Assembly: GCF_024437655.1 (NCBI RefSeq)
Contig: NZ_JANBVF010000025.1
Span: 1 to 64,000, forward strand
Length of the DNA stretch: 64,000 bases
Direction of reading: 5' to 3'
Origin: Chitinolyticbacter albus
GTDB lineage: Bacteria; Pseudomonadota; Gammaproteobacteria; Burkholderiales; Chitinibacteraceae
Shown: positions 1 to 64,000 of the stretch, piece by piece
Numbering within the stretch: position 1 is the stretch's first letter
Layout: the number at the start of each line of letters is the position of its first letter
The notes under the pieces: model-generated
The model's input: only the letters and a program-made list of their open reading frames with translations
What the model was told of the DNA's origin: nothing
Databases searched by the model: none
Program-made: the position numbers and the translations under genes

Positions 1-1
1 G

Positions 2-1240
2 TCCAGCGAAGGCCACCTCGATCACCTGAACGAAGCACTCAAGGCCTGGGAAGCCGGCTCCAACACCGATGAACAGGGCAAGACGGCGAAAGAACAACCG
101 GGACAACAACCGATCCTGATCGCCACCGCCCCGGCCGGCATCGCCCTGACCACCCCGAATGAGCTGGTGCTCAACGCCGGGCACAACCTGGACCTGGTCA
201 GCCAGCGCGACACGCAGCAGACCACCGCACGGCGCTGGGTGCACAACGTCGGCAGCAAGCTCAGCCTGTTCGTGCAAGGCGTCGCCGACAAGGTGAACCT
301 GAAGCTGATTGCCGCCAAGGGGCACGTCAACCTCCAAGCCCAGAGTGGCGATGTGGAGGTGGTGGGCGACAAGAATGTGCGGCTGTATGCCAACAAGCAG
401 AAGCTCACCCTCGTCGCCGGCCAGGAACTGCTCGCCACCTGTGGCGGCGCCTATATCCGCCTGAAGGGCGGCGACATCGAAATCCACGCACCGGGCTCGG
501 TGAGCTTCAAGGGGACGAATTTCGATTTCAGCGGGCCGGCAAGCCTTAACGTGCCGCTGCCCTCGTTCGGCGGCAAGGATGGCTTGGGTCAGGTCCAGCT
601 GCATCACTGGTATGCCGATCGTGATGGTGTTGCGGGCGGCCGCTATGTGCTGACAGACCTACTAGGCAAGAAGCATGAGGGCGTACTCGACAAGGATGGC
701 AAGGCTACCGTGACCGGGGTGCCTATTGGTGCCGTCCGCACCCAGTTTATGGAAGATCCGCGCGATCTGAAGACCAAGGCGGGCCAGTTCGCGCCCAAGG
801 TCTGGCCAGAACAGGCGCCCCCTGCCAATCCGCAACAAACAGCCCACACCGCGCTGTCTCAATTGGCCAGTCTGGTTCCAGGCCTCGCAACTCAAAGTCT
901 GACGGGGGGCAAGCCAGCCTTGCCTGATGCCGGCAGCGCCGCAAGCCTGTTGGGGCAGCTCGATTCGAGTGGCACGATCAGCAAGCTCAGTAGCGTTGTA
1001 CAACAGGGGCAAGCTGCTTACTCCGCAGCGCAAAGCCTGAAGGCAGGCAACCCGGTAGCAGCCATGAGCAGCGCAGCCGGCTTGGCCGGTGTACAGCTGC
1101 CCAGCACAGCCAGCCTGCCAGATGGCGCGAAATCGTTGCTGCCCGCACAGCAAGCCGCAGCACAGGGCGCGGATTCGCTGCTGAAGAATGCACGCAGCAG
1201 CGCCCCTGGCACTCCCCCACTTGCAAAATCATTCAGCTGA
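2..1240 (+). CDS. vgrG: VgrG spike protein of type VI secretion, C-terminal part (5' end outside window)
   Basis: The reading frame is open from the first bases, so this is the last 412 residues of a larger protein. The visible part begins with the end of the gp5/OB-like region and then a DUF2345 (T6SS_Vgr) beta-helix of alternating hydrophobic residues, containing pieces such as VNLQAQSGDVEVVGDKNVRL. A small beta-sandwich-like segment follows (LHHWYADRDGVAGGRY onward), then an Ala/Ser/Pro-rich low-complexity tail of about 150 residues. VgrG trimers cap the Hcp tube and carry effectors. The long tail is the usual docking extension of cargo-carrying VgrGs. The next gene, 49 bp downstream on the same strand, is an Rhs effector, so it is the probable cargo. 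No DUF4123 or EagR chaperone gene lies between them. Confidence 0.9.
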   Translation, partial: SSEGHLDHLNEALKAWEAGSNTDEQGKTAKEQPGQQPILIATAPAGIALTTPNELVLNAGHNLDLVSQRDTQQTTARRWVHNVGSKLSLFVQGVADKVNLKLIAAKGHVNLQAQSGDVEVVGDKNVRLYANKQKLTLVAGQELLATCGGAYIRLKGGDIEIHAPGSVSFKGTNFDFSGPASLNVPLPSFGGKDGLGQVQLHHWYADRDGVAGGRYVLTDLLGKKHEGVLDKDGKATVTGVPIGAVRTQFMEDPRDLKTKAGQFAPKVWPEQAPPANPQQTAHTALSQLASLVPGLATQSLTGGKPALPDAGSAASLLGQLDSSGTISKLSSVVQQGQAAYSAAQSLKAGNPVAAMSSAAGLAGVQLPSTASLPDGAKSLLPAQQAAAQGADSLLKNARSSAPGTPPLAKSFS

Positions 1241-1289
1241 GCAGACTCCAAAGCCAGCACCAACCGCTCACCTTGGGATGTACTGATTC

Positions 1290-4200
1290 ATGGTCATGAC
1301 TTACGGGGCGACTCGACCCGATGACACCACTTCATCAAGCAGCAGCTACACGGCCAATATGCAGGAATCCCAGCGGATCATGCGCCAGTACGCGGTTGTT
1401 CCGCTCAACGCGCAGCTGGCCAAGGATGTGCAAGCCAGCATCAATGGCTTTGACAAGTGGATTCGTGATCTAACCGGCGGCAAACTGACCCTGGCCGATC
1501 TGGAAACCGTGCTGTCAGCAGTCCCCGTTGTCGGCAACTTGATCGCGGCGGCAGATGTGATCACCGGCCTGTACGAAATCTCGCAAAAGCAGGATGAAGT
1601 CAGCCTGGTGGATTGGTTTGGCATAGGCATCGATACCATCGGTATCGTCCCCGTGCCTCCTGGCCTGGCGGCTACGCGTATCGCCTTCCGGCCCGTCGTT
1701 GGCGTAGTCAAGCAAGCGCTGGTACGCAATGCGGGTGACATCGGTGAAGCTGTGCTCAGCGTTGTCGTCAATCATCTGATGACCGACCTGAAGCTGGCGG
1801 ATAAGGTCGAAGCCGCTGCCAGTGACTTTGCCAAACAGCTCAAGCCCGCGCTCGATGGCTGCGTGGACTTCCTCAGCAAACTGATCGATCAGTTCGCCGC
1901 CTTTCTCCAGCAACTGGCAAAAGGCGAACTCGGGAAGTACCGCGTTACTAAGTCGACCCGCTATCAAAAGGGACGCAATTTCCGCTCACCGGAGCAGGAA
2001 GAGAAAGGCTTTTTCTCGACGCTACTGAGCTTCCACGCCAGTGCGCAGATGGCAGCGATCAACAGCATCATCAAGCTCGCCTTGCCGGACAGGCTGCGCG
2101 ACGAGTTACTCGGCATCGCGAACTATTTGCTCACGTCGATCAAGTCGCAGATCTCCTCACGGATTCTGGCGCTGGGCAACGCGGCTGCCAAAGGTAGCAT
2201 TGCCTGGCTACTGAAAGAACTGGTCGCCCGGCTGACCAAACGCAAAGGCCAGCATCGTGCCAACGGCGCTGCGACCAGTAATCAAAGCGGTAAAGTGGAG
2301 TATCGCGTACCGAATGCGGCCACAGAAAAGCAGCGCAAGCTGCAGCCGGTACAGCGCAGCCCCAACGCCTGCAAAATCTGCCCTCACTCAAATACATCAT
2401 CGGTGTCTGGCAAGACAAAAAGGTCGATCAACCTCGGCCTCGGCTTCGAATCGTTCAGCCACACCGATTTCATCCTGCCCGGCGTCATCCCCCTGATCTG
2501 GACGCGCACCTACAACTCCCGGCTGGCCAGCCAGGATCAAGGCTCGCTCGGCGCGCGCTGGCTCACGCCCTACCATACCCAATTCGCCATCCACGACGAC
2601 AAGCTGGTTTACACCGATGCGCAAGGGCGGGAACTGGATTACCCATTGTTGGGGGTGGGCGAACACCATATCGACCGCAGCGAAGGGTTGACGATCAGCG
2701 CGCTCGATGAACGTCTGCTCTCGGTGACACGTGGGCACGAACTGCTCGAACTATACGAACGCCATGGCCAACGCTACGCGCTGGCGCTGCTGCGCGATCG
2801 CGCCGGCAACCAGATCGCGCTCGATTACGGCAGCAACGGCCACCTGAGCCGGCTGCGTAATGGCGATGGTCCCTGGGTACACATCGCCACCGATCAGGCC
2901 GGCCGTATCACCCAGCTCAGCCTCAGCGCTGACGGCCCGGAAGCGCCGGCCCGTATCCTCGCCCAGTATCGTTATGACGACCGCGGCGATCTGGTACATG
3001 CCGTCGACGAACATGGGCACGCCCGCGAATACCAGTACAGCCACCATCTGATCACCCGCTACGCTGATCGTACCGGGCGTGGCATGAGTCTGGAATGGAA
3101 TGGCTCCGAGGCCACCTCGCGCGTGATCCGCGAGTACGCCGACGGCGGCAGCAGCGAATTGAAGCTGGAATACGTCGAGCACCTGCGCCTCACCGTGATC
3201 ACCGATGGCCTGGGCGGCGAAACGTATTACTACATGGACGAATCAGGCTACCCCTACCGCACCGTGCATCCGGACGGCAAGGAAGAGTGGCTATTTCGCG
3301 ACGACTACAAAAACCTCACCCTGCATGTGCATCCGGATGGCACTCAGGAATCGTTTGCGTACGACGAGCGCGACAACATGATCGAGCATGTGCGCGCCGA
3401 TGCTTCCATCGTTCGCATGCAATACGACGACAAGGACCAACTGGTCGCCATCACCGATCCGCTGGGTCAGGTGTGGCAGCGCGAATACGATGCCGCCGGC
3501 AATATGGTGCGCGAAACCGACCCGCTCGGGCACAAGACCGAATACGCCTACTCGCCAAAGGGCCAGCCGCTGGCGATCAAGGATGCCAAGGGTGGCAGCA
3601 AGAAGCTGGCCTATACCCCTGCCGGGCAACTGGCCAGCTATACCGATTGCTCCGGCAAGACCAGCAGCTGGGCTTATGATGCCCGCGGCCAGTTGATCGG
3701 CGCCACAGATGCCGCCGGCAACATCACCGCTTACCAATACGGTGCGGATGGCCATCTGGCCCGCATCGTCCAGGCCGATGGCACCGCCATCACGCTGGAG
3801 CATGACGCCGAAGGGCGCCTGCTGGCCCACACCGATGCGCTGGCGCGCACCACCCGCTACAGCTGGGATCGCGCAGGGCGCCTCAGCAGCCGCATGGATG
3901 CCGCCGAGCAGCAACTGAGCTACGCCTACGACCCGCTCGACCGGCTGGTCACGCTGACCAACGAGAATCGCGACAGCTATCGCTTTGTCTACGACGCCGT
4001 CGGCCGCCTGCTGGAAGAAACCGACTTCAGCAATCAGCGCACGGTGTATGGCTACGACGCGGGCAATGGTCGCCTGACCACAGTGGACGAAGGCGGCACG
4101 CGCACCACACTGGCTTTCGATCCCGCTTACCGCTTGATCGGCCGCGATGCCGGCAAGAGCCGCGAGCGCTTCCTGTACGATCCGCTCGGCCGACTGGTGC

Positions 4201-5840
4201 AGGCCAAGAACCGCTACAGCACCGCCCGCTTTTGGTATGACGAAGTCGGCAACCTCGAACGCGAACAACAGCTATACAGCCTGTTTGGCCTGCAGCGCGA
4301 CTACCAGTGGCAGCACGAATATGACGAGCTGGGCAATCGCATCGCCAGCGTACGCCCGGACGGCAATCGCGTCGATTGGCTCACCTACGGCAGCGGCCAT
4401 GTGCACGGCATGCTGTGGAACGGCGAGGAAATCGCCAGCTTCGAGCGCGACGACCTGCACCGCGAAACCGCGCGTACGCTGGGTAATCGGCTCAGCGCCA
4501 CCACCCAATACGATGCCCTTGGCCGAGTGCTGCAGCAGCAACTCACCGGCAGCACCCAGCTGCAACGCCGCTACCGCTACGATCCGGTTGGCCAGCTGCT
4601 CGGCATCAGCGATAGCCGCAGCGGTGAAACCAACTACCGCTACGACCCGGTCGGTCGCCTGCTCGCCGCAGTCAGCCCGCATGGCAGCGAAAGCTTCGCT
4701 TTCGACCCGGCCAGCAACCTGGTCGACAGCATCCGTAGCGACAACACCCTGCCCAGCAACCTGCCCAGGATCACCGGCAACCTGCTGCGCGATTACGCAG
4801 GCACCCACTTTGATTACGACGCGCGTGGCAACCTCATGCGCAAGACCCGCAGCGGTCAGACGCAAACCTTCGAGTGGGATGATTTCAACCGGCTCGTCGC
4901 AGCCAATAGCGAAGCCGGCAAGACCGAATACGCGTACGACACTTTCGGCCGCCGCATCGCCAAGAAAACCGCACAAGGCACCACACTGTTCCTGTGGGAT
5001 GGCGATGTGCTCGCCAGCGAGCACGACGGCAACACCCAGCGCCATTACCTGTTTGAAGCCAACAGCTTCGTACCACTGGCGCAGATCGCACAGCAGGCCG
5101 GAGAGAAGCACAAGGCCTACTACCATGTCGATCACCTCGGCACGCCGCAGCTGTTGACCGACGATGCCGGCCAGATCGCCTGGAGTGCGGAATACAAAGC
5201 CTGGGGTGAGGCGAAAGCCGCAATCAGCGATGCCGCGAAAGCGGCCGGCATCGCCAACCCGATCCGCTTCCAGGGCCAGTATGCGGACGAGGAGACCGGA
5301 CTACACTACAACCACCATCGCTATTACGATCCGGAAATTGGCCGGTTTGTGAGCAAGGATCCGATTGGTTTGCTGGGCGGGTTGAATACACATGCATACG
5401 CGCCCAACCCAGTGGAGTGGGTTGATGTATTTGGGCTTGCCCCCGGCAAGAAACGCCCACAAGGTGGGTGGAACTACAACAACATGCCTGATATTGAAGG
5501 CACGCAAAAGCACCACATAATTCCACAAGCAATTTATAGAGAAAATCACCCTGCCCTGCAAAAGGCTGGCATCGATGTTCACGACACAAAAAACATCATA
5601 TATTTGCCCACCTGCAGAGGAGGGCACCCAACGCGAACAGTACACAATGGCAGTCACCCTGGTTATAGCAACACCATTCGCAACAGGCTGAATGAAATAG
5701 ACGAATACGGCAAAGACCACGAATGGAGCAATGCACAATACAAGGAAGCCGTATCCCAGCTAATGGCACAAGAACGTGCATCACTGAGAAAAGGCACTAC
5801 AATTCTAAATAAAAACTCCGTCCCTCCGTGCCCGAGGTAA
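1290..5840 (+). CDS. rhs: Rhs-repeat T6SS effector with C-terminal AHH-type HNH nuclease
   Basis: A 1516-residue polymorphic toxin. Residues about 1-340 have a hydrophobic, probably membrane-inserting region (two stretches around 66-100 and 108-145) typical of PAAR-less T6SS Rhs proteins of betaproteobacteria. From about residue 385 a DUF6531-type start (NLGLGFESFSHTDF) opens the Rhs/YD-repeat shell, with dozens of YDxxGR/N repeats up to about 1355. The conserved core end reads DPIGLLGG, then PNPVEWVDVFGL around D1379, which corresponds to the aspartyl self-cleavage region of Rhs cages. The variable tip, about residues 1380-1516, has a KHHIIPQ motif (H1408/H1409) and later HNGSHPGY, marking an AHH-family HNH/EndoVII nuclease, so the toxin probably cuts DNA. 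GC content drops sharply at the core/tip junction, showing tip exchange. The neighbours are vgrG upstream and an immunity gene immediately downstream. Confidence 0.92.
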   Translation: MVMTYGATRPDDTTSSSSSYTANMQESQRIMRQYAVVPLNAQLAKDVQASINGFDKWIRDLTGGKLTLADLETVLSAVPVVGNLIAAADVITGLYEISQKQDEVSLVDWFGIGIDTIGIVPVPPGLAATRIAFRPVVGVVKQALVRNAGDIGEAVLSVVVNHLMTDLKLADKVEAAASDFAKQLKPALDGCVDFLSKLIDQFAAFLQQLAKGELGKYRVTKSTRYQKGRNFRSPEQEEKGFFSTLLSFHASAQMAAINSIIKLALPDRLRDELLGIANYLLTSIKSQISSRILALGNAAAKGSIAWLLKELVARLTKRKGQHRANGAATSNQSGKVEYRVPNAATEKQRKLQPVQRSPNACKICPHSNTSSVSGKTKRSINLGLGFESFSHTDFILPGVIPLIWTRTYNSRLASQDQGSLGARWLTPYHTQFAIHDDKLVYTDAQGRELDYPLLGVGEHHIDRSEGLTISALDERLLSVTRGHELLELYERHGQRYALALLRDRAGNQIALDYGSNGHLSRLRNGDGPWVHIATDQAGRITQLSLSADGPEAPARILAQYRYDDRGDLVHAVDEHGHAREYQYSHHLITRYADRTGRGMSLEWNGSEATSRVIREYADGGSSELKLEYVEHLRLTVITDGLGGETYYYMDESGYPYRTVHPDGKEEWLFRDDYKNLTLHVHPDGTQESFAYDERDNMIEHVRADASIVRMQYDDKDQLVAITDPLGQVWQREYDAAGNMVRETDPLGHKTEYAYSPKGQPLAIKDAKGGSKKLAYTPAGQLASYTDCSGKTSSWAYDARGQLIGATDAAGNITAYQYGADGHLARIVQADGTAITLEHDAEGRLLAHTDALARTTRYSWDRAGRLSSRMDAAEQQLSYAYDPLDRLVTLTNENRDSYRFVYDAVGRLLEETDFSNQRTVYGYDAGNGRLTTVDEGGTRTTLAFDPAYRLIGRDAGKSRERFLYDPLGRLVQAKNRYSTARFWYDEVGNLEREQQLYSLFGLQRDYQWQHEYDELGNRIASVRPDGNRVDWLTYGSGHVHGMLWNGEEIASFERDDLHRETARTLGNRLSATTQYDALGRVLQQQLTGSTQLQRRYRYDPVGQLLGISDSRSGETNYRYDPVGRLLAAVSPHGSESFAFDPASNLVDSIRSDNTLPSNLPRITGNLLRDYAGTHFDYDARGNLMRKTRSGQTQTFEWDDFNRLVAANSEAGKTEYAYDTFGRRIAKKTAQGTTLFLWDGDVLASEHDGNTQRHYLFEANSFVPLAQIAQQAGEKHKAYYHVDHLGTPQLLTDDAGQIAWSAEYKAWGEAKAAISDAAKAAGIANPIRFQGQYADEETGLHYNHHRYYDPEIGRFVSKDPIGLLGGLNTHAYAPNPVEWVDVFGLAPGKKRPQGGWNYNNMPDIEGTQKHHIIPQAIYRENHPALQKAGIDVHDTKNIIYLPTCRGGHPTRTVHNGSHPGYSNTIRNRLNEIDEYGKDHEWSNAQYKEAVSQLMAQERASLRKGTTILNKNSVPPCPR

Positions 5841-5842
5841 AT

Positions 5843-6397
5843 ATGTTCTACGTACTTGATGTTAGCGACGACTACCCAGAGGACATCACTGTGATTTACG
5901 ACAGAACACGCTCTCCACGAGTGAAATACTTCTACGAGGGCGATTCTAGACCACTTGCGGGGGAAACAGCTTTTTTTTCCGTCGAATCTGAAGGAGACCC
6001 CTTTGTTTTTGACTACCTCCCTGGGGGTCCTGGGTTATTTTCAATAAAATTCATCGACTGCGTAAAAGCCCTATGCGATGACATTGACATCATAAAATCA
6101 GAAATAAACCACAATGGAAAAATCATAAAAAGTCACTCAGCCATTCTAATAAAGAACTCTATAAGCTGCATTGACATGGAAAAATCAAATACTTACAAAA
6201 TGTTGCCATCCGACCCTACAAGTCCAACAGTGATCTCCAATAGAGTTTTCAAAGACAGTGAACTTGACGGAGTCCACATCGCCAGAAGCTCAGAAGACCC
6301 ATACGGAACCATAGTCATATCAAAAGAATTAATTGTCGCCATAAAAAAAACAAACCCGAAAGGAATTACATACAAGCCGAACGGAAAGTACGAATAG
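5843..6397 (+). CDS. Imm11-like immunity protein candidate for the AHH nuclease tip
   Basis: This AT-rich 184-residue protein starts 2 bp after the rhs stop. The ATG at 5843 is chosen because a GAGG ribosome-binding sequence lies four bases upstream inside the end of rhs. A GTG at 5828 in the same frame is the alternative. No signal peptide or membrane segment is visible. The pattern resembles the Imm11 (DUF1629-like) family: a mid-protein segment with ISCIDMEKS, and a C-terminal stretch with VFKDSELDGVHIARSS followed by IVISKELIVAIKK. Imm11 proteins are known to accompany AHH nucleases in polymorphic toxin loci. Its job, by position, is to neutralise the toxin tip in the producing cell. The family assignment is by eye. 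Confidence 0.75.
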   Translation: MFYVLDVSDDYPEDITVIYDRTRSPRVKYFYEGDSRPLAGETAFFSVESEGDPFVFDYLPGGPGLFSIKFIDCVKALCDDIDIIKSEINHNGKIIKSHSAILIKNSISCIDMEKSNTYKMLPSDPTSPTVISNRVFKDSELDGVHIARSSEDPYGTIVISKELIVAIKKTNPKGITYKPNGKYE

Positions 6398-6437
6398 CGT
6401 CTACTTTTCGGAAAAACCTGCGTCAGAGAAGGGTCAT

Positions 6438-6933
6438 CACAGAGAAGGGTCAGGTCTTGCCTTTTGCGTGTTAATCCACCCTCGTCGAAAAATCAATCCG
6501 CCGATGATTGTTGCAGGCAACCTGGATGGCCTCATGGCTTTAAGTCTCACTCAGGCGAATGCACAGAGAAGGGTCAGGTCTTGCCTTTTGCGTGTTAATC
6601 CACCCTCGTCTAAAAATCAATCCGCCGATGATTGTTGCAGGCAAACTGGATGGCCTCATGGCTTTAAGTCTCACTAAGGCGAATGCACAGAGAAGGGTCA
6701 GGTCTTGCCTTTTGCGTGTTAATCCACCCTCGTCTAAAAATCAATCCGCCGATGATTGTTGCAGGCAAACTGGATGGCCTCATGGCTTTAAGTCTCACTA
6801 AGGCGAATGCACAGAGAAGGGTCAGGTCTTGCCTTTTGCGTGTTAATCCACCCTCGTCTAAAAATCAATCCGCCGATGATTGTTGCAGGCAAACTGGATG
6901 GCCTCATGGCTTTAAGTCTCACTAAGGCGAATG
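6438..6933 (+). repeat. Tandem array of four 124-bp repeat units
   Basis: The unit beginning CACAGAGAAGGGTCAGGTCT starts at 6438, 6562, 6686 and 6810, an exact period of 124 bp. The copies are nearly identical: the first differs from the others at a few bases, while units 2-4 look the same. Each unit begins with GGGTCAGGTCTTGCCTTTTG and ends in AAGGCGAATG. Short open frames cross the array, but they simply repeat the unit and are not genes. The array separates the first immunity gene from the second, displaced Rhs tip. A partial start of the motif (CAGAGAAGGGTCA) also lies just before the array at 6424-6436. Confidence 0.95.
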
Positions 6934-6935
6934 AG

Positions 6936-6957
6936 GCAAAAGGCAAGACCTGACCCC
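6936..6957 (-). repeat. Inverted copy of the repeat-unit head (REP-like motif)
   Basis: Three bases after the last 124-bp unit, GGCAAAAGGCAAGACCTGAC is the reverse complement of the first 20 bases of the unit core (GTCAGGTCTTGCCTTTTGCC-like). The array therefore has the same motif pointing inward at both ends. Two direct copies of TGACCCCGAAGCCACA follow at once. The motif resembles REP sequences mobilised by RAYT (Y1) transposases. This is from memory and not checked, and no transposase is present here. Confidence 0.7.
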
Positions 6958-6977
6958 GAAGCCACATGACCCCGAAG

Positions 6978-7204
6978 CCACACGTCGCCCACCTCAGCGC
7001 GCCGCAGCTATTGACCAACGATATTGGGTAAATCGCTTGGAGTGCAGAATACAAAGCCTAGAGTGAGGCAAGAGATGCACTCAGCGATGCCGCGAAAGCA
7101 GCAGCATTGCCAACCAGATCCGCTTCCAGGGCCAGTATGCGGACGAGGAAACAGGATTACACTACAACCGCCACCGCTATTACGATCCAGAAATTGGCCG
7201 GTTT
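6978..7204 (+). pseudogene. Eroded Rhs core end preceding displaced tip 2
   Basis: The stretch matches the last part of the intact rhs core (HLGTPQLLTDD to [11 protein letters not shown]). It contains two in-frame stops, TAA at 7029 in place of a Gln codon and TAG at 7059 in place of a Trp codon, plus a one-base deletion near 7106. After the deletion the frame runs without interruption into the toxin tip that follows. This is the homology tail typical of displaced Rhs C-termini. Confidence 0.85.
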
Positions 7205-7681
7205 GTGAGCAAGGATCCGATTGGCTTGCTGGGTGGATTGAACACCCACGAATTTGCTCCCAATCCTACCGAATGGGTTGACCCATTTGGGCTGGACCGT
7301 TTCCCTGGGTGGATGCCCACCAAACAAGGCTACCAACGCCAGCACATCATCCCATACTCCTTGAAAGATCACGCCATCTTCGATAAAGCAGGCATGGATA
7401 TAAATGCCGCAGGAAATATGATGTACATGCCTGTATGCGAAGGGATTGACTCAAGCAAGAAAGGTTACCATCGAGGATGGACGGAAGAGCATGCTGCCTA
7501 CAATCGCATGGTCGCAAGCAAGCTAGATGAAATGAACATCAAAGCGACCCGCGAAAGCTGGGATAAAGTTAGGACGCAGAAAGAAGTATCAGAACTTCAA
7601 AGCAAGCTTCGTGCAGATTTGAATTCTGGAAAATTAACTTGCGCCTCTCCCAAGATCCCGAACCGTACCAAGAGAAAATAA
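7205..7681 (+). CDS. Orphan Rhs C-terminal toxin tip, second AHH-type nuclease
   Basis: The frame opens at a GTG inside the Rhs core end. It carries the core motif KDPIGLLGG and the cleavage-region motif [12 protein letters not shown], followed by about 125 variable residues. These include [26 protein letters not shown] and a later [13 protein letters not shown], the layout of AHH/GHH HNH nucleases. Compared with the active tip of the full rhs, the first His of the HH pair is replaced by Gln. There is no secretion or translation signal of its own that I can see, so it is probably a silent cassette that can be recombined onto the intact rhs core. The immunity gene begins directly after its stop codon. 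Confidence 0.7.
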
Positions 7682-8200
7682 ATGTTTTCAATGCAAAGCA
7701 CCAACAAATCCGAACAATGTCTACTCGACATCAAAGACCACAACGGAGACATTCTCAAATATTTCGCTCTTGGGATTGAACTGGAAAAATTTAGAGGCGC
7801 AAAAACACTCAAATTAAGAGCTCAAAGTTTTTTCAACCCCAATAACATAAGAGATTTTGATTTTTTTCAGCCGACACTGCCATTCCCTGTTTTTTCCACA
7901 AAGGCCAAAGAAATCATCGCCCCAAAAACAGATGACATCGAATTCATTAGTTGCACAATAGCGGTTGAAGATACGACCATAGAGGCCTTTGCTGGCAGAA
8001 TTTTAAACAGAAAGCCACTCTTCGAGAGAGTAGACGATTACTCAATAAAACTTCAAGACAAAGTCAAATTGAACGAAGAGGACCTAATTGTTAGAGATAG
8101 TAGCAATGAGCAATTTTACATCGTATCGGAAAAATTTCGAGATCTATGCTTAGCTGAAAACCTAAGAATAAGCTTCATCGAATTTTCGATGTTTAAATAA
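7682..8200 (+). CDS. Imm11-like immunity protein candidate for orphan tip 2
   Basis: This 172-residue AT-rich protein has its ATG immediately after the stop of the toxin tip. It shares the general Imm11 pattern: a central PFPVFSTKAKEII segment, then EFISCTIAVEDTTIEAF, and a C-terminal LFxRVDDYS ... QFYIVSEKFRDLC region. It is distant from the first immunity protein. No membrane segment or signal peptide is visible. It is intact although its toxin is a displaced fragment, which fits selection to keep protection against siblings or relatives still using this tip. Confidence 0.7.
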   Translation: MFSMQSTNKSEQCLLDIKDHNGDILKYFALGIELEKFRGAKTLKLRAQSFFNPNNIRDFDFFQPTLPFPVFSTKAKEIIAPKTDDIEFISCTIAVEDTTIEAFAGRILNRKPLFERVDDYSIKLQDKVKLNEEDLIVRDSSNEQFYIVSEKFRDLCLAENLRISFIEFSMFK

Positions 8201-8329
8201 TTCAATCACCACAAACCCCAGCCGCATAAATCAGGATCGGATCTTGTCTTCGGCAACACAGCTGGACTATTGGCTTCGCGGCTCAGCTGGATTCCAAAGA
8301 AAAAGAACAAAGCAAGTCCTGATCCCTAT

Positions 8330-8499
8330 TTTTATCTAACCCGCAAGACCCCCCAATGGCGTCACCCAGCAATTCAGTTGGGATGGTTGCAATCGACTGA
8401 TCGCTGCGGAAACAGCGATCGGCAAGACCGAATACGCGTACTCCCAGTAGGAAGTCCCCTTGGGGGACGACACCTTCGGGCGCCGCCGATTTCCGCCCT
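8330..8499 (+). pseudogene. Rhs core remnant 2
   Basis: The translation NLTRKTPNGVTQQFSWDG, then GKTEYAY, matches the intact core near residues 1180-1215. An in-frame TAG at 8448 lies within a 27-bp insertion (CAGTAGGAAGTCCCCTTGGG) between the codons for EYAY and DTFGRR. The remnant then runs into a WHH toxin fragment in another frame. The bases between the previous immunity gene and this remnant (8201-8329) show nothing recognisable. Confidence 0.75.
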
Positions 8500-8691
8500 G
8501 CAAACAAAGCGGCCTTTGGCAATCAAAACAGTTACGGCTCCGCCAGCAAAATCATGACGCATGAAAAAGAATACACATGGCATCATTCACAACATGACGG
8601 AAAGTTGCAGTTAATACCGAAAGACATTCACGATGCGGTAAAACACACTGGCGGAGCCGCCGTATGCGGCACACGGAGGCAGTATGGCTGA
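8500..8691 (+). pseudogene. Truncated WHH-family nuclease toxin tip
   Basis: A short frame ends at TGA 8689-8691 and overlaps the start of the following immunity gene by eight bases. From the only ATG (8554) it would encode 45 residues: EYTWHHSQHDGKLQLIP, then KDIHDAVKHTGG. These are the TWHH and HTGG signatures of the WHH subgroup of HNH/EndoVII nucleases in polymorphic toxins. Only the end of such a domain is present, and it is out of frame with the preceding Rhs remnant, so it is presumably inactive. The overlap with a SUKH gene is the normal arrangement for a toxin-immunity pair. Confidence 0.75.
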
Positions 8692-9232
8692 TCTATTTTT
8701 TAAGAAATTAGGCGTTTCCAAGGCCGACCTAGAGGATCAAACACTATCCGGAAAGAAAAGCAAAGGCAAGCTAGATCGCACGCTAGTTGCAATGTATGAA
8801 ACTCCAAATCCAAGCGATGCAGACATTGCAAATCTTGAGGCCATCACGGGCACACTTCCAGCTGACTACAGCGCTTTTTTAAAAAATAACAATGGCGGAA
8901 TTCCAAATCTACCTATACTTAAAACAAAAACCAACGAAAGAGTCATTAACTCATTTCTCGCACTCAATGCCCCAAAGGAGTTTTACGACTCCATCTTTCA
9001 CACACTAAAAATATACGGGCTTAGAATTCCAAAAGATACGCTACCAATTGCCTCAACCGGCTCTGGCGATTTACTTTTACTAAGCGTTGACTCACAAAAA
9101 CCAGGCGAGATTTTTTACTGGGATCACAATTTCGAGTCAGACGAAGACGATGCTCGCGACTACGTTGATAACATCGAACTTGTCGCCCCATCCTTTTCCG
9201 CTCTCCTAACAAAACTGTTACCAGACTTATAA
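8684..9232 (+). CDS. SMI1/KNR4 (SUKH) family immunity protein
   Basis: This 182-residue cytoplasmic protein has the SUKH signatures LPADYSAFLKNNNGGIP near residue 65, INSFLAL near 97, LPIASTGSGDLLLLSV near 125, and a C-terminal GEIFYWDHNFES. SUKH proteins are immunity proteins in polymorphic toxin systems and are often paired with HNH/WHH nucleases, which fits the truncated WHH tip directly upstream. The gene starts inside the toxin frame (ATG at 8684), so translation was coupled. It is AT-rich compared with the chromosome. It is a solitary immunity gene now that its toxin is broken. Confidence 0.85.
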   Translation: MADLFFKKLGVSKADLEDQTLSGKKSKGKLDRTLVAMYETPNPSDADIANLEAITGTLPADYSAFLKNNNGGIPNLPILKTKTNERVINSFLALNAPKEFYDSIFHTLKIYGLRIPKDTLPIASTGSGDLLLLSVDSQKPGEIFYWDHNFESDEDDARDYVDNIELVAPSFSALLTKLLPDL

Positions 9233-9249
9233 CACCAACGCTGCTCCAC

Positions 9250-9513
9250 AACTTAAAACCCGGGGCAAGACGGCCAAGGACCAACCGGGGCAGCGCCCCA
9301 CTGGAAGTCCTGTTGTGGGTCGCTACCTTCGGCCCCCACATCGCCCCCAAAAAAAACCGCCCAAGGCACCACGCTGTTCCTGTGGGATGGCGATGTGCTC
9401 GCCAGCGAGCACGACGGCAAAACCCAGCGCCATTACCTGTTTGAAGCCAACAGCTTCGTGCCCCTGGCGCAGATCGCACAGCAGGCAGAGAGGAACACCA
9501 GGCCTACTACCAT
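9250..9513 (+). pseudogene. Mixed vgrG/Rhs remnant before orphan tip 4
   Basis: Two fragments are joined. Bases about 9256-9292 (GGGGCAAGACGGCCAAGGAC and on) closely match the vgrG segment near bases 76-112 of this window. From about 9330 the Rhs core resumes (TTLFLWDGDVLASEHD, RHYLFEANSFVPLAQIAQQA). Between them is GGAAGTCCTG, a version of the insertion seen in remnants 2 and 5. A two-base loss relative to the intact core, near 9488, shifts the frame before the next orphan open frame begins. Confidence 0.7.
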
Positions 9514-10239
9514 TTGGACCACCTCGGCACGCCACAGCTATTGACCGACGACGCCGGCCAGATTGCCTGGAGCGCGGAATACAAAGCCTGGGGCGAAGCG
9601 AGAGCAGCAATCAGCGATGCGGCCAAGACAGCCGACATTGCCAACCCGATCCGCTTCCAGGGCCAGTATGCGGACGAGGAAACGGGCTTGCACTACAACC
9701 GGCATCGCCACTACGACCCGGAAATTGGTCGGTTTGTGTCGAAGGATCCGATCAAATTGGCGGGTGGACTGAACGTATTTGCCTATGGATCAAACCCTGT
9801 GGAGTGGATTGACCCCTTAGGCCTTGTTGGTTTGCGGGCAACAGATCCAGCAGCAGGGTCGCTCACACCGATACAAACACGATGCTGGTATCTCCGTGAA
9901 GAAGCACGAATCGACAGTCAGCTTTGCCAGTGTGCCAAATCCAAGGACCGTGCACGACTTGCTCATAAATTGCGGAATCAAGCCCGAATCCGCGCTCGGC
10001 TCCTAATAAATGACCCAAAGGGTAGAGTTGGCTTATACATTGGTGGCGAAGCGTCCGCGACTGGAAAGGCTGAGCCGATGTTGAAGTGGAAAGAAGCAGT
10101 GGCTAAGGCTCGCGCAAAAGGAGCCAGTGGCGACGATGTGTACAAAAGCATCGAAAACTCCTCTCAAAGCTCACGAGGATCGATTAACAAGATGCTGGAG
10201 GGCGTTGATTGCGAGAAAGAACTACGAGGGATTCCATGA
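9514..10239 (+). CDS. Orphan Rhs C-terminal fragment with unrecognised toxin tip
   Basis: This open frame of 241 residues starts at a TTG within the Rhs core. Residues 1-105 are clean core sequence (DHLGTPQLLTDDAGQIAWSA through [16 protein letters not shown] and SNPVEWIDPLGL). The remaining 135 residues are variable, rich in Arg/Lys/Ala, with RCWYLREEARI, LCQCAKSKDRARLAHKLRNQ, GLYIGGEASATGKAEP and SSRGSINKMLEGVDCEKEL. I do not recognise a nuclease, deaminase or ADP-ribosyltransferase motif. By position it is a toxin domain. It overlaps the next small gene by ATGA, as toxin-immunity pairs do. A small frameshift inside the tip cannot be excluded. Confidence 0.65.
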   Translation: MDHLGTPQLLTDDAGQIAWSAEYKAWGEARAAISDAAKTADIANPIRFQGQYADEETGLHYNRHRHYDPEIGRFVSKDPIKLAGGLNVFAYGSNPVEWIDPLGLVGLRATDPAAGSLTPIQTRCWYLREEARIDSQLCQCAKSKDRARLAHKLRNQARIRARLLINDPKGRVGLYIGGEASATGKAEPMLKWKEAVAKARAKGASGDDVYKSIENSSQSSRGSINKMLEGVDCEKELRGIP

Positions 10240-10487
10240 AGCTAGAAGAGCTCACTTATGAACAACTCCGCAGTTTGGTTGATGCAGCTACCTCACAGCA
10301 TATCTTTGAAGTTTTCGATGAAGTGTTTCTTGCTGAAGCGAATGTGTTCATTTGCAAGCGTCGTGGTAAACGGTTCAATCTCAAGTACGACATTGATTAC
10401 GGTTTAAGCTTGGAACCGGTTGATCGGCACACAGCAGATGAGCTGACGGAACTTACCGCGGTTCTTACGGGTATGCTTCCCCCTTAA
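10236..10487 (+). CDS. Small immunity protein candidate for the unrecognised Rhs tip
   Basis: This 83-residue acidic protein has its ATG overlapping the toxin stop (ATGA), with GAGGG five bases upstream of the start. The sequence includes FEVFDEVFLAEANVFICKRR and KYDIDYGLSLEPVDRH, and no signal peptide or membrane helix. I do not recognise the family. The overlap, size and acidic charge opposite a basic toxin tip support an immunity role. That role is inferred from context only. Confidence 0.6.
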   Translation: MKLEELTYEQLRSLVDAATSQHIFEVFDEVFLAEANVFICKRRGKRFNLKYDIDYGLSLEPVDRHTADELTELTAVLTGMLPP

Positions 10488-10669
10488 GCGGTGTCACGCC
10501 ACGCGAAGAAGGGGGCGGATACCGTCTTGCAAATTCAGACCCGGCATGGCCTTTTGTGCGTTGAATGGCATGCCTGAGCGGATCACCCCGAAGTCCAGAT
10601 GGGCTTTGTTGCACAACGCCCCACGCCAGAGCCCTGCCGGTAGCTTCTGCGCATGGATCGGCCTTGGGG

Positions 10670-11075
10670 CCTTGCCTTTTGCCCGCATGGCAACCTCACC
10701 CGCAAAACCCAAAACGGCCTCACCCAGCACTTCAGTTGGGATGGCACCAATCGCCTGACCTGGGCGGAAACCGAAGCCGGCAAGACCGAGTACGCGTACG
10801 CCCTGTAGGAAGTCCCCTGGCTGACTGCACCTTCGGCCGCCGCATCACCCAGAAAACCGCCAAGGCACCATGCAGCTCCTGTGGGATGGCGATGCGCTCG
10901 CCAGCGAGCACCACGGCGGCATCCAGCCCGCATTCCATGTTCGAAGCAGCAAGTGGCTTCGTGCCACTGCCGCAGGTCGCGCAACAAGCGGATGGGGTAC
11001 GCATGGCCGACTACCACAGCGACCATCTCGGCACCTCGCAACTGCCGACCAATGACGCCGGCCAGATCGCTTCCC
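10670..11075 (+). pseudogene. Terminal eroded Rhs core remnant (no tip left)
   Basis: The match to the core runs from HGNLTRKTQNG and HFSWDGTNRLTW, through GKTEYAY, an in-frame TAG and frameshifts, to the FLWDGDALASEH and DHLGT-QLPTNDAGQI equivalents. The stop lies in the sequence TGTAGGAAGTCCCCTGG, the same insertion site as in remnant 2. The remnant ends without any toxin domain before the kinase gene. The bases 10488-10669 upstream and 11076-11206 downstream hold no gene that I recognise. Confidence 0.75.
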
Positions 11076-11206
11076 TCTTATCTCCCCCGCCGTTCAAGCT
11101 GGCAAACCGGCATAGCTGGCGGCATTTTGCGCGTTTGGCTTGCACACCAGTTCGCACAACAGCCATGATGACCCCATGAAACCCCACACTTAAACTTACG
11201 CCGAGC

Positions 11207-14131
11207 ATGCATAACGCGATCCAACCCCAGCTCTATGGCAACCCGCTCACGCGCTACGCTCCCTTGCTTGCCCACGATGCGTTCCAGACTGGTCGACCCA
11301 GCCTGCTGCTGACCACGCTCTGGCTGATCAGCTGTGGTATCAGCGTGATATTGGGGGTCATGGTGGTCGCGCAACACTGGTCCGGAGTCGCCTTCGCGTT
11401 CGGTGGCATCGAAATCTATGTGTCGTTTTATCCCCCGCTGACGCTGTGCCTGCTCTGGACGCTGTGGTTCGGTTTCTGGTGGGGGGCGATCCCGGCCTAC
11501 CTCGCCACGTTCTGTTTGTCGCTCTATTCGGGCATGCCCGTCGAATGGGCCGCGCTCTTCGCGCTGGCCAATCCGGCCGGTTCCGCGCTCTTTGTGATCG
11601 CCTATCGCGCGTTGCCGCTGTCGCTGGATCTACGTACGCCAGATGGCGCGCTGTTCTTCCTGGTGCTGGCGTTCTGCAGCGCCGTGTTCAGCGCCAGCGC
11701 CTCCTTTATCTGGACCCACACCAACGCACTGGGCATACAAGCGGCATTTGCCATCTGGCAAGGCTGGTGGGTAGGCAACTTCCTTCAGACGCTGCTCGTC
11801 ACTGCCCCATTGCTGGCGCTGTCCACGCCGGCCGTGATGCGCTGGCGCCATGGTCGCTTCGTCGATCGCCGTGACGATACGCATGACAACAAGGGCTGGA
11901 TACTGCTGGCCGCCAGCATGCTGGTCGTGGGGGTTTATCTGTTCTTGTTCGCCTCGTTCACGCTGAGCCGGCACGCCGCTGCCGCGCTGACCGATGACGC
12001 GAGAACGCCGGTACATGAGGCGATGCAGCTCTTGGAAGCATCGACCTCGGCGGTGTACTTGGTGCTGGCGGTCCTGTTCTTCGCCATGGCCTTTCTCGGC
12101 TATCGCTTCGTGCTGAGCTGGATGCATTCGCTACGCAGCGCCGCGCACGCGGCCCAGACAGTCAACCAGGCCAAGTCCGAATTCCTGGCCCGGATGAGCC
12201 ACGAAATCCGCACACCGATGAACGCCATCCTCGGCATGAGCACGCTGGCGCTGTCCACCGGGCTCGATCGCAAGCAGCGTGATTACGTCGAGAAGATTCG
12301 CTACTCGGCCGAAACCCTGCTCACCGTCCTCAACGATGTACTCGATTTCTCCAAGCTGGAAGCGGGCAAGCTGCAGCTGGAACACACGGTGTTCGCGCTC
12401 GACGAGGTGCTGGGCAATGTGGTCGACGTGGCCGCGCTCAAGGCCGACGAAAAACACATCGAGCTGGTGCTGGATGTGGCACCGGACGTGCCCGCCCGGC
12501 TTTACGGCGATCCGCTGCGACTCAATCAGGTGCTGCTCAACCTGGTGAACAACGCGGTCAAATTCACCGACCGCGGCGAGGTGGTGGTGCTGGTCAACGT
12601 GGTCGACACGGCCGAGCAGGCGGTCGAACTGCGCTTTGCCGTCGCCGATTCGGGCATAGGCGTCAGCGCGGATCAACAGAGCAGGCTGTTCGATGCCTTT
12701 ATGCAGGCCAACGAATCGATCACCCGCCGTTATGGCGGCACTGGGTTGGGGCTGGCAATCTGCCGCCAGTTGCTCGAGGCCATGGGGGGGCGCATGCACT
12801 TGGAAAGCATTCCGGGCGCAGGCAGCTGCTTCAGCTTTTCGGTCTGGCTGGATGTGGTCGAAAACACCAAGCCACAGGGCATAGAACACCTGCTCGACGA
12901 GCGCCGCGTGCTGGTGGTCGACGACAATGCGATGGCACGCGCCACGCTCAAGAGCCTGCTCGAACGCTCGGGCGCCCTGGTCACGCAGGTGGGAAGTGCC
13001 AATGCCGCACTCGAATCGATGGAACAGGCCAGCGCGGACGGCCATCCCTACAGCCTGGTGATTTCCGACTGGCAGATGCCGGACCAGGATGGCTATTGGC
13101 TGCTCTCGCGCATCCGCTATCACGCAAGGCTCGCGCGCACCCCGGTGTTGTTGGCGGTGCCGACCTACCATCGTGACGCCGCCACCCGGAACCGCCCGCC
13201 AGTGGCGCCAGATGGTTATCTGGTCAAGCCGGTACTCGCGCCCAGATTGGCCGAAGCCCTGGCCGAACTCGAAGGCAACGCCATGCCGCACTCCCCGCTG
13301 GGCGATGTACTGACCGCCCAGCGCCAGGTTCAACAGGTGCTGCGCGGCGCCCAGGTCCTGCTGGTGGAGGACAACGAAATCAACCGCCAGATCGCTGCCG
13401 AACTGCTCGATGCCGTCGGCGTCAACATCGACATCGCCGAGACGGGCCGGCAGGCGGTCAACATGGTCAAGCACCGTTGCTACCATGCGGTGCTGATGGA
13501 CATCCAGTTGCCCGAGCTCGACGGCCTGACTGCCACGCAGCAGATCCGCGAGGATCCGAACCGGGCAAACCTGCCCATCATCGCGATGACTGCGCACGCG
13601 CTGTCAGGTGACCGGGAACGGAGCCGAGCCGCCGGCATGAACGACCACATCGCCAAGCCGTTTCGCCCCGACACGCTCTACGGCACGCTGGCGCGCTGGA
13701 TCGCCCCCCAGCGCGAACCAAGCGAGACGGGTGTCGCCGTCGCCGAGCGGGACGAGCCGCCACTGCCTATCCTGCCCGGCATCAACCTCGCGGTCGGCCA
13801 GGCGCAGGCGGAGCTGCATCGGGAACGCTATCTGGCCGTGCTGCGCCATTTGATGCAGCACTACACCGACGAAGTCGTCACGCTGCAGCATGCGCGCTCC
13901 GATAACCAGCACGAGCTGATTCAGCGCCACGCCCATTCGCTCAAGGCGATCGGGCCACAGATCGGTGCGCCCAAGCTCACGGCGGCCGCGGCGGCGCTGG
14001 AACACGCCATCGAACAAGGCGACGACTACAACTCGCCCCTCGCTGCGCTGTGCGACGCACTGACCGAGGTGTTGCAATCGCTGAATCGCTATTTCTCGAC
14101 GCACACTGCGCCTCCCCCCGCACCCACGTGA
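11207..14131 (+). CDS. Hybrid sensor histidine kinase with two receiver domains and HPt
   Basis: A 974-residue inner-membrane phosphorelay protein. Residues about 20-285 contain roughly eight hydrophobic helices in a MASE1-like sensor ([13 protein letters not shown]). A HisKA domain has the H-box SHEIRTPMN with H332. An HATPase domain follows, with the N-box NLVNNAVKF and the G-boxes DSGIGV and GGTGLGLAI. Receiver 1 ([10 protein letters not shown]) has D621 in SDWQMP, and receiver 2 ([11 protein letters not shown]) has D765 in MDIQLP. A C-terminal HPt domain has H910 in AHSLKAIG. All phosphotransfer residues are present, so the relay can be complete. No cognate DNA-binding regulator is adjacent. 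The ribosome-binding site is weak. It borders the Rhs graveyard and may mark the chromosomal backbone edge. Confidence 0.9.
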
Positions 14132-14168
14132 TCGCCTGCCCGCGCCGGCCCCCAAGGAGAAAGCAACG

Positions 14169-15272
14169 ATGCAACGGTTACTCGCCCCGCTCGCGGCGCT
14201 GGTACTGGCCGCGTGCGCCACGCAACCGCCCCCCTCGCTAGTCACCGTGCCGCTGGGCACGCCCGCGCAAGCGGCAGCGCTGTTTTCTTATCCCAATTGC
14301 CTGAATCAGTGCCCCAGCCCGGCGCCGACGCTGGAAGACACCATCAAGCACTGGCTGACGATGAGCATGCTGCGCGACGGCTATGGCAAGGGCACGCTGG
14401 GCGTGCTGACCCAGGATGGCCAGGTCTACGCCCAGCTCACCGGCGTTCCTGCCGACTACGGCCACGTGATCAACGGCCTGCTCGCCAGCGGTGCCGCGGG
14501 CTATACCGATGCCCAGCGCATCGTGAATGCGGGCAAATGGCAGAGCGACTGGCATTTCTTCCTGCCACTGGGCTTTGCCATGCAGCGTAATCCCTCGGTG
14601 CAGCTGCTGCATTTCCCGCCCGATACCGTGATGACGCAGACGCAGGATTACCTGCAGGCCGCGACCACCCGCCGTTGGGCCAGCCTCTTGGTCACCAACG
14701 GCGTACCGCAGGGCACTACCGACCCCTACCAGACCATCGTCGACATCGCACCGATCGCCGCCCCGGCCAGTGCCGGCGCCTCACTCGAAGGCGTATATGA
14801 CGACTTCAGCGACTACACGGTCTCGCTGCTGGCGCAATGGACCGCCGGCGCGGACAACGGCACCAAGCCGACCGTGGCGTTCGGCACGCCGGCGCGCACG
14901 TGGCTGGCCGAGTACTTCAAGCTTCCACCCATCGACGTGCTCACCGTTACCCGCTTCCAGCCGGTAGCGGGCCGCACGGTGCCAGTGATCGGCGCCAATC
15001 ATCCCAGTTACATCTGGTACGCCTCCGACCCCAAGCAATACGGCGGCAATATGCAGAAGGCCGACGCAGCCGGCATCATGGTGATGGGCCAGGATCTAAC
15101 GGCATCGTGCTGGCAGGTGACGATGGCTGGCGCGCCGGCCGACGACCCGAATAGCGCGCTGACCCAATGCCAGAACAAGTGGCCGGCGAACAGCGCACCG
15201 GTATGTGTATTGTTCTACGAAACCATCCGCAACCTCAGCCCCGAAGGGGCCAAGGCCAAGTGTACGGGCTGA
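14169..15272 (+). CDS. Putative lipoprotein of unknown function
   Basis: This 367-residue protein starts with a type II signal peptide (MQRLLAPLAALVLAACA, lipobox LAAC), so it should be lipidated at Cys16 and, lacking an Asp+2, sorted to the outer membrane. The start has AAGGAG nine bases upstream. The mature part contains several Cys pairs (NCLNQC, SCW, QCQNKW, CV) and motifs such as IKHWLTMSMLRDGYGKG and NGLLASGAAGYTDAQRI. I do not recognise a domain. It follows the hybrid kinase by 37 bp on the same strand and could be co-transcribed. Confidence 0.75.
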   Translation: MQRLLAPLAALVLAACATQPPPSLVTVPLGTPAQAAALFSYPNCLNQCPSPAPTLEDTIKHWLTMSMLRDGYGKGTLGVLTQDGQVYAQLTGVPADYGHVINGLLASGAAGYTDAQRIVNAGKWQSDWHFFLPLGFAMQRNPSVQLLHFPPDTVMTQTQDYLQAATTRRWASLLVTNGVPQGTTDPYQTIVDIAPIAAPASAGASLEGVYDDFSDYTVSLLAQWTAGADNGTKPTVAFGTPARTWLAEYFKLPPIDVLTVTRFQPVAGRTVPVIGANHPSYIWYASDPKQYGGNMQKADAAGIMVMGQDLTASCWQVTMAGAPADDPNSALTQCQNKWPANSAPVCVLFYETIRNLSPEGAKAKCTG

Positions 15273-15489
15273 ACAGCCGAGCCGCGGATTTCGGGAATCA
15301 GCCTGCACTGGCCCTCGCCGCTGCGCGCCAAGAATGGCCCCGACCAAACCGGCCCAAAACGCTGTTAATTCCCTTGCAATATCGTCCTGGCGGCGGGAAT
15401 ACTGCGTCGTTATAACGGCTAGCGCTAATATTCTCCGTCCTGGCGATCAGCCATACTGCTAGCCAACCAAGACCCACAAGGTTGCGTTC

Positions 15490-16500
15490 GTGATCGCATT
15501 CCAGAACATCCACAAGGCCTATCGCGTGGCCGGCGTGGACATCCCCGCGCTGGCCGGCATCAACCTGGAGATCGCCGCCGGCGAGATCTTCGGCATCATC
15601 GGCCATTCTGGCGCTGGCAAATCCACGCTAGTGCGCCTCATCAATCTGCTGGAGCGCCCCAGCAGTGGCGAGGTTCGGGTCGATGGCATCGACATCACCG
15701 CGCTGGCCCAAGCCCCGTTGCGCGAAGTGCGTCGCGACATCGGCATGATCTTCCAGCATTTCAACCTGCTCTCGAGCAAGACCGTTGCCGACAATGTCGC
15801 GTTTCCGCTGAAGCTTGCCGGCACGCGCGATGCGGCCACGATCAAGGCGCGCGTCGCCGAGCTGCTGGCGCGTGTGGGATTGACCGAGCACGCCGACAAA
15901 TATCCGGCACAGCTCTCTGGCGGGCAGAAACAGCGCGTCGGCATCGCCCGCGCGTTGGCGACCAGCCCCAAGATCCTGCTGTGCGACGAGGCCACCAGCG
16001 CGCTCGATCCGCAGACCACACGCTCGGTGCTGCGCCTCTTGGCCGAAATCAACCGCGAACTGGGGCTGACCATCGTCATCATTACCCACGAAATGGACGT
16101 GGTGCGCACGGTCTGCGATCGCGTCGCGGTGCTCGACGCCGGCCAGGTAGTCGAGGTCGGGCCGGTATCCGAGGTATTCCTGCACCCGCAGCACCCGACC
16201 ACGCGCCGCTTCGTGCTCGAAGCCGAGCATGTGGACGAGACCGAACAGGTGGACGACTACGCCCACGTGCCCGGTCGCGTCGTTCGGCTCACCTTCACCG
16301 GCGAGGCCACCTACGAGCCGGTTCTGGGCGCCGTCGCACGCGAGACCGGCGTCGATTTCAGCATCCTCGCAGGCCGTATCGATCGCATCAAGGATGTGCC
16401 CTATGGCCAGCTCACCGTCGCGTTCACCGGCGGCGACATCGATGCCGCGCTGGCCCAGCTTGCCGCGCGCGAGCTGACTGTCGAGGAGGTGCGCGCATGA
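15490..16500 (+). CDS. metN: D-methionine ABC transporter ATP-binding protein MetN
   Basis: A 336-residue ATPase of the methionine uptake transporter MetNIQ. It has Walker [10 protein letters not shown] (about residue 38), the Q-loop in FQHFNLL, signature LSGGQKQR (about 141), Walker [13 protein letters not shown] and the H-loop in ITHEMD. A C-terminal NIL/ACT-like regulatory domain from about 250 is where methionine normally binds to inhibit the transporter. Translation starts at a GTG. The stop overlaps the metI start by ATGA. No S-box or Met-box was recognised in the 217 bases upstream. Confidence 0.95.
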
Positions 16501-17162
16501 ACGATCTGTTCACCCTGATCGACTGGGCGGAAATCTGGCTCGCCACGCTCGATACGCTGACCATGCTGGCCGGCTCGCTGCTGTTCACCGTGCTGCTCGG
16601 CCTGCCGCTGGGCGTGATCCTGTTCCTCACCAGCAAGCGCCAGCTGCTGGCACAGCCGACCATCTACGCGCTGCTTTCCTTCGTGACCAATGTGCTGCGC
16701 TCGGTGCCCTTCGTCATCCTCTTGATCGTGATGATTCCGATCACCGTGCTGATTACCGGCACCTCGCTCGGCGTCGCCGGCGCCATACCGCCGTTGGTGG
16801 TCGGCGCCACGCCGTTCTTCGCCCGCTTGGTGGAGACGGCATTGCGCGAGGTCGACCGCGGCATCATCGAGGCAACCCAGGCCATGGGCGCGACCACCAC
16901 CCAGATCGTGCTGCGCGCGCTCTTGCCCGAGGCACTGCCCGGCATACTCGCCGGCGGTACCGTTACCGCGATCACGCTGGTGTCGTATGCCGCCATGAGC
17001 GGCGTGATCGGCGGCGGCGGCCTGGGCGATCTGGCCATCCGCTTCGGCTACCAGCGCTTCCAGACCGACGTGATGGTGATCACCGTGGTGCTGTTGCTGA
17101 TCCTGGTGCAGATCCTGCAAATGGTCGGCGACCGCCTGGTCATCCATTTCAGCCGAAAATAA
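16497..17162 (+). CDS. metI: D-methionine ABC transporter permease MetI
   Basis: A 221-residue inner-membrane protein with five hydrophobic segments and the permease EAA loop ([20 protein letters not shown]) that docks onto MetN. Its length is normal for the family. Start and stop are coupled to metN by the ATGA overlap. The last segment ends in a short basic tail, HFSRK. It forms the membrane channel of the methionine importer. Confidence 0.95.
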
Positions 17163-17297
17163 GCGTATATCGATATAAAAAACACATCTTTTATAGCCGC
17201 TCCGCATTCATGTAGTTTTACTACGTCGGCCGCACCATCCCGTGCGACGCACACCTTGCCGCTACCCGTGGCGCCTATGCCCTCAAGAAGGAACATC

Positions 17298-18071
17298 ATG
17301 AAAAAGCTGCTCGCCCTCGTTCTCGCCACCGCCGCCTTTACCGCGCATGCCGCCGACAAGATCACCGTCGCCGCCACCGCCGTGCCGCACGCCGAGATCC
17401 TTGAGTTCGTGAAGCCCCTGCTCGCCAAGCAAGGGGTCGAGCTGGAGGTGAAGGTCTTCACCGACTACGTGCAGCCCAATGTGCAGGTGGCTGAGAAGCG
17501 CCTCGATGCCAATTTCTTCCAGCACCAGCCTTATCTGGATGAATTCAACAAGGGCAAGGGCACCAACCTCGTGAGCGTGGCCGGTGTGCATGTCGAGCCG
17601 TTCGGCGCGTATTCCACCAAGGTGAAGAAGCTCGCCGATCTGAAGGAAGGCGCCACCGTCGCCATCCCGAACGATCCCACCAACGGCGGGCGCGCGTTAC
17701 TGCTGCTCGATCGCGCCGGCGTGCTCAAGCTCAAGGACAACAAGAACATCCTGGCCACCAGCCGCGACATCACGCAGAACCCGAAGAAGCTGAAGGTGCG
17801 CGAACTGGAAGCCGCCACGCTGCCGCGCGTGCTGAACCAGGTGGATCTGGCGCTGATCAACACCAACTACGCGCTGGAAGCCAAGCTGAACCCGGCCAAG
17901 GACGCGCTCGCCATCGAAGGCAAGCAATCGCCCTACGTAAACATCCTGGTTGCCCGCCCCGACAACAAGGACAGTGCACCGATCAAGAAGCTCGCCGCCG
18001 CGCTCACCAGCAAGGAAGTGAAGCAGTTCATCGAGCAGAAGTACAAGGGCGCCGTGGTACCGGCGTTCTAA
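17298..18071 (+). CDS. metQ: Methionine-binding periplasmic protein MetQ
   Basis: A 257-residue NlpA-family substrate-binding protein for the MetNI transporter. Family motifs include ATAVPHAEILEF, VQPNVQVAEKRLDANFFQHQ, VAIPNDPTNGGRALLLL and ALINTNYAL. The signal peptide MKKLLALVLATAAFTAHA ends in AHA-A without a lipobox cysteine, so the protein should be soluble in the periplasm, unlike the lipoprotein MetQ of E. coli. AAGAAGGAA precedes the ATG. The 135-bp gap after metI contains a 12-bp palindrome (TATATCGATATA, 17166-17177) and could carry a separate promoter. Confidence 0.95.
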   Translation: MKKLLALVLATAAFTAHAADKITVAATAVPHAEILEFVKPLLAKQGVELEVKVFTDYVQPNVQVAEKRLDANFFQHQPYLDEFNKGKGTNLVSVAGVHVEPFGAYSTKVKKLADLKEGATVAIPNDPTNGGRALLLLDRAGVLKLKDNKNILATSRDITQNPKKLKVRELEAATLPRVLNQVDLALINTNYALEAKLNPAKDALAIEGKQSPYVNILVARPDNKDSAPIKKLAAALTSKEVKQFIEQKYKGAVVPAF

Positions 18072-18092
18072 GCCAGTATCTGTGCAAGCAAG

Positions 18093-18115
18093 AGCCCGGC
18101 AGCGCCGGGCTTTTT
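18093..18115 (+). terminator. Rho-independent terminator after metQ
   Basis: The hairpin AGCCCGGC-AGC-GCCGGGCT is followed by a T-run, 20 bases after the metQ stop. It closes the metNIQ operon. Confidence 0.9.
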
Positions 18116-18265
18116 GCTGTTGTCGACCGGTATCACCGCTGCTGGCATAGCCTGCGCATCCCACTGTAAGCATGGCGGCATGCAAGAGCACGGCGCTTCG
18201 CCTGCGCTGGCAGCGCGCGACGGCGCCCGCTAAGATCGCGACGTTCCCACCCAATCCCGCTTGCC

Positions 18266-18853
18266 GTGCGCCAAACCGGACGACTCACCCACTGGAAAGA
18301 CGACAAGGGCTATGGCTTCATCACGCCAACACGCTCTAACGACCAGGTGTTCGCCCATATCCATGACTTCCGCCGTGGCCAACCGCGCCCGAGCGAGCTG
18401 ATGCGGGTCAACTACACAACGGGGCTGGACGCGCAGAACCGGCCCCGCGCCGTCGATATCGAACTGGTGAGTGGCCGGCCGGATCGTTCCGTTGCATGGC
18501 GCGTGGCGCCGGGCCTGATCGCATTGCAGCTGCAGACACTGGCCGCGCGCCATCTGCACTTGCCAGGCTGGCTGCCGATCTACCTGTTTGCCATCAGCGC
18601 GCTGACCTTGCTTTGCTACTGGCGGGACAAAGGCGCTGCCGAGCGTGGGCAACGGCGTATCTCCGAGGCGACACTGCACGCCTGCGAGCTGTTCGGCGGC
18701 TGGCCTGGGGCGTTGTTGGCGCAACGGCTGTTCCGGCACAAGAGCCGCAAGCGCAGCTACCAACTGGTGTTCTGGTCCATCGTGCTGCTGCACCTGGCTG
18801 GATGGGGCTGGCTGCTCTGCCATCCTGTCGCGTTCAACCCAATCTGGAACTGA
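18266..18853 (+). CDS. Cold-shock-domain / DUF1294 membrane protein
   Basis: A 195-residue fusion. Residues 1-65 are a cold-shock-like OB fold (GRLTHWKDDKGYGFITP, with VFAHIHDF as the RNP2-like part). Residues 95-190 are a DUF1294 membrane domain with the signature ELFGGWPGALLAQRLFRHKS and flanking hydrophobic helices. The start is a GTG, because the CSD motif begins right there. The function is unknown. The combination is common in proteobacteria and suggests an RNA- or DNA-binding head anchored in the inner membrane. The next gene starts 3 bp after the stop. Confidence 0.88.
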   Translation: MRQTGRLTHWKDDKGYGFITPTRSNDQVFAHIHDFRRGQPRPSELMRVNYTTGLDAQNRPRAVDIELVSGRPDRSVAWRVAPGLIALQLQTLAARHLHLPGWLPIYLFAISALTLLCYWRDKGAAERGQRRISEATLHACELFGGWPGALLAQRLFRHKSRKRSYQLVFWSIVLLHLAGWGWLLCHPVAFNPIWN

Positions 18854-18856
18854 TCG

Positions 18857-19492
18857 ATGACTACACAACGTCCCCTGCTGATGGTCCTGGGCATGCTGGT
18901 CCTGGTAGCGCTGGTTGCATCGGGCATCTCGCCTTATGACCGGCCAACCTGGTGGCTGGAAGTCGCACCCGTGTTGGCGGCGGTACCCATTCTTGTCGCA
19001 AGCCGCCAGCGCTTTCCACTGACCAGCCTGTTGTACGTGCTGATCGCCGCGCACGCGCTGATCCTGATCTACGGCGGGGCGTACACCTATGCGCGCGTGC
19101 CGCTGGGCTTCTGGCTGGAACAGGGATTCGGCCTCGATCGCAATCCCTACGACAAGATCGGCCACTTTGCCCAGGGTTTCGTTCCGGTGCTGGTCGCGCG
19201 CGAAATTCTGCTGCGGGGCGGCTACGTGACCCACCGCGCCATGGCCAACTTCCTCGCCGGCAGCGTCACGCTGGCCATCTCGGCGCTCTACGAGCTGATC
19301 GAATGGCAGGCCGCGGTGATCATGGGCCAGGGCGCCGACGAATTCCTCGGCACCCAGGGCTACGAGTGGGACACCCAGGCCGACATGGGCTTTGCCCTGA
19401 TCGGTGCGATCGTGGCGCTACTGTTACTCGCACGCTGGCACGACAGGCTGATGGCACGCATGCCCGTCCGTGCCTCGCCACGGTCCGCCTGA
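18857..19492 (+). CDS. DUF2238 (YjdF-like) inner-membrane protein
   Basis: This 211-residue protein has about six hydrophobic segments and the family signatures NPYDKIGHFAQGFVPVLVAREI and ALYELIEWQAA followed by GTQGYEWDTQADMGFAL. The conserved His/Glu/Asp residues in the membrane segments are present. The function of the family is not established. It is packed in a probable operon: 3 bp after the CSD-DUF1294 gene, and overlapping the next gene by TGATG. Confidence 0.88.
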   Translation: MTTQRPLLMVLGMLVLVALVASGISPYDRPTWWLEVAPVLAAVPILVASRQRFPLTSLLYVLIAAHALILIYGGAYTYARVPLGFWLEQGFGLDRNPYDKIGHFAQGFVPVLVAREILLRGGYVTHRAMANFLAGSVTLAISALYELIEWQAAVIMGQGADEFLGTQGYEWDTQADMGFALIGAIVALLLLARWHDRLMARMPVRASPRSA

Positions 19493-20094
19493 TGGCATCG
19501 CATCCCTCGCCACAGCCGATCCTGATGCGGCGTATTGCCCGCGCGATTTCCATCGTCGGTCATCCGCTGCTCACCCTGCCCGCTGCCGTTTGTTTCGGCG
19601 CCGCGCCGCCTGGTTTGCTGCATTACGCAGCGGCTTCACTGCTCCTGATGGTGCTGCTGACCGTGCTGTTCATCGCCTGGCATGTACGGCGCGGTGACTG
19701 GGACAATGTTGACGCCAGCCGGCCGCACGAGCGCGCACGCTGGAATGCCTTCCTCGCAATCTTGCTGCTCGGCGCCAGTGCCGGGTTCGCGGTCGATCCG
19801 GCAACGCGCGGCCTGGCGCTGGGTTTCAGTTGTGCTCTGTTGCCGGTATTGCTGGGAATGCTGTTGTCGGACCGGCTCAAGCTGTCACAGCACGTGGCCT
19901 ACGCCACCTTCACGGCGCTGCTGCTTGCTGGCTCGGGCCTGGTGTTCACGCTGGCCGCTCTGCTGGCTGTCGGGCCACTGGCGTGGTCACGCGTCGTGCT
20001 GGAAAAGCACACGCCGCTGGAAACCGCAGCGGGCATGGCCAGCGGGATGCTGGCGGGAGGAGTGTTCTGGCTGGGGATTAACGGGCTACGCTGA
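19492..20094 (+). CDS. PAP2-like membrane protein (divergent phosphatase family)
   Basis: This 200-residue hydrophobic protein starts at an ATG overlapping the previous stop (TGATG). Motif remnants of type 2 phosphatidic acid phosphatases can be seen: DASRPHER (motif 1, Lys missing), LSQHVAYATF (motif 2, normally PSGH) and SRVVLEKHTPLETAAG (motif 3, SRx5H with the last acid as Glu). Five or six membrane segments are predicted by eye. It may be a lipid phosphatase or a non-catalytic relative. It is the last gene of the trio and converges with the next gene, with one base between the two stops. Confidence 0.65.
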   Translation: MASHPSPQPILMRRIARAISIVGHPLLTLPAAVCFGAAPPGLLHYAAASLLLMVLLTVLFIAWHVRRGDWDNVDASRPHERARWNAFLAILLLGASAGFAVDPATRGLALGFSCALLPVLLGMLLSDRLKLSQHVAYATFTALLLAGSGLVFTLAALLAVGPLAWSRVVLEKHTPLETAAGMASGMLAGGVFWLGINGLR

Positions 20095-20095
20095 A

Positions 20096-20476
20096 CTACT
20101 CCGGCCGGTCGATCGCGTGTTCGACCAGCGTTTCCAGCGACACATGCTCCAGGATGGATTCGTGTGTCGCGCCGAGCAGTAGCGGCGGTGCGTGGCCCTC
20201 GATCAGCGCTTCGATCCAGCGGCCGGCGCACACGCACCACTGATCGCCGGGCTTGAGGCCCGGAAAACCCCATTCCGGGCGGGGCGTGGACAGATCATTG
20301 CCATGGGTCTTGGAAAAAGCGAGGAATTCGGCCGTCATCTGCACGCACACCGTGTGCTGGCCGATATCGCCGGCACACTCGGCGCAATAACCGTCGCGCT
20401 CGAAACCGGTGACCGGGTCGCTGCTGCAGGGAAACAGTGGCAGGCCCAGTACCGACAGCTGGGTTTCGTCGTCCAT
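20096..20476 (-). CDS. DUF2237 family protein
   Basis: A 126-residue protein. Recognised by the family pattern: a start reading SVLGLPLFPCSSDPVTGFERDG, then YCAECAGDIGQHTVCVQMT, LAFSKTHGNDLSTPRPE, FPGLKPGDQWCVCAGRW. Several conserved Cys and His residues suggest a metal site. The length is typical. The function is unknown. It is transcribed away from the tatD-pilZ cluster but in the same orientation, and may be its last member (29-bp gap). Confidence 0.9.
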   Translation of the reverse strand: MDDETQLSVLGLPLFPCSSDPVTGFERDGYCAECAGDIGQHTVCVQMTAEFLAFSKTHGNDLSTPRPEWGFPGLKPGDQWCVCAGRWIEALIEGHAPPLLLGATHESILEHVSLETLVEHAIDRPE

Positions 20477-20504
20477 GGTCCTATCTCCTGTGCTTGCCGT
20501 TCGA

Positions 20505-21272
20505 TCAGGCGTCGATGCACATGCCGTCGTAGCCCACCTCGATCCCGGCGGGCAATCTGGCGCTCAAGGCGTGGTACTCGAGCTCGTGCGTCATGTGGAT
20601 CAGTACCGTGCGCGTCGCGGCGATGCGCTCGGCCGCAGCCAGCGATTGCGCCACGCCAAAGTGCGTCGGATGCGGCACTTCGCGCAGGCAGTCGAGGATG
20701 AGCACGTCGAGCCCTTGCAGCAAAGCGTAGCTGCTTTCCGGAATCTCCGAGACATCGGTCAGGTAGGCAACATTACCAATGCGAAATCCCAGTATGGGCC
20801 AACGGCCATGCAGCAAGGGGATGGGCTGCACGCGCACGCCAGCGGCGGCGAAGGGCTCGACGTCGACTTCAATGGGCGTGAGTACCGGCTTATCCCAGTA
20901 TTCATTGGGTTGCAGCAGCGTATAGGTGAAGCGGCTCTTGATGTGCTCGATGGTCAGCGTGTTGCCGTAGACCGGCAACGCGGCTTTTTGTAGCCAGCAC
21001 CAAGCACGCAGGTCGTCGATGCCATGGATATGGTCGGCGTGCGGATGGGTGTAGAGCACAGCATCCACATGCAGCAGATTCGCGCGCAGCGCTTGTGAGC
21101 GCAGGTCCGGCCCGGTATCGATCAGCAGCGTCTTGCCCTCGCTGCGGATCACCGCAGACGCGCGGGTACGGTGGTTGCGCGGATCGGGCGAGGTGCAGGT
21201 GGGGCAGCTGCAGCCCAGTGCCGGCGAGCCCCCGGAGGAGCCGACGCCGAGCAGCAGCACCTCGACGCTCAT
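20505..21272 (-). CDS. MBL-fold hydrolase, PhnP-like phosphodiesterase
   Basis: A 255-residue metallo-beta-lactamase-fold enzyme. The start LLLGVGSSGGSPALGCSCPTC is the PhnP/PqqB-type N-terminus with a cysteine cluster. The metal motif THPHADHIHGIDDLR (HxHxDH) is intact, followed by LLHGRWPILGFRIG, YLTDVSEIP and the C-terminal IHMTHELEY. PhnP hydrolyses cyclic ribose phosphates and other phosphodiesters; no phn operon is here, so the substrate is unknown. Its start overlaps the tatD stop by four bases (ATGA), so the two are translationally coupled. Confidence 0.88.
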   Translation of the reverse strand: MSVEVLLLGVGSSGGSPALGCSCPTCTSPDPRNHRTRASAVIRSEGKTLLIDTGPDLRSQALRANLLHVDAVLYTHPHADHIHGIDDLRAWCWLQKAALPVYGNTLTIEHIKSRFTYTLLQPNEYWDKPVLTPIEVDVEPFAAAGVRVQPIPLLHGRWPILGFRIGNVAYLTDVSEIPESSYALLQGLDVLILDCLREVPHPTHFGVAQSLAAAERIAATRTVLIHMTHELEYHALSARLPAGIEVGYDGMCIDA

Positions 21273-22039
21273 TGCGCCGCCCGGCTGAACAGCTTGAAAA
21301 AGTTGGCGGTGGTGGCGCTTGCCACCTCAGTGAGCGGCACGCCCCTCAGGTCGGCGATATGCTCGGCCACGTGCTTCACCCAGGCCGGCTGGTTGGTCTT
21401 GCCGCGAAACGGCATCGGTGCGAGATAGGGCGAATCGGTCTCGATCAGCATGCGCTCCAGCGGCACCCGGCGGGCGACTTCCTTGAGCTCCTCGGCCTTC
21501 TTGAAGGTGACGATGCCGGAGAACGAGATGTAGAAACCGAGTTCCATTGCCGCCTGTGCCACTTCCCAGCTCTCGGTGAAGCAGTGCATCACGCCACCGA
21601 CCTCATCGGCACGCTCCTCCTTGAGGATGCGGATGGTGTCCTCGGACGCGGAACGGGTATGGATGATCAGCGGAAGGCCGGTCTCGCGAGCGGCGCGGAT
21701 ATGCACGCGAAAACGCTCGCGCTGCCATTCCAGATCGCCTTCAAGCCGGTAGTAGTCGAGCCCGGTTTCTCCGATGGCGATGACACGAGCTTGCTGCGCC
21801 AACTCGACAAGGCCGGCAACGGTCGGCTCTTCGACATCCTCGTAGTCCGGGTGCACGCCGACCGACGCATAAAGATTGGGATAAGTGTCCGCCAGCGCCA
21901 TCACGCTGGGCCATTCGGGCAGGTTCACCGACACGCACAGCGCGTGCGTGACCCGGTTCTGCGCCATGTTGGCGAGCAGCTCGTCGATGTTCTCGGCAAG
22001 CTCGGGGAAATTGATGTGGCAGTGCGAATCGACGAACAT
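21269..22039 (-). CDS. tatD: TatD family 3'-5' DNA exonuclease / metal-dependent hydrolase
   Basis: This 256-residue protein has the TatD signatures FVDSHCHINFPEL (HxH metal ligands), GVHPDYEDVE, AIGETGLDYYR, PLIIHTRSASEDT, HCFTESWEVA and LIETDSPYLAP. All metal-binding residues are visible. In this position (tmk-holB-pilZ-tatD) it corresponds to the YcfH-type gene of many proteobacteria, involved in nucleic-acid turnover or repair. It is coupled to the MBL gene downstream. Confidence 0.93.
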   Translation of the reverse strand: MFVDSHCHINFPELAENIDELLANMAQNRVTHALCVSVNLPEWPSVMALADTYPNLYASVGVHPDYEDVEEPTVAGLVELAQQARVIAIGETGLDYYRLEGDLEWQRERFRVHIRAARETGLPLIIHTRSASEDTIRILKEERADEVGGVMHCFTESWEVAQAAMELGFYISFSGIVTFKKAEELKEVARRVPLERMLIETDSPYLAPMPFRGKTNQPAWVKHVAEHIADLRGVPLTEVASATTANFFKLFSRAAQ

Positions 22040-22069
22040 GGCGGCAGGCAGCGAGGGTGAGCCTCGATT

Positions 22070-22531
22070 CTACCGCGCTTTATGCCGCAGCCCGAGCGCA
22101 GCCGCTTCGGCGCCGGTCATGATGCCTGCACCGAGGCGATGCCAGCGCATCGCCGGGCGCCACCAGCGCAGCTCTGGCAATTGCAAATGCCAGCATTCAT
22201 CGCCGTAGAAGTGGACCAGCGCATTGCGCGCATCCAGCCAGTCCAGCGCCTTGAACGACCAGCTGCCGTAGGGTACGACGAACTCTTTGCGGCCCAGCCG
22301 CCGCGACAGATCCGCCGCATACAGCGTGAATACAGTGGCTTCCTCGAACGGGCAGTCGTAATCGGTGATGAAGAGCAGGCCGGCCACCGTTTCGTACTGC
22401 GCCAGCAGCACATAGCCGGGCAGCCTCACGCGCGTCGGCTCGCCGTCATGCAGCAGCGCCGAAGTCAGCGGCCAGGTGTCGTAGGGGCCAGGGTGGGATT
22501 GCAGCGCAAACCGGGTCGGCGCCAGCGTCAC
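22070..22531 (-). CDS. Conserved hypothetical protein between pilZ and tatD
   Basis: A 153-residue protein. The start is taken as the GTG at 22531, which overlaps the pilZ stop; the frame remains open further upstream, but that part lies inside pilZ. The sequence contains PGYVLLAQYETVAGLLFIT, DYDCPFEEATVFTLYAAD, KEFVVPYGSWSFKALDWLD and LPELRWWRPAMRWHRLG. There is no signal peptide, and the Trp content is high toward the end. I do not recognise the family. The tight coupling suggests it is transcribed with holB and pilZ. Confidence 0.7.
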   Translation of the reverse strand: MTLAPTRFALQSHPGPYDTWPLTSALLHDGEPTRVRLPGYVLLAQYETVAGLLFITDYDCPFEEATVFTLYAADLSRRLGRKEFVVPYGSWSFKALDWLDARNALVHFYGDECWHLQLPELRWWRPAMRWHRLGAGIMTGAEAAALGLRHKAR

Positions 22532-22890
22532 ATCGTGTGGGTGGTGCGGCTCGATTGCAGGTAGCCGCCGAGCAGCGATTCGATCTTGTTGCGCGCCTGG
22601 GCACCGGCCTCGTTGCTGGAGAACTGCACGCCTATGCCCTGCTGGTGGTTGTTGTGCGCACCCTGCGGCGTGATCCATACCACGTGACCGGACACAGCGA
22701 TCTTGGCCGGATCGTCCAACAACGACAACAGCATGAACACCTCGTCGCCGAGGCGATAAGGCTTGTTGGTGGGGATGAAGATGCCACCGCTCTTCACAAA
22801 GGGCATGTAGGACGCGTAGAGCGCGGCCTTTTCCTTGATATTCAGCGATAACACGCCAGGCCGGGTGGCCTGCGGCTTTGGAGCTTCCAT
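22528..22890 (-). CDS. pilZ: PilZ domain protein, type IV pilus assembly PilZ
   Basis: A 120-residue protein. It has the start RPGVLSLNIKEKAALYASYM followed by PFVKSGGIFIPTNKPYRLGDE and GHVVWITPQGAHNNHQQGIG, the pattern of the founding PilZ protein, which lacks the RxxxR c-di-GMP motif and acts with PilB and FimX in pilus extension. The location directly after holB is the same as in Pseudomonas. The GTG start of the next gene overlaps its stop. Confidence 0.93.
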   Translation of the reverse strand: MEAPKPQATRPGVLSLNIKEKAALYASYMPFVKSGGIFIPTNKPYRLGDEVFMLLSLLDDPAKIAVSGHVVWITPQGAHNNHQQGIGVQFSSNEAGAQARNKIESLLGGYLQSSRTTHTM

Positions 22891-22907
22891 CAGTCGTCTT
22901 CCTTCGT

Positions 22908-23927
22908 CTATCCCTTGGCCCGGCTCACCCGGAACGCTGCCACATAATCGTTGAGCAGCGATTCGTAAACGAGGCGCAGGTTGAGCGGATGGTGTGCCAG
23001 CCGTTGTGCGGCCTGCAGCGTTTCGCTGTATTTCACCAGCTGCGGCGCGCGGACCGACAACCGCGTCAGCTCATCCTTGCAATCGGGATAATAGCGGAGT
23101 TTGCCCGATAGCCCCACGCTGACCAGATCGTAGACCCATTTTTGCAGCCAGCCGATCACCAGTGCCGTATCGAGCTTGGATTTTTCCAGTTCTGCTGCCA
23201 CGGCCAGCACGTCGAGCGCACCTGGATTGGCGAGGTGTCCCAGCACGCTCTCGCGCATGGGCAGCCATTCGGCGTGCGCGTCGTCCAGCGCCGCCAGCGG
23301 CGCGCCGCCGGTATGCGCCAGATGCAACTCCGGGTTCACCACGCCCTGTACGGCCAGCCAGCCAGCGGCTGCGGCGTGATCGGGCATGGGCAAGGGGTAG
23401 ATGCGACAACGGCTGCGTATCGTTGGCAACAATCGGCGCCAGTGATGCGCGACCAGGATGAACTGTGCGCCGGCCGGCGGTTCTTCCAGCGTCTTGAGAA
23501 AGGCATTGGCCGCCGCCGCATTGAGGCTTTCTGCCGGGTAGACCACGGTCACCTTGGCACCGCCACGGTGCGTGGTCAGGTTGACGAAGTCGGCGAGCTC
23601 GCGCACGTCGTCGACGCCAATCACCGGCAGCTTGCGCTTCGGCTTGCTACCCTCTTCCTCGTCGTCGGCCTCGTCGGCCGGTGCCAGCACGCGATAGTCC
23701 GGGTGATTACCCGCGGCGAACCAGCGGCAACCCTCGCACACGCCGCACGGCTCGGTGGTCTTGCTGGGGGCCTCGCACAAAAACCAGGCCGCCAGGCGCT
23801 CGGCGAACCGCCGCTTGCCCACGCCAGGTTCACCGGTCAGCAGCAGCGCGTGCGGCATGCGGGCGGTGCCGGCGATCAATTCCTGCCAGGCGCCGTGCTG
23901 CCACGGATAAAGCGGCTCGCCTATCAT
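22908..23927 (-). CDS. holB: DNA polymerase III delta' subunit
   Basis: A 339-residue clamp-loader subunit of the replicative polymerase. It has Walker [13 protein letters not shown] (about residue 32), a zinc-binding cysteine cluster [17 protein letters not shown], sensor region [23 protein letters not shown] and the SRC motif [10 protein letters not shown]. An acidic insertion [16 protein letters not shown] sits after the zinc module. It overlaps tmk by four bases (ATGA), and pilZ follows 17 bp later, giving a tmk-holB-pilZ operon. Confidence 0.95.
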
Positions 23928-24568
23928 GCGGCGAGATCCAACCAGAGCGGCAACGCGGCTTCGAGCCTAGCCTGGATGGCCTCGATACTGCCGGAGGCGT
24001 CGATCACGCGGATGCGATCGGGCGCGGCCGCAGCGCGTTCCAGGTAGGCCGCGCGCACGCGAGCGTGAAAATCGGCCGCTTCGCGCTCGAAACGGTCGAG
24101 CTCGCGGCCATTGGCCAGACGCGCACTCGACACTTCCGGCGGCACGTCGAAGAGCAGCGTCAGATCAGGTTCGATGCGTGCGGCGCCCGCGCCCTGCACC
24201 CAATCCTCCAGCGCCTCGAACTTTTCGCGTGGCAGGCCGCGACCGCCGCCCTGGTAGGCAAAGGTCGCGTCGGAAAAACGATCGCACAACACCCACTCGC
24301 CGCGTTCCAGCGCGGGCGCGATCACCCGCGCCAGGTGCTCTCGGCGCGCGGCGAACATCAGCAGCGCCTCAGTTTCCAGATGCATCGGTTCGGCCAGCAG
24401 CCATTCGCGCAGCTTTTCACCGAGCGGCGTGCCGCCCGGCTCACGCGTGCGCACCAGCGGTATGCCACGCGCGATCAGCCAACGCGCCAACCACAGCAGC
24501 TGGGTACTCTTGCCAGCGCCGTCGACGCCTTCTACGGAAATGAAGCGGCCACGGGGTATCGATTTCAT
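23924..24568 (-). CDS. tmk: Thymidylate kinase
   Basis: A 214-residue enzyme converting dTMP to dTDP. It has a P-loop [12 protein letters not shown], the DR motif [18 protein letters not shown] with its lid, [14 protein letters not shown] and [16 protein letters not shown]. The length is typical. It is first in the tmk-holB-pilZ run and overlaps holB. The usual mltG gene upstream is absent; a small membrane protein takes the upstream position instead. Confidence 0.96.
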
Positions 24569-24606
24569 GATGGCGATTGTCTCATAGCCCGCGACGCGGG
24601 CGCGCA

Positions 24607-24936
24607 TCAACGCTTGCGAGAGGCCAGGAAATAGGCCGTCAGCAGCAATGCCAAGCCGGCAAGCACCAATAGCCCCTCTATGCCCGCAGCGATGCCGGAG
24701 TAGAGCAGGCGTTGCTGCATTTCCATCCCGGTCATGACGTCGGAACGGATCAGCAACACGGTGAACACCGGCTTGAGTACCGTCGCCAGCAGGTAACAGA
24801 CCAAACCCGCCCAGGCAAAGCCGCGACCAGCGGGACGATGTTTTTGCATGATGAGCAGTACCAGGGCAACCAGCAGCACCGCCAGTGCGGGCAACTGCCC
24901 CAATGCCAGTAGCCCCATTTGCATCAGCCCATCCAT
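24607..24936 (-). CDS. Small four-helix membrane protein of unknown function
   Basis: This 109-residue protein is nearly entirely hydrophobic, with four segments: [38 protein letters not shown], a third around [19 protein letters not shown], and an end in YFLASRKR. The ATG at 24936 is two bases after the dxs stop codon. No family is recognised. By spacing it is co-transcribed with dxs. Confidence 0.7.
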
Positions 24937-24938
24937 GA

Positions 24939-26786
24939 TCAACCCAGCCGTTGCCGGATGCTGGCTTCGATACCCGCGGCATCGAGACCGCAATCGGCCA
25001 GCAGCTGCTTTTGCTCGCCATGATCGACATAGCCATCGGGCAGGCCCAGCTGCAGCACCGGTACGCTGATGCCGGCGGCGGCCAGCGTTTCGAGCACCGC
25101 GCTGCCGGCGCCGCCCATGATGGCGTTCTCTTCGACCGTGACCAGCAGCGCATGGTTTGCGGCCAGTTGCTTCACGAGTTCGACATCGAGCGGCTTTACA
25201 AAGCGCATATTGGCCACCGTCGCTCCCAGCACCTCGCCGGCCTTGAGCGCAGGCTCCAGCAGCGTGCCAAAAGCAAGTATCGCCACCTGGGCGCCCGTGC
25301 GGCGGACTTCGCCACGGCCCCAGGGCACGCCGGTGAGGGCGGGATCGAGCGCGACGCCAGGGCCGGTGCCGCGCGGATAGCGCACCGCCGCCGGGCCGGG
25401 GTGGCGATAGGCGGACACCAGCATCTGCCGGCATTCGTTCTCGTCAGACGGCGCCAGCACCGCCATGTTCGGCACGCAGCGCAGGAAAGACAGATCAAAC
25501 GAGCCGGCATGCGTGGGGCCATCGGCGCCGACGAGGCCAGCCCGGTCGATCGCAAACGTGACGTCCAGGTTCTGCAGCGCCACGTCGTGGATCAACTGAT
25601 CGTAGGCGCGCTGCAAAAAGGTGGAATAGATGGCAACGACAGGCTTGAGCCCTTCGCACGCCAGGCCCGCGGCAAAGGTCACCGCATGCTGTTCGGCGAT
25701 ACCCACGTCGAAATAACGGGTCGGGTATTCCTGCTCGAAGCGCACGAGGCCTGAGCCCTCGCGCATCGCCGGCGTGATGGCGACGAGCTTGTCATCGCTG
25801 GCCGCCATATCGCACAGCCAGTCGCCAAACACCTGCGTGTAGTTGACCTTGCCGCCGCCCTTGCCGCCGGCCATGCCGTTTTCCGGGGTGAACGGGGTGA
25901 CCGCGTGGTACTTGACCGGATCATCAACGGCAAGCTTGTAACCCTGCCCCTTCTTGGTCACCACGTGCAGGAACTGCGGTCCGGACAACTTCTTGATATT
26001 GGCAAGCGTAGTCACCAGCGCATCGAGATTATGACCATCGATGGGGCCGATGTAGTTGAAACCCAGCTCTTCGAACAGCGTAGCCGGCGAGAAGAAGCCC
26101 TTCACGTGCTCCTCACCCTTCCTGGCGAGCTCCTTCAGCGGCGGCACCACGTCGAGCACCTTGCCCGAAGCATTGCGAAAGCCGTTGTAGAACTTGCCCG
26201 ACAGCAGCTTGGCCAGGTAGTTGTTGAACGCGCCGACATTGGGCGAGATCGACATCTCGTTGTCGTTGAGGATGACCAGCAGGTCGACATCGCGATGGCC
26301 GGCGTTAAAGAGCGCCTCGACCGCCTGGCCCGCCGTCATCGCGCCGTCGCCGATCACGGCAATGGCGCGGCGCTGCTCGCCCTTGATCTTGGCCGCCTCG
26401 GCAAAACCGAGCGCCGCGCCGATCGAGGTGCTGGAATGGCCTACGCCAAAGGTGTCGTACTCGCTTTCCTCGCGCTTGGGAAAGCCGGCGAGGCCGCCCT
26501 GCTTGCGCATGGTGTGCATCTGTTCGCGCCGGCCGGTCAGCACCTTGTGCGGGTAGCTCTGGTGGCCAACATCCCACACCAGCCGGTCATGCGGCGTATC
26601 GAACACGTAATGCAGCGCAATGGTGAGATCGACCGCGCCGAGATTGGAGGCAAAGTGGCCGCCGGTCTGGCTGATGCTGTCGAGCAGGAACTGGCGCAAT
26701 TCGGCCGCGACCTGCGGCAGCGCGCGGCGCTCCAGGCGGCGCAGATCGGCCGGGCAGGCAATGGAATCGAGAAAGGACATCGTCAT
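24939..26786 (-). CDS. dxs: 1-deoxy-D-xylulose-5-phosphate synthase
   Basis: A 615-residue thiamine-diphosphate enzyme that condenses pyruvate and glyceraldehyde 3-phosphate, the first step of the MEP isoprenoid pathway. It has the N-terminal [19 protein letters not shown], the ThDP motif [14 protein letters not shown]...[12 protein letters not shown], the catalytic region [17 protein letters not shown] and the transketolase C-domain. It starts at ATG 26786 or, six bases later, 26780. It is followed by the small membrane gene and preceded 10 bp upstream by ispA, so both MEP/prenyl enzymes share an operon. Confidence 0.97.
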
Positions 26787-26796
26787 TGATTTGAAT

Positions 26797-27687
26797 TCAG
26801 TGGCTACGGGCGACGATATAGTCAGCGAGGTCCAAGAGGCGCTCTGCGCGCGCGCCAAACGGCGCCAGCGCCGCACGGGCGTCAAGCTGCAGTTCGGCCG
26901 CCTTGTCACGGGCGCCCTTGAGACCCAACAGGGCCACGTAGGTGGGTTTATTGTTGGCGGCGTCCTTGCCGGCGGTCTTGCCCAGCGTGGCGGTGTCGGC
27001 TTCCTCGTCGAGGATGTCGTCGACCACCTGGAAAGCGAGGCCCATGCATTTGGCAAAATGGTCGACCCGCGCGAGCTCTTCGTCCGACAGTGGCTCACCG
27101 CAATGCGCGCCGAGCAAGACCGCCGCGCGAATCAGCGCACCGGTCTTGAGGATGTGCATCAGCTCGAGTTCAGGCAGCGTCAAGGTCTGCCCGACGCTGT
27201 AAAGATCGACGCCCTGCCCGCCGCACATGCCGAGGCTACCCGACGCGCGGGCGAGGATGCCGACCATCTTGAGCTGGGTGGCCGGCTGGTCGGCCAATGC
27301 GTGATGCGATAACACGTCGAAGGCGGCGGTCTGCAGCGCGTCGCCCGCCAAGAGCGCGGTCGCCTCGTCGAAAGCAACATGGACGGTCGGCTTGCCACGG
27401 CGCAACACGTCGTTGTCCATCGCCGGCATGTCGTCGTGCACCAGCGAGTAGGCATGGATCAGCTCGACCGCCGCGCCGGCATACGCCAGCCGTTCCGGCG
27501 AGGCCGCAGTGAGCTCGCCAGCAGCGAACGCCAACAGCGGGCGCACGCGCTTACCGCCATCGAGCACGGCGTAGCGCATCGCTTCATGTAATCGGGCCGG
27601 CAGGTGGTCGGCGCGCGGCAGCACGGCGGAAAGTGTGTCTTCCATGCGGGCCTGCACGCCCTGCATCCACGACTTGAAATCGCTCAT
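26797..27687 (-). CDS. ispA: Farnesyl diphosphate synthase (polyprenyl synthetase)
   Basis: A 296-residue short-chain trans-prenyltransferase. It has GGKRVRPLL near residue 45, the first aspartate-rich motif [17 protein letters not shown] (about 85-101) and the second [10 protein letters not shown] (about 220). Two small residues inserted in the first motif (DDxxxxD) mark bacterial FPP synthase. The length is typical. It overlaps xseB by four bases (ATGA). The order xseB-ispA-dxs is the standard proteobacterial arrangement. Confidence 0.96.
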
Positions 27688-27917
27688 GCGCCCTCCTGTG
27701 GCGAAAACGGCTTGAGTTCACCGTTTTCCAGCACCTTGAGCTGCTGTTCGGCGTCCGCGAGCTTGCCTTGGCAGAACTGCAGCAGCGTCTGGCCGCGCTG
27801 GTAGGCGGCGAGCGAGGCTTCGAGTGGCAGCTGGCCGGATTCGAGTTCACCGATCAGCGCTTCGAGCTCGGCAAAGCCGGCCTCGAACGACTCGGGCTGT
27901 TTGGCTGCTTTCGGCAT
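27684..27917 (-). CDS. xseB: Exodeoxyribonuclease VII small subunit
   Basis: A 77-residue protein with the family core FEAGFAELEALIGELESGQLP followed by LEASLAAYQRGQTLLQFCQ and KLADAEQQLKVLENGEL. It forms the helical small subunits of exonuclease VII. The ATG at 27917 fits the family length; the frame extends upstream without similarity. It is the first gene of the xseB-ispA-dxs operon and diverges from the GlmS-like gene. Confidence 0.95.
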   Translation of the reverse strand: MPKAAKQPESFEAGFAELEALIGELESGQLPLEASLAAYQRGQTLLQFCQGKLADAEQQLKVLENGELKPFSPQEGA

Positions 27918-28075
27918 GGGAATCTGGCCTTGGGAAATCCACGGACGATAGCGGAAACGCCAAAGCCCAGTCAATGCAATGGCCATGCCAAGGCCGCTAC
28001 GGAACGCAGTCGCTGCGCTTTCGTAAATGAATACCACTGCCTACGATGAAGCAACTCCCAACGGCCCGCCATCCC

Positions 28076-29851
28076 ATGAGCAACCTGTTCGGATTGACCT
28101 GTCGCACAACGGTCGCCCCCCTGCTCGCCACCGCCCTCGAGCGGCTCGGGGACGCGACCTACCGCGGCGCCAGTTGGATCAGTCAGGAGGACAAACACCT
28201 TGCGCGCACGGCAACGCGGACGCCCAAGCCACCCGCATTGCCGGGGCACATTGCGCTGCTGCGACTGGACTGGGAATCCCCGCAGCAACAGGCGAGCGTC
28301 GTCACGGGCGAGTTCGGGCTGGTCTGGCGCGGCGCCATCGCCAATGCGGCGGAAACGGCAGAGCTGTTGAATGCCGTCGGCTACGCCGCGCATAGCCTCT
28401 ATCCGGCCGACCTCGCAGCCGCCTTGCTGCAATGGCATCTGAGCACCACTCACAACCTGTTGCTGGCGGCCTGCGCAACCTCGGCCCAGCTGCAAGGCGT
28501 GTTTGCCTTTATTGCAACGAGCGCGCGACATCCAGGCCAGATCGTCTGCGCATCGCACCATGTGCCGCTGATGCTGGCCACGAGCGACGACTGCTCGGCC
28601 GTCTCCGACCAGTTGGCCCCCCTGGTGGCGATCGCGCCCCAGGTCGCCAAGCTGGAGCATGGCGATGTTGCCCGCCTGCTGTATGGCCACGTCGAGGTGA
28701 TCGCCCGGGACGGCACGCCCGCGCTACGCACGCCAGAACGGGTCGGCGACCATCGCGCCGCGCCCGATTTCTTCCGCTATTACATGGAAAAGGAAATCCG
28801 CGAACAGGCCATCGTGCTGGCCGATACGCTGGGGCGTACCGGGCATGCGCCGGATCTGTCGGTGCTGCTGGATGAGGACGCGGCCCGTGTGCTGGCCGGC
28901 ATCGATCATATATTGCTGATCGGCAGCGGCAGCAGCTATCAAGCCGCGCTGACCGCGCGCTATTGGCTGGAAGCGCTGGCCGGCCTGCCCGCTCAGGCCG
29001 AACACGCCAGCGAGTTCCGCTTTCGCGAGCTCGCGATGCCGGCCAACACGCTGGTGATCGCCATCTCGCAATCGGGTGAAACCGCCGATACCGTCGCCAG
29101 CCTGGGCCATGCGCAGCGCGCAGGCGCGGCAATCACGCTGGCGATCACCAACAACGCGGACAGCACGCTGGCGCAGCTGGCCGACTTTGCCAACTGCACG
29201 GCGGCGGGCCCCGAAGTGGGCCTGACTTCGACCAAGACCTTCACCGCGCAGTTGCTGACGCTCTACCTGCTGACCCAGGGCTTGGCGCGACAACGCGGTT
29301 ACCTCACACCGGCCGAGCTCGCCGAAGTGGAAACGATGCTGGCGCAGCTGCCGCTGTCGGTGCAGGACGTGCTGCAGCGCGAGGGCCAGCTGGCGCAGTG
29401 GGCGCATAAGCTGGCCAAGCGCCCGCTGCTGCTCTACACCGCCCGCCATCAGCAATATCCGATCGCACTGGAAGGCGCGCAGAAGATGCTGGAAGTGGCC
29501 TACCTGCACGCAGAGGGACATCCGGGCGGCGAGCTCAAGCACGGCCCGCTGGCACTGGTCGATCGCGATCTTGCGGTGGTGGCCTGCATGCCGTGGAACC
29601 GCCATGCCGAAAAACTGCTGGCCAACCTGCAGGAAGTGCGCTCGCGCCAGGGCGAGCTGTTTGTGCTGTCCGACACCGCGCTCGCGGCGGGCGAGCGCTT
29701 CAACGCCATCCGCATGCCGCCTACGCTGCGCGATCTCGATCCCATACTCTATAGCGTGGCGCTGCAACTCTTGGCCTATCGCGTTGCGCTAGCGCGCGGC
29801 ACCGAGATCGACAACCCGCGCCACCTGGCCAAGGCGTTTGCCGAGGAATGA
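28076..29851 (+). CDS. GlmS-like protein with degenerate glutaminase domain and intact SIS isomerase domains
   Basis: A 591-residue protein laid out exactly like glucosamine-6-phosphate synthase. The N-terminal catalytic cysteine is missing: the start reads MSNLFGLTC where GlmS has MCGIVG. The other glutaminase signatures (HTRWATHG, HNGIIEN, SETDTE) are replaced by LLRLDWES, WRGAIAN and LYPADLAA. The fold is still traceable through FGLVWRG and VFAFIAT. In contrast, both SIS domains keep their motifs: GSGSSYQAALTARY (about 282), SQSGETADT, TSTKTFTAQLL, LEGAQKMLEVAYLHAEG, GELKHGPLALVD (about 485) and the C-terminal NPRHLAK lysine. It should bind sugar phosphate but not hydrolyse glutamine. It may be an ammonia-dependent synthase or a glucosamine-6-phosphate deaminase. 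An ATG at 28046 is an alternative start and does not restore the cysteine. Confidence 0.85.
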   Translation: MSNLFGLTCRTTVAPLLATALERLGDATYRGASWISQEDKHLARTATRTPKPPALPGHIALLRLDWESPQQQASVVTGEFGLVWRGAIANAAETAELLNAVGYAAHSLYPADLAAALLQWHLSTTHNLLLAACATSAQLQGVFAFIATSARHPGQIVCASHHVPLMLATSDDCSAVSDQLAPLVAIAPQVAKLEHGDVARLLYGHVEVIARDGTPALRTPERVGDHRAAPDFFRYYMEKEIREQAIVLADTLGRTGHAPDLSVLLDEDAARVLAGIDHILLIGSGSSYQAALTARYWLEALAGLPAQAEHASEFRFRELAMPANTLVIAISQSGETADTVASLGHAQRAGAAITLAITNNADSTLAQLADFANCTAAGPEVGLTSTKTFTAQLLTLYLLTQGLARQRGYLTPAELAEVETMLAQLPLSVQDVLQREGQLAQWAHKLAKRPLLLYTARHQQYPIALEGAQKMLEVAYLHAEGHPGGELKHGPLALVDRDLAVVACMPWNRHAEKLLANLQEVRSRQGELFVLSDTALAAGERFNAIRMPPTLRDLDPILYSVALQLLAYRVALARGTEIDNPRHLAKAFAEE

Positions 29852-29873
29852 CCAGCCGAATCAAGGATGCCGC

Positions 29874-30299
29874 ATGACCATGACTACCGAAATCTGGGTC
29901 GCCCTCACCGCTTTAAGCACCGCACTGCTGATGGCCCTCGTGAATCATCGCCTCAGCAGAAACAGCAACAAAACGGCGAAAAAAACCGAAATACGATCGC
30001 AGTCCTATGTCGACTTCCTGAAGTGCGTCGCCGAACTTGCACGAGTGCAGCCTCATGCCGACCAATCGGCCGCGCTGGCGAGATTGGCCGACGCCAAAGC
30101 AAGAATCGCCATTTATGGCGACCCCGGCGTCATCAGGAAACTGGCCTCATTCGATAGAAAGCACAACCACCTCGATTCCGAGGAGGCTTTGAACGATTTT
30201 GTCGAAGTTGCCCTGGCGATGAGGCTCGATTCGATCGGCAGGAGAAAGTACGAGGCGCCTGAAGACATCAGGCAATTGCTGTTCGGTGCGCCGGCCTAG
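29874..30299 (+). CDS. Hypothetical membrane-anchored protein
   Basis: This 141-residue protein has one N-terminal hydrophobic helix (IWVALTALSTALLMALVNH) followed by a basic stretch and a soluble helical domain (QSYVDFLKCVAELARVQP, LDSEEALNDFVEVALAMRLD). AAGGA precedes the ATG. It starts 22 bp after the GlmS-like gene. This arrangement of one TM helix plus a helical bundle is frequent in small unassigned proteins. No function can be given. Confidence 0.7.
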   Translation: MTMTTEIWVALTALSTALLMALVNHRLSRNSNKTAKKTEIRSQSYVDFLKCVAELARVQPHADQSAALARLADAKARIAIYGDPGVIRKLASFDRKHNHLDSEEALNDFVEVALAMRLDSIGRRKYEAPEDIRQLLFGAPA

Positions 30300-30352
30300 G
30301 GCCTGTCGTCAATGCCGACGGACTACATGCAATTGAATGCGAGGACTGCACT

Positions 30353-30703
30353 ATGAAATACCGTGGCAGCTGTCATTGCGGCCGGGTGGCCTTCGAAGCC
30401 GAGGGCGAGCTCACCGGCGTGGTGTCGTGCAACTGTTCGATCTGCCAGCGCAAGGGCGCGCTGATGTGGTTTCTGCCGCGCGCCGCGCTCACGCTGCTGA
30501 CGCCGGACGAGGACATCGCCAGCTACACCTTCAATCGCCACGTGATCCGCCATCGCTTCTGCCCGGTATGCGGCATGCACCCCTATGGCGAAGGCGTCGA
30601 TCCGCACGGCAATGCGATGGCGGCCATCAACGTGCGCTGCCTGGAGGATGTCGACCTGAATGCCTTGCCGGTCACGCAGTACGACGGTCGCAGCCTGCCC
30701 TGA
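30353..30703 (+). CDS. GFA family (glutathione-dependent formaldehyde-activating-like) protein
   Basis: This 116-residue protein has zinc ligands in the GFA pattern: GSCHCGRVAFEAEG, SCNCSICQRKGALMWF and FCPVCGMHPYGEG. Known members bind zinc and glutathione, but most are not proven formaldehyde enzymes. The length is typical. It is on the + strand, convergent with the YedI-like gene, and the terminator lies between them. Confidence 0.92.
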   Translation: MKYRGSCHCGRVAFEAEGELTGVVSCNCSICQRKGALMWFLPRAALTLLTPDEDIASYTFNRHVIRHRFCPVCGMHPYGEGVDPHGNAMAAINVRCLEDVDLNALPVTQYDGRSLP

Positions 30704-30740
30704 TCGGCCGCGTCTATACCGCACACGAATAGCACCGCCC

Positions 30741-30771
30741 AAAAAAAGCCGGCCCATGAGGCCGGCGTTTT
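30741..30771. terminator. Bidirectional terminator between GFA and YedI-like genes
   Basis: The stem GCCGGCC-CATGA-GGCCGGC has an A-run on its left and a T-run on its right, so it can stop transcription from both convergent genes. Confidence 0.9.
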
Positions 30772-30787
30772 TCAGGCCGATGGCGCG

Positions 30788-31762
30788 TTATTTGCGGAAC
30801 TTGCCGATCACGCCGGAACCCGCCTTGACCACCAGCAACGCGAGGCCACCGGCGATGATGCCGGCAACGAGATCGAGCACGGTCGGCGCGATCGCGGCCA
30901 GCACACCGCCTACGCCGGGCGCCGCATGCACCGCTTCGGCCGCATGATGGATCACGTCGTGGGCCCCCGGCAGGCCGTGGGTCAGGATGCCGCCGCCGAC
31001 CATGAACATGGCCGCGGTGCCGATCACTGCCAGGCTCTTCATCAGCCACGGCGCAAACGCCAACAGTCCGCGGCCGAGCGTACGCAGCGCAGCAGCGATG
31101 CCGCCGCCTTGCCTGGCGACGAGATAGAAGCCCGCGTCATCGAGTTTGACGATGGCGGCGACGATGCCATACACCCCCACCGTCATCAAGATGGCGATCC
31201 CGGACAGCACGGCCACTTGCGTGCCGAAGGCCTTGCTGGCCACGACACCGAGCGAGATCACGATGATTTCGGCCGACAGGATGAAATCGGTTCGGATCGC
31301 GCCCTCGATCTTGTCTTTTTCCAGCGCAACCAGGTCGACTTCCGGATTGACCAGCGCCTCGTGCAGCTCGGCCTTGTGCGCGTCATCCTCATGCTTGCTG
31401 TGCAGGAACTTGTGCGCCAGCTTCTCGAAGCCCTCGAAGCACAGATAGGCCCCACCCAGCATCAGCAACGGCGTGATCAGCGGGATGTTGTAACCGCGTC
31501 CGTGCAGCCAGCTTTCCAGCGCGCTGATCGCCAGCGCCGCCGGTACCAGGATCAGCTTGTTCCTGAACGAACCCTTGGCCACGGCCCACACTACCGGCAG
31601 TTCGCGCTCGGCGCGGATGCCGGACACCTGCTCGGCATTGAGCGCCAGATCGTCACCCAGTACGCCGGAGGTCTTCTTGGCGGCGACCTTGGTCATCACG
31701 GCGACGTCATCGAGCATGGTCGCGATGTCATCGATCAGGGCTAAGAGGCTGGTTCCGGCCAT
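30788..31762 (-). CDS. DUF808 (YedI-like) inner-membrane protein
   Basis: This 324-residue protein starts [20 protein letters not shown] followed by [19 protein letters not shown], the DUF808 signature, then about seven hydrophobic segments with a soluble loop containing [17 protein letters not shown]. The Asp/Lys-rich N-terminal motif is conserved. The function of the family is unknown. It is monocistronic by spacing, 30 bp from the next gene upstream. Confidence 0.92.
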
Positions 31763-31792
31763 GGTGGTAGTTGTTCCTTGAGAGTCTGTGAT

Positions 31793-32191
31793 TCAGCGAT
31801 CGAGCCGCTGCTCTTCGTAAGCGGTGCAGAGCAGAACACGCCAGCCAGTTTGTGTGTGCAACAAGTTGTAGGTGGTGTGAAAACACCAGGGAGCTGAACC
31901 GCCATGACGGCTGATTTTCCACGCCACATCGAGCACCGCCCCCTGCTCACCCTGTGGCAGATACGCGACAACGTCATACGTTGCGCCGGCATAGCCGTGC
32001 TCGCGATAAAGCGCGCACAACGCAAACATATTGCGCGCGATGGCAGCGCGGTCCGGCCAGTGTGTGTAACCCTCGGCGCTGACGATGCCCGAGGGCAGGT
32101 GGTAGAAATCCGCCACGGCCTCGCCATCGAGCGCATCGAACGCGGCGCGGTAGGCCGTCAGGAAATCAGACAGCTCGATGGGCAGCATCAT
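31793..32191 (-). CDS. NTF2-like (SnoaL/DUF4440-type) protein
   Basis: A 132-residue protein. Its pattern is that of a small NTF2-fold domain: helix LSDFLTAYRAAFDALDGEAV, then ADFYHLPSGIVSAEG, GYAGATYDVVAYLPQGEQGAV and the strand pair WCFHTTYNLLHTQTGWRVLL. No catalytic residues can be assigned. It overlaps the MOSC gene stop (ATGA), so the two form an operon. Confidence 0.75.
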   Translation of the reverse strand: MMLPIELSDFLTAYRAAFDALDGEAVADFYHLPSGIVSAEGYTHWPDRAAIARNMFALCALYREHGYAGATYDVVAYLPQGEQGAVLDVAWKISRHGGSAPWCFHTTYNLLHTQTGWRVLLCTAYEEQRLDR

Positions 32192-32973
32192 TCGAGCGGA
32201 ATCACCGCATCACCCGCCGCCACCCGGCCCGGCGTCTCGACGATGGCGTTCATGCCGAACACCACCTCACCGCCCTGCTTGCGATGGCGCGCCAGCGTGC
32301 GGATCGGCTCCTGGTCGCGCGACTTCGCGCCGGTTTCAGGATCGACCGTGGTGAATACGCAGCGGCCACAGGGCTTGGTGATGCGCACGACCGCCTCGCC
32401 GATCCGGAGCCGGGTCCAGCCGTCCTCGGCGAACGCCGCCGCGCCATCGACGACCAGGTTGGGGCGGAACCGGGCCATCTCGAAATCCCGACCGGCCCAA
32501 TCCGACAGCTGACGCAGCGACTCCGACCCGATCACCAGCAGCGGGTAGCCGTCGGCAAACGAGACCGGCACCTCCGGATGATGCTGCGCGCGCCGTTGCG
32601 TCGCTCCGGTGTAGAGCAGTCGGACCGGTCGCCCGATCAAGTGCGACAGCCAGGCATCGGCCTCGTCGGCACCATGCCAGGCACCGAAATCAGTGCCCCA
32701 GACATGCGCCGGATGGCCATGGACGAAAGCCTCGCGCGGCGCGTAGACCTCGCCATGCTCCGGCGCGGACAAGCGCAGCCCAATCTCGTGCGCGCTGGCG
32801 GTGATCGTCACCAGTTGCGGCAGTTCACGCCCCGTGACAAAGCGGCCGCGCTCATCGGCGACCATCCACGCCCGATCGTCCGGCAAGCCGGCCATCCCCA
32901 GCTCCGCCTGCATCAGGCTGTGACCGTGGGCGGACTTGAGCGGGTAACGATACAGCGCTGAAAGCGTGGGCAT
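32188..32973 (-). CDS. MOSC domain protein (YcbX-like)
   Basis: This 261-residue protein has an N-terminal MOSC_N beta-barrel (ALYRYPLKSAHGHSLMQAEL, DDRAWMVADERGRFVTGREL) and a C-terminal MOSC domain with RFRPNLVVDG and the conserved cysteine motif RITKPCGRCVFTTVDPETG. MOSC proteins bind molybdenum cofactor and reduce N-hydroxylated compounds. YcbX usually has an extra C-terminal ferredoxin domain, and this one ends after the MOSC part, so its electron donor must be a separate protein. Confidence 0.88.
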   Translation of the reverse strand: MPTLSALYRYPLKSAHGHSLMQAELGMAGLPDDRAWMVADERGRFVTGRELPQLVTITASAHEIGLRLSAPEHGEVYAPREAFVHGHPAHVWGTDFGAWHGADEADAWLSHLIGRPVRLLYTGATQRRAQHHPEVPVSFADGYPLLVIGSESLRQLSDWAGRDFEMARFRPNLVVDGAAAFAEDGWTRLRIGEAVVRITKPCGRCVFTTVDPETGAKSRDQEPIRTLARHRKQGGEVVFGMNAIVETPGRVAAGDAVIPLE

Positions 32974-33155
32974 GACGAGCCGCCTGGGAGGGGATGGCCG
33001 TCACTGTGCCGGGCACTCGCGCACGCCGCAAGCCACAGTGCGCGCCCGGCCAGGCCGCAACAGCTGTGCAGCGGGCGCGACGGCAAGGGTACGCCTCACT
33101 TCCCGCAACCTGCCGCATCGGCTAGCCTGTCGGCACTGTCCCGACGATCGCTGCA

Positions 33156-34154
33156 ATGCACCGCGAACACCGACTCGAACTGCCGCCCTACCGCGCGCCC
33201 AGCTGGCTGCCCGGTGGCCATGCGCAAACGATCTACCCCGCCGTCTTCATGTGGCGGCGTCATCAGCCTTATCGCCGCGAAGCCTGGGTCACGCCCGATC
33301 TCGATACCCTGGTCGTCGACTGGGTGGATGGCCGGGCCGGCACCCCCATCGTGGTGCTGTTCCACGGCCTGGAGGGCGGTTCGACCAGCCACTATGCCCG
33401 CTCCCTGTTCCAGTACCTGTATCCCAAGGGCTGGCGCGGCGTGGTGCCACACTTTCGCTCGTGCGGCAATGTACCCAACCGGCTACCGCGCTCGTATCAC
33501 GCGGGCGACTCGGCCGAGATCGGCTGGATCCTTTCCCGCTTGCGCGAGCGCTACCCGGACGCCCCCATCTACGCGGTCGGCGTTTCGCTCGGCGGCAATG
33601 CGCTGCTCAAGTGGCTCGGTGAAACCGGTGCCCAGGCCTATGCCTACATTGCCGCCGCCGCCGCCATCTGTGCGCCGGTCGATCTCGCAGCCAGTGGCAA
33701 TGCGCTCGATTCCGGCCTCAACCGCAAGATCTACACCCGCGAGTTCCTGCGTACCATGCGACGCAAGACGCTGGAAAAACTCAAGATTACCGACAACCCC
33801 TTCATCGACCGCGATCGGGTGAAGCGGGTGCGCACGCTGCGCGAGTTCGACGAGCTCGTCACCGCGCCGCTGCATGGCTTTCACAGCGTCGAACACTATT
33901 GGGAGCAAGCCAGCAGCAAGCCGCTGCTCAAAGAGATCGCCGTGCCCACACTGATGATCCATGCGCTGAACGATCCCTTCATTCCCGCCGCCAGCCTGCC
34001 TGACGAGGACGAGGTCTCGAACATGGTGACGCTGCTACGCCCCAGGGAAGGCGGCCATGCCGGATTCGTGTCAGGCCCGCCGCCCGGCCGATTGATCTGG
34101 CTGCCCAATGTGCTGATGCGCTTTTTCCAGCACCATGCGCCCATGCGCAGCTAG
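33156..34154 (+). CDS. YheT family alpha/beta hydrolase
   Basis: This 332-residue cytoplasmic hydrolase has the family start APSWLPGGHAQTIYPAVFM, oxyanion motif LFHGLEGGSTSHYAR, nucleophile elbow YAVGVSLGGNALLKWLGE (Ser in GVSLGGN), HALNDPFIPAASLP with the acid residue, and EGGHAGFV with the catalytic His. The substrate is unknown; the family includes carboxylesterases. It is followed 29 bp later by the phosphomannomutase gene in the same direction. Confidence 0.92.
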   Translation: MHREHRLELPPYRAPSWLPGGHAQTIYPAVFMWRRHQPYRREAWVTPDLDTLVVDWVDGRAGTPIVVLFHGLEGGSTSHYARSLFQYLYPKGWRGVVPHFRSCGNVPNRLPRSYHAGDSAEIGWILSRLRERYPDAPIYAVGVSLGGNALLKWLGETGAQAYAYIAAAAAICAPVDLAASGNALDSGLNRKIYTREFLRTMRRKTLEKLKITDNPFIDRDRVKRVRTLREFDELVTAPLHGFHSVEHYWEQASSKPLLKEIAVPTLMIHALNDPFIPAASLPDEDEVSNMVTLLRPREGGHAGFVSGPPPGRLIWLPNVLMRFFQHHAPMRS

Positions 34155-34183
34155 GCGCCGGTGCTGACCAGGTAAACCCAGCC

Positions 34184-35539
34184 ATGGCCGACATCGACCT
34201 TCGCCTGTTCAAGGCCTACGACGTGCGCGCGCGCACCGATGTGCTCACCCCTGCCGCTGCCCGCCTGATCGGTCTGGCCGCGGGCACGCTGGCGCAGGAA
34301 CAAGGCTTTGCCCGCTATGCCGTCGCGCGCGATGGCCGGCTCAGCAGCCCGGCGCTCGCCGCCGCGCTGATCGATGGCCTGACCGCCAGCGGCATCGCGG
34401 TGATCGATCTGGGCCTTGCCGCCACGCCACTGCTCTATTTCGGCGCGAGCCGGCTGGCGGGCGGCTGCGGCGCCGTGGTCACCGGCAGCCATAATCCACC
34501 CGACTACAACGGCATCAAGCTGATGATGGCCGGCGAGGCCATGGGCGGCGCGGCGCTGCAGGCGCTGGCGCAACGCATACTTGCGGGCCAATTGCGCGAG
34601 GCGACCCAGCCCGGCCATTACGCCAGCCACGACCTCGCAGCGGCCTACACCGCCGCCCTCTGCGCCGCGGTGCCGCAGCCCGGGGCGCTGAAACTGGTGA
34701 TCGACTGCGGCAACGGCGTTCCCGGCGCCATCGCGCCGGATCTGTTTCGCGCACTGGGCCATGGCGTCGATGCGCTCTACTGCGAGGTCGACGGCCATTT
34801 CCCGCATCACCACCCGGATCCGCAGGACACCAGCACGCTGGTCGACCTCGTCGCGCGCGTCGCCGCCACCGGTGCCGATCTGGGCCTGGCGTTCGATGGA
34901 GATGGCGACCGGCTGGGCGTTGTCACCGCGCGCGGCGCCCTCGTCCCGGGCGACGCCCTATTGGCGGTATTCGCCCGTACCTTGCTGCCCTCCCACCCCG
35001 GCGCGCTGGTGCTGCACGACGTGAAATCGAGCCGCCTGGTCGCCCGCTGCGTAACGGCAGCCGGCGGCCATTGCGCCGCCATCCCCACCGGCCACACCCA
35101 TATGAAGCGCGAGCTGAAGGCACGCGGCGCCCTCTTGGCCGGCGAGCTCTCCGGCCACTACGCCTTCGCCGGCTGGAATGTGGACGACGCGCTCTACGCC
35201 GCAGCCCGCCTCACCGCCCTCGTCGGGGCCGGGCTCGATCTGGATGCAGAACTCGCACGCCTGCCGGCCTGCCACAGCACACCGGAGCTGCAGATCGCGG
35301 TGGACGATGCCGCCGCCGAACTCGCCCGCATCAAGGCAACGGCCATCTTCCCGACCGCAACGGCGACGAGCGAAATCGACGGCCTGCGCATCGAATACGC
35401 CGACGGCTTCGGCCTGATCCGCAAATCCAACACCACGCCGGTGCTGACGCTGCGCGCCGAAGGCGACGACGCTGCGGCACTGGCGCGCATCATCAATGAA
35501 CTCACCGCCGCCATTGCGCCGCTGTGCTGGCCCGGCTGA
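34184..35539 (+). CDS. Phosphomannomutase / phosphoglucomutase
   Basis: A 451-residue alpha-D-phosphohexomutase. It has an N-terminal [12 protein letters not shown], the active-site serine loop [15 protein letters not shown], the metal-binding loop [10 protein letters not shown], the sugar-binding loop ELSGHYAF and the phosphate-binding C-terminal loop [15 protein letters not shown]. It interconverts hexose 1- and 6-phosphates for polysaccharide precursors. It is similar in plan to AlgC/ManB; without biochemical data mannose and glucose preference cannot be separated. Confidence 0.93.
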
Positions 35540-35594
35540 CAACGCCCCACGCTTGCCGGACAATGGCGGCCGTTCCCCTGCCTGCCGATACGCC

Positions 35595-36443
35595 ATGCCC
35601 ACGCTGCCGCTGCCCCATTTGATCGCCGCCGACGTTGCCCGCGCCCTTGCCGAGGATGTCGGCGACTGCGACTGGACCGCGCAACTGATCGCCCCGGAGC
35701 GTCAGGGCCGCGCCACGGTGATCGCGCGCGAGGATGCGGTGATCTGCGGCATCGCCTGGTTCGACGAGTGCTTTCGCCAGGTCGATGCGCAAGCCTGCGT
35801 GAACTGGCTTGTCGCCGAAGGCGAGCGCGTGGCCGCCGGCACGCTGCTGTGCGAGATCGCCGGCCCCGCCCGCGCGCTCCTCACCGCCGAGCGCAGTGCG
35901 CTCAACTTCCTGCAGCTCTTGTCCGCCGTGGCGAGCGCCACCCGCGTCTACGCCGACACCGTCGCCGGCACCCGCGCCGTGGTGCATGACACCCGCAAAA
36001 CCATTCCCGGCCTGCGTCGCGCGCAGAAATACGCAGTCACGGTCGGAGGCGGCGCCAACCAGCGCGTTGGCCTATACGACGGCATCCTGATCAAGGAAAA
36101 CCACATCATGGCCGCCGGCGGCATCGCGCCGGCGCTCGCCTCGGCCCGCGCCATCGCGCCGGCGCACGTCACGCTGCAGATCGAGGTGGAGAACCTTGCG
36201 GAGCTCGATGAGGCGCTCGCAGCTGGCGCGCCCTCGGTGCTGCTCGACAACTTCAGCCTGGCCGATCTCGCCACAGCCGTGCGTCGTACCGGCGGCCTCG
36301 CGGTGCTCGAAGCCTCGGGCGGCGTCGATCTCACGACGCTGCGCGCCATCGCCGAGACCGGCGTCGACCGCATCTCGGTTGGCAAGCTGACCAAGGATGT
36401 GACAGCCATTGATCTGTCGATGCGTTTCGTGATGGACCATTAG
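35595..36443 (+). CDS. nadC: Nicotinate-nucleotide pyrophosphorylase (quinolinate phosphoribosyltransferase)
   Basis: A 282-residue enzyme making nicotinate mononucleotide from quinolinate and PRPP in NAD synthesis. It has [29 protein letters not shown], the substrate loop [38 protein letters not shown] and the C-terminal [18 protein letters not shown] with DRISVGKLT. The length and all basic substrate-binding residues are typical. No nadA or nadB lies nearby. Confidence 0.96.
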
Positions 36444-36455
36444 CCGGAGCCACCT

Positions 36456-37112
36456 ATGCACATCCGTAGCGGTATCACCGCCGCCGTTTTGGGTACTCTA
36501 GCTCCCGGCGCTGGGCACCTGTATCTAGGTCAGGCACGGCGTTTCATGTTGCCAGCGCTCACGTTTTTGATCGTGCTGCTGGCCCTCGGCGTTGCCGGGC
36601 AGCTGTCTCGCGTCCACGGCGCTACCATTTTTATCTGCATGGCGCTGTTCTTGCTGCTGTTTTCCATAGCGGATAGCCTGGTTCTAGGCTTGCGCCAAGG
36701 AAGGAACACAGCTCGCTGGTATGCAAGATGGTATGTGCTACTTGGCTGGCTAGTAGTCTCGTGGCTTTACGGTTACGTTCTGACCCATTACCGAGAAAGT
36801 CTGCTGGGATACAGCATGTTCAGGATGACCGCCTCAACCATGTCACCTACCATACTGCCCGGCGACCTGATGCTTGTGGATACAAGAAGCTTAAACCCTT
36901 CAACTACCGACATCGTCATTTTCGAAATCCCAGAACGCAGCGTTCAAGTTGCAGGAAGAGTCATCTCTACATCGATCCCCAACGCTTACACCGTGGCTAT
37001 GGACAGCAACCCGGATCTCCCCCTGCAAATCAGTACTACCCACCTCAGGGGCAAAGTCACCGCTGTGCTGTGGTCACCAACACGGCGCCAATTCGGGGCT
37101 TCAGTCGAGTGA
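36456..37112 (+). CDS. Signal-peptidase-I-like membrane protein lacking the Ser/Lys dyad
   Basis: A 218-residue protein. The first about 100 residues are hydrophobic helices with LAPGAGHLYLGQARRFM, a motif of small multi-spanning proteins. Then follows an S26 peptidase-like domain: MTASTMSPTILPGDLMLVDT (box B), TDIVIFEIP (box C), VAGRVIST (box D) and VAMDSNPDLPL (box E). In active signal peptidases box B has SGSM with the nucleophile Ser before Met, where this protein has Thr. Box D has a Lys before Arg, where this protein has Gly. It is therefore probably a non-proteolytic relative. It lies 12 bp after nadC and before the structured leader of the next gene. Confidence 0.75.
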   Translation: MHIRSGITAAVLGTLAPGAGHLYLGQARRFMLPALTFLIVLLALGVAGQLSRVHGATIFICMALFLLLFSIADSLVLGLRQGRNTARWYARWYVLLGWLVVSWLYGYVLTHYRESLLGYSMFRMTASTMSPTILPGDLMLVDTRSLNPSTTDIVIFEIPERSVQVAGRVISTSIPNAYTVAMDSNPDLPLQISTTHLRGKVTAVLWSPTRRQFGASVE

Positions 37113-37184
37113 GTCATCACGCTCACTTCGCTACGGGTAATCCCGCATAGCCGCCCTCACACGGCAGGGTGCACAGTCCAGACC

Positions 37185-37253
37185 ATGAAGACCGCAAACG
37201 CACCCCTGCCCCTCACGCTCCGCTCGGCGTTCTGGTACCGCTCCTATCTCTAG
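37185..37253 (+). CDS. Candidate leader peptide, 22 codons
   Basis: The short frame ATG to TAG encodes a peptide ending RSAFWYRSYL, with Phe-Trp-Tyr near the end. Its stop codon lies in the first hairpin of the leader, and the AGGAGG that follows lies in the same hairpin. This is the geometry of attenuation leaders, but the start codon has no strong ribosome-binding sequence, and only one Trp codon is present. Coding status is a guess. Confidence 0.35.
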   Translation: MKTANAPLPLTLRSAFWYRSYL

Positions 37254-37369
37254 GAGGCGGTCAGGGTAACGTTTGTACACACCATGCCGCCGATCCAGGC
37301 GGCATGATTGTTTCAGGGGTACAGCCCCTCGTCCCAGGATCGGTGGCCCACAACAAGGGACCGATCATC
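37185..37369 (+). promoter_or_regulatory. Structured 5' leader with four hairpins upstream of the TrpRS-like gene
   Basis: Four inverted repeats follow one another. The first, CCGCTCCTA/TAGGAGGCGG at 37238-37260, buries an AGGAGG. The second is a perfect 9-bp stem CATGCCGCC/GGCGGCATG at 37283-37306, followed by ATTGTTT. The third is AGGGG/CCCCT near 37315-37329. The fourth is GATCGGT/ACCGATC at 37338-37366, whose loop contains the AAGGGA ribosome-binding sequence of the downstream gene. The arrangement suggests translational or attenuation control. No known riboswitch class was recognised. Confidence 0.5.
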
Positions 37370-38206
37370 ATGCAAGCCACCATCCTCTGCGCCGAACGCC
37401 ACGCCGGCCCGCTCACGCTGGGTCATCTCGTCAGTACGCTGCGCCAGCGGCTGTTCTTCCAGGATCGCCACAACCAATACCTGCTGCTCGACGGTGAGAC
37501 CGACGAGCAGGTGCTCGATCTGGCTGCCGACCATCTGGCGGTCGGCATCGATCCGACTCGCGTCACGCTGCTCAATCGCCGCGCGGTGCCCGAGCTCGCC
37601 ACCCTGCAGCAGGCACTGCACTCCATCGCCCCGATCCAAGCCGGTGCCACCGCCACCTTGCTCGCCGGCCTGCAGCCGCAACTGGTTTCCGCCCACGCCG
37701 CTTCGACCGAAGCCCTGGCTGCCGCCAACCAGGTGATCCGCGCGGTCAACGCCCGAGCCGGACGCAAGCTCTTGGCCGAATCGCAGGCGCTGCTGCCCAC
37801 GCGCACGCCATTCGCCGCGCCGCGGGCTGCGCTCGACATCCCGTTCACTGCCGATGCCGACGCCATCGCCGCAGTGATCGCAGCGCTGCCATCGGCCACC
37901 CAGGTGGGATTGCCCGAGCGCGAGACCGACGGCCATCCGCTATTCCAGTTGCTCACCGTGTTCGAGCGCGACCTGCCCTTCGTCGACGATCTCAAGGCCA
38001 AGTTCCGTCGTGGTGGCTTGTCCGAGCGGGTGGTGAAAGCGCATCTGATCGACTGTGCCGAACGCATGCTGGCGCCGGTGCGCGAAACCCGCGCGGCACT
38101 GGCTGCGAATCGCGGCACGCTGCAGGCGGTGCTCGACGCCGGCAACGAGGCGGCGCGCGGCACGGTCGCCTCAGCGCTGGCCGAGGTACGCATCGCCCTT
38201 TCGTGA
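37370..38206 (+). CDS. Tryptophanyl-tRNA synthetase-like protein lacking KMSKS
   Basis: A 278-residue protein. The N-terminus ILCAERHAGPLTLGHLVSTL aligns with the first motif of bacterial TrpRS (TGxxPTGxLHLGHYxG), with Thr replacing the first His of the HIGH motif. The C-terminal third (DDLKAKFRRGGLSERVVKAH, APVRETRAALAANRGTLQAV) matches the TrpRS C-terminal helical end. The middle, which in TrpRS holds the RMTQFKDKS region, the AADIL tryptophan pocket and KMSKS, is shortened and rewritten; none of these motifs is visible. It cannot be expected to charge tRNA normally. The start ATG is preceded by AAGGGA inside a hairpin. True trpS is not in this window. Confidence 0.7.
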   Translation: MQATILCAERHAGPLTLGHLVSTLRQRLFFQDRHNQYLLLDGETDEQVLDLAADHLAVGIDPTRVTLLNRRAVPELATLQQALHSIAPIQAGATATLLAGLQPQLVSAHAASTEALAAANQVIRAVNARAGRKLLAESQALLPTRTPFAAPRAALDIPFTADADAIAAVIAALPSATQVGLPERETDGHPLFQLLTVFERDLPFVDDLKAKFRRGGLSERVVKAHLIDCAERMLAPVRETRAALAANRGTLQAVLDAGNEAARGTVASALAEVRIALS

Positions 38207-38222
38207 GCAGCCTTGCGGATTG

Positions 38223-39005
38223 CTACCCCAGCGTTGCCGCCAGCCCCGGTAGCACCCGCAGCGTGTTGGCATAGGTCTGCTCGGCGATACTGGCCACAGC
38301 GCTGCCGCGTAATTCGGCCAGTACGCCGGCGATGCGCGGCAACTGCCCCGGCTCGTTGCGCCCCGGCGGCGAGCCCGCCAACCAGGCCGGCGCGATATCG
38401 GGCGCATCGGTTTCCAGCACGATGGACTCCAGCGGCAACTCGGCCGCAAGGCGGCGGATGCGTTGCGAACCGCTGTAGGTCATCGCGCCGCCGAAACCCA
38501 GCGCGAAACCGAGCTTGATGAATTCTTCGGCCTGCTGGCGGCTGCCGTTGAAGGCGTGCGCGATGCCGCCCTTCACCTGCCACTTGCGCAGGTATTTGAG
38601 CACCGGGTCCTGGCTGCGCCGGATGTGCACGATCACCGGCAGATCGAAATCACGCGCGAGCTTCAACTGCCCTTCGAACAGCGCGATCTGGCGCGCGGCA
38701 TCCAGGCCCGCTACATAGAAATCCAGGCCGATCTCGCCGACGGCCACCGGTGGTTCACGCTTCAGCCACTCGGCCAGCACATCGAGGTGCGCGTCGCGGT
38801 GCTCGGCGACGTAAATGGGGTGCAGGCCGAACGCGAGCGCCATGCCGTAGCGTTCACGCATCGCCAGTGTCTGATCGAAGGTGGCCACGGTGATGGCGGG
38901 CACCACCTGCTGAACGATACCGGCCGCGCGCGCGCGCGCCACCACCGCATCGCGGTCGGCATCGAACTCCGGGGCATCCAGGTGGCAGTGGCTGTCGATG
39001 AACAT
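38223..39005 (-). CDS. TatD family hydrolase, YjjV-like
   Basis: This 260-residue second TatD-family protein has FIDSHCHLDAPEFDADR, FGLHPIYVAEHRDAHLD, VGEIGLDFYVAG, PVIVHIRRSQDPVLKYLR, HAFNGSRQQAEEFIKLG and LETDAPDIAPAWL. The metal-binding residues are in place. The sequence differs from the tatD gene at 21 kb (FN-GS instead of FTES), fitting the YjjV branch. It probably acts as a metal-dependent nuclease or esterase. It is convergent with the TrpRS-like gene. Confidence 0.9.
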   Translation of the reverse strand: MFIDSHCHLDAPEFDADRDAVVARARAAGIVQQVVPAITVATFDQTLAMRERYGMALAFGLHPIYVAEHRDAHLDVLAEWLKREPPVAVGEIGLDFYVAGLDAARQIALFEGQLKLARDFDLPVIVHIRRSQDPVLKYLRKWQVKGGIAHAFNGSRQQAEEFIKLGFALGFGGAMTYSGSQRIRRLAAELPLESIVLETDAPDIAPAWLAGSPPGRNEPGQLPRIAGVLAELRGSAVASIAEQTYANTLRVLPGLAATLG

Positions 39006-39086
39006 CTGGGGAACTCTGGGCGTTTTGGGCTATCTGTTCCTCGCCGCCACAGGGGGCGGCATAACGTAACGATAACAGGGATCAAG

Positions 39087-40040
39087 ATGACCGAATTATG
39101 GATATGGGGCGTGTTCGCCGCCGTGGTGATCACGCTCCTGGCCTTCGATCTGGGGGTGTTGCACAAGGATGACCGCGAGATCGGGGTGAAGGAGAGCCTC
39201 AAGCTGTCGGCCTTCTATATCGCCGCCGGCCTCGCCTTCGGCGGCTTCGTCTGGTGGCAGAAGGGCGCGACGGCCGGCATGGATTACTACACCGGTTTCC
39301 TGGTCGAAAAATCGTTGTCGATGGATAACGTGTTCGTGATTTCGCTGATCTTCACCAGCCTGGCGGTGCCGCGCGAATACCAGCACCGGGTGCTGTTCTG
39401 GGGCATCCTCGGCGCCATCGTGATGCGCGCCGTGATGATCGGCCTGGGTGCCGCGCTGGTGCACGAATTCAGCTGGATCCTGCTGGTGTTCGGCGCGTTC
39501 CTCTTGTTCACCGGGGTGAAGATGCTGCTCTCGGACGACGAGGAAACGGATATCGAGCAGAACCGCATCTTCCGCTACCTGAAATCGCACCTGAAGATGA
39601 CGCCCAAGCTGCAAGGCCACCACTTCTTTGTCGACGGCAGCAAGGTGGGCCTGACCGCCGGGCGCTACGCGACACCGCTGTTCCTGGCGCTCTTGATGGT
39701 GGAAGCGGCCGACCTGATCTTCGCGGTCGATAGCATTCCGGCGATCTTCGCGATCACGCAGGATCCGTTCATCGTCTACACGTCGAACATCTTCGCCATC
39801 CTCGGCCTGCGCGCACTCTACTTCGCGCTCGCCGCCATGGTGCACCGCTTCCACTATCTGAAGTACGCGCTCGCCATCGTGCTGATCTTTATCGGCATCA
39901 AGATCGGCCTCGTGTATGTGGACTACAAGATTCCATCGCCGATCTCACTGGTGGTCACCTTCGGCCTGCTGCTCGCCGGCGTGCTCTACTCCATGCACAA
40001 GACGCGCGGAGAACCGATCCCGGAAAAACCGCAGTCCTGA
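39087..40040 (+). CDS. TerC family integral membrane protein
   Basis: A 317-residue protein with about nine membrane segments and the two conserved acidic motifs SLSMDNVFVISLIF and FAVDSIPAIFAIT. A cytoplasmic loop contains SDDEETDIEQNRIFRYLK. TerC/Alx proteins are linked to manganese export and metallation of exported proteins. It starts at ATG 39087 with AGGGATC before it. I looked for a yybP-ykoY type manganese riboswitch in the short gap upstream and did not see one. Confidence 0.92.
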   Translation: MTELWIWGVFAAVVITLLAFDLGVLHKDDREIGVKESLKLSAFYIAAGLAFGGFVWWQKGATAGMDYYTGFLVEKSLSMDNVFVISLIFTSLAVPREYQHRVLFWGILGAIVMRAVMIGLGAALVHEFSWILLVFGAFLLFTGVKMLLSDDEETDIEQNRIFRYLKSHLKMTPKLQGHHFFVDGSKVGLTAGRYATPLFLALLMVEAADLIFAVDSIPAIFAITQDPFIVYTSNIFAILGLRALYFALAAMVHRFHYLKYALAIVLIFIGIKIGLVYVDYKIPSPISLVVTFGLLLAGVLYSMHKTRGEPIPEKPQS

Positions 40041-40051
40041 TCCCAGCAATG

Positions 40052-40077
40052 AAAAACGCCCCAACCGGGGCGTTTTT
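40052..40077. terminator. Bidirectional terminator between TerC and DUF475 genes
   Basis: The stem AAAAACGCCCC-AACC-GGGGCGTTTTT is flanked by A and T runs and lies between the two convergent stops. Confidence 0.93.
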
Positions 40078-40097
40078 CCTTTGGGCAGGCGTAACGC

Positions 40098-41156
40098 TCA
40101 GATCGATCCGGACAGCGCGCTTTCCCGCTTGTTCACCCACCACGAATGGATGGCCGCCAGCACGATCAGGACCGCAGCCACGCCGCCGGTGATGGCTTCC
40201 GGGATATGCCAGCGTGCCGCCAGCAGCATCACGGCTGCCAACGCGCCGATCGCCCAGAACGCGCCGTGCTCCAGGTAGCGCAGCGACGACAGCGTGCCCT
40301 TGTACACCAGCAGCAACGTGAACGAGCGCACGAACATGGCGCCGATGCCGAGGCCAATGGCGATCAGGAAGATGTTCTTGGTCAGCGCAAACGCACCGAG
40401 CACGCCATCGAACGAGAACGAGGCATCGAGGATTTCCAGGTAGAGGAAGCCGCTCCAGCCCGTCTTGGCGGCGGCGTTGTCGTCGCCCAACAGGCTGCCT
40501 ATGCCATCGACCGCCACGTATACCGCCACGCCCCACAACCCGGCGACCAGGAAGCGATAGCCATCGACCTCGGGCAGCAGATTCGCCACACCCAGCAGGA
40601 TCAGGATGGAGAGCAAAATGGCCGCCATATCCACCTTCCCCAGCTTGGCCAGCACGCGCTCGATCGGCTTGAACCAGTGCTCGTCCTTCTCGTGATCGAG
40701 AAAGAAGTTCCAGAACACCAGCATCAAGAAAGCACCGCCGAAGGCCGTGACCTCGATATGCGCCGACTGCAGGATGCTGGCGTACTCATGCGGATTAACG
40801 ATGGCCATCGACAGCACATCGCTGGCCGGCCAACTGCCCGTGCTCAGCCACTGGTACAGCGAAACCGGCCCCGGCAGCGGCGCCATCCACGCGATCACGC
40901 CGACGATCACCAGCGGGAACACCACCCGCATGCCGAACACCGCCACCAGCATGCCCCAAACGAGGAAGCGGCGACGCCACTTCTCGTCCCAGTGCTTGAG
41001 CACCGAGGCATTGACCACCGCGTTGTCGAAAGACAGGCTGGTTTCCAGCAGTGCCAGGTTGAACGCCACCCAGAGCCCGCCCCAGCCGCCCAGGGCCCAG
41101 GCAGCGGCCAGGCCCAGCGCGGTGACGATGTAGGAACCGCCAAAGTACTGCCACAT
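40098..41156 (-). CDS. DUF475 (TerC-like) integral membrane protein
   Basis: A 352-residue protein with about nine hydrophobic segments and the paired acidic motifs LETSLSFDNAVVNASVL and LDASFSFDGVLGAFALT, the DUF475 version of the TerC fold. The ATG at 41156 has GAGGGT at a suitable distance; a GTG at 41165 is less likely because it would overlap that sequence. Related genes are found in tellurite-resistance and metal-homeostasis operons. It faces the TerC gene tail to tail. Confidence 0.9.
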   Translation of the reverse strand: MWQYFGGSYIVTALGLAAAWALGGWGGLWVAFNLALLETSLSFDNAVVNASVLKHWDEKWRRRFLVWGMLVAVFGMRVVFPLVIVGVIAWMAPLPGPVSLYQWLSTGSWPASDVLSMAIVNPHEYASILQSAHIEVTAFGGAFLMLVFWNFFLDHEKDEHWFKPIERVLAKLGKVDMAAILLSILILLGVANLLPEVDGYRFLVAGLWGVAVYVAVDGIGSLLGDDNAAAKTGWSGFLYLEILDASFSFDGVLGAFALTKNIFLIAIGLGIGAMFVRSFTLLLVYKGTLSSLRYLEHGAFWAIGALAAVMLLAARWHIPEAITGGVAAVLIVLAAIHSWWVNKRESALSGSI

Positions 41157-41357
41157 TGCGTGCACCCTCAGTCAGAAATCGTTTGCATTATGCCTGTATG
41201 GCCGACAAATCGAGCCGGCGCAGCAAGCAAATGGCGTATCGCGGCCGCAGCGGCGACGGATGAGCGCCCCACTGGCCACGGTCAGGAGTGGCTCGTGAAC
41301 CGGGCGAGCTGGCGGCGAAAACCCGCCACCAACACCGCTACCTGCCCGCCCCCCGCC

Positions 41358-41386
41358 TTGGTCGGCCCCGGCAAAACGCCTATACT
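41358..41386 (+). promoter_or_regulatory. Sigma-70-type promoter for the PIG-L deacetylase gene
   Basis: TTGGTC (41358) and TATACT (41381) are separated by 17 bases, a good match to the -35/-10 consensus, about 50 bases before the start codon of the next gene. Confidence 0.55.
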
Positions 41387-41434
41387 CGCCAGCATCTAGC
41401 GGCCTCGAGCCACCTACCCATGGAGCCCCCTTCG

Positions 41435-42292
41435 ATGAGCAATCCTTACCTCGATCTCGTTGCCGCCCACGACAAGTTGCTGCAGACCGCCGGCCCGCTG
41501 TTTTCCTCGCTGGACGGCCTGAACGTGCCGCAGCCGCCGGCCCTGCCTGCCAATGCGCCCGTGGTGATGATCTTCGCGCCGCATCCGGACGACGAATGCA
41601 TCATCGGCGCACTGCCGCTGCGCCTGGGCCGTGAAGCGGGCTTCAAGGTGGTGAACGTGGCGGTGACGCAAGGCTCCAACCTCAAGCGCCAGCCCGAGCG
41701 CTGGACGGAACTGAAGAACGCCTGTGACCTGTTGGGCTGGGAGTTGTGCGAGACCATTCCTGGCGGCCTGATGAGCGTGGGCACCAAGACCCGCGATGCC
41801 GACCCGACCGCCTGGGCCGAGAAAGTGGACGCGATCGCCCGCCTGATCGAGGAATACCAGCCGGCCGTATGCGTATTCCCGCACGACAACGACTATCACT
41901 CGGCCCACATCGGCACCCACTACCTGGTGATCGACGCGCTGGCCAAGGTCGGCCACCGTTGCGTGCTAGGCCTGTCCGAATTCTGGCGCCAGATGGACAC
42001 GCCGAACGCGCTGATCGCCACCGGCAACGCCGACACCGCCGACCTGATCGCGGCGCTCGCCTGCCATGTGGGTGAAGTGGAGCGCAATCCCTACCACCTG
42101 CGCCTGCCGGGCTGGATGGCCGACAACGTCCGTCGTGGCGCCGAAGTCTGTGGCGGCCAAGGCGCCGCAGCACCGACCTTCAGCTTCGGCACCATCTACA
42201 AGGTGGCCCAGTTTGATGGCCGCGCCATAGTCGAGACCGGGCAGAAGTACACGATTGCGGCGGATGGCGATATCAAGGCTGTGCTGGCCTGA
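41435..42292 (+). CDS. PIG-L / LmbE family deacetylase
   Basis: This 285-residue protein has the zinc motif FAPHPDDECIIGALPLRLG near residue 50, then NVAVTQGSNLKRQPER and the distal His in HSAHIGTHYLVIDAL. The family removes N-acetyl groups from N-acetylglucosamine derivatives. In an organism with a chitobiase, a role in chito-oligosaccharide deacetylation is possible, but the substrate is not shown by the sequence. The start is chosen by GGAG ten bases upstream; an in-frame ATG at 41420 is the alternative. Confidence 0.88.
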   Translation: MSNPYLDLVAAHDKLLQTAGPLFSSLDGLNVPQPPALPANAPVVMIFAPHPDDECIIGALPLRLGREAGFKVVNVAVTQGSNLKRQPERWTELKNACDLLGWELCETIPGGLMSVGTKTRDADPTAWAEKVDAIARLIEEYQPAVCVFPHDNDYHSAHIGTHYLVIDALAKVGHRCVLGLSEFWRQMDTPNALIATGNADTADLIAALACHVGEVERNPYHLRLPGWMADNVRRGAEVCGGQGAAAPTFSFGTIYKVAQFDGRAIVETGQKYTIAADGDIKAVLA

Positions 42293-42310
42293 TCCATCTT
42301 TCACTCGATA

Positions 42311-42343
42311 AAAACGGCAGCTCGTTGACGGGCTGCCGTTTTT
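42311..42343 (+). terminator. Rho-independent terminator after the PIG-L gene
   Basis: The arms AAAACGGCAGC and GCTGCCGTTTTT form a stem with a loop of about ten bases, 18 bases after the stop codon. Confidence 0.88.
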
Positions 42344-42377
42344 CCTTTCCTACACATCAAGCCAGACAATCAAGAAC

Positions 42378-42929
42378 ATGACCACAGCGAGAAAGATTCG
42401 TCCGCTACTTACGCACCTTTTTGCAGCAACTGTCGGTGCAAGCATTGCATTGTGGTTCATGCCATACCTAGAAGCAAAGCTGAGAACTCCGCCGCCTGAA
42501 ACAGACGTAGATCGTTTGTATCGTTTTATGTTGTCAATTCCGGCCCATGAAATTATGGAAGCGGATAAAGCCTACAAATCAGACATATCTATTGCCGCCA
42601 AAGCCTACGCGCAAGAAAGGGCCATAAAGTGGGCATTTGAAATGAAGCCTGAACCACGGAAAAATGCAAGAAACTATGAAATCGCGGTTCTTCACGCCAA
42701 ACTTGGCATTCTACAGGCCCAGCAAGGCGACCAAGCAATTGCAAACAAGAACTTTGCGACTTCAATGGAGTATTGGCAAAAAATGGGGATTCATTTTCAA
42801 AGCCAAGACCGGCTTCTTACCGCATTCGATGCCTATGGCACTCCCGGGTTCGTGACCGCCGTCAAGAAGCACGCTGTCTTTGACGCTGGTAAGCAACCCC
42901 AGCTGACCAAAGCAACCAAGAGTGAATAA
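42378..42929 (+). CDS. Hypothetical membrane-anchored protein, AT-rich
   Basis: This 183-residue protein has one N-terminal hydrophobic helix (LLTHLFAATVGASIALWFM) and a soluble helical region with TPR-like spacing (IAVLHAKLGILQAQQGDQA, IANKNFATSMEYWQKMG). Base composition is clearly lower in GC than in the housekeeping genes to the left, as in the DUF262-HEPN island to the right, so it may belong to the same foreign segment although it lies outside the inverted repeat. No family is recognised. Confidence 0.65.
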   Translation: MTTARKIRPLLTHLFAATVGASIALWFMPYLEAKLRTPPPETDVDRLYRFMLSIPAHEIMEADKAYKSDISIAAKAYAQERAIKWAFEMKPEPRKNARNYEIAVLHAKLGILQAQQGDQAIANKNFATSMEYWQKMGIHFQSQDRLLTAFDAYGTPGFVTAVKKHAVFDAGKQPQLTKATKSE

Positions 42930-43014
42930 CGTATCTCCTGGAGACTTTCGAGAAAACCGGGACAGACCACGATTTCTCGCATCTTTACAGAAGCATCACA
43001 TGCTCAGCGCCTAC

Positions 43015-43200
43015 GGCGCGGTGTTTGGATGCCGGTTCCGCCCGGCGGACGGGTTCATTTCTTTTGCTTCGCCAAAAGAAACGAACCAAAGAAAAGGCGA
43101 CCCCGCCTTGCGGCCCTCCGGGCTACCCTCAGTCGGTCGCGAGCCAAGGTCTCGCTCCACTCCTTCGGCGCTGGCCAAGGGGAGGAAAACCACGTGCCGG
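43015..43200 (+). repeat. Long inverted repeat, left copy (IR-L)
   Basis: About 186 bases nearly identical to the reverse complement of 45606-45801, with only scattered mismatches. It contains an internal hairpin GGTTCATTTCTTTTG/CAAAAGAAACGAACC around a CTTCGC loop (43052-43087). Open frames crossing it in both copies are repeats of the same sequence and not genes. Together with the right copy it brackets the HEPN/DUF262 pair. Confidence 0.9.
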
Positions 43201-43438
43201 TATGGCTGCCAGAGCGTGAAGTTGCTGAAAGGATGCCCCCATCCACGCCTTTGGGTTCCCTCCAGTAGACAATCGAGTCGGTACCTGCGCAACTCGCTGC
43301 GCTCAAACAGTGCTTGCCGAAACCCCGCCCCGCTTGTTCCTCGCTCGGCGCCTCTAAGGGGGTCGGGTGGCGTGCGAGTATTGCCATTATGGCGAAACGC
43401 AAGCCCCTCACCACGCTCGCGGACCAATTCGGTATCCA
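43201..43438. other. Gene-free stretch between IR-L and the HEPN gene
   Basis: I see no gene here. The stretch is moderately GC-rich, unlike the AT-rich genes that follow, and contains GCTTGTTCCTCGCTCGGCGC and similar words that read like further dispersed repeat sequence. The bases 42930-43014 before IR-L also hold nothing recognisable. Confidence 0.5.
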
Positions 43439-44152
43439 TTATGCAGCATCTGGCAAATTAGTCATGGCGAGACGCGCGTAACCATCGGGGTTAAGAAATG
43501 CATACAATTGGAAATGATTTTCTAGCAACCCAATAAAAAGATCCACCGTGCGTCCAACCGCATCAAGGCGAAGCTCTAGCTCAGCAGCGCGACCACGTGC
43601 TCCGATAGTAGATGGGTTGGCTCGTCCATGCGCCACTTGGTGACGTTTAGCAACAACTTCATCGATATAGTGTCTATCTGGATTTAGCAACAAGGGACTG
43701 CTTGAAACTCCGAGATAACTTGCAACCTGAGCCAACGTCTCCGTGCTAGAGCTCTGCAGATGAATGGCAAATACGGAATTCTCGATTCTACACGCCTCGT
43801 CAGATTGAATAGAATTTACAAAATCAACGCGTCTTTTCCATTTTTTATCCGTTCTTTCATCAGAAAGACTCTTGAATTGAGAATTCATAGCGGTCGGCAG
43901 GAAGTGGAGCGCCAATTCTCTATTTTTAGGCCCAAGATCGGCTACAGCTTGCAGAAAACTCGTCACCGCGTCGTTGAGCGATTGCTCTAGGGCACCGTAC
44001 AAGTGGACATAAAACATACCGCGAATAATCTTTACTTCCTCTGCGTCTTTTGGCGGAGTTTCCTTGGACTCGTATACTTTGATAAACGAAAGCAATGCCC
44101 GTACTTCCCGCAGCCTATCGTCTATCAAGACTCTTGATATCTTCAATGGCAT
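43439..44152 (-). CDS. HEPN domain protein (MAE_28990/MAE_18760-like)
   Basis: This 237-residue protein has N-terminal helices LIDDRLREVRALLSFIKVYE, GMFYVHLYGALEQSLNDAVT, and the C-terminal motif DEVVAKRHQVAHGRANPS, where R-x4-H (RHQVAH) is the HEPN ribonuclease signature. The layout matches MAE_28990/MAE_18760-type HEPN proteins found next to DUF262 genes in defence or toxin-antitoxin islands. The ATG at 44152 comes one base after the DUF262 stop; a GTG at 44170 is the alternative. It is AT-rich. The likely activity is RNA cleavage, held back or triggered by its partner. Confidence 0.8.
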   Translation of the reverse strand: MPLKISRVLIDDRLREVRALLSFIKVYESKETPPKDAEEVKIIRGMFYVHLYGALEQSLNDAVTSFLQAVADLGPKNRELALHFLPTAMNSQFKSLSDERTDKKWKRRVDFVNSIQSDEACRIENSVFAIHLQSSSTETLAQVASYLGVSSSPLLLNPDRHYIDEVVAKRHQVAHGRANPSTIGARGRAAELELRLDAVGRTVDLFIGLLENHFQLYAFLNPDGYARLAMTNLPDAA

Positions 44153-44153
44153 A

Positions 44154-45224
44154 TCAGCGAAGGAAATCACGCACCAATTCGATTCTTCCGGTTACCATTC
44201 GTTTGTTATTCGTCCCTGCGGTAGAAAGAGTTTTTAGCTTTTGATCTTTAATTAATCTTTGAAGTTTACCGCAATCAGGATTAATCCCTTCTTCAATAGC
44301 CAACGCCGTCCCAACCGAAAGTGCTTCGAAAAGATTTGCGGAGGTTATTGTGGCCTTACCTCGCTTGAGCCCTTCTGGAAACGCATCTGCAAGGGCAGAG
44401 AGCGTTTTTTTACATAGATTGATTTGTGCATTTGATAGTGGCCGGCTCGAATTTTCTTTCATGTAATCATTAAGAAACCCCTTGACACTATGCTCAAAAT
44501 TCTTGTAGTTATTTAGATAGGCAAAGTATCTAAGTGCATATTCTTCTGCCGTCCCGTTTTTTGAGTCACTCTCTCGCAATTTAACCACTTTCTTGAAACT
44601 ATCAAGAGCGGATATTTTTCTCAGAGATTCGTTGAATGGCCCTCGGTAAATACAGTTGCGTATTTCTTGGTTCGTAAGCAGAACGCCGCCAGTATTTAGG
44701 CGCTCAAATAAATCAAATCTAACATTAAGGTCACTCTTGTCATTGAGTACCGTCACCCTAATTGGACGAGTCATAAACATCAATTGCATTGATTTGGGTA
44801 ATTCGGCAAATGACAAATCGTTCAACGTACTTAACTTTTCAAGCTCAGCAATCTTGAGCGGTGTTTTTCTGTTTATGGCCGATAAAAGGTTTAACTCTCC
44901 AACAAAATGAGCAATAGTTGACAGTCTTTGGACCCCATCAACGATCTCCCATGTAGCATCTGAATTTGTTGCCATAAACAGACTGGGAACAGGAATTCAT
45001 AGAAAAATGGACTCTATGAGCTCAGATTCGCGCGCCTCATTCCATATAAACTGTCGCTGATATTCTGGAGGAACAAAAATTGCCCCTTCAGAAAACATAT
45101 CGTAGATCTGCCGGATTGTCATGTCATAGCTATCAAATGAAACAAGTCGACGCTCGCGATCCAATTGATTTTGAAGTTCAGAAAAAGTAGTTTCAGTTTT
45201 TTGTGACATATTAAATCCGCTCAT
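44154..45224 (-). pseudogene. DUF262 (GmrS/ParB-like) protein gene interrupted by one in-frame TGA
   Basis: A single frame of 357 codons encodes a whole DUF262 protein except for TGA at 44997-44999. Before it: VPPEYQRQFIWNEARESELI, then ESIFL. After it: IPVPSLFMATNSD, WEIVDGVQRLSTIAHFVG and the helical remainder. The stop replaces the conserved Gly of the IFLGIPVP motif; a single G to T change of GGA would give it. No frameshift is present. DUF262 domains have a ParB-like NTPase/nuclease fold, as in GmrS and BrxU. Either the gene is freshly inactivated, the base is a sequencing error, or translation reads through. A restart at the ATG of 44975 would lack the first 83 residues. Confidence 0.85.
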
Positions 45225-45605
45225 GTCTACGTCAGGTGTTATGTCTCGTACGATACATCTACTTTAGCAGCCCAGCCTTTTGCAGGATTGCTGCCATGTT
45301 ACGTGTTACTCAACAATACAATGTGAACACGAACCGCACTAGTCAGCAAGTGGCTAGGTGTCCAGTACCGGACGATAATATAAGTCCTCGCAGCTGGCGG
45401 CTGCACTGTGCCCGCCATGCTCTTGCCAAGCTGCGCTCCTCCTCCTCCGAGTCGGCCCCATGATCGTCCACTTGCACCAGCGCGCTCGTACCACCCCGGC
45501 CGTCCGCGCCGTGGGGAGCTGGGGCCAGGTCTTGTATTTTGCGCACGCAGGGTCCTTGGTTTGCATTCCTACGGGATTCAAAGTCGCATCATTGCGGCGC
45601 ACTTG
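45225..45605. other. Gene-free stretch upstream of DUF262 with a REP-like motif
   Basis: No gene is recognised. The AT-rich first 80 bases should hold the promoter of the DUF262-HEPN pair. GGGGCCAGGTCTTGTATTTT followed by GCG (45521-45543) is about 19/22 identical to the head of the 124-bp repeat unit at 6 kb, linking the two accessory regions by a shared dispersed motif. Confidence 0.5.
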
Positions 45606-45801
45606 CCGGCGCGTGGTTTTCTTCCCCTTGGCCAGCGCCGAAGGAGTGGAGCGAGACCAGAGGCTCGCGACCGACTGAGGGCAGCCCGGAGGGCCGCAAG
45701 GCGGGGTCGCCTTTTCTTTGGTTCGTTTCTTTTGGCGAAGCAAAAGAAATGAACCCGTCCGCCGGGCGGAACCGGCCCCCAAACACCGCGCCGAAGGCGC
45801 T
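45606..45801 (-). repeat. Long inverted repeat, right copy (IR-R)
   Basis: The reverse complement of 43015-43200 with few differences, including the same internal hairpin (about 45717-45752). It ends about 10 bases before the stop codon of the LytTR regulator gene. The pair could pair as a large stem, recombine to invert the island, or be two copies of a dispersed repeat. Confidence 0.9.
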
Positions 45802-45811
45802 AACCCGCCCC

Positions 45812-46546
45812 TCACATCTGCCTGAACTGCGCCGCAAAACTACGCGACACCGGCAGCACCTCGCTGCGCTGCTTCAGGTGGATGAACTGCCGCCCCAACA
45901 GGTCCCGCTGGATCTTCGCCACCGCCGTGAGGTTCACGATCAGCCCGCGGTGCACCTGCGCGAAACGGTCTGGGGCCAGTTGTGGCAGCAGCTCTTTCAA
46001 GGACGTGCGGATCAGGTGGCGCTCGCTCGCGGTGACCACGTCGGTGTACTTGTTGCTCGCCTCGAAATACACCACCTCGTCGAGCGCGATCAGCCGCGTG
46101 GTGTCTGCGAGGCCCACACTCAGCCAGCTGAGCGTTTGCGTGGCCGGGCGCTGCAGTTGTGCCAGCAGCGCGGCCAGATCGACATCGGGGCGTACGCTCT
46201 GCTGCAGCCGGGCTACGCATAGAGCCAGGCGCGCGTCGTCCACCGGCTTGGTCAGATAATCGACGGCTGCGGCGGAAAACGCAGCGAGCGCGTATTCGTC
46301 GTAGGCGGTGACGAACACGACGCGGGTGCGGCCGGCGGCGGCCGCCACCTGCAGGCCGGTGAGGCCGGGCATGCGGATGTCGAGGAAAGCAAAGTCGGGC
46401 TGATGCTGCGCCAGCGCCGCCACTGCATCGAGCCCGTTGTGCACGGTGGCGACAAGCTGCAGCGTCGGCCACAACGCTTGCAAGCGGCTGGCGAGGTGAC
46501 TGGCCAGCAGCGGCTCGTCGTCGGCGATCAGTGCACTCGGCATCAT
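45812..46546 (-). CDS. LytTR-family response regulator
   Basis: A 244-residue protein with an N-terminal receiver (ALIADDEPLLASHLASRL, phospho-acceptor Asp in FAFLDIRMPGLTG, switch T in VFVTAYDEYAL, Lys in LTKPVD) and a C-terminal LytTR DNA-binding domain (VVYFEASNKYTDVVT, FAQVHRGLIVNLTAVAKI). It overlaps the histidine kinase stop by ATGA. Regulators of this AlgR/LytR type bind direct repeats upstream of their targets. The adjacent ABC-barrel operon is the natural candidate target. Confidence 0.93.
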   Translation of the reverse strand: MMPSALIADDEPLLASHLASRLQALWPTLQLVATVHNGLDAVAALAQHQPDFAFLDIRMPGLTGLQVAAAAGRTRVVFVTAYDEYALAAFSAAAVDYLTKPVDDARLALCVARLQQSVRPDVDLAALLAQLQRPATQTLSWLSVGLADTTRLIALDEVVYFEASNKYTDVVTASERHLIRTSLKELLPQLAPDRFAQVHRGLIVNLTAVAKIQRDLLGRQFIHLKQRSEVLPVSRSFAAQFRQM

Positions 46547-47595
46547 GGCTCCCGGTAAGGTAGGGTCAGTTCGGCGACGACGCCGCTCGGGGTGTGGGCG
46601 TGCAACGTCAGCCGCCCGGCCTCGCCATACAGGCTGGTCAGGCGAGCACGCACGTTGGCAAGGCCCACGCCGCCGCTCGCTGCTACATCGAGCAGGCCCA
46701 CGCCGCTGTCGGTCACTACCAGCCGCAGCAACTCGCCCTCGCGCCGGGCGGAAACGATCACTACGCCGCCGGCCACCGCGGGTTCAATGCCGTGCTGCAG
46801 CGCGTTCTCGACCAGCGGTTGCAACAGCAGCGGTGGCAGCAGTGCGGCCTGCAGCGCTGCGGGCACCTCGAGCCGATATTGCAGCCGCTGTTGCAACCGC
46901 ACCTGGGCGATGGCGAGCAGCTTGGTGACCAACTCCAGCTCGTCGGCCAGCGTCGCCACCGGCCTGCGGGTGCGGTCGAGGCTGGCGCGCAGATAGCCGT
47001 TCAGGTGGCCCAGCAGCGTCTGCGCCAACGGCGGGTCCTGCGCGATCAGGCTTTGCACGTTGGCCAGCGTGTTGAAGAGGAAATGCGGCTCGATCTGCGC
47101 CTGCAACAATGCGAGCTGGGCGCCGGCTTCGGCCGCGCGCGCGTCGCTGGCGCGCTGCTGTTCGGCGGCGAGCTCTGCGCGATACTCCGCATTGCGTATC
47201 GTCAGCGAGATCACCACGGTGGCGGCGATCGCGATCACCAAACAGGTCAGCAGTATCCGCCACTGCGTCAGCGGATTCACCAGCAGCTGGGTCACGTCGT
47301 AGACGCCGAGCCAGGCCGCGAGCTTGAAGCCGATCCAGACCCCCACCGGTACCGAAACCAGATGTACCGTCGCGCGTGGAATGCGCGGTATCCGCTCGAG
47401 CAAGCCGTGGCCGCTCCAGATCGAGACGCCGATGGCATTGGCCAGTATCAGGTTGTCGAGGACGCTGTTGTGGGAGTTCACGGCGATGAGCAGCAACGCG
47501 ACCATCTGGTTCACGATCAGCAGCAGCGTGATGCCACGCCAGTGCGGCATCGCCGGTGTGCAATGCCGAATGGCCCAAACGCTCCTCAGACTCAT
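46543..47595 (-). CDS. LytS-type sensor histidine kinase
   Basis: This 350-residue protein has four N-terminal membrane segments (about residues 15-140), a short coiled coil rich in Ala/Glu/Arg, and a His_kinase domain with LLQAQIEPHFLFNTLANVQS (phospho-acceptor His). An HATPase end follows, with LLLQPLVENALQHGIEP and GGVGLANVRARL. It is the partner of the LytTR regulator by overlap. Its start codon is only 13 bases from the left end of the MITE-like element, so its promoter must be inside or beyond that element. Confidence 0.93.
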   Translation of the reverse strand: MSLRSVWAIRHCTPAMPHWRGITLLLIVNQMVALLLIAVNSHNSVLDNLILANAIGVSIWSGHGLLERIPRIPRATVHLVSVPVGVWIGFKLAAWLGVYDVTQLLVNPLTQWRILLTCLVIAIAATVVISLTIRNAEYRAELAAEQQRASDARAAEAGAQLALLQAQIEPHFLFNTLANVQSLIAQDPPLAQTLLGHLNGYLRASLDRTRRPVATLADELELVTKLLAIAQVRLQQRLQYRLEVPAALQAALLPPLLLQPLVENALQHGIEPAVAGGVVIVSARREGELLRLVVTDSGVGLLDVAASGGVGLANVRARLTSLYGEAGRLTLHAHTPSGVVAELTLPYREP

Positions 47596-47608
47596 CGTTG
47601 TTCCACTT

Positions 47609-47876
47609 AGAACCTGTTTACGATCTTTTCACGCCAGCGTTCGCGGCAATGCTGATAGCGAGCACGGCACGAGGCGCGCCGTGGTACGGGTACCAGCAGC
47701 GGCTCGTAACGCCGTGCGCTGTCGGCAATGTCGCGAACCCGAAGGGCTGCCCCGAAAAACGGTCATTCACTGCGTTGCACTCCTTGCCAATAACAGCGTT
47801 ATTGGCTGTGTCGTACGCCTTGTGCCTGACCGTTTTACGGGGCAGCGCTGGCGCGAAAAGATCGTAAACAGGTTCT
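47609..47876. mobile_element. MITE-like element, 268 bp with 31-bp terminal inverted repeats
   Basis: The ends AGAACCTGTTTACGATCTTT and onward (47609-47639, and complement at 47846-47876) agree in 30 of 31 bases. A second inverted pair, CTGCCCCGAAAAACGGTCA with TGACCGTTTTACGGGGCAG, and a central palindrome GCCAATAACAGCGTTATTGG make a nested cruciform. There is no open frame for a transposase. A target-site duplication is not obvious. The right end lies exactly in the stop codon of the outer-membrane barrel gene and supplies its last base. Confidence 0.75.
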
Positions 47877-49153
47877 CAAAAATAGTGGGTCAGCGCCAGT
47901 TGCCAGCGCTGCCTTGCCGGAGCCGCACCGTAGTTGGAGAGCGCCTCGCCGTGGTTATACAGCCATTGCGCGGTCAGATCGGCCACGCTCGTGCGCCAGC
48001 GCGCCTGCAGCCAGGCCTGCCAGCTGGCGTCGACCAGATCGCGCCGCCAGTAGCCTGCGAGATCGAGCCCGGCCACGCCGGCATCCTGCCAGCTCGCGTA
48101 CAGCATGGCGGACTCGCGCGTGGCCAGCGCCTGCCGCGTACCTAACAGCTGGCGATAACGTGCGTAATCGGCCGCAGCCCCCTGCTGCGCATCATTCTGC
48201 AGTGCTTTCCATTGATCCGCATCCGCGGCAGCGTTGTCGCGCTGGTACTCCAGGGTGACCGAGAGCTTGAACGCGGTGGTCCAGGTGGCGCCCGCCACCC
48301 AGGCCGCGCGAAAGGCCGCGTCGTCCTCGCCTTGCGAGCGCGCCAAGAGCGAGCTCTGGCGGCCACCGGCAAACTCGACATAGCCGACCATGGCGTCGTT
48401 CAGCAGCACGCTCCAGTTCATCCCGGCAAGTACGCTGCCGGGCTCGCTATACAGTAGCCATTGCGGATCGATCAGCTCGCTGAAGCGATGGCTCGCCACC
48501 AGTAGCCAGCGTTCAAACGGATTGGTGGCGCCGAGGTTGAGGCTGATGCCATCGTCGCTGGGCTCGCCCCCGAGTTCGGGCGACCAGATCGCCGTCAGCG
48601 CGCCGCTATCCCACAAGCGCTGGCCGCGCAGCAACACGCTGCCCTGGCGATTCTCACGCAGCGCCTGAGGGTCGGCGCTGGTCACCGAGCGCAAGGCGCC
48701 CACCTTGAAGAAATCGCTGGGGTTGTAACCCAGGCCCGCGCCGTAGCGCACATTGACACGCCCCAGATCGACGGCGGTCTGCGCGTCGGGCTGCCAGCCC
48801 AGATAAGCCTCGCGCAGCGTATTGATCGCGCGGTCGGCCTGCCCCGACCAGGCCCAGCCGTCGAGCCGGTCCGACAGCACCAGCCGCCAGCCCGGCGCCA
48901 GGGCGGTATCGAGCACCGCGTCGAGCGAGAGTCGGGCGCTGTCCGGCACATCGGCTTCGGCGCGGGGCTGGGCCAGGCCTACAGCGAATTCAGCGTAGCC
49001 CCGCCAGTCGCGCTGCTCGGGCGCAGCGCTCGGTGCTTGCGGCTGGTCCGCCAGCTGCAGCGCCGCATCGTCGGCATCGATCGCCTGCGCCACGGGCGCG
49101 ACGCACAGCAGGGCAAAGGTTGCGGCGCGCAGGGTCATGGCGTGCATGGTCAC
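47876..49153 (-). CDS. Outer-membrane beta-barrel protein
   Basis: This protein of about 425 residues has a signal peptide (TLRAATFALLCVAPVAQA, cut before IDADD) and alternating amphipathic strands throughout (WRLVLSDRLDGWAWSG, WLLYSEPGSVLAGMNWSVLL). The last strand, LALTHYF, ends in the C-terminal Phe typical of BAM substrates. Motifs such as DLGRVNVRYGAGLGYNPSDFF recall alginate-export/OprD-like barrels, but I cannot name the family. It overlaps the LolA-like gene by four bases and is the last gene of the ABC operon. The MITE-like element begins in its stop codon. Confidence 0.8.
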   Translation of the reverse strand: MTMHAMTLRAATFALLCVAPVAQAIDADDAALQLADQPQAPSAAPEQRDWRGYAEFAVGLAQPRAEADVPDSARLSLDAVLDTALAPGWRLVLSDRLDGWAWSGQADRAINTLREAYLGWQPDAQTAVDLGRVNVRYGAGLGYNPSDFFKVGALRSVTSADPQALRENRQGSVLLRGQRLWDSGALTAIWSPELGGEPSDDGISLNLGATNPFERWLLVASHRFSELIDPQWLLYSEPGSVLAGMNWSVLLNDAMVGYVEFAGGRQSSLLARSQGEDDAAFRAAWVAGATWTTAFKLSVTLEYQRDNAAADADQWKALQNDAQQGAAADYARYRQLLGTRQALATRESAMLYASWQDAGVAGLDLAGYWRRDLVDASWQAWLQARWRTSVADLTAQWLYNHGEALSNYGAAPARQRWQLALTHYF

Positions 49154-49914
49154 TGCGGCTTGAAGCGCGGCAGGTAGTCGCGCTGCAGCCAGCTCTCGGG
49201 CACGTCGCGCCAGGCGTAGTCGTCAAAGCGCATCACCGTGACCCAGTTGGGATCGAGCCCGTCGATGATCACCGTCTCGGTCGGCCGCACCACGCCCAAC
49301 TGCGACTGGTAGCGCCGATAGTAGGCCGTCTTGAGCAGCCCGCCGCTCTGGGCGTAGAAGCGCGCCTTGATCGGCCGGCTGTTGCCGGTGTCGAGCCAGT
49401 ATTCGATACGGTGGTAGGTCACGTCCGGCGCGCGGGCGGCAAGCTCCAGCTTGTAGGCGTGGCGCGGCTGGCGATCGCCATCGATGATGTCCTCCTCGCC
49501 GGCGAGGCGCGCGCTGTAGTCGCCAGCCAGGTTCACCGTGACCACGTCGCCATTGGCGGCCTGCCCCAACAGGCGCTGCTGCGGCGAGATGCGGATGGTG
49601 GCCTTGCTGGACGGATCGTGGAACCACAGGTCGTTGCCGCTTTTGAGCATCAGCTTGCCGGCATCGCGCGCTGGCGCCTCGAAGCGCAGCAGGCTGCGGA
49701 ACTGGCCCGAGCCGCGCTCGGCACGTGAGTAGACCGCCAGCGTGCTGGTTTCCTGCTGCTTGCCGTTGCGATACTCGATCAGCGTGGTGGTGAGGCCAAA
49801 GGACTGGTCCGGATTGCGGACGGCGTCGCTCGCGGCCAGCAACGACTGCGCATCGGGGGCGGCCTGTACCGCCGCAGCGGCCAGCAGGATCAGCGAGCCC
49901 AGCCATAGTTGCAT
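49150..49914 (-). CDS. Outer-membrane lipoprotein-sorting (LolA-like, PF17131-type) periplasmic protein
   Basis: This 254-residue protein has a signal peptide (MQLWLGSLILLAAAAVQA) and a LolA/LolB-like half-barrel: RFEAPARDAGKLMLKSGNDL, WFHDPSSKATIRISPQQRLL, GDYSARLAGEEDIID, YHRIEYWLDTGNSRPIKARF. The start is the ATG at 49914 with AAGGAG six bases upstream. Such proteins sit next to FtsX-type permeases and carry lipophilic cargo through the periplasm. The neighbours upstream (permease) and downstream (outer-membrane barrel) fit that model. Confidence 0.88.
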   Translation of the reverse strand: MQLWLGSLILLAAAAVQAAPDAQSLLAASDAVRNPDQSFGLTTTLIEYRNGKQQETSTLAVYSRAERGSGQFRSLLRFEAPARDAGKLMLKSGNDLWFHDPSSKATIRISPQQRLLGQAANGDVVTVNLAGDYSARLAGEEDIIDGDRQPRHAYKLELAARAPDVTYHRIEYWLDTGNSRPIKARFYAQSGGLLKTAYYRRYQSQLGVVRPTETVIIDGLDPNWVTVMRFDDYAWRDVPESWLQRDYLPRFKPQ

Positions 49915-49924
49915 GGTTTTCTCC

Positions 49925-51313
49925 TTAAACATGGCGCAGTGCCTCGACGATCTCCAACCGCGCGGCGCGGCGCGCTGGCCACCAGGCCGAAATCACGGCC
50001 ACCAGCGCGAGGCCCACGGCAGTGCTGATCACCATGGTCCACTCGCCCGCGACGCGGACCTGCAGCGCCACTGGCGTGCTATTGCCCGGCGGAGTCCAGG
50101 AGAGGCCGGCATGATTGACCAGCCAAGCCAGGCCCAGCGCGACCAGCGCGCCCGCCACGCTACCGACGATGCCGAGCAGCAGGCCCTCGCTGACAAACAG
50201 GCGGCGGATGCCGCCTCGGCGCAAGCCCAGTGCGCGCAGGGTGCCGATCTCGGTGGTGCGCTCGACCACGGCCATGCTCATGGTGTTGCTGACGGTGAAC
50301 AGCACGATCACGCCGATCAGCAAGGCGATAAAGCTGAAGATCGCCGCGAACATGCCGGTGATCTGGCCGTACTGCGGGTTGAGCGTAGCAAAGTCGACCA
50401 CGGCAAGCTGCGCTTGCGGGAAGCGCGCCTTCAACAACGCCGTCAGGCGCTCACGGGCCTGTGGCAGCAAAGCGGTGTGCTTGAGCTGTATCACGATGGC
50501 AGTGGCACGCGGCGCCTCGTTGCCATAGACCAGCCGCTGCGCGGCGGGCAGGTGCAGTTGCACAAAGAGGTCGTCGAACTCCTTCACCCCCTGCACCTCG
50601 GCGGCAACCACATCGAGCCGCGCCACGTTCGGTGCACCATGCGCATTGGCGGCCAAGAGCTCGATCTGCGGCCCGTCCGACCCGGCGGCAGCGGCGGGTG
50701 CATCAGCGGCCGCCAGCGCGGCGATGTCGCCCGGTACCGCGGCGCCGTCTGCTAGCGTGGGCTGCGGCATGGGGCAATCGCGCACCTTGAGCGGGCCGCA
50801 CAGCTGCAGCACGCGAGCAACGCCAGTGCCGATCACGGCAGCCTGCGGCGCCGTGCCGGTGAGCGCCAGCGTGCGGGGGTGCCCCGGAAAGCTGTAGTCG
50901 TTCCAGAGCCGCAAGCGGTTCTGGTCGGCGACGACCACCCCGCTGCCCAGCACCGTGCGCGAGACGCCGGCGGCGTAGTTGCCGGCGATGCCGCCGAGGC
51001 TCAGCGTCGGCGTTACCACAGTCAGCATGCTGGCCAGTAGCGGATCGGACTTGATCGCGGCAATCAGCGCATCCGGATCGGCGATGCCGTAGGCGGCTGG
51101 GTTGCCGCTGCCGAACAGGAAGTAGTCCTTGTGCTGCACCTGCAGGTGGCCGGCACGCCGCACGTAGTCGGTCTGCAGCCCCAGGTTGATGGTGCGGATA
51201 TAGCCGCCGAACAGCAGCACGGCGACCACGCCGACCACCATGGCGAACAGGGTGGTGGCGGAACGGCGGCGATTGCGCGCAAGGTTGCGTGCCGCCAATT
51301 GCATCGTTTTCAT
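49925..51313 (-). CDS. FtsX/MacB-type ABC transporter permease
   Basis: This 462-residue protein has the fold of LolC/E and MacB: an N-terminal TM helix after NLARNRRRSATTLFAMVVGV, a periplasmic domain of about 240 residues, and three C-terminal TM helices containing VSNTMSMAVVERTTEIGTLR (coupling helix) and ISAWWPARRAARLEIVEAL. The periplasmic domain has an Ala/Asp-rich insertion (AALAAADAPAAAAGSDG). It needs the ATPase encoded two genes upstream. It probably extracts a lipid or lipoprotein from the inner membrane. Confidence 0.93.
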   Translation of the reverse strand: MKTMQLAARNLARNRRRSATTLFAMVVGVVAVLLFGGYIRTINLGLQTDYVRRAGHLQVQHKDYFLFGSGNPAAYGIADPDALIAAIKSDPLLASMLTVVTPTLSLGGIAGNYAAGVSRTVLGSGVVVADQNRLRLWNDYSFPGHPRTLALTGTAPQAAVIGTGVARVLQLCGPLKVRDCPMPQPTLADGAAVPGDIAALAAADAPAAAAGSDGPQIELLAANAHGAPNVARLDVVAAEVQGVKEFDDLFVQLHLPAAQRLVYGNEAPRATAIVIQLKHTALLPQARERLTALLKARFPQAQLAVVDFATLNPQYGQITGMFAAIFSFIALLIGVIVLFTVSNTMSMAVVERTTEIGTLRALGLRRGGIRRLFVSEGLLLGIVGSVAGALVALGLAWLVNHAGLSWTPPGNSTPVALQVRVAGEWTMVISTAVGLALVAVISAWWPARRAARLEIVEALRHV

Positions 51314-51334
51314 TGTTTTGTCCTCACTTGGACA

Positions 51335-51712
51335 TCAATCAAGGGAGAGCCAGCGCCCGGGAGTGAGCGCGGCGAATAATCCGGCGCCGACCGCGCCCCA
51401 GTAGGCACCCAGCACCCAGCTGCGGTGATGCGCGATGCGGCCTTGCCGTACTGCGCTCCAGCTCGCCCAGATGCACCACAGCACCCACAGCGACAGCAAA
51501 TGGATAGCGCCGAGGCCAAACCACTGCGGCGCAAAACCGTGCAAGCCGAACGACGACAGCGCAACGATCAACATCGCGATCAGCCAGGAGCGGCCCAGCC
51601 AGCGATGCGCCACGCCGCCCTTATGCCGAAGCAGCTGCACGCCGCCGGCGAGCAGCACCCAGAGCGCGGCTGCGAGATGCACCATCGTCCAGGGGCCGGG
51701 CGCCGCGTTCAT
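51335..51712 (-). CDS. DUF2306-type membrane protein
   Basis: This 125-residue protein has four membrane segments with conserved His residues: MVHLAAALWVLLAGGVQLL, RHKGGVAHRWLGRSWLIAML, SSFGLHGFAPQWFGLGAIH, QGRIAHHRSWVLGAYWGA. This is the DUF2306 pattern (haem-like His spacing, function not established). It lies between the ATPase and permease genes and overlaps the ATPase stop by four bases. It is unusual as a member of a Lol-like operon. Confidence 0.8.
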   Translation of the reverse strand: MNAAPGPWTMVHLAAALWVLLAGGVQLLRHKGGVAHRWLGRSWLIAMLIVALSSFGLHGFAPQWFGLGAIHLLSLWVLWCIWASWSAVRQGRIAHHRSWVLGAYWGAVGAGLFAALTPGRWLSLD

Positions 51713-52410
51713 TGCACCGCTCCAGCACGTTGGCGCTCGATGCCGGTGATGGCGCCATCGCGGATATGGATGGCATCGTCGGCCTGCGCCAGCACCTGCG
51801 GATCGTGCGACGAGAACACGAAGCTGACGTGGTAGTCGCGCTGCATCTGCCGCATCAGTTCGAGAATGGCAGCGCCGGTGTGGCTATCGAGGTTGGCGGT
51901 GGGCTCGTCCGCCAGCACCAGCTGCGGGCTGGTCGCCAGCGCGCGGGCAATCGCCACGCGCTGGCGCTGCCCACCCGAGAGCTGGCCGGGACGGTTACGC
52001 GCCTTGTCCGCCAGCCCGACTGCGGCGAGCAGCTCGGTGACACGCGCACGGCGCTGGGCGGCCGAGACGCCCGCGAGCACCAGCGGATACTCGACGTTCT
52101 CGTACGCCGTGAGCACCGGCAACAGGTTGAAGTTCTGGAAAATGAACCCGATGTGCCGCGCACGGAAATCGGACAGCGCATCGTCACGCAGCGTGGCGAG
52201 ATCGGTGCCATGGATGGTGATGCGGCCGGTATCGGCGCGATCGATGCCGCCAATCAGGTTGAGCAGCGTGGTCTTGCCGCTGCCCGACGGCCCGGACAGC
52301 ACGGTGAAACAATCGGCGTTGAGTTCGAGATCGATGCCGGCAATGGCCGGTACATCGAGCTCGCCCAGCCGGTAGTGCTTGCTGACGCCGGATAGGACGA
52401 CGGGATGCAT
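51709..52410 (-). CDS. LolD/MacB-type ABC transporter ATPase
   Basis: This 233-residue ATPase has Walker A GPSGSGKTTLLNLIGGID, the Q-loop in FIFQNFNLLPVLTAYENVEY, signature LSGGQRQRVAIARAL, Walker B LVLADEPTANLDSHTG and the H-loop SSHDPQVLAQ. The sequence matches the MacB/LolD/FtsE group that works with FtsX-type permeases. The start at 52410 is preceded by GGAG at a six-base distance. It is the first gene of the five-gene operon ending with the outer-membrane barrel. Confidence 0.94.
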   Translation of the reverse strand: MHPVVLSGVSKHYRLGELDVPAIAGIDLELNADCFTVLSGPSGSGKTTLLNLIGGIDRADTGRITIHGTDLATLRDDALSDFRARHIGFIFQNFNLLPVLTAYENVEYPLVLAGVSAAQRRARVTELLAAVGLADKARNRPGQLSGGQRQRVAIARALATSPQLVLADEPTANLDSHTGAAILELMRQMQRDYHVSFVFSSHDPQVLAQADDAIHIRDGAITGIERQRAGAVQ

Positions 52411-52526
52411 GGTGGTCTCCGTGATGGGAACACCATGCAATCTATGACATTGACTTCACCAGTTCCTGGGCTTGCGACCAGCTGTCATCCGCCGCGACAA
52501 AACGCCGTCGGCGACGACGAAGTGCG

Positions 52527-52892
52527 TCAGCGTTTGACCGGCAACAGCGGGGTCTTTGCAAGGCGACGCGCATTGGCGCTCACCTTACGATGCACCGGCG
52601 CAATGCCACGCCCCAGCACCCGCTGCCACCGCGTGCGGCCACCCGTGCCGCCCGACCATAGCACGCGCCAGCCGGAGAGCCAGAGCTCCAGCCACATGGC
52701 CCAGCCACCGGTGCTGAAGGCCAGCAGCTTTTCGCTGACCATGCCACCAAATTCGCGCCGATCGCGCGCGCTGGGTTTGGGCCCCGCCAGCGCCATGCGC
52801 GATACCCGATGCGCAATCACCTGCGGCGCGCTCCAGTAAATCTCAGCCAGCTTGAGCGCATTGCGCCACCAGCCTGTCCACCAGTCCAGCAT
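52527..52892 (-). CDS. Small basic Trp-rich protein of unknown function
   Basis: A 121-residue protein. The start at 52892 is fixed by GGAGG six bases upstream and gives the beginning MLDWWTGWWRNALKLAEIYW. It contains SAPQVIAHRVSRMALAGPKP, REFGGMVSEKLLAFSTGGWA and a strongly basic end. It resembles short proteins seen near polyhydroxyalkanoate or phasin genes in betaproteobacteria, but this is only an impression. It has no signal peptide. There is a 116-bp gap to the ABC operon. Confidence 0.6.
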   Translation of the reverse strand: MLDWWTGWWRNALKLAEIYWSAPQVIAHRVSRMALAGPKPSARDRREFGGMVSEKLLAFSTGGWAMWLELWLSGWRVLWSGGTGGRTRWQRVLGRGIAPVHRKVSANARRLAKTPLLPVKR

Positions 52893-52982
52893 GACGAGCC
52901 TCCTTTGTGCGACGCAACAATTCTGCGCCGGCGAGGTAGCATGTGCGGGTGACAATCGATCGGCGGTCGCCCTTTGCGACGA

Positions 52983-54395
52983 CTACAGCCGCTTCACCTG
53001 GCCGCCGCGCCGCTTGAACTCGGCCTGGATCAGCTTGTAGCTATCGATATCGAAAGCGGGACGCGGGTTAGCCAACAGCTCGGGCAGCTCGGCCATGTCG
53101 TTGATCGTGCCGAGATAACACCAGCGATCGATCACGTGCAGCTGCGGCGCCCATTCGTCGCCTTCGGGTATGCCGACCGGCCCCGGATAGGGCCAGCTGG
53201 CGAAGCTATGCTTGGCCAAAGCCGCCAGCACACGCGCATTGTGCACACCGGCGGGCTCCTTGCCGACGCAGGCGCCCTTGCAGCGGCCGACCTGGAAGGC
53301 GAAGCAGGCGCGCGTGCCTTTGCCGGCGCGCGGCTCCAGCTTCAGCACCTGACGGCACAGGTTGAGGCCATCGGCCACCTTCTCCAAGAGCTTGTTCGCC
53401 TCGCGCCGGCTGCGAAATGGCCCGAACACAAAAGGCCGCTCCTCATCGCGAAAATCGAACTCATCAAGGCCGACGAGGCGCGGCTGCAACAGACCCTCCT
53501 CGCCCTCGGCGAACACCCAGGCGCACAGCTCGCGAGTGGCGCGCAAACGGGTGTTGTAGACGGGCTGCAATTCCTTCACCAACCGGGTTTCCAAGAGCAG
53601 CGCGCCAAAGTCGCCCGCACTCTGCTGCCAGTCGATCCGCCGCACCAGCTGCGCCAGCTGCATTTCCTTGTGCGCCTTGTGGTCGCTGGCAAAGTGGCTG
53701 AGCACGCGCTTGCGAATGTTGTTGCTCTTACCCACATAGAGCGGCGTGTCGTTGTCACCGTAAAATATGTAGACGCCCGCGGTGTCTGGCATGTCGTCGA
53801 GCAACAGCGGATCGATCCCGGCGGGCAGGCTGGGCTGACGCGTCAGCTCGGCAATGGCGGCGTGGATCAGCTCGGCCGGGTGATCGCGGCGAGCGGCCTC
53901 AAGAAACTGCAGCAGCAGTTCGGCATCGGTCAGCGCGCGATGGCGCTCGCCGTCGACCTTTAGGCCGTGCCGCGCCACCAGGCTGTCGAGGTTGTGCTTG
54001 TACTCGTTTGGATACAGCTTGCGCGACAGCTTCACCGTGCACAGCACGCGACTGCGTAGGGAGAGACCCACCCGCTTGAATTCGTTGCGCAGAAAGCCGT
54101 AGTCGAAGCGCGCGTTGTGTGCGACGAATACGCGTCCTTCGAGCTTCAGCAGCACTTCCTCGGCGAGCTCCGCAAAGCCCGGCGCGCTCGCCACCATCTC
54201 ACCATTGATGCCGGTCAGGCTCTGGATGAAGCTGGGGATGGGAATGCCGGGGTTGACGAGGCTGGACCAGGCGCGCGCGCCTTGCGCATCGACCTGGACA
54301 ATCCCGATCTCGGTGATCCGGTCACGCGTGGCATTGGCCCCGGTGGTTTCCAGATCGACGAAGACGAGGGGCTCGGAGTAATACGGGTTGTTCAC
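52983..54395 (-). CDS. DnaQ-like 3'-5' exonuclease fused to GIY-YIG (UvrC/Cho-like) endonuclease
   Basis: A protein of about 470 residues. Residues 1-175 are a DEDD exonuclease: FVDLETTGANATRDRITEIG, HNARFDYGFLRNEFKR and HRALTDAELLLQFL. Residues about 205-300 are a GIY-YIG domain: TAGVYIFYGDNDTPLYVGKS, NNIRKRVLSHF and ALLLETRLVKELQP. The rest contains a cysteine region (CFAFQVGRCKGACVGKEPAG) as in Cho/UvrC. It may act in DNA repair, processing nicks made by the GIY-YIG part. The start codon is uncertain; GTG 54395 is preferred because it begins just before the first exonuclease strand. Confidence 0.88.
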   Translation of the reverse strand: MNNPYYSEPLVFVDLETTGANATRDRITEIGIVQVDAQGARAWSSLVNPGIPIPSFIQSLTGINGEMVASAPGFAELAEEVLLKLEGRVFVAHNARFDYGFLRNEFKRVGLSLRSRVLCTVKLSRKLYPNEYKHNLDSLVARHGLKVDGERHRALTDAELLLQFLEAARRDHPAELIHAAIAELTRQPSLPAGIDPLLLDDMPDTAGVYIFYGDNDTPLYVGKSNNIRKRVLSHFASDHKAHKEMQLAQLVRRIDWQQSAGDFGALLLETRLVKELQPVYNTRLRATRELCAWVFAEGEEGLLQPRLVGLDEFDFRDEERPFVFGPFRSRREANKLLEKVADGLNLCRQVLKLEPRAGKGTRACFAFQVGRCKGACVGKEPAGVHNARVLAALAKHSFASWPYPGPVGIPEGDEWAPQLHVIDRWCYLGTINDMAELPELLANPRPAFDIDSYKLIQAEFKRRGGQVKRL

Positions 54396-54529
54396 GGTCA
54401 AAATCCAGATCAGGCAGTCACAGCGTGGCCACACCAGCCCTGCGAGCGCTCATTCGCCCAGTCGCGCAGCCGGAAGTGGCGCGCGCAATGCGCTGTCGAA
54501 ATCCGCCCGCCGGGCTCGCGATCGTGGCG

Positions 54530-55468
<939 letters not shown>

Positions 55469-55532
55469 GGCGGTGTCGGGCGGGCAAAACCCGAGTTTAC
55501 CAGCCCGGCCCCGGTTGCCGGGGACGGCCTGC

Positions 55533-56036
55533 TCAGCCGGCGCTCTGCCGCTCGCGCCACTCGACCAGGCGCTCGAACACCGGCTGCGGCACGTACTGGC
55601 TCACCACCTTTTCCCAGCCACTGGGACCAACCAGGCCTTTGACCATGGTCGAGCTGATTTCGGCGATTTCGCGCGGCGGCATCAGAAACACGGTGTCGAT
55701 ATGCGGCGCCAGATCGGCATTCACGTAGCGCATCTTGCGTTCGAACTCGTAATCGGCTGCTTCGCGGATGCCACGCACGATGAAATCAGCGTTCTCTTCG
55801 CGTGCGTAGTCAACGAGGAAGCGATTCTCGAAGATTTCCACCCGCAGATTGGACAGATGCGCCGTGGTTTCCTTCAGCATGGCCACACGCTCGGCTACGC
55901 TGAAGGTATACCTCTTGTCCGGATTCTCGCCGATGGCGACGATCATTTCGTCAAACACGCGCGTGCCGTGCTCGATCATCCATACATGGCCGTTGGTGAC
56001 CGGATCGAAACTGCCGGCGTAGACTCCGCGGCGCAT
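55533..56036 (-). CDS. coaD: Phosphopantetheine adenylyltransferase
   Basis: This 167-residue enzyme of coenzyme A synthesis transfers AMP to 4'-phosphopantetheine. It has [20 protein letters not shown] (nucleotidyltransferase T/HxGH motif) and the second motif [13 protein letters not shown]. Between the two lie [20 protein letters not shown] and [10 protein letters not shown]. The ATG at 56036 gives the family length; the frame is open further upstream without similarity. It diverges from the periplasmic binding protein gene. Confidence 0.95.
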
Positions 56037-56152
56037 AAGGTATTCCCCGTTGTGGCGGACAGCCACTATACCATCAGCGGGCATTAATTTAAGATGGTCC
56101 GAACATAGCGAACCGGCGCCGCTAGACGCGCCGCGCAAGGGAGGAGATTGAG

Positions 56153-57325
56153 ATGCTGCGTAAATTCCTGCTGCCCTGCCTGATGCTCGGCGTGTTGTCC
56201 CAAACAATCGCCGCCCCCGAGGACGAAGAGGTCGAAGCAGTCGATCGCACGCCCGAATCGGAGATCGTCATCGGCCAGTCCGTTCCCACCTCCGGCCTCA
56301 ATGCCGACACCGGCAAGGGGCTGGCGCTCGGCGCCTCGCTGTACTTTGGCCGCATCAATGCCCGCGGCGGCATCAACGGCGCCGTGATCAACCACAAGGT
56401 GCTCGACGATGCCAGCGATGGCAAACGCGCGCTCACCAACACCCGCACGCTGCTCGACAAGGAAAACGCGCTGCTGCTGGTGAACTACTACGGCGCGTCC
56501 GCCGCGACCGAAGTCGCCAATTCCGGCGTGCTCACCAATTCCGGCGTTGCGTTGATCGGCGTGCACTCCGGTGCGGAGTCGCTGCGCCAATCCCCCAATC
56601 CCAATATCTTCCAGACCCGCACCGGCTATGCGCAGGAGCTGGAAAAAACGATACAGCTCTTGACCGGCAACCTGGGCATCACCCGCGTCGGCGCGCTGGT
56701 GCAAAGCGATGCCGATGGCACTGCCGCATTGGCCGCACTGAAGGCCGCGCTGCAAAAGAGGCAGATCACACTGGCGATCGAGGCCCAGTTCGACGCGAAA
56801 AGCGGCGATGTGGCCAAGGCCACCGGCCAGCTGGCCAAGGCCAACCCGCAGGCGGTGCTGATCCTGGCTTCGTCCAAACCCGCTGCCGAGTTCGTCAAGC
56901 GCTACCGAGCCGCGGGGGGTACCAGCCAGCTCTACGGCATCTCGCTGATCCAGTTCGAGGACGTGATTCGCTATATCAGCGCCAAGAATGCGCACGGCCT
57001 CGGCATCTCGCAGGTCTACCCCTACCCGTCGAACGTGCAGATGCGCTTCATCCGCGAATTCCAGGAAGACGCGGGCCCCGTGCTGCGCAGCGGCGAGTTC
57101 CCCACCTACGCGGTGCTGGAAGGCTATCTGTCGGCTCGCCTCGCAGTCGAGGCACTCAAGCGCGCCGGCAAGAATCCGACCCGCCAGGCCATACTCGGCG
57201 CCATGGCCAGCATGGGGCGCATCGATCTGGGCGGCTTTATCATCGACTTCACCGGTACCCAGCGCCTGGGGTCCAAGTTTGTCGAGCTGACGATGATCTC
57301 GCCAACCGGCACGCTGACGCGCTAA
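56153..57325 (+). CDS. Periplasmic ABC substrate-binding protein (Peripla_BP_6, branched-chain amino acid type)
   Basis: This 390-residue protein has a signal peptide ([20 protein letters not shown]) followed by an acidic stretch [15 protein letters not shown] and a LivJ-like type I binding fold: [71 protein letters not shown]. No permease or ATPase genes are adjacent, so it is an orphan binding protein or a sensory partner. A terminator follows directly. Confidence 0.9.
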
Positions 57326-57343
57326 TTGCGCACCACAACCCGT

Positions 57344-57369
57344 AAAAAGCCGGCCTGCGCCGGCTTTTT
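57344..57369 (+). terminator. Rho-independent terminator after the binding protein gene
   Basis: The stem AAAAAGCCGGC-CTGC-GCCGGCTTTTT lies 18 bases after the stop codon. Confidence 0.93.
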
Positions 57370-57475
57370 TATTGCGCAGCTCACACCAGCATGACGGCAA
57401 TTTGACCCTTGCTTTGGCACGGCTCTAAGATGGCGCGGCAGTTTGCTGCGATTATCCAAATAACAGGGGATCAAG

Positions 57476-57868
57476 ATGAGCGAAGTCCAACCGGTACCAC
57501 CTAGCCAACCGTCCAACGATTCGACGACTTTTGCCGTGCTAGCATGGCTGGGCCTATTGCTACCGTTCATAGGTTTCGTCGCGCCACTGCTGGTCTTGTT
57601 GACGCAAAAGGAAGATGACTTGGCGCAAAGCCACTCCAAGGAAGCTCTGAACTGGATCATCACGGTGTTGCTGGTGGTCATTCCTGCATGGATCCTGGTT
57701 TCCATCCTTGTTTTCATCCCGGTACTGGGATGGATTTTGGTGGTAGTGATTCAGCTTGCACTGCTCGCACTAGCTATTGTCAGCCTGGTCTTCCTTATTC
57801 TGGGAGCGGTCAACGCCAGCAAGGGCCTGCACTATCGCCTGCCGTTCAACATCCGCCTGATCAAGTAA
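57476..57868 (+). CDS. DUF4870 membrane protein
   Basis: This 130-residue protein has a soluble Pro/Ser-rich start (VQPVPPSQPSNDSTTF), then three hydrophobic segments with the family motifs FAVLAWLGLLLPFIGFVAPL, SHSKEALNWIITVLLVVIPA and LGAVNASKGLHYRLPFNIRL. The function is unknown. It is a single-gene unit between two terminators, and the start is preceded by AGGGG. GC content is lower than that of its neighbours. Confidence 0.9.
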   Translation: MSEVQPVPPSQPSNDSTTFAVLAWLGLLLPFIGFVAPLLVLLTQKEDDLAQSHSKEALNWIITVLLVVIPAWILVSILVFIPVLGWILVVVIQLALLALAIVSLVFLILGAVNASKGLHYRLPFNIRLIK

Positions 57869-58253
57869 GCCGCATTCCGCCACTAAGCGGATCGCAAGCA
57901 AGGGCTGCCTTTCGGCAGCCCTTGGTGTTTTCAGTGACCGCCTGGTCGCTTGCCATTCACCATTCGATCAACGGTATGTTCGATGCGATGCTTTCATTGT
58001 TAGTCATTAAAATGCGAGGCATTTATTCAGCAAATCGACATGTATACCCATAGTTAAAAGTCATTTTGAAAGCGTGGCTCTGGTCAGGGTAAGGCATTGA
58101 ACGAGCAAGGGCTCCAGCCTGACCCGAATCGGGTGCGTAATGCCCCAACATTCGTACATTCGAATAGTTTCAACAACAGACATACCGGAACTTCTGCAAA
58201 GCACACGCTAGCCTGATGGCATTCTTCACCAGAACCCACAGGAGATAGTCGTC
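57869..58253. other. Gene-free stretch between the DUF4870 and PEP-CTERM genes
   Basis: Apart from the terminator at its start I see no gene here. The middle is AT-rich (GTTAGTCATTAAAATGCGAG). The last 200 bases should contain the promoter of the PEP-CTERM gene; I looked for a sigma-54 -24/-12 element, expected for such genes, and found no convincing match. AGGAGA before ATG 58254 is a good ribosome-binding site. Confidence 0.5.
57900..57923 (+). terminator. Hairpin terminator after the DUF4870 gene
   Basis: The stem AAGGGCTGCC-TTTC-GGCAGCCCTT is followed by GGTGTTTTC, so the T-run is weak. It lies 31 bases after the stop. Confidence 0.7.
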
Positions 58254-59075
58254 ATGCTTGTTCGCCGCCTTCTGCCCGCCATTGCTTGTGCGCTGCTCTC
58301 CCATGCAGCCCTCGCCATCCCCACCACCATCGATTCTGGCCAGGTCACGGTGGATTTCGATGCCGACCTGTTCACCTTTGGTATCGACTTCTACGACTAT
58401 GGTTTCACCAACTATATCGATCCGAACAGCCTGACCTATGGCGCTTCCAGCAACGGTGTGGAAATCGATTTTGGCAGCCAGATGTCGCTATTCGACTACG
58501 CCATCAATGAAAGCGATCCGCTGCTGCCCGTGCACGCCTTCTTCGATGCGAGCTTCGCCTTCAATGCCAAGCCGGGCCACCGTATCGTCGGCTACACCAT
58601 CGATTTCATCGGCAGCTACAACATCGAACATCCCGGCGGTGTCGGCATGGGCGTGGATGGTGTGGGCTGGACCGGCTTCGGCAGCGGCAGTGGTTCATTC
58701 TCGGAGCGGCTGACCTACAACGATCCGACCGCGCCGGTACTACGGGGCTCGGCCGAAGCGCTGGGCACCGTCGAATACATCGAGGTACAGGTGGGAACCG
58801 AGCTGGTCCAGGTCGGCACCGAATGGCAGCCTGATCCGGCTTGCGCCCCCGATCCCGATTGCCAGCTGATCGAAGTTCCCATCTTCGAGGAAGTGCCGGT
58901 CTATATGCAGCAGGCCGACCTTGGTGCAGCCGACCTCTATCTGCAGCGCATCGCCTTCAATGCCATTACCGCGCCGGTGCCGGAGCCTGAAACCTATGCC
59001 TTGCTGCTGACAGGTGGCGGCCTCGTCGGTTGGGCAGGCCGGCGCAGGGCCCGGGCGAACAAGACGCGCGCCTGA
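58254..59075 (+). CDS. PEP-CTERM sorting-domain exported protein
   Basis: This 273-residue protein has a signal peptide (LLPAIACALLSHAALA), a beta-rich middle with no recognised domain (VTVDFDADLFTFGIDFYDYG, GSFSERLTYNDP) and the C-terminal tripartite PEP-CTERM signal: VPEPETYALLLTGGGLVGW followed by the basic tail AGRRRARANK. Such proteins are processed by exosortase (EpsH/XrtA) and usually go to an extracellular polymer. No exosortase or exopolysaccharide genes are in the window, so the sorting machinery must be elsewhere in the genome. Confidence 0.9.
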   Translation: MLVRRLLPAIACALLSHAALAIPTTIDSGQVTVDFDADLFTFGIDFYDYGFTNYIDPNSLTYGASSNGVEIDFGSQMSLFDYAINESDPLLPVHAFFDASFAFNAKPGHRIVGYTIDFIGSYNIEHPGGVGMGVDGVGWTGFGSGSGSFSERLTYNDPTAPVLRGSAEALGTVEYIEVQVGTELVQVGTEWQPDPACAPDPDCQLIEVPIFEEVPVYMQQADLGAADLYLQRIAFNAITAPVPEPETYALLLTGGGLVGWAGRRRARANKTRA

Positions 59076-59091
59076 TCCACCATCGCCCATG

Positions 59092-59117
59092 AAAAAGGAG
59101 CGCCGAGGCGCTCCTTT
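59092..59117. terminator. Bidirectional terminator between the PEP-CTERM gene and purL
   Basis: The stem AAAAAGGAGCGCC-GA-GGCGCTCCTTTTT is flanked by A and T runs and lies between two convergent genes. Confidence 0.93.
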
Positions 59118-59137
59118 TTTCTTCAGCCTGCCGCGGC

Positions 59138-62100
59138 TCAGCCCAGCCAACGACGCGCGTTGCGGAACATGCGCAGCCACGGGCTGTCCTCGCCCCAGTG
59201 TTCCGGGTGCCAGGAGAGTTGCGTGGTGCGGAACACGCGCTCCGGGTGCGGCATCATGATGCTGAAACGACCATCCGGCGTGGTCACGCCGGCGACGCCC
59301 TTGGGGCTGCCGTTCGGGTTCATCGGGTAGGCTTCGGTCGGCTTGCCGTGGCTGTCGACATAGCGCATCGCGACGATGGCCTTCTTCAACTCGCCCTGCT
59401 GGCCGAAGTTGGCAAAACCCTCGCCATGGCTCACCACCACCGGCAACTTGCTGCCCGCCATGCCGCCGAAGAACAGCGACGGCGATTCGGGCAGCTCGAC
59501 CATGGTCAGGCGCGCCTCGAACTGCTCGCTCTGGTTGCGGGTGAACTTGGGCCACGCCTCGGCGCCCGGAATGATGCCGGCCAGGTTGGCCATCATCTGG
59601 CAGCCATTGCAGACGCCAAGACCGAAGGTATCGGCACGGTGGAAGAAGGCATCGAACTCGGCCCGCGCCCGTTCATTGAACAGGATGCTCTTGGCCCAGC
59701 CCTCCCCGGCGCCCAGCACGTCGCCGTAGCTGAAACCACCGCAGGCCGCGAGGCCCTGGAAGTCGGCCAAGCTGACGCGGCCAGCGATCAGATCGCTCAT
59801 ATGCACGTCGATGGCGGAGAAGCCAGCACGGGTGAACGCGGCGGCCATCTCGATCTGGCCGTTCACACCCTGCTCGCGCAGGATGGCGATCTTGGGGTTC
59901 ACACCGGTGTTGATAAAGGGCGCGGCGACGTTGTCGCCGAGTTCGAAGGTCGGCTGGGCGAATAGACCCTTGTCGTGCCTATCCTCGATACGGGCGAACT
60001 CGGCATCAGCACACGCGGGGTTGTCGCGCAGGCGCTGGATGCGCCAGCTGGTCTCGCTCCAGGCCTTCTGCAGCTCGACGCGCGGCTCGTCCAGCAGCAG
60101 GCGGTTGCGCTTCTTGATCTTGAGACGGTCGTCGTGGTTCAGGCTGCCGACCACGTGCAGCTCGCTACGGATGCCCACGTTGGAGAACGCGGCGATCACG
60201 GCCGCCGTGTCGCTGCGTTTCACCTGCAGCAAGGCGCCCAGTTCCTCGTTGAACAGCACGCCCATCACGCGGCCGTTCTCGCCACGTGCCACATCCTCGG
60301 GCGACAGCTCGTCTTCCTCACGGGCACGACGGCGGCGTTCGATGCAGACCTCGTCGATATCGAGCGACACGCCGACGCGGCTGGCGAACATCATTTCCGA
60401 TACGGCGCCGATCAGGCCACCATCCGAGCGATCGTGATAGGCAAGGATGCGGCCTTCGGCGTTGAGCCTCTGCACGGTGGCGAAGAAGGACTTCAGGTGC
60501 GGCACGCTGACCACGTCCGGCGCCCACTGGCCCACCTGCTTGTACACCTGCGCCAGTGCCGAGCCGCCAAGGCGGCACTTGCCGTCGCCCAGGTCGATCA
60601 GGATCAGGTCGGTATCGAACTCGGGCTTGAGCACCGGGGTGAGCGTCTTCCTCACGTCGGTGACCGGGGCGAAGGCCGAGACGACCAGCGACATCGGCGC
60701 GACCACTTCCTTGTTCTGGCCACCCTCTTCCCACACTGTCTTCATCGACAGCGAATCCTTGCCCACCGGGATGGAGACACCCAGTTCGCGGCACAGCTCG
60801 AGGCCAACGGCCTTCACTGTGTCGTAGAGGCGCGCATCTTCGCCCGGGTGGCCCGCCGCAGCCATCCAGTTGGCGGACAGTTTCACGTCGGAGAGCTTGG
60901 CAATCGGCGCGGCAGCGATGTTGAGCAGCGATTCGGCCACGGCCATGCGGCCCGACGCCGGCGCATTCAAGAGCGCCAGCGGCGTGCGCTCGCCCATCGC
61001 CATCGCTTCGCCCTTGTAGGTAGCCAAGCCCATGGTGGTGACCGCCACATCGGCCAGCGGCACCTGCCACGGGCCGACCATCTGGTCGCGCGCGGTCATG
61101 CCGCCGACGGTACGGTCCCCAATGGTGACGAGGAAGTTCTTGTTCGCCACCGTCGGCAGGCGCAGCACGCGGTACAGCGATTCCTTGATGTCCAGCGCCG
61201 ACGAATCGAACACCTGCACTTCCGGCTTGATCCGTGCCACGTCGCGCGTCATCTTGGGCGGCTTGCCGAGCAGCACGTCCATCGGCATGTCGACTGGCTT
61301 GTTGCCGAAATGCGGATCTTCGACAGTGAGCTGCTTCTGGTCGGTGGTGCGGCCGATCACGGCGTACGGGCAGCGCTCGCGCTCGCAGATCGCCTCGAAT
61401 GCCAAGAGGTCAGCCGGCGAGATGCCGAGCACGTAGCGCTCCTGCGATTCGTTCGACCAGATTTCCTTGGGCGCCATGCCCGATTCCTCGATGTTCACCT
61501 TGCGCAGGTTGAACACCGCGCCCATTCCGGCGTCGTTTACCAGCTCCGGGAAGGCGTTGGAGATGCCGCCAGCGCCAACGTCGTGGATGGACTGGATGGG
61601 GTTCCTGGCACCGAGCTGCCAGCAACGGTCGATCACTTCCTGGCAGCGACGCTGGATTTCCGGGTTGCCGCGCTGCACCGAGTCGAAATCGAGGTCGGCC
61701 GCATTGGCACCGGTCGCCATCGAGCTGGCGGCGCCGCCGCCCATGCCGATCAGCATGCCTGGGCCACCCAACTGGATCAGCAGGCTGCCTTCGGGCAAGG
61801 CGTTCTTGCCAACGTGGATGGCGGCGATGTTGCCGAGGCCACCGGCGATCATGATGGGCTTGTGGTAGCCACGGCGCGCGCCGTCGAAGCTCTCTTCGAA
61901 GGTACGGAAGTAACCAGCGAGGTTGGGACGGCCGAATTCGTTATTGAACGCGGCGGCGCCGATCGGGCCTTCGATCATGATATCGAGCGCGGAGGCGATG
62001 CGGTCGGGCTTGCCGTAGGCCGGATCTTCCCACGGCTGGATCGCGCCGGGGATATTGAGGTTGGAGACGGTGAAGCCTGCGAGGCCCGCCTTGGGCCGCG

Positions 62101-63088
62101 AACCACGGCCAGTGGCGCCCTCGTCGCGGATTTCGCCGCCCGAACCGGTAGCCGCGCCGGGGAAAGGCGAAATCGCGGTCGGGTGGTTGTGCGTTTCCAC
62201 CTTCATCAGGATGTGGGTCTGCTCGCGGTTGAAGCCATAGGCCTTGTCGCCCGCAGCGGGGTAGAAGCGCTCGATCTCGTCGCCCTCAATCACCGAGGCA
62301 TTGTCCGAATACGCCACTACCGTGCCCTCGGGCGCGGCCTTGTGCGTCTCGCGGATCATGCCGAACAGGCTGTGCGATTGCGCTTCGCCATCGATGACGA
62401 AATCGGCGTTGAAGATCTTGTGGCGACAGTGCTCGGAATTGGCCTGCGCGAACATCGTGAGTTCGACGTCGGTCGGATTGCGCCCCAGCTTGCCAAAGTT
62501 CTCGACCAGGTAATCGATCTCGTCTTCCGACAGCGCGAGGCCAAACTCGCCGTTCGCGGCTTCCAGCGCGGCACGGCCACCGCCCAGTACGTCGACGCTG
62601 GTCAAAGGCTTGGGATCGAAGTGACGGAACAGCTCGGCGCCGGCGTCCAGCGTCTCGAACACCTGCTCGGTCATCCGGTCGTGAATCAGCGGGATCAGCA
62701 GGCTCTGCTCGGCGGTGGAGAGCGGCGAGCCGTCCGGCTTGCTGGCGTACACGGCCATGCCGCGCTCGACGCGCGCCACCTGTTCCAGGCCGCAGTGCTG
62801 GACGATGTCGGTCGCCTTGGAGGCCCACGGCGAAATGGTACCCAACCGTGGCAACACCAGCAGCAGTTTGCCTTTGGCCTCACCGACGCGGGCGGGCTCG
62901 CCATAGCTCAGTACCCGTTCGAGCACCTGCTGCTCTGCGGTATCGAGCGCACCGGCCACTTCGATGAAATGCCAGTACTCGGCGTAAAGCGTAGCGCTGA
63001 CGCCTTGCGCCGCCAGCGCGGCCAGCAATTTGTCGATACGAAATGCGGAAAGCGCAGCGCCACCGCGCAGCTTGAGGACATCAGCCAT
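59138..63088 (-). CDS. purL: Phosphoribosylformylglycinamidine synthase (FGAM synthase), large single-chain type
   Basis: This 1316-residue enzyme performs the fourth step of purine synthesis, turning FGAR, glutamine and ATP into FGAM. From the N-terminus it has a PurS-like part, the linker, FGAM domains with [20 protein letters not shown] and [19 protein letters not shown], and auxiliary ADP site residues. A C-terminal class I glutaminase carries the nucleophile [17 protein letters not shown] and the catalytic dyad [10 protein letters not shown]. The start is ATG 63088, as the family begins with [10 protein letters not shown]. It is monocistronic and convergent with the PEP-CTERM gene. Confidence 0.97.
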
Positions 63089-63398
63089 GAGTCGGATCCG
63101 AGGGGTCGCAAGGAAAACAGTGGCGTACGGCACGGGCCGGACGCCGAAATCAGCAAGGCGTAATCATACCGGAAAGCCGGGATTTGCTGGCGCCCCCAAG
63201 GCGCAAAAGCCGCCGCGCGTCGCGATGGGGTGCACAGGCGCATCCATCGGCTACGTCCGTCGCTCGCAACAATTTGGGCAAAATCGAAGCTGGCAGCCCC
63301 TCGGCAATCGCACTACACTGTCAGCAATTCGCTGTTTTCTTACTGCGCCGCCGCAGGCCGCGCTGCCCCCGTTTACCTGCCTTGCCTGGAGAAATCCC

Positions 63399-64000
63399 AT
63401 GAGCCGTCCCGCCGGATCGCAGCTGAAGCTCAGCTGGGAATGCGTTTCCAACCACTACGACGGCGACACCTTCCTCGCTCGCCTCACGCTGACCAACCAC
63501 TCAAACATTCCGCTGTCCGGCACCGACTGGGCGCTGTACTTCAACGCCTGCCGCAAAATCAAGCCGGAGACCGTGACCGGCGGCGTAGCGACCAGCCACG
63601 TGAACGGCGATCTGTCCAAGCTCACCCCGACCGCCGAATTCGGCACGCTGGCGCCGGGCGAGAGCCGGGTGATCGAGTACGTCGGCATCTTCTGGGTGAT
63701 CCAGGAAACCGACGCGCCGCTGGGCTTCTATATCGTCTACGGCGACGGCCAGGCCAATGCCCGCGCCGAGGCTATCGGTGATCCAAGCATCGTGCCGTTC
63801 GAGCGCCCGGAACAGCGCAACCGTTCGCTGGCCGACAAGGTGCCACTGGTTACGCCGCAATCGCGCTACGCCGACAATGAAAAGCTCTCGCAGCTGCCAG
63901 CCGGCGAAGTCGGCAAGATCACGCCGACGCCGCTACAGGCGAGCTACGGCAATGGCGAATTCGTCATCAATAGCGACACGCTGGTGGTATTCCCGATTGA
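63399..64000 (+). CDS. Beta-N-acetylhexosaminidase (chitobiase), N-terminal part (runs off window)
   Basis: The first 200 residues of a larger protein; the frame is still open at the last base. The start LKLSWECVSNHYDGDTFLAR followed by LTLTNHSNIPLSGTDWALYF and NACRKIKPETVTGG is the CHB_HEX cellulose-binding-like domain that opens bacterial chitobiases. After it, AEFGTLAPGESRVIEYVG and PLGFYIVYGDGQ follow; the GH20 catalytic barrel would lie beyond the window. GGAG precedes the ATG. No signal peptide is seen before the domain, so the enzyme may be cytoplasmic or exported without a classical leader. It would release GlcNAc from chito-oligosaccharides. Confidence 0.88.
   Translation, partial: MSRPAGSQLKLSWECVSNHYDGDTFLARLTLTNHSNIPLSGTDWALYFNACRKIKPETVTGGVATSHVNGDLSKLTPTAEFGTLAPGESRVIEYVGIFWVIQETDAPLGFYIVYGDGQANARAEAIGDPSIVPFERPEQRNRSLADKVPLVTPQSRYADNEKLSQLPAGEVGKITPTPLQASYGNGEFVINSDTLVVFPI

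Follow-up and report, generated by a model that had tools for sequence, protein, structure and literature searches.

HisZ is a regulatory HisRS relative that acts on HisG. Auxiliary tryptophanyl-tRNA synthetase (TrpRS) genes with attenuators are known from Streptomyces (Seliverstov et al., 2005, PMC1262725), and the attenuator of such a gene was treated by Vecchione and Sello (2010), as cited in PMC4787780. TrpRS II and the indolmycin-resistant TrpRS1 are among the cases listed in the accessible part of a review of synthetase duplication (PMC9437257), which mentions no bacterial TrpRS that is catalytically dead and controlled by an amino acid.

Here, we describe a locus from Chitinolyticbacter albus at which a shortened relative of such a synthetase lies behind a putative tryptophan attenuator. 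The DNA analysed is a stretch of 64,000 nucleotides (contig NZ_JANBVF010000025.1), referred to as the window; the features of the locus are collected in the table.

Table. Features of the pseudo-synthetase locus and its leader (positions in the window)
Feature	Position	Strand	Details
Leader peptide ORF, MKTANAPLPLTLRSAFWYRSYL then stop, 22 codons	37185..37253	+	Trp codon at 37233-37235; stop 37251-37253
Attenuator hairpin 1:2	37237..37261	+	-13.4 kcal/mol
Segment 2, GGCGGT	37256-37261	+	alternative 2:3 pairing, -14.0 kcal/mol
Terminator hairpin 3:4	37283..37306	+	-18.0 kcal/mol; followed by ATTGTTTC
Segment 3, GCCGCCGATCC	37286..37296	+	complementary to segment 5
Segment 5, GGATCGGTGGC	37337..37347	+	pairs with segment 3 or, as 5:6, with the ribosome-binding-site region
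Hairpin 5:6	37338..37366	+	covers the likely Shine-Dalgarno AAGGGA (37355-37360); p=0.03
TrpRS-II-derived pseudo-synthetase	37370..38206	+	278 aa; stop counted in coordinates
N-terminal Rossmann part, residues 1-80	37370..37609	+	alignment, residue mapping, model; HIGH in degenerate form (PLTLGH, lacking the first His)
C-terminal helical domain, about residues 181-278	37910..38203	+	richest in paralogue-conserved residues
tatD, convergent neighbour	38223..39005	-	at 16/16 orthologous loci; positional marker, outside the claimed function

Relation of the pseudo-synthetase to TrpRS-II

The reading frame is unbroken over its 278 codons. Its best PDB sequence match is Deinococcus TrpRS II (E 4e-18), which is matched over residues 4-81 and 162-277, that is, at both ends, as the first-pass annotation had seen. 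That annotation had also put the protein some 60 residues short; it is about 54-68 aa shorter than family TrpRS-II (332-346 aa), and most of the deficit falls in CP1 and the KMSKS loop. Against the NCBIfam trpS models the ORF scores 37.4 bits, far below the cut-off of TIGR00233 (176.75 bits), and a Pfam search that included PF00579 returned no significant match.

Structure prediction yielded an AlphaFold model (pLDDT 86.8, pTM 0.82) whose top PDB structure matches are all TrpRS (Foldseek, 1yi8, E 7e-14); VIA comparison of the model with TrpRS gave a Z of 25.9 and 2.3 Å over 269 residues. Because the first alignment contained TrpRS rows, a control model was built from three paralogue rows only, with the TrpRS rows left out. 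The control (pLDDT 72.5, pTM 0.70) keeps the order of elements and ranks TrpRS II first (E 2.6e-11). The predicted fold is that of TrpRS end to end, even from paralogue rows alone; a model lacking a Rossmann fold or any relation to TrpRS, named beforehand as the outcome that would speak against the assignment, was not obtained.

Sixteen orthologues were found in six genera of one family of chitin degraders, Chitinibacteraceae, with Chitiniphilus shinanonensis and Jeongeupia naejangsanensis among the carriers. Neisseriales, the order to which NCBI assigns the family, had been proposed as the range to survey: the short form did not turn up in the remaining families of the order-level sample (200 genomes), nor in the class-level sample (274 genomes). 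Plasmid matches were TrpRS relatives at <60% identity, none of them close to the window ORF, and were discarded. In a quick tree with long branches, all 16 copies form one clade inside family TrpRS-II (SH-aLRT 99), nested with the TrpRS-II of Jeongeupia and Iodobacter. Tryptophanyl-tRNA synthetase II (TrpRS-II) has a paralogue in the 278-aa ORF, which by membership descends from TrpRS-II and is not a TrpRS.

The window genome has a TyrRS and, answering the question of a normal trpS elsewhere, a TrpRS-I (L002, 458 aa) with KMSKS; TrpRS-II was sought in this genome and not found. The same combination of the short copy with TrpRS-I only occurs in the genera g1 (that of the window), g4 and g6, and the genera g110, g113 and g114 retain both the short copy and TrpRS-II. 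In Jeongeupia, a moeB/thiF-like gene and tatD still flank a tail-to-tail pair made up of the short copy (+) and a full TrpRS-II (-). The simplest history would be a TrpRS-II duplication in the ancestor of part of Chitinibacteraceae, after which one duplicate retained the tryptophan attenuator while its active site decayed through loss of CP1, the HIGH histidine and KMSKS, followed in one branch by loss of the active TrpRS-II.

On the upstream side, four genera have a moeB-like gene; the window's genus has nadC there. In the window, a signal-peptidase-like gene (S26, weak; 36456-37112, +) separates nadC from the leader. In another genome of the same genus (G211), nadC stands directly upstream without it, so the S26-like gene was either inserted in the window or lost in G211. 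Elsewhere, the full-length TrpRS-II L012, L021, L029 and L074-L078 (genera g2, g3 and g5) have KMSRA, KMSRT or KMSRV in place of KMSKS; they form a separate clade and also have a Trp-codon leader ORF upstream. A guanidine-II riboswitch match (L002 728-770, -; 42.5 bits, above the gathering score) lies just downstream of TrpRS-I.

Loss of catalytic motifs

To map residues, E. coli TrpRS positions of Peng et al. (2025, PMC12135181) were transferred to the 16 orthologues. KMSKS is missing from every copy, and where all full-length TrpRS-II compared begin HIGH with His, the orthologues have Ser, Thr or Gly throughout. Since E. coli TrpRS also has Thr at this position, the HIGH change by itself is no proof of inactivity, and KMSKS is the stronger test. 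CP1, with the tryptophan pocket and the dimer interface, is largely deleted in all 16 orthologues; acceptor-arm Arg106 is deleted in each of them, and at the indole-contacting position Asp135 the window has Leu, with no more than four copies keeping Asp. The absence of KMSKS, of the first HIGH histidine and of the tryptophan pocket, claimed by the first-pass annotation from the single sequence, thus holds up in the comparison. A smaller alignment contains 166 positions that do not vary among eight TrpRS-II, and the paralogue has lost 62 of them.

Motif loss is established by this comparison. Without CP1, the HIGH histidine and KMSKS, the protein is expected neither to activate tryptophan nor to charge tRNA, and on present evidence the ORF product does not appear to be an active TrpRS. 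The former pocket has lost its residues, which makes direct tryptophan sensing there unlikely. The conserved residues that remain are concentrated in the C-terminal domain, where the pattern DDLKxKFRRGGL...HL..C...P.RExR is shared across paralogues.

The tryptophan leader

The gene does have a structured leader of its own, as had been proposed: about 185 bases of conserved sequence, common to several genera, lie upstream of it, and their fold stands out from shuffles (z -3.76). A Trp leader ORF is present in 16/16 orthologues, with Trp-Tyr-Arg or Trp-Trp-Tyr-Arg near the stop. When the order's paralogue and TrpRS-II genes are taken together, 46 of 57 have one, where dinucleotide shuffles predict 0.05. 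Most of the beta-proteobacterial TrpRS-II genes that were examined have the shared leader in front of them; no such leader was found at TrpRS-I of the window genome. A covariance model of the leader has one convincing site in this genome, the pseudo-synthetase gene, and matches the Iodobacter TrpRS-II leaders, which had been left out of the model (E about 1e-16 to 1e-24). At weaker sites in the same genome, G211 and G099, there is an ordinary terminator and no such Trp leader. When the window and 13 loci were compared with Rfam, no family matched the leader.

The alternative hairpins 1:2 and 2:3 and the terminator 3:4 of a Trp attenuator are recognizable by sequence and energy; 2:3 pairing is invariant among the 16 leaders, and the U run after the window terminator is modest. 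Segment 5 lies immediately ahead of the start codon and can form 11 pairs with segment 3. This 3:5 duplex exceeds shuffles in the window (p=0.003) and in all 16 paralogue leaders (p 0.003-0.010), and reaches p<=0.04 in 21 of 23 TrpRS-II leaders; the other two (L007 and L019) are void, a wrong terminator having been picked automatically. Across the 16 leaders, 95.9% of 3:5 cells are paired, compared to 17-47% when the segments are slid, and two pairs are altered on both sides in step. Covariation is moderate and not decisive because so few independent changes are available. The 5:6 pairing, supported in the window, is variable in other leaders. When the whole leader is folded, 3:4 together with 5:6 (-52.6 kcal/mol) is more stable than the fold with 3:5 forced (-45.2 kcal/mol); 3:5, if active, must therefore act during transcription.

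Taken together, the structured leader is, as judged from sequence comparison, a tryptophan attenuator inherited from TrpRS-II, and as such it would tell when the pseudo-synthetase is made. By analogy with established trp attenuation, when Trp-tRNA is short a ribosome would stall at the leader Trp codon, leaving segment 2 free to pair with segment 3, and in the absence of terminator 3:4 the gene would be transcribed. With ample Trp-tRNA, the ribosome would reach the leader stop codon and cover segment 2, and 3:4 would terminate transcription. Less certainly, 3:5 pairing would free the ribosome-binding site, so that segment 5 probably adds translational control, as its conserved and partly covarying pairing suggests.

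A sigma-70-like promoter was sought ahead of the window leader and not found. The block CGGGTAATCCCGCATAG (37134-37150, +), with the inverted repeat CGGG-TAAT-CCCG, is largely conserved before the leader ORF in g1, g4 and g6 and is a possible promoter or operator. A further short ORF, MNLIRAFSYYYLACPLAARWFAFI with its stop, lies with a terminator before a transporter gene in Iodobacter (L096, G229:C11:386184-386311). This transporter resembles the sodium-neurotransmitter-symporter family, and L096 is possibly another aromatic amino-acid attenuator.

Proposed role and comparison with known systems

In the window type, residues for ATP, tryptophan and canonical tRNA reading are gone, and a role in binding or regulation is accordingly the most likely one; a dead copy kept intact behind a Trp-shortage RNA switch has probably been reused in this way. 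We consider it probable that the gene encodes a non-catalytic binding or regulatory protein, derived from an attenuator-bearing TrpRS-II duplicate and made when Trp-tRNA is short. Its expression logic, production under Trp-tRNA shortage, appears well supported by comparison. Once made, the protein would act without catalysis, most likely through the conserved C-terminal helical domain, the anticodon-arm holder in TrpRS. Its partner may be an RNA, for instance tRNA-Trp, or a protein, perhaps TrpRS itself; an RNA of any kind is a possibility that we hold with some doubt.

A special form of this reading, in which the protein binds uncharged tRNA-Trp or an RNA mimic as a decoy, chaperone or translational regulator, seems unlikely to us. 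The copies of g110 and g114, five in all, retain the anticodon-reading pair Thr225-Asp226, four copies retain the G73-reading Glu155, and most keep the basic RRGGL loop together with Lys or Arg at the E. coli K274 position (13/16 orthologues). However, the Thr-Asp pair is deleted in eight window-type copies and replaced in Jeongeupia, and Glu155 is Ala in the window; the absence of both features speaks against a canonical reading of tRNA-Trp by window-type copies.

The protein could also be a pseudo-subunit that pairs with an active TrpRS and alters its activity in the manner of HisZ and HisG. The enzyme of which it is a paralogue is a homodimer, a tRNA bound by TrpRS spans two subunits (PMC12135181), and three of the genera that carry the paralogue still have TrpRS-II. 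Nevertheless, the segment largely deleted in 16/16 copies, CP1, is the one that builds the TrpRS dimer interface (PMC12135181), g1, g4 and g6 have been left with TrpRS-I only, and no partner gene adjoins in the window, all of which makes such a pairing improbable.

That the gene is decaying baggage behind an old attenuator might be suspected from its progressive motif loss, its long branches in the tree and a dN/dS of 0.46 between the window and Chitiniphilus, a value that indicates looser constraint than in an enzyme. Within genera, however, dN/dS of close pairs is 0.08-0.27 (0.02-0.07 for TrpRS-II), which indicates a protein that is maintained, under constraint looser than that of TrpRS-II. 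All 16 copies in the six genera are intact, with no broken copy seen among them, and the leader has been retained as well. The paralogue is thus, by these rates, under purifying selection; the first-pass annotation was right to call the gene intact and maintained, and simple decay is very improbable. Some other class-I-like catalysis (amino-acid adenylation, tRNA modification or cyclodipeptide synthesis) is performed by other synthetase paralogues (PMC9437257), but is scarcely credible here, and the activation and modification jobs of the first-pass annotation gain no support, since ATP-binding signatures (KMSKS gone, HIGH degenerate) are lost in all 16 orthologues and chemistry-requiring jobs are unsupported for that reason, the most conserved residues lying in the C-terminal domain and not on the active-site face.

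If the binding or regulatory reading is correct, the locus forms part of a stepwise series that begins with an active auxiliary synthetase and ends with a dead one, with control by amino-acid shortage unchanged and with intermediates that still hold tRNA-reading residues. Such a series makes the role of a catalysis-free synthetase scaffold testable. On comparison of sequences, the leader is apparently an undescribed Trp-responsive element that precedes most of the beta-proteobacterial TrpRS-II genes examined. We suggest more tentatively that the locus combines a regulator made from a synthetase without its three substrate sites with a five-segment leader joining attenuation to masking of the ribosome-binding site, an architecture that also occurs at active TrpRS-II genes across the beta-proteobacteria and lies outside Rfam.

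Among known systems, TrpRS-II (NCBIfam PRK12556; Deinococcus TrpRS II, PDB 1yi8 and 2a4m) shares with the pseudo-synthetase the full-length fold, the end sequences and the clade and, in its beta-proteobacterial members, the Trp leader; the pseudo-synthetase differs in its length and in having lost the Trp pocket, most of CP1 and both KMSKS and the HIGH histidine. The cyclodipeptide synthases (AlbC) have a Rossmann core related to TyrRS/TrpRS, but lack the C-terminal tRNA-binding domain, the part conserved here (PMC9437257). The Streptomyces trpS2 and trpRS1 attenuators likewise place a Trp leader peptide and a terminator before an auxiliary TrpRS gene, whereas the leader described here is beta-proteobacterial, has the additional 3:5 and 5:6 pairings predicted from sequence, and stands before a dead copy. 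HisZ resembles the pseudo-synthetase in being a synthetase paralogue that does no catalysis and is presumed to regulate; the pseudo-synthetase, however, belongs to class I, not class II, and has no HisG-like partner gene adjoining it.

Follow-up and report, generated by a model that had tools for sequence, protein, structure and literature searches.

The closest described counterparts of the locus studied here are the minimal mobile elements of Neisseria (MMEs; Saunders and Snyder 2002; Snyder 2007, as cited in PMC3082526), which occupy a fixed site between conserved genes and carry lineage-specific whole-gene cassettes devoid of mobility genes. In TIME-COMPs (PMC13367494, PMC4133298), cargo that lacks a transposase lies between two copies of a short inverted-repeat element. 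As to gene content, ParB(DUF262)-HEPN operons were described in 2013 from comparative genomics, and MAE_28990 is reported to neighbor a DNA cytosine methyltransferase (Anantharaman et al. 2013, PMC3710099). PD-T4-2, composed of a DUF262 protein and a PF18735 HEPN protein, is among the listed anti-phage systems (Vassallo et al. 2022, as reviewed in PMC10952713). Taken alone, the DUF262-HEPN gene pair that we analyzed would be unremarkable: a damaged sibling of a known defense type. The main interest is in where it sits, namely in one of several repeat-framed slots with complete cargo turnover, a fresh variant of the minimal-mobile-element idea.

The pair lies in a 64,000-nucleotide stretch of Chitinolyticbacter albus DNA, the whole of which is referred to as the window. 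The site is laid out as follows.

41288-42292, forward strand: left flanking gene, conserved, a putative PIG-L-type deacetylase by our own reading of the sequence
42378-42929, forward strand: 183-aa open reading frame of no known family, outside the arms, its membership in the unit uncertain
43006-43200, forward strand: left arm, R1-type repeat, outer end at 43006
43201-43385, forward strand: inner extension of the left arm, including an R2-type inner sequence (about 43254-43370) common to the sister species at the same site
43439-44170, reverse strand: HEPN gene, 243 aa, GTG start, alternative ATG at about 44152, reading frame intact
44154-45224, reverse strand: DUF262 (GmrSD_N, PF03235) gene, 357 codons, nucleotide-binding motif VDGVQR
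44997-44999, reverse strand: in-frame TGA at DUF262 codon 76, splitting the gene
45606-45801, reverse strand: right arm, R1-type repeat, outer end at 45801, about 10 bp past the stop of the response-regulator gene
45812-46546, reverse strand: right flanking gene, a LytTR response regulator, 88% amino acid identity with the sister species

The two arms pair in two segments, 43006-43145 with 45662-45801 (140 nt, 97% identity) and 43148-43200 with 45606-45658 (53 nt, 96% identity), which together make one inverted arm pair of about 195 bp that is 95% identical. Both the inverted repeats of about 190 bp on either side of the pair and the AT-richness of the two genes, as claimed in the original prediction, were thus borne out, the GC content of the cargo region dropping to 0.41 versus approximately 0.65 in its surroundings. 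The framed unit is 2.8 kb long, and no tRNA that could have served as a target lies near it. The core of the left flanking gene (41432-42292) shares 91% amino acid identity with the sister species. The 183-aa reading frame sits in an ~660-bp stretch (42343-43005) that reaches from this gene to the left arm and is absent from the sister species. Elsewhere in the window, a second inverted repeat (47609-47639/47846-47876, 31-bp arms that are 97% complementary and 206 bp apart) is unrelated to the arms studied here. At positions 1290-10239, a large open reading frame precedes an AT-rich string of small genes, which encode an Imm11-like protein, an AHH nuclease, a SUKH immunity protein and an orphan RHS tip; the region resembles a polymorphic-toxin locus whose toxin-immunity cassettes have been displaced.

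Both arms belong to a dispersed, hairpin-rich repeat of about 550 bp, which has 22 matched places in the present genome. An ~550-bp copy consists of two unlike halves (R1 and R2), with inverted outer ends starting AGCGCC-TNC-GGCGC. Four repeat pairs, all with their outer ends pointing outward, frame 1.4-2.6 kb of cargo each. We call them slots 1 to 4, slot 1 being the window site.

Window site: DUF262-HEPN
C34:101455-104384: PIN_8 protein (670 aa)
C34:125185-128232: GGDEF protein
C34:307029-308842: 394-aa membrane protein

Four further pairs are ~550-600-bp copies without cargo. Random placement of the copies would be expected to give 0.07 outward pairs framing 1-10 kb versus the four observed, and at least four such pairs arose in none of 20,000 simulations with randomly placed copies. 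The original prediction had held that a repeat occurring many times genome-wide in random places would reduce its presence at both ends to coincidence; the repeat is indeed numerous, but its outward pairing is not random. Slot 2 has a third arm, oriented as the second, around a small gene for a protein of 137-155 aa that is kept in both species, and forms a double slot (L021 3456-7142; L075 2189-12243). No recombinase, transposase or integrase gene was found among the slot cargos that we read.

Next, we compared the slots with those of the sister species (G001, one contig), the only other species of the genus compared. All four sites are present there, with the same flanking genes and the same repeat arms, but with other cargo. 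At the window site, a type VI retron (RT_VI, 1.5e-76; HTH_VI, 4.6e-35; L073 1339-4070) takes the place of DUF262-HEPN in a frame of this type. Rhs proteins ending in a WHH nuclease replace the PIN_8 protein, a TonB_C plus S41 peptidase-like protein replaces the membrane protein, and PDC-M15A/B, a candidate defense pair, replaces the GGDEF protein. When cargo was compared with cargo between the two genomes, no similarity was found at any of the four slots. PADLOC models matched 3 of the 8 slot occupants versus 4 of 42 window genes (p = 0.07), so that an enrichment of the slots in defense genes is only suggestive.

The alignments between the two species cover flanks and arms with few or no breaks and stop where the cargo begins. 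Flanking sequences are 87% and 82% identical at slot 1, where the left arm is shared up to about 43365; at slot 2 the values are 90% for the flank and 85% and 80% for the arms, and at slot 4 they are 82% and 92% for the flanks and 86% and 89% for the arms. At slot 3, flank and arm are contiguous at 91% on both sides. Homology ends inside or just past the arms at all eight junctions. In five of the eight arms, identity drops sharply from a high level at the outer end to a low one at the inner end; the remaining three stay similar for approximately 120-180 bp further in. For example, the left arm of slot 3 falls from 98% identity in its outer 50 bp to 35% at 125-195 bp, its right arm from 98% to 48% past 195 bp, and at slot 4 identity falls from 88-91% to 35-37%. 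Moreover, the left arm of slot 3 is R2-type in the present genome and R1-type in the sister species, and the right arm of slot 1 also differs in type between the two; the inner part of these arms therefore changed along with the cargo. At slot 1, both species have a left arm that is an R1/R2 chimera. We also noted that the window site of the sister species is messier on its right side, where it has an extra truncated arm. Collectively, the frame was kept and the content replaced at four of four slots, with breakpoints in or just past the arms.

The check proposed alongside the original prediction, a search for empty sites in relatives, was carried out. In one genome of the genus Chitiniphilus (G022), the genes that flank the window site are adjacent, separated by a 669-bp gap with neither repeat nor cargo, and eight other genomes have no framed cargo next to the slot 2 flanking gene. 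Hence, the slots appear to be particular to the genus of the present genome. A 20-kb gap between the window flanking genes in two further genomes (G003 and G013) was set aside, as it holds other genes and no repeat.

On balance, we favor, with some confidence, the reading that these are ancestral repeat-framed cassette slots, a variant of the Neisseria MMEs, whose cargo can be replaced by exchange within the arms. The walls of the window slot, two inverted copies of the repeat, would already have been at this chromosomal site when the two species of the genus diverged. The content would be accessory and replaceable, as with DUF262-HEPN here and the type VI retron in the sister species. DNA entering the cell with a different cassette between copies of this repeat would recombine with the resident arms, which would act as portable regions of homology, and the cargo would be replaced without a recombinase in the cassette. 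Cargo exchange thus probably proceeds, as we infer it, through homologous recombination within the arms, in which case chimeric arms and switches between R1 and R2 type are to be expected. Three observations stand against arm-mediated exchange: the search turned up no repeat-framed donor copy of the DUF262-HEPN cassette, in other genera nearly all copies of the repeat are solitary or ~550-bp ones lacking cargo, and the 660-bp insertion at slot 1 lies outside the left arm.

An unlikely alternative is a classical MME, in which DNA that has been taken up swaps the cargo by homologous recombination with the conserved flanking genes and the repeats are passive intergenic elements, for instance terminators. 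Conserved flanks, different whole-gene cargo and the lack of mobility genes fit the published definition (PMC3082526), and here four sites in two species hold different whole-gene cassettes flanked by matching conserved genes. The identities of flanks and arms are also similar, and with two species compared, flank-gene recombination that carries the arms along passively would leave nearly the same picture. However, such recombination accounts poorly for homology that ends inside or just past the arms at eight junctions and for the change of arm type that goes along with the cargo at two of these, and it gives no reason why cargo should lie between outward-facing repeat pairs at four sites. The slots studied here differ from Neisseria MMEs in that inverted copies of one dispersed, hairpin-rich repeat, common to all slots, frame the cassettes, in that the breakpoints lie in or just past these arms, and in that the replacement is known between two species rather than between strains.

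It is doubtful, though conceivable, that the hairpin-rich arms are a dedicated exchange device. The inverted copies would then make standard sockets, each able to take any cassette framed by the same repeat, in many cases with defense or toxin genes, across species, through homologous recombination or a hypothetical hairpin-recognizing recombinase.

In a cross-genus consensus fold of the repeat, compensatory double changes occur in 14 of 41 pairs, most of them in a hairpin near arm positions 50-90. As the fold was predicted from the same 12 sequences that were scored, these changes support a selected structure in the arm hairpins and do not prove it. The repeat is present in 39 of the 61 genomes searched, nearly all of them Chitinibacteraceae, and a short core pattern of it matches Chitiniphilus, Chitinilyticum, Deefgea, Crenobacter, Rhodoferax lacus and some MAGs. 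Its copies in other genera are mostly solitary or of the ~550-bp form without cargo. A 61-base exact pattern had no match in named genomes, the search of plasmids with the repeat gave no match, one core pattern was not found in viral contigs, and Rfam returned only a chance miRNA match. Three unlinked copies (L026 4692-5305, L073 1339-1578 and L075 12005-12243) have an ~50-bp insertion in common, which suggests sequence exchange between dispersed copies of the repeat.

A further alternative, a composite of two miniature inverted-repeat elements resembling TIME-COMPs and mobilized as a whole by a transposase acting in trans, is improbable. The existence of the repeat as ~550-bp copies with inverted ends would suit it, and composites bounded by such elements are known to move cargo (PMC13367494). 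Against it, the same four sites are used in both species, no target duplication was seen at the outer ends of the elements listed, and no transposase lies inside the unit. The sole transposase family searched, Y1/RAYT (PF01797), which is the obvious candidate where repeats end in hairpins, had no match in the present genome (G000), the sister species or several repeat-rich relatives (G002, G003, G013 and G021), and a REP/RAYT origin of the repeat was rejected on the same ground. TIME-COMPs further differ from the slots, which lack target duplications and a known trans-acting transposase, occupy fixed sites and have heavily hairpin-structured arms. The earlier suggestion that the repeats mobilized the module therefore holds for a role in movement, since the cargo differs between sister species while the arms stay. 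It does not hold for a self-jumping unit, given the lack of target duplication and of a mobility gene and the use of the same sites in both species.

Inversion of the module, also proposed at the outset, found no support. The inverted arms, 95% identical over about 195 bp, are long enough for RecA-dependent inversion, but a second orientation was not seen, the unit has no invertase, and the slots differ between species by content rather than orientation, making a switch that flips the cargo very improbable. Lastly, chance flanking of a horizontally acquired pair by a common repeat, to which 22 places in the genome might lend some color, has next to no likelihood given the excess of outward pairs over expectation, and is refuted by the sister species, in which all four pairs recur at these sites around different cargo.

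Returning to the favored reading, of replaceable cassettes in ancestral slots, we investigated the cargo of the window slot. DUF262 comes first in the two-gene operon, and its stop codon abuts the possible ATG of the HEPN gene near 44152-44154, in agreement with the predicted 1-bp junction. PF03235 matches both halves of the DUF262 protein (E = 4e-14 and 4e-5). Apart from the TGA, the DUF262 frame is open and resembles its relatives on either side of the stop; intact genes are present in relatives, and the pair on E. coli plasmid NZ_CP137740.1 is one intact relative. Owing to this premature stop, the system is probably dead or impaired in the present genome, barring a sequencing error. The HEPN protein matches PF18735 (E = 4e-15) and PF18737 (E = 9e-11) and has the RxxxxH motif in the form RHQVAH, with R176, A180, H181 and G182 invariant in 13 sequences. 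Its structure model is all-helical (mean pLDDT 75.5); a Foldseek search with the model gave no significant match, the HEPN toxins 7ae8 and 7bxo appearing among the weak ones. With a helical HEPN domain and the RxxxxH motif, the features by which RNases of this superfamily are recognized, the protein is predicted from its sequence to be an RNase effector. By analogy with PD-T4-2 and other DUF262 systems, DUF262 would sense infection and then trigger the HEPN RNase activity, halting growth of infected cells. The HEPN reading frame has stayed intact although its partner is no longer full-length, which suggests that DUF262 acts as an activator and not as an antitoxin. HEPN homologs are absent from the 60 relatives searched, hence we regard this cargo as a local acquisition; a search for the HEPN protein on plasmids or phages was without match.

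We then compared the pair with its known relatives. The window DUF262 protein scores best to NsnA in PADLOC (8e-47), and its larger half matches PD-T4-2_A at 7.5e-39, as compared with 9e-158 (PD-T4-2_A) and 9e-59 (PD-T4-2_B) at a genuine PD-T4-2 member (L102). Like PD-T4-2, the pair is a two-gene operon of DUF262 and a PF18735 HEPN protein. It differs in that its HEPN protein has 243 aa versus about 165 and matches no PADLOC PD-T4-2_B model even at a limit of E = 10, and in that its DUF262 protein scores higher to NsnA and is broken. Membership in PD-T4-2 was rejected on the failure of the HEPN protein to match these models, and membership in Nsn because the partner is a HEPN protein (PF18735/PF18737) and not the AAA ATPase NsnB; a genuine NsnA-NsnB pair was found at L107. 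DUF262 matches occurred in 30 of 398 genomes of the phylum sampled, the window's own genome included. At the 29 loci outside the window, an RxxxxH protein lies directly downstream in 16 and an ATPase-like protein in 8. Model scores distinguish three groups: genuine PD-T4-2 (L102), genuine Nsn (L107), and a third group that takes in the window pair as well as pairs from Klebsiella and E. coli plasmids. In this third group, DUF262 scores are middling to both models and the HEPN protein is longer and matched by no PD-T4-2_B model. As in the MAE_28990/RiboL-PSP operons, the HEPN gene shares an operon with a ParB/DUF262 gene, and two plasmid-borne relatives adjoin a DNA cytosine methyltransferase; unlike those operons, the window pair has no neighboring methyltransferase and is repeat-framed. 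The pair is thus a sibling of PD-T4-2, of a type foreseen in 2013. Its earlier assignment to defense is consistent with the literature (PMC3710099, PMC10952713). To call it poorly characterized is apt for the HEPN lineage, which falls outside the PD-T4-2_B models, but overstated for a class of operon known since 2013 and with a listed anti-phage member.

The slots bear on how small defense systems without mobility genes move between chromosomes, and the four orthologous sites, with frame kept and content replaced, are a directly testable case. They also suggest a search rule, namely to seek unrecognized defense genes between inverted copies of a lineage-specific repeat. By their slot position, the unassigned 670-aa PIN_8 protein and the 394-aa membrane protein are candidates for such a role in defense.
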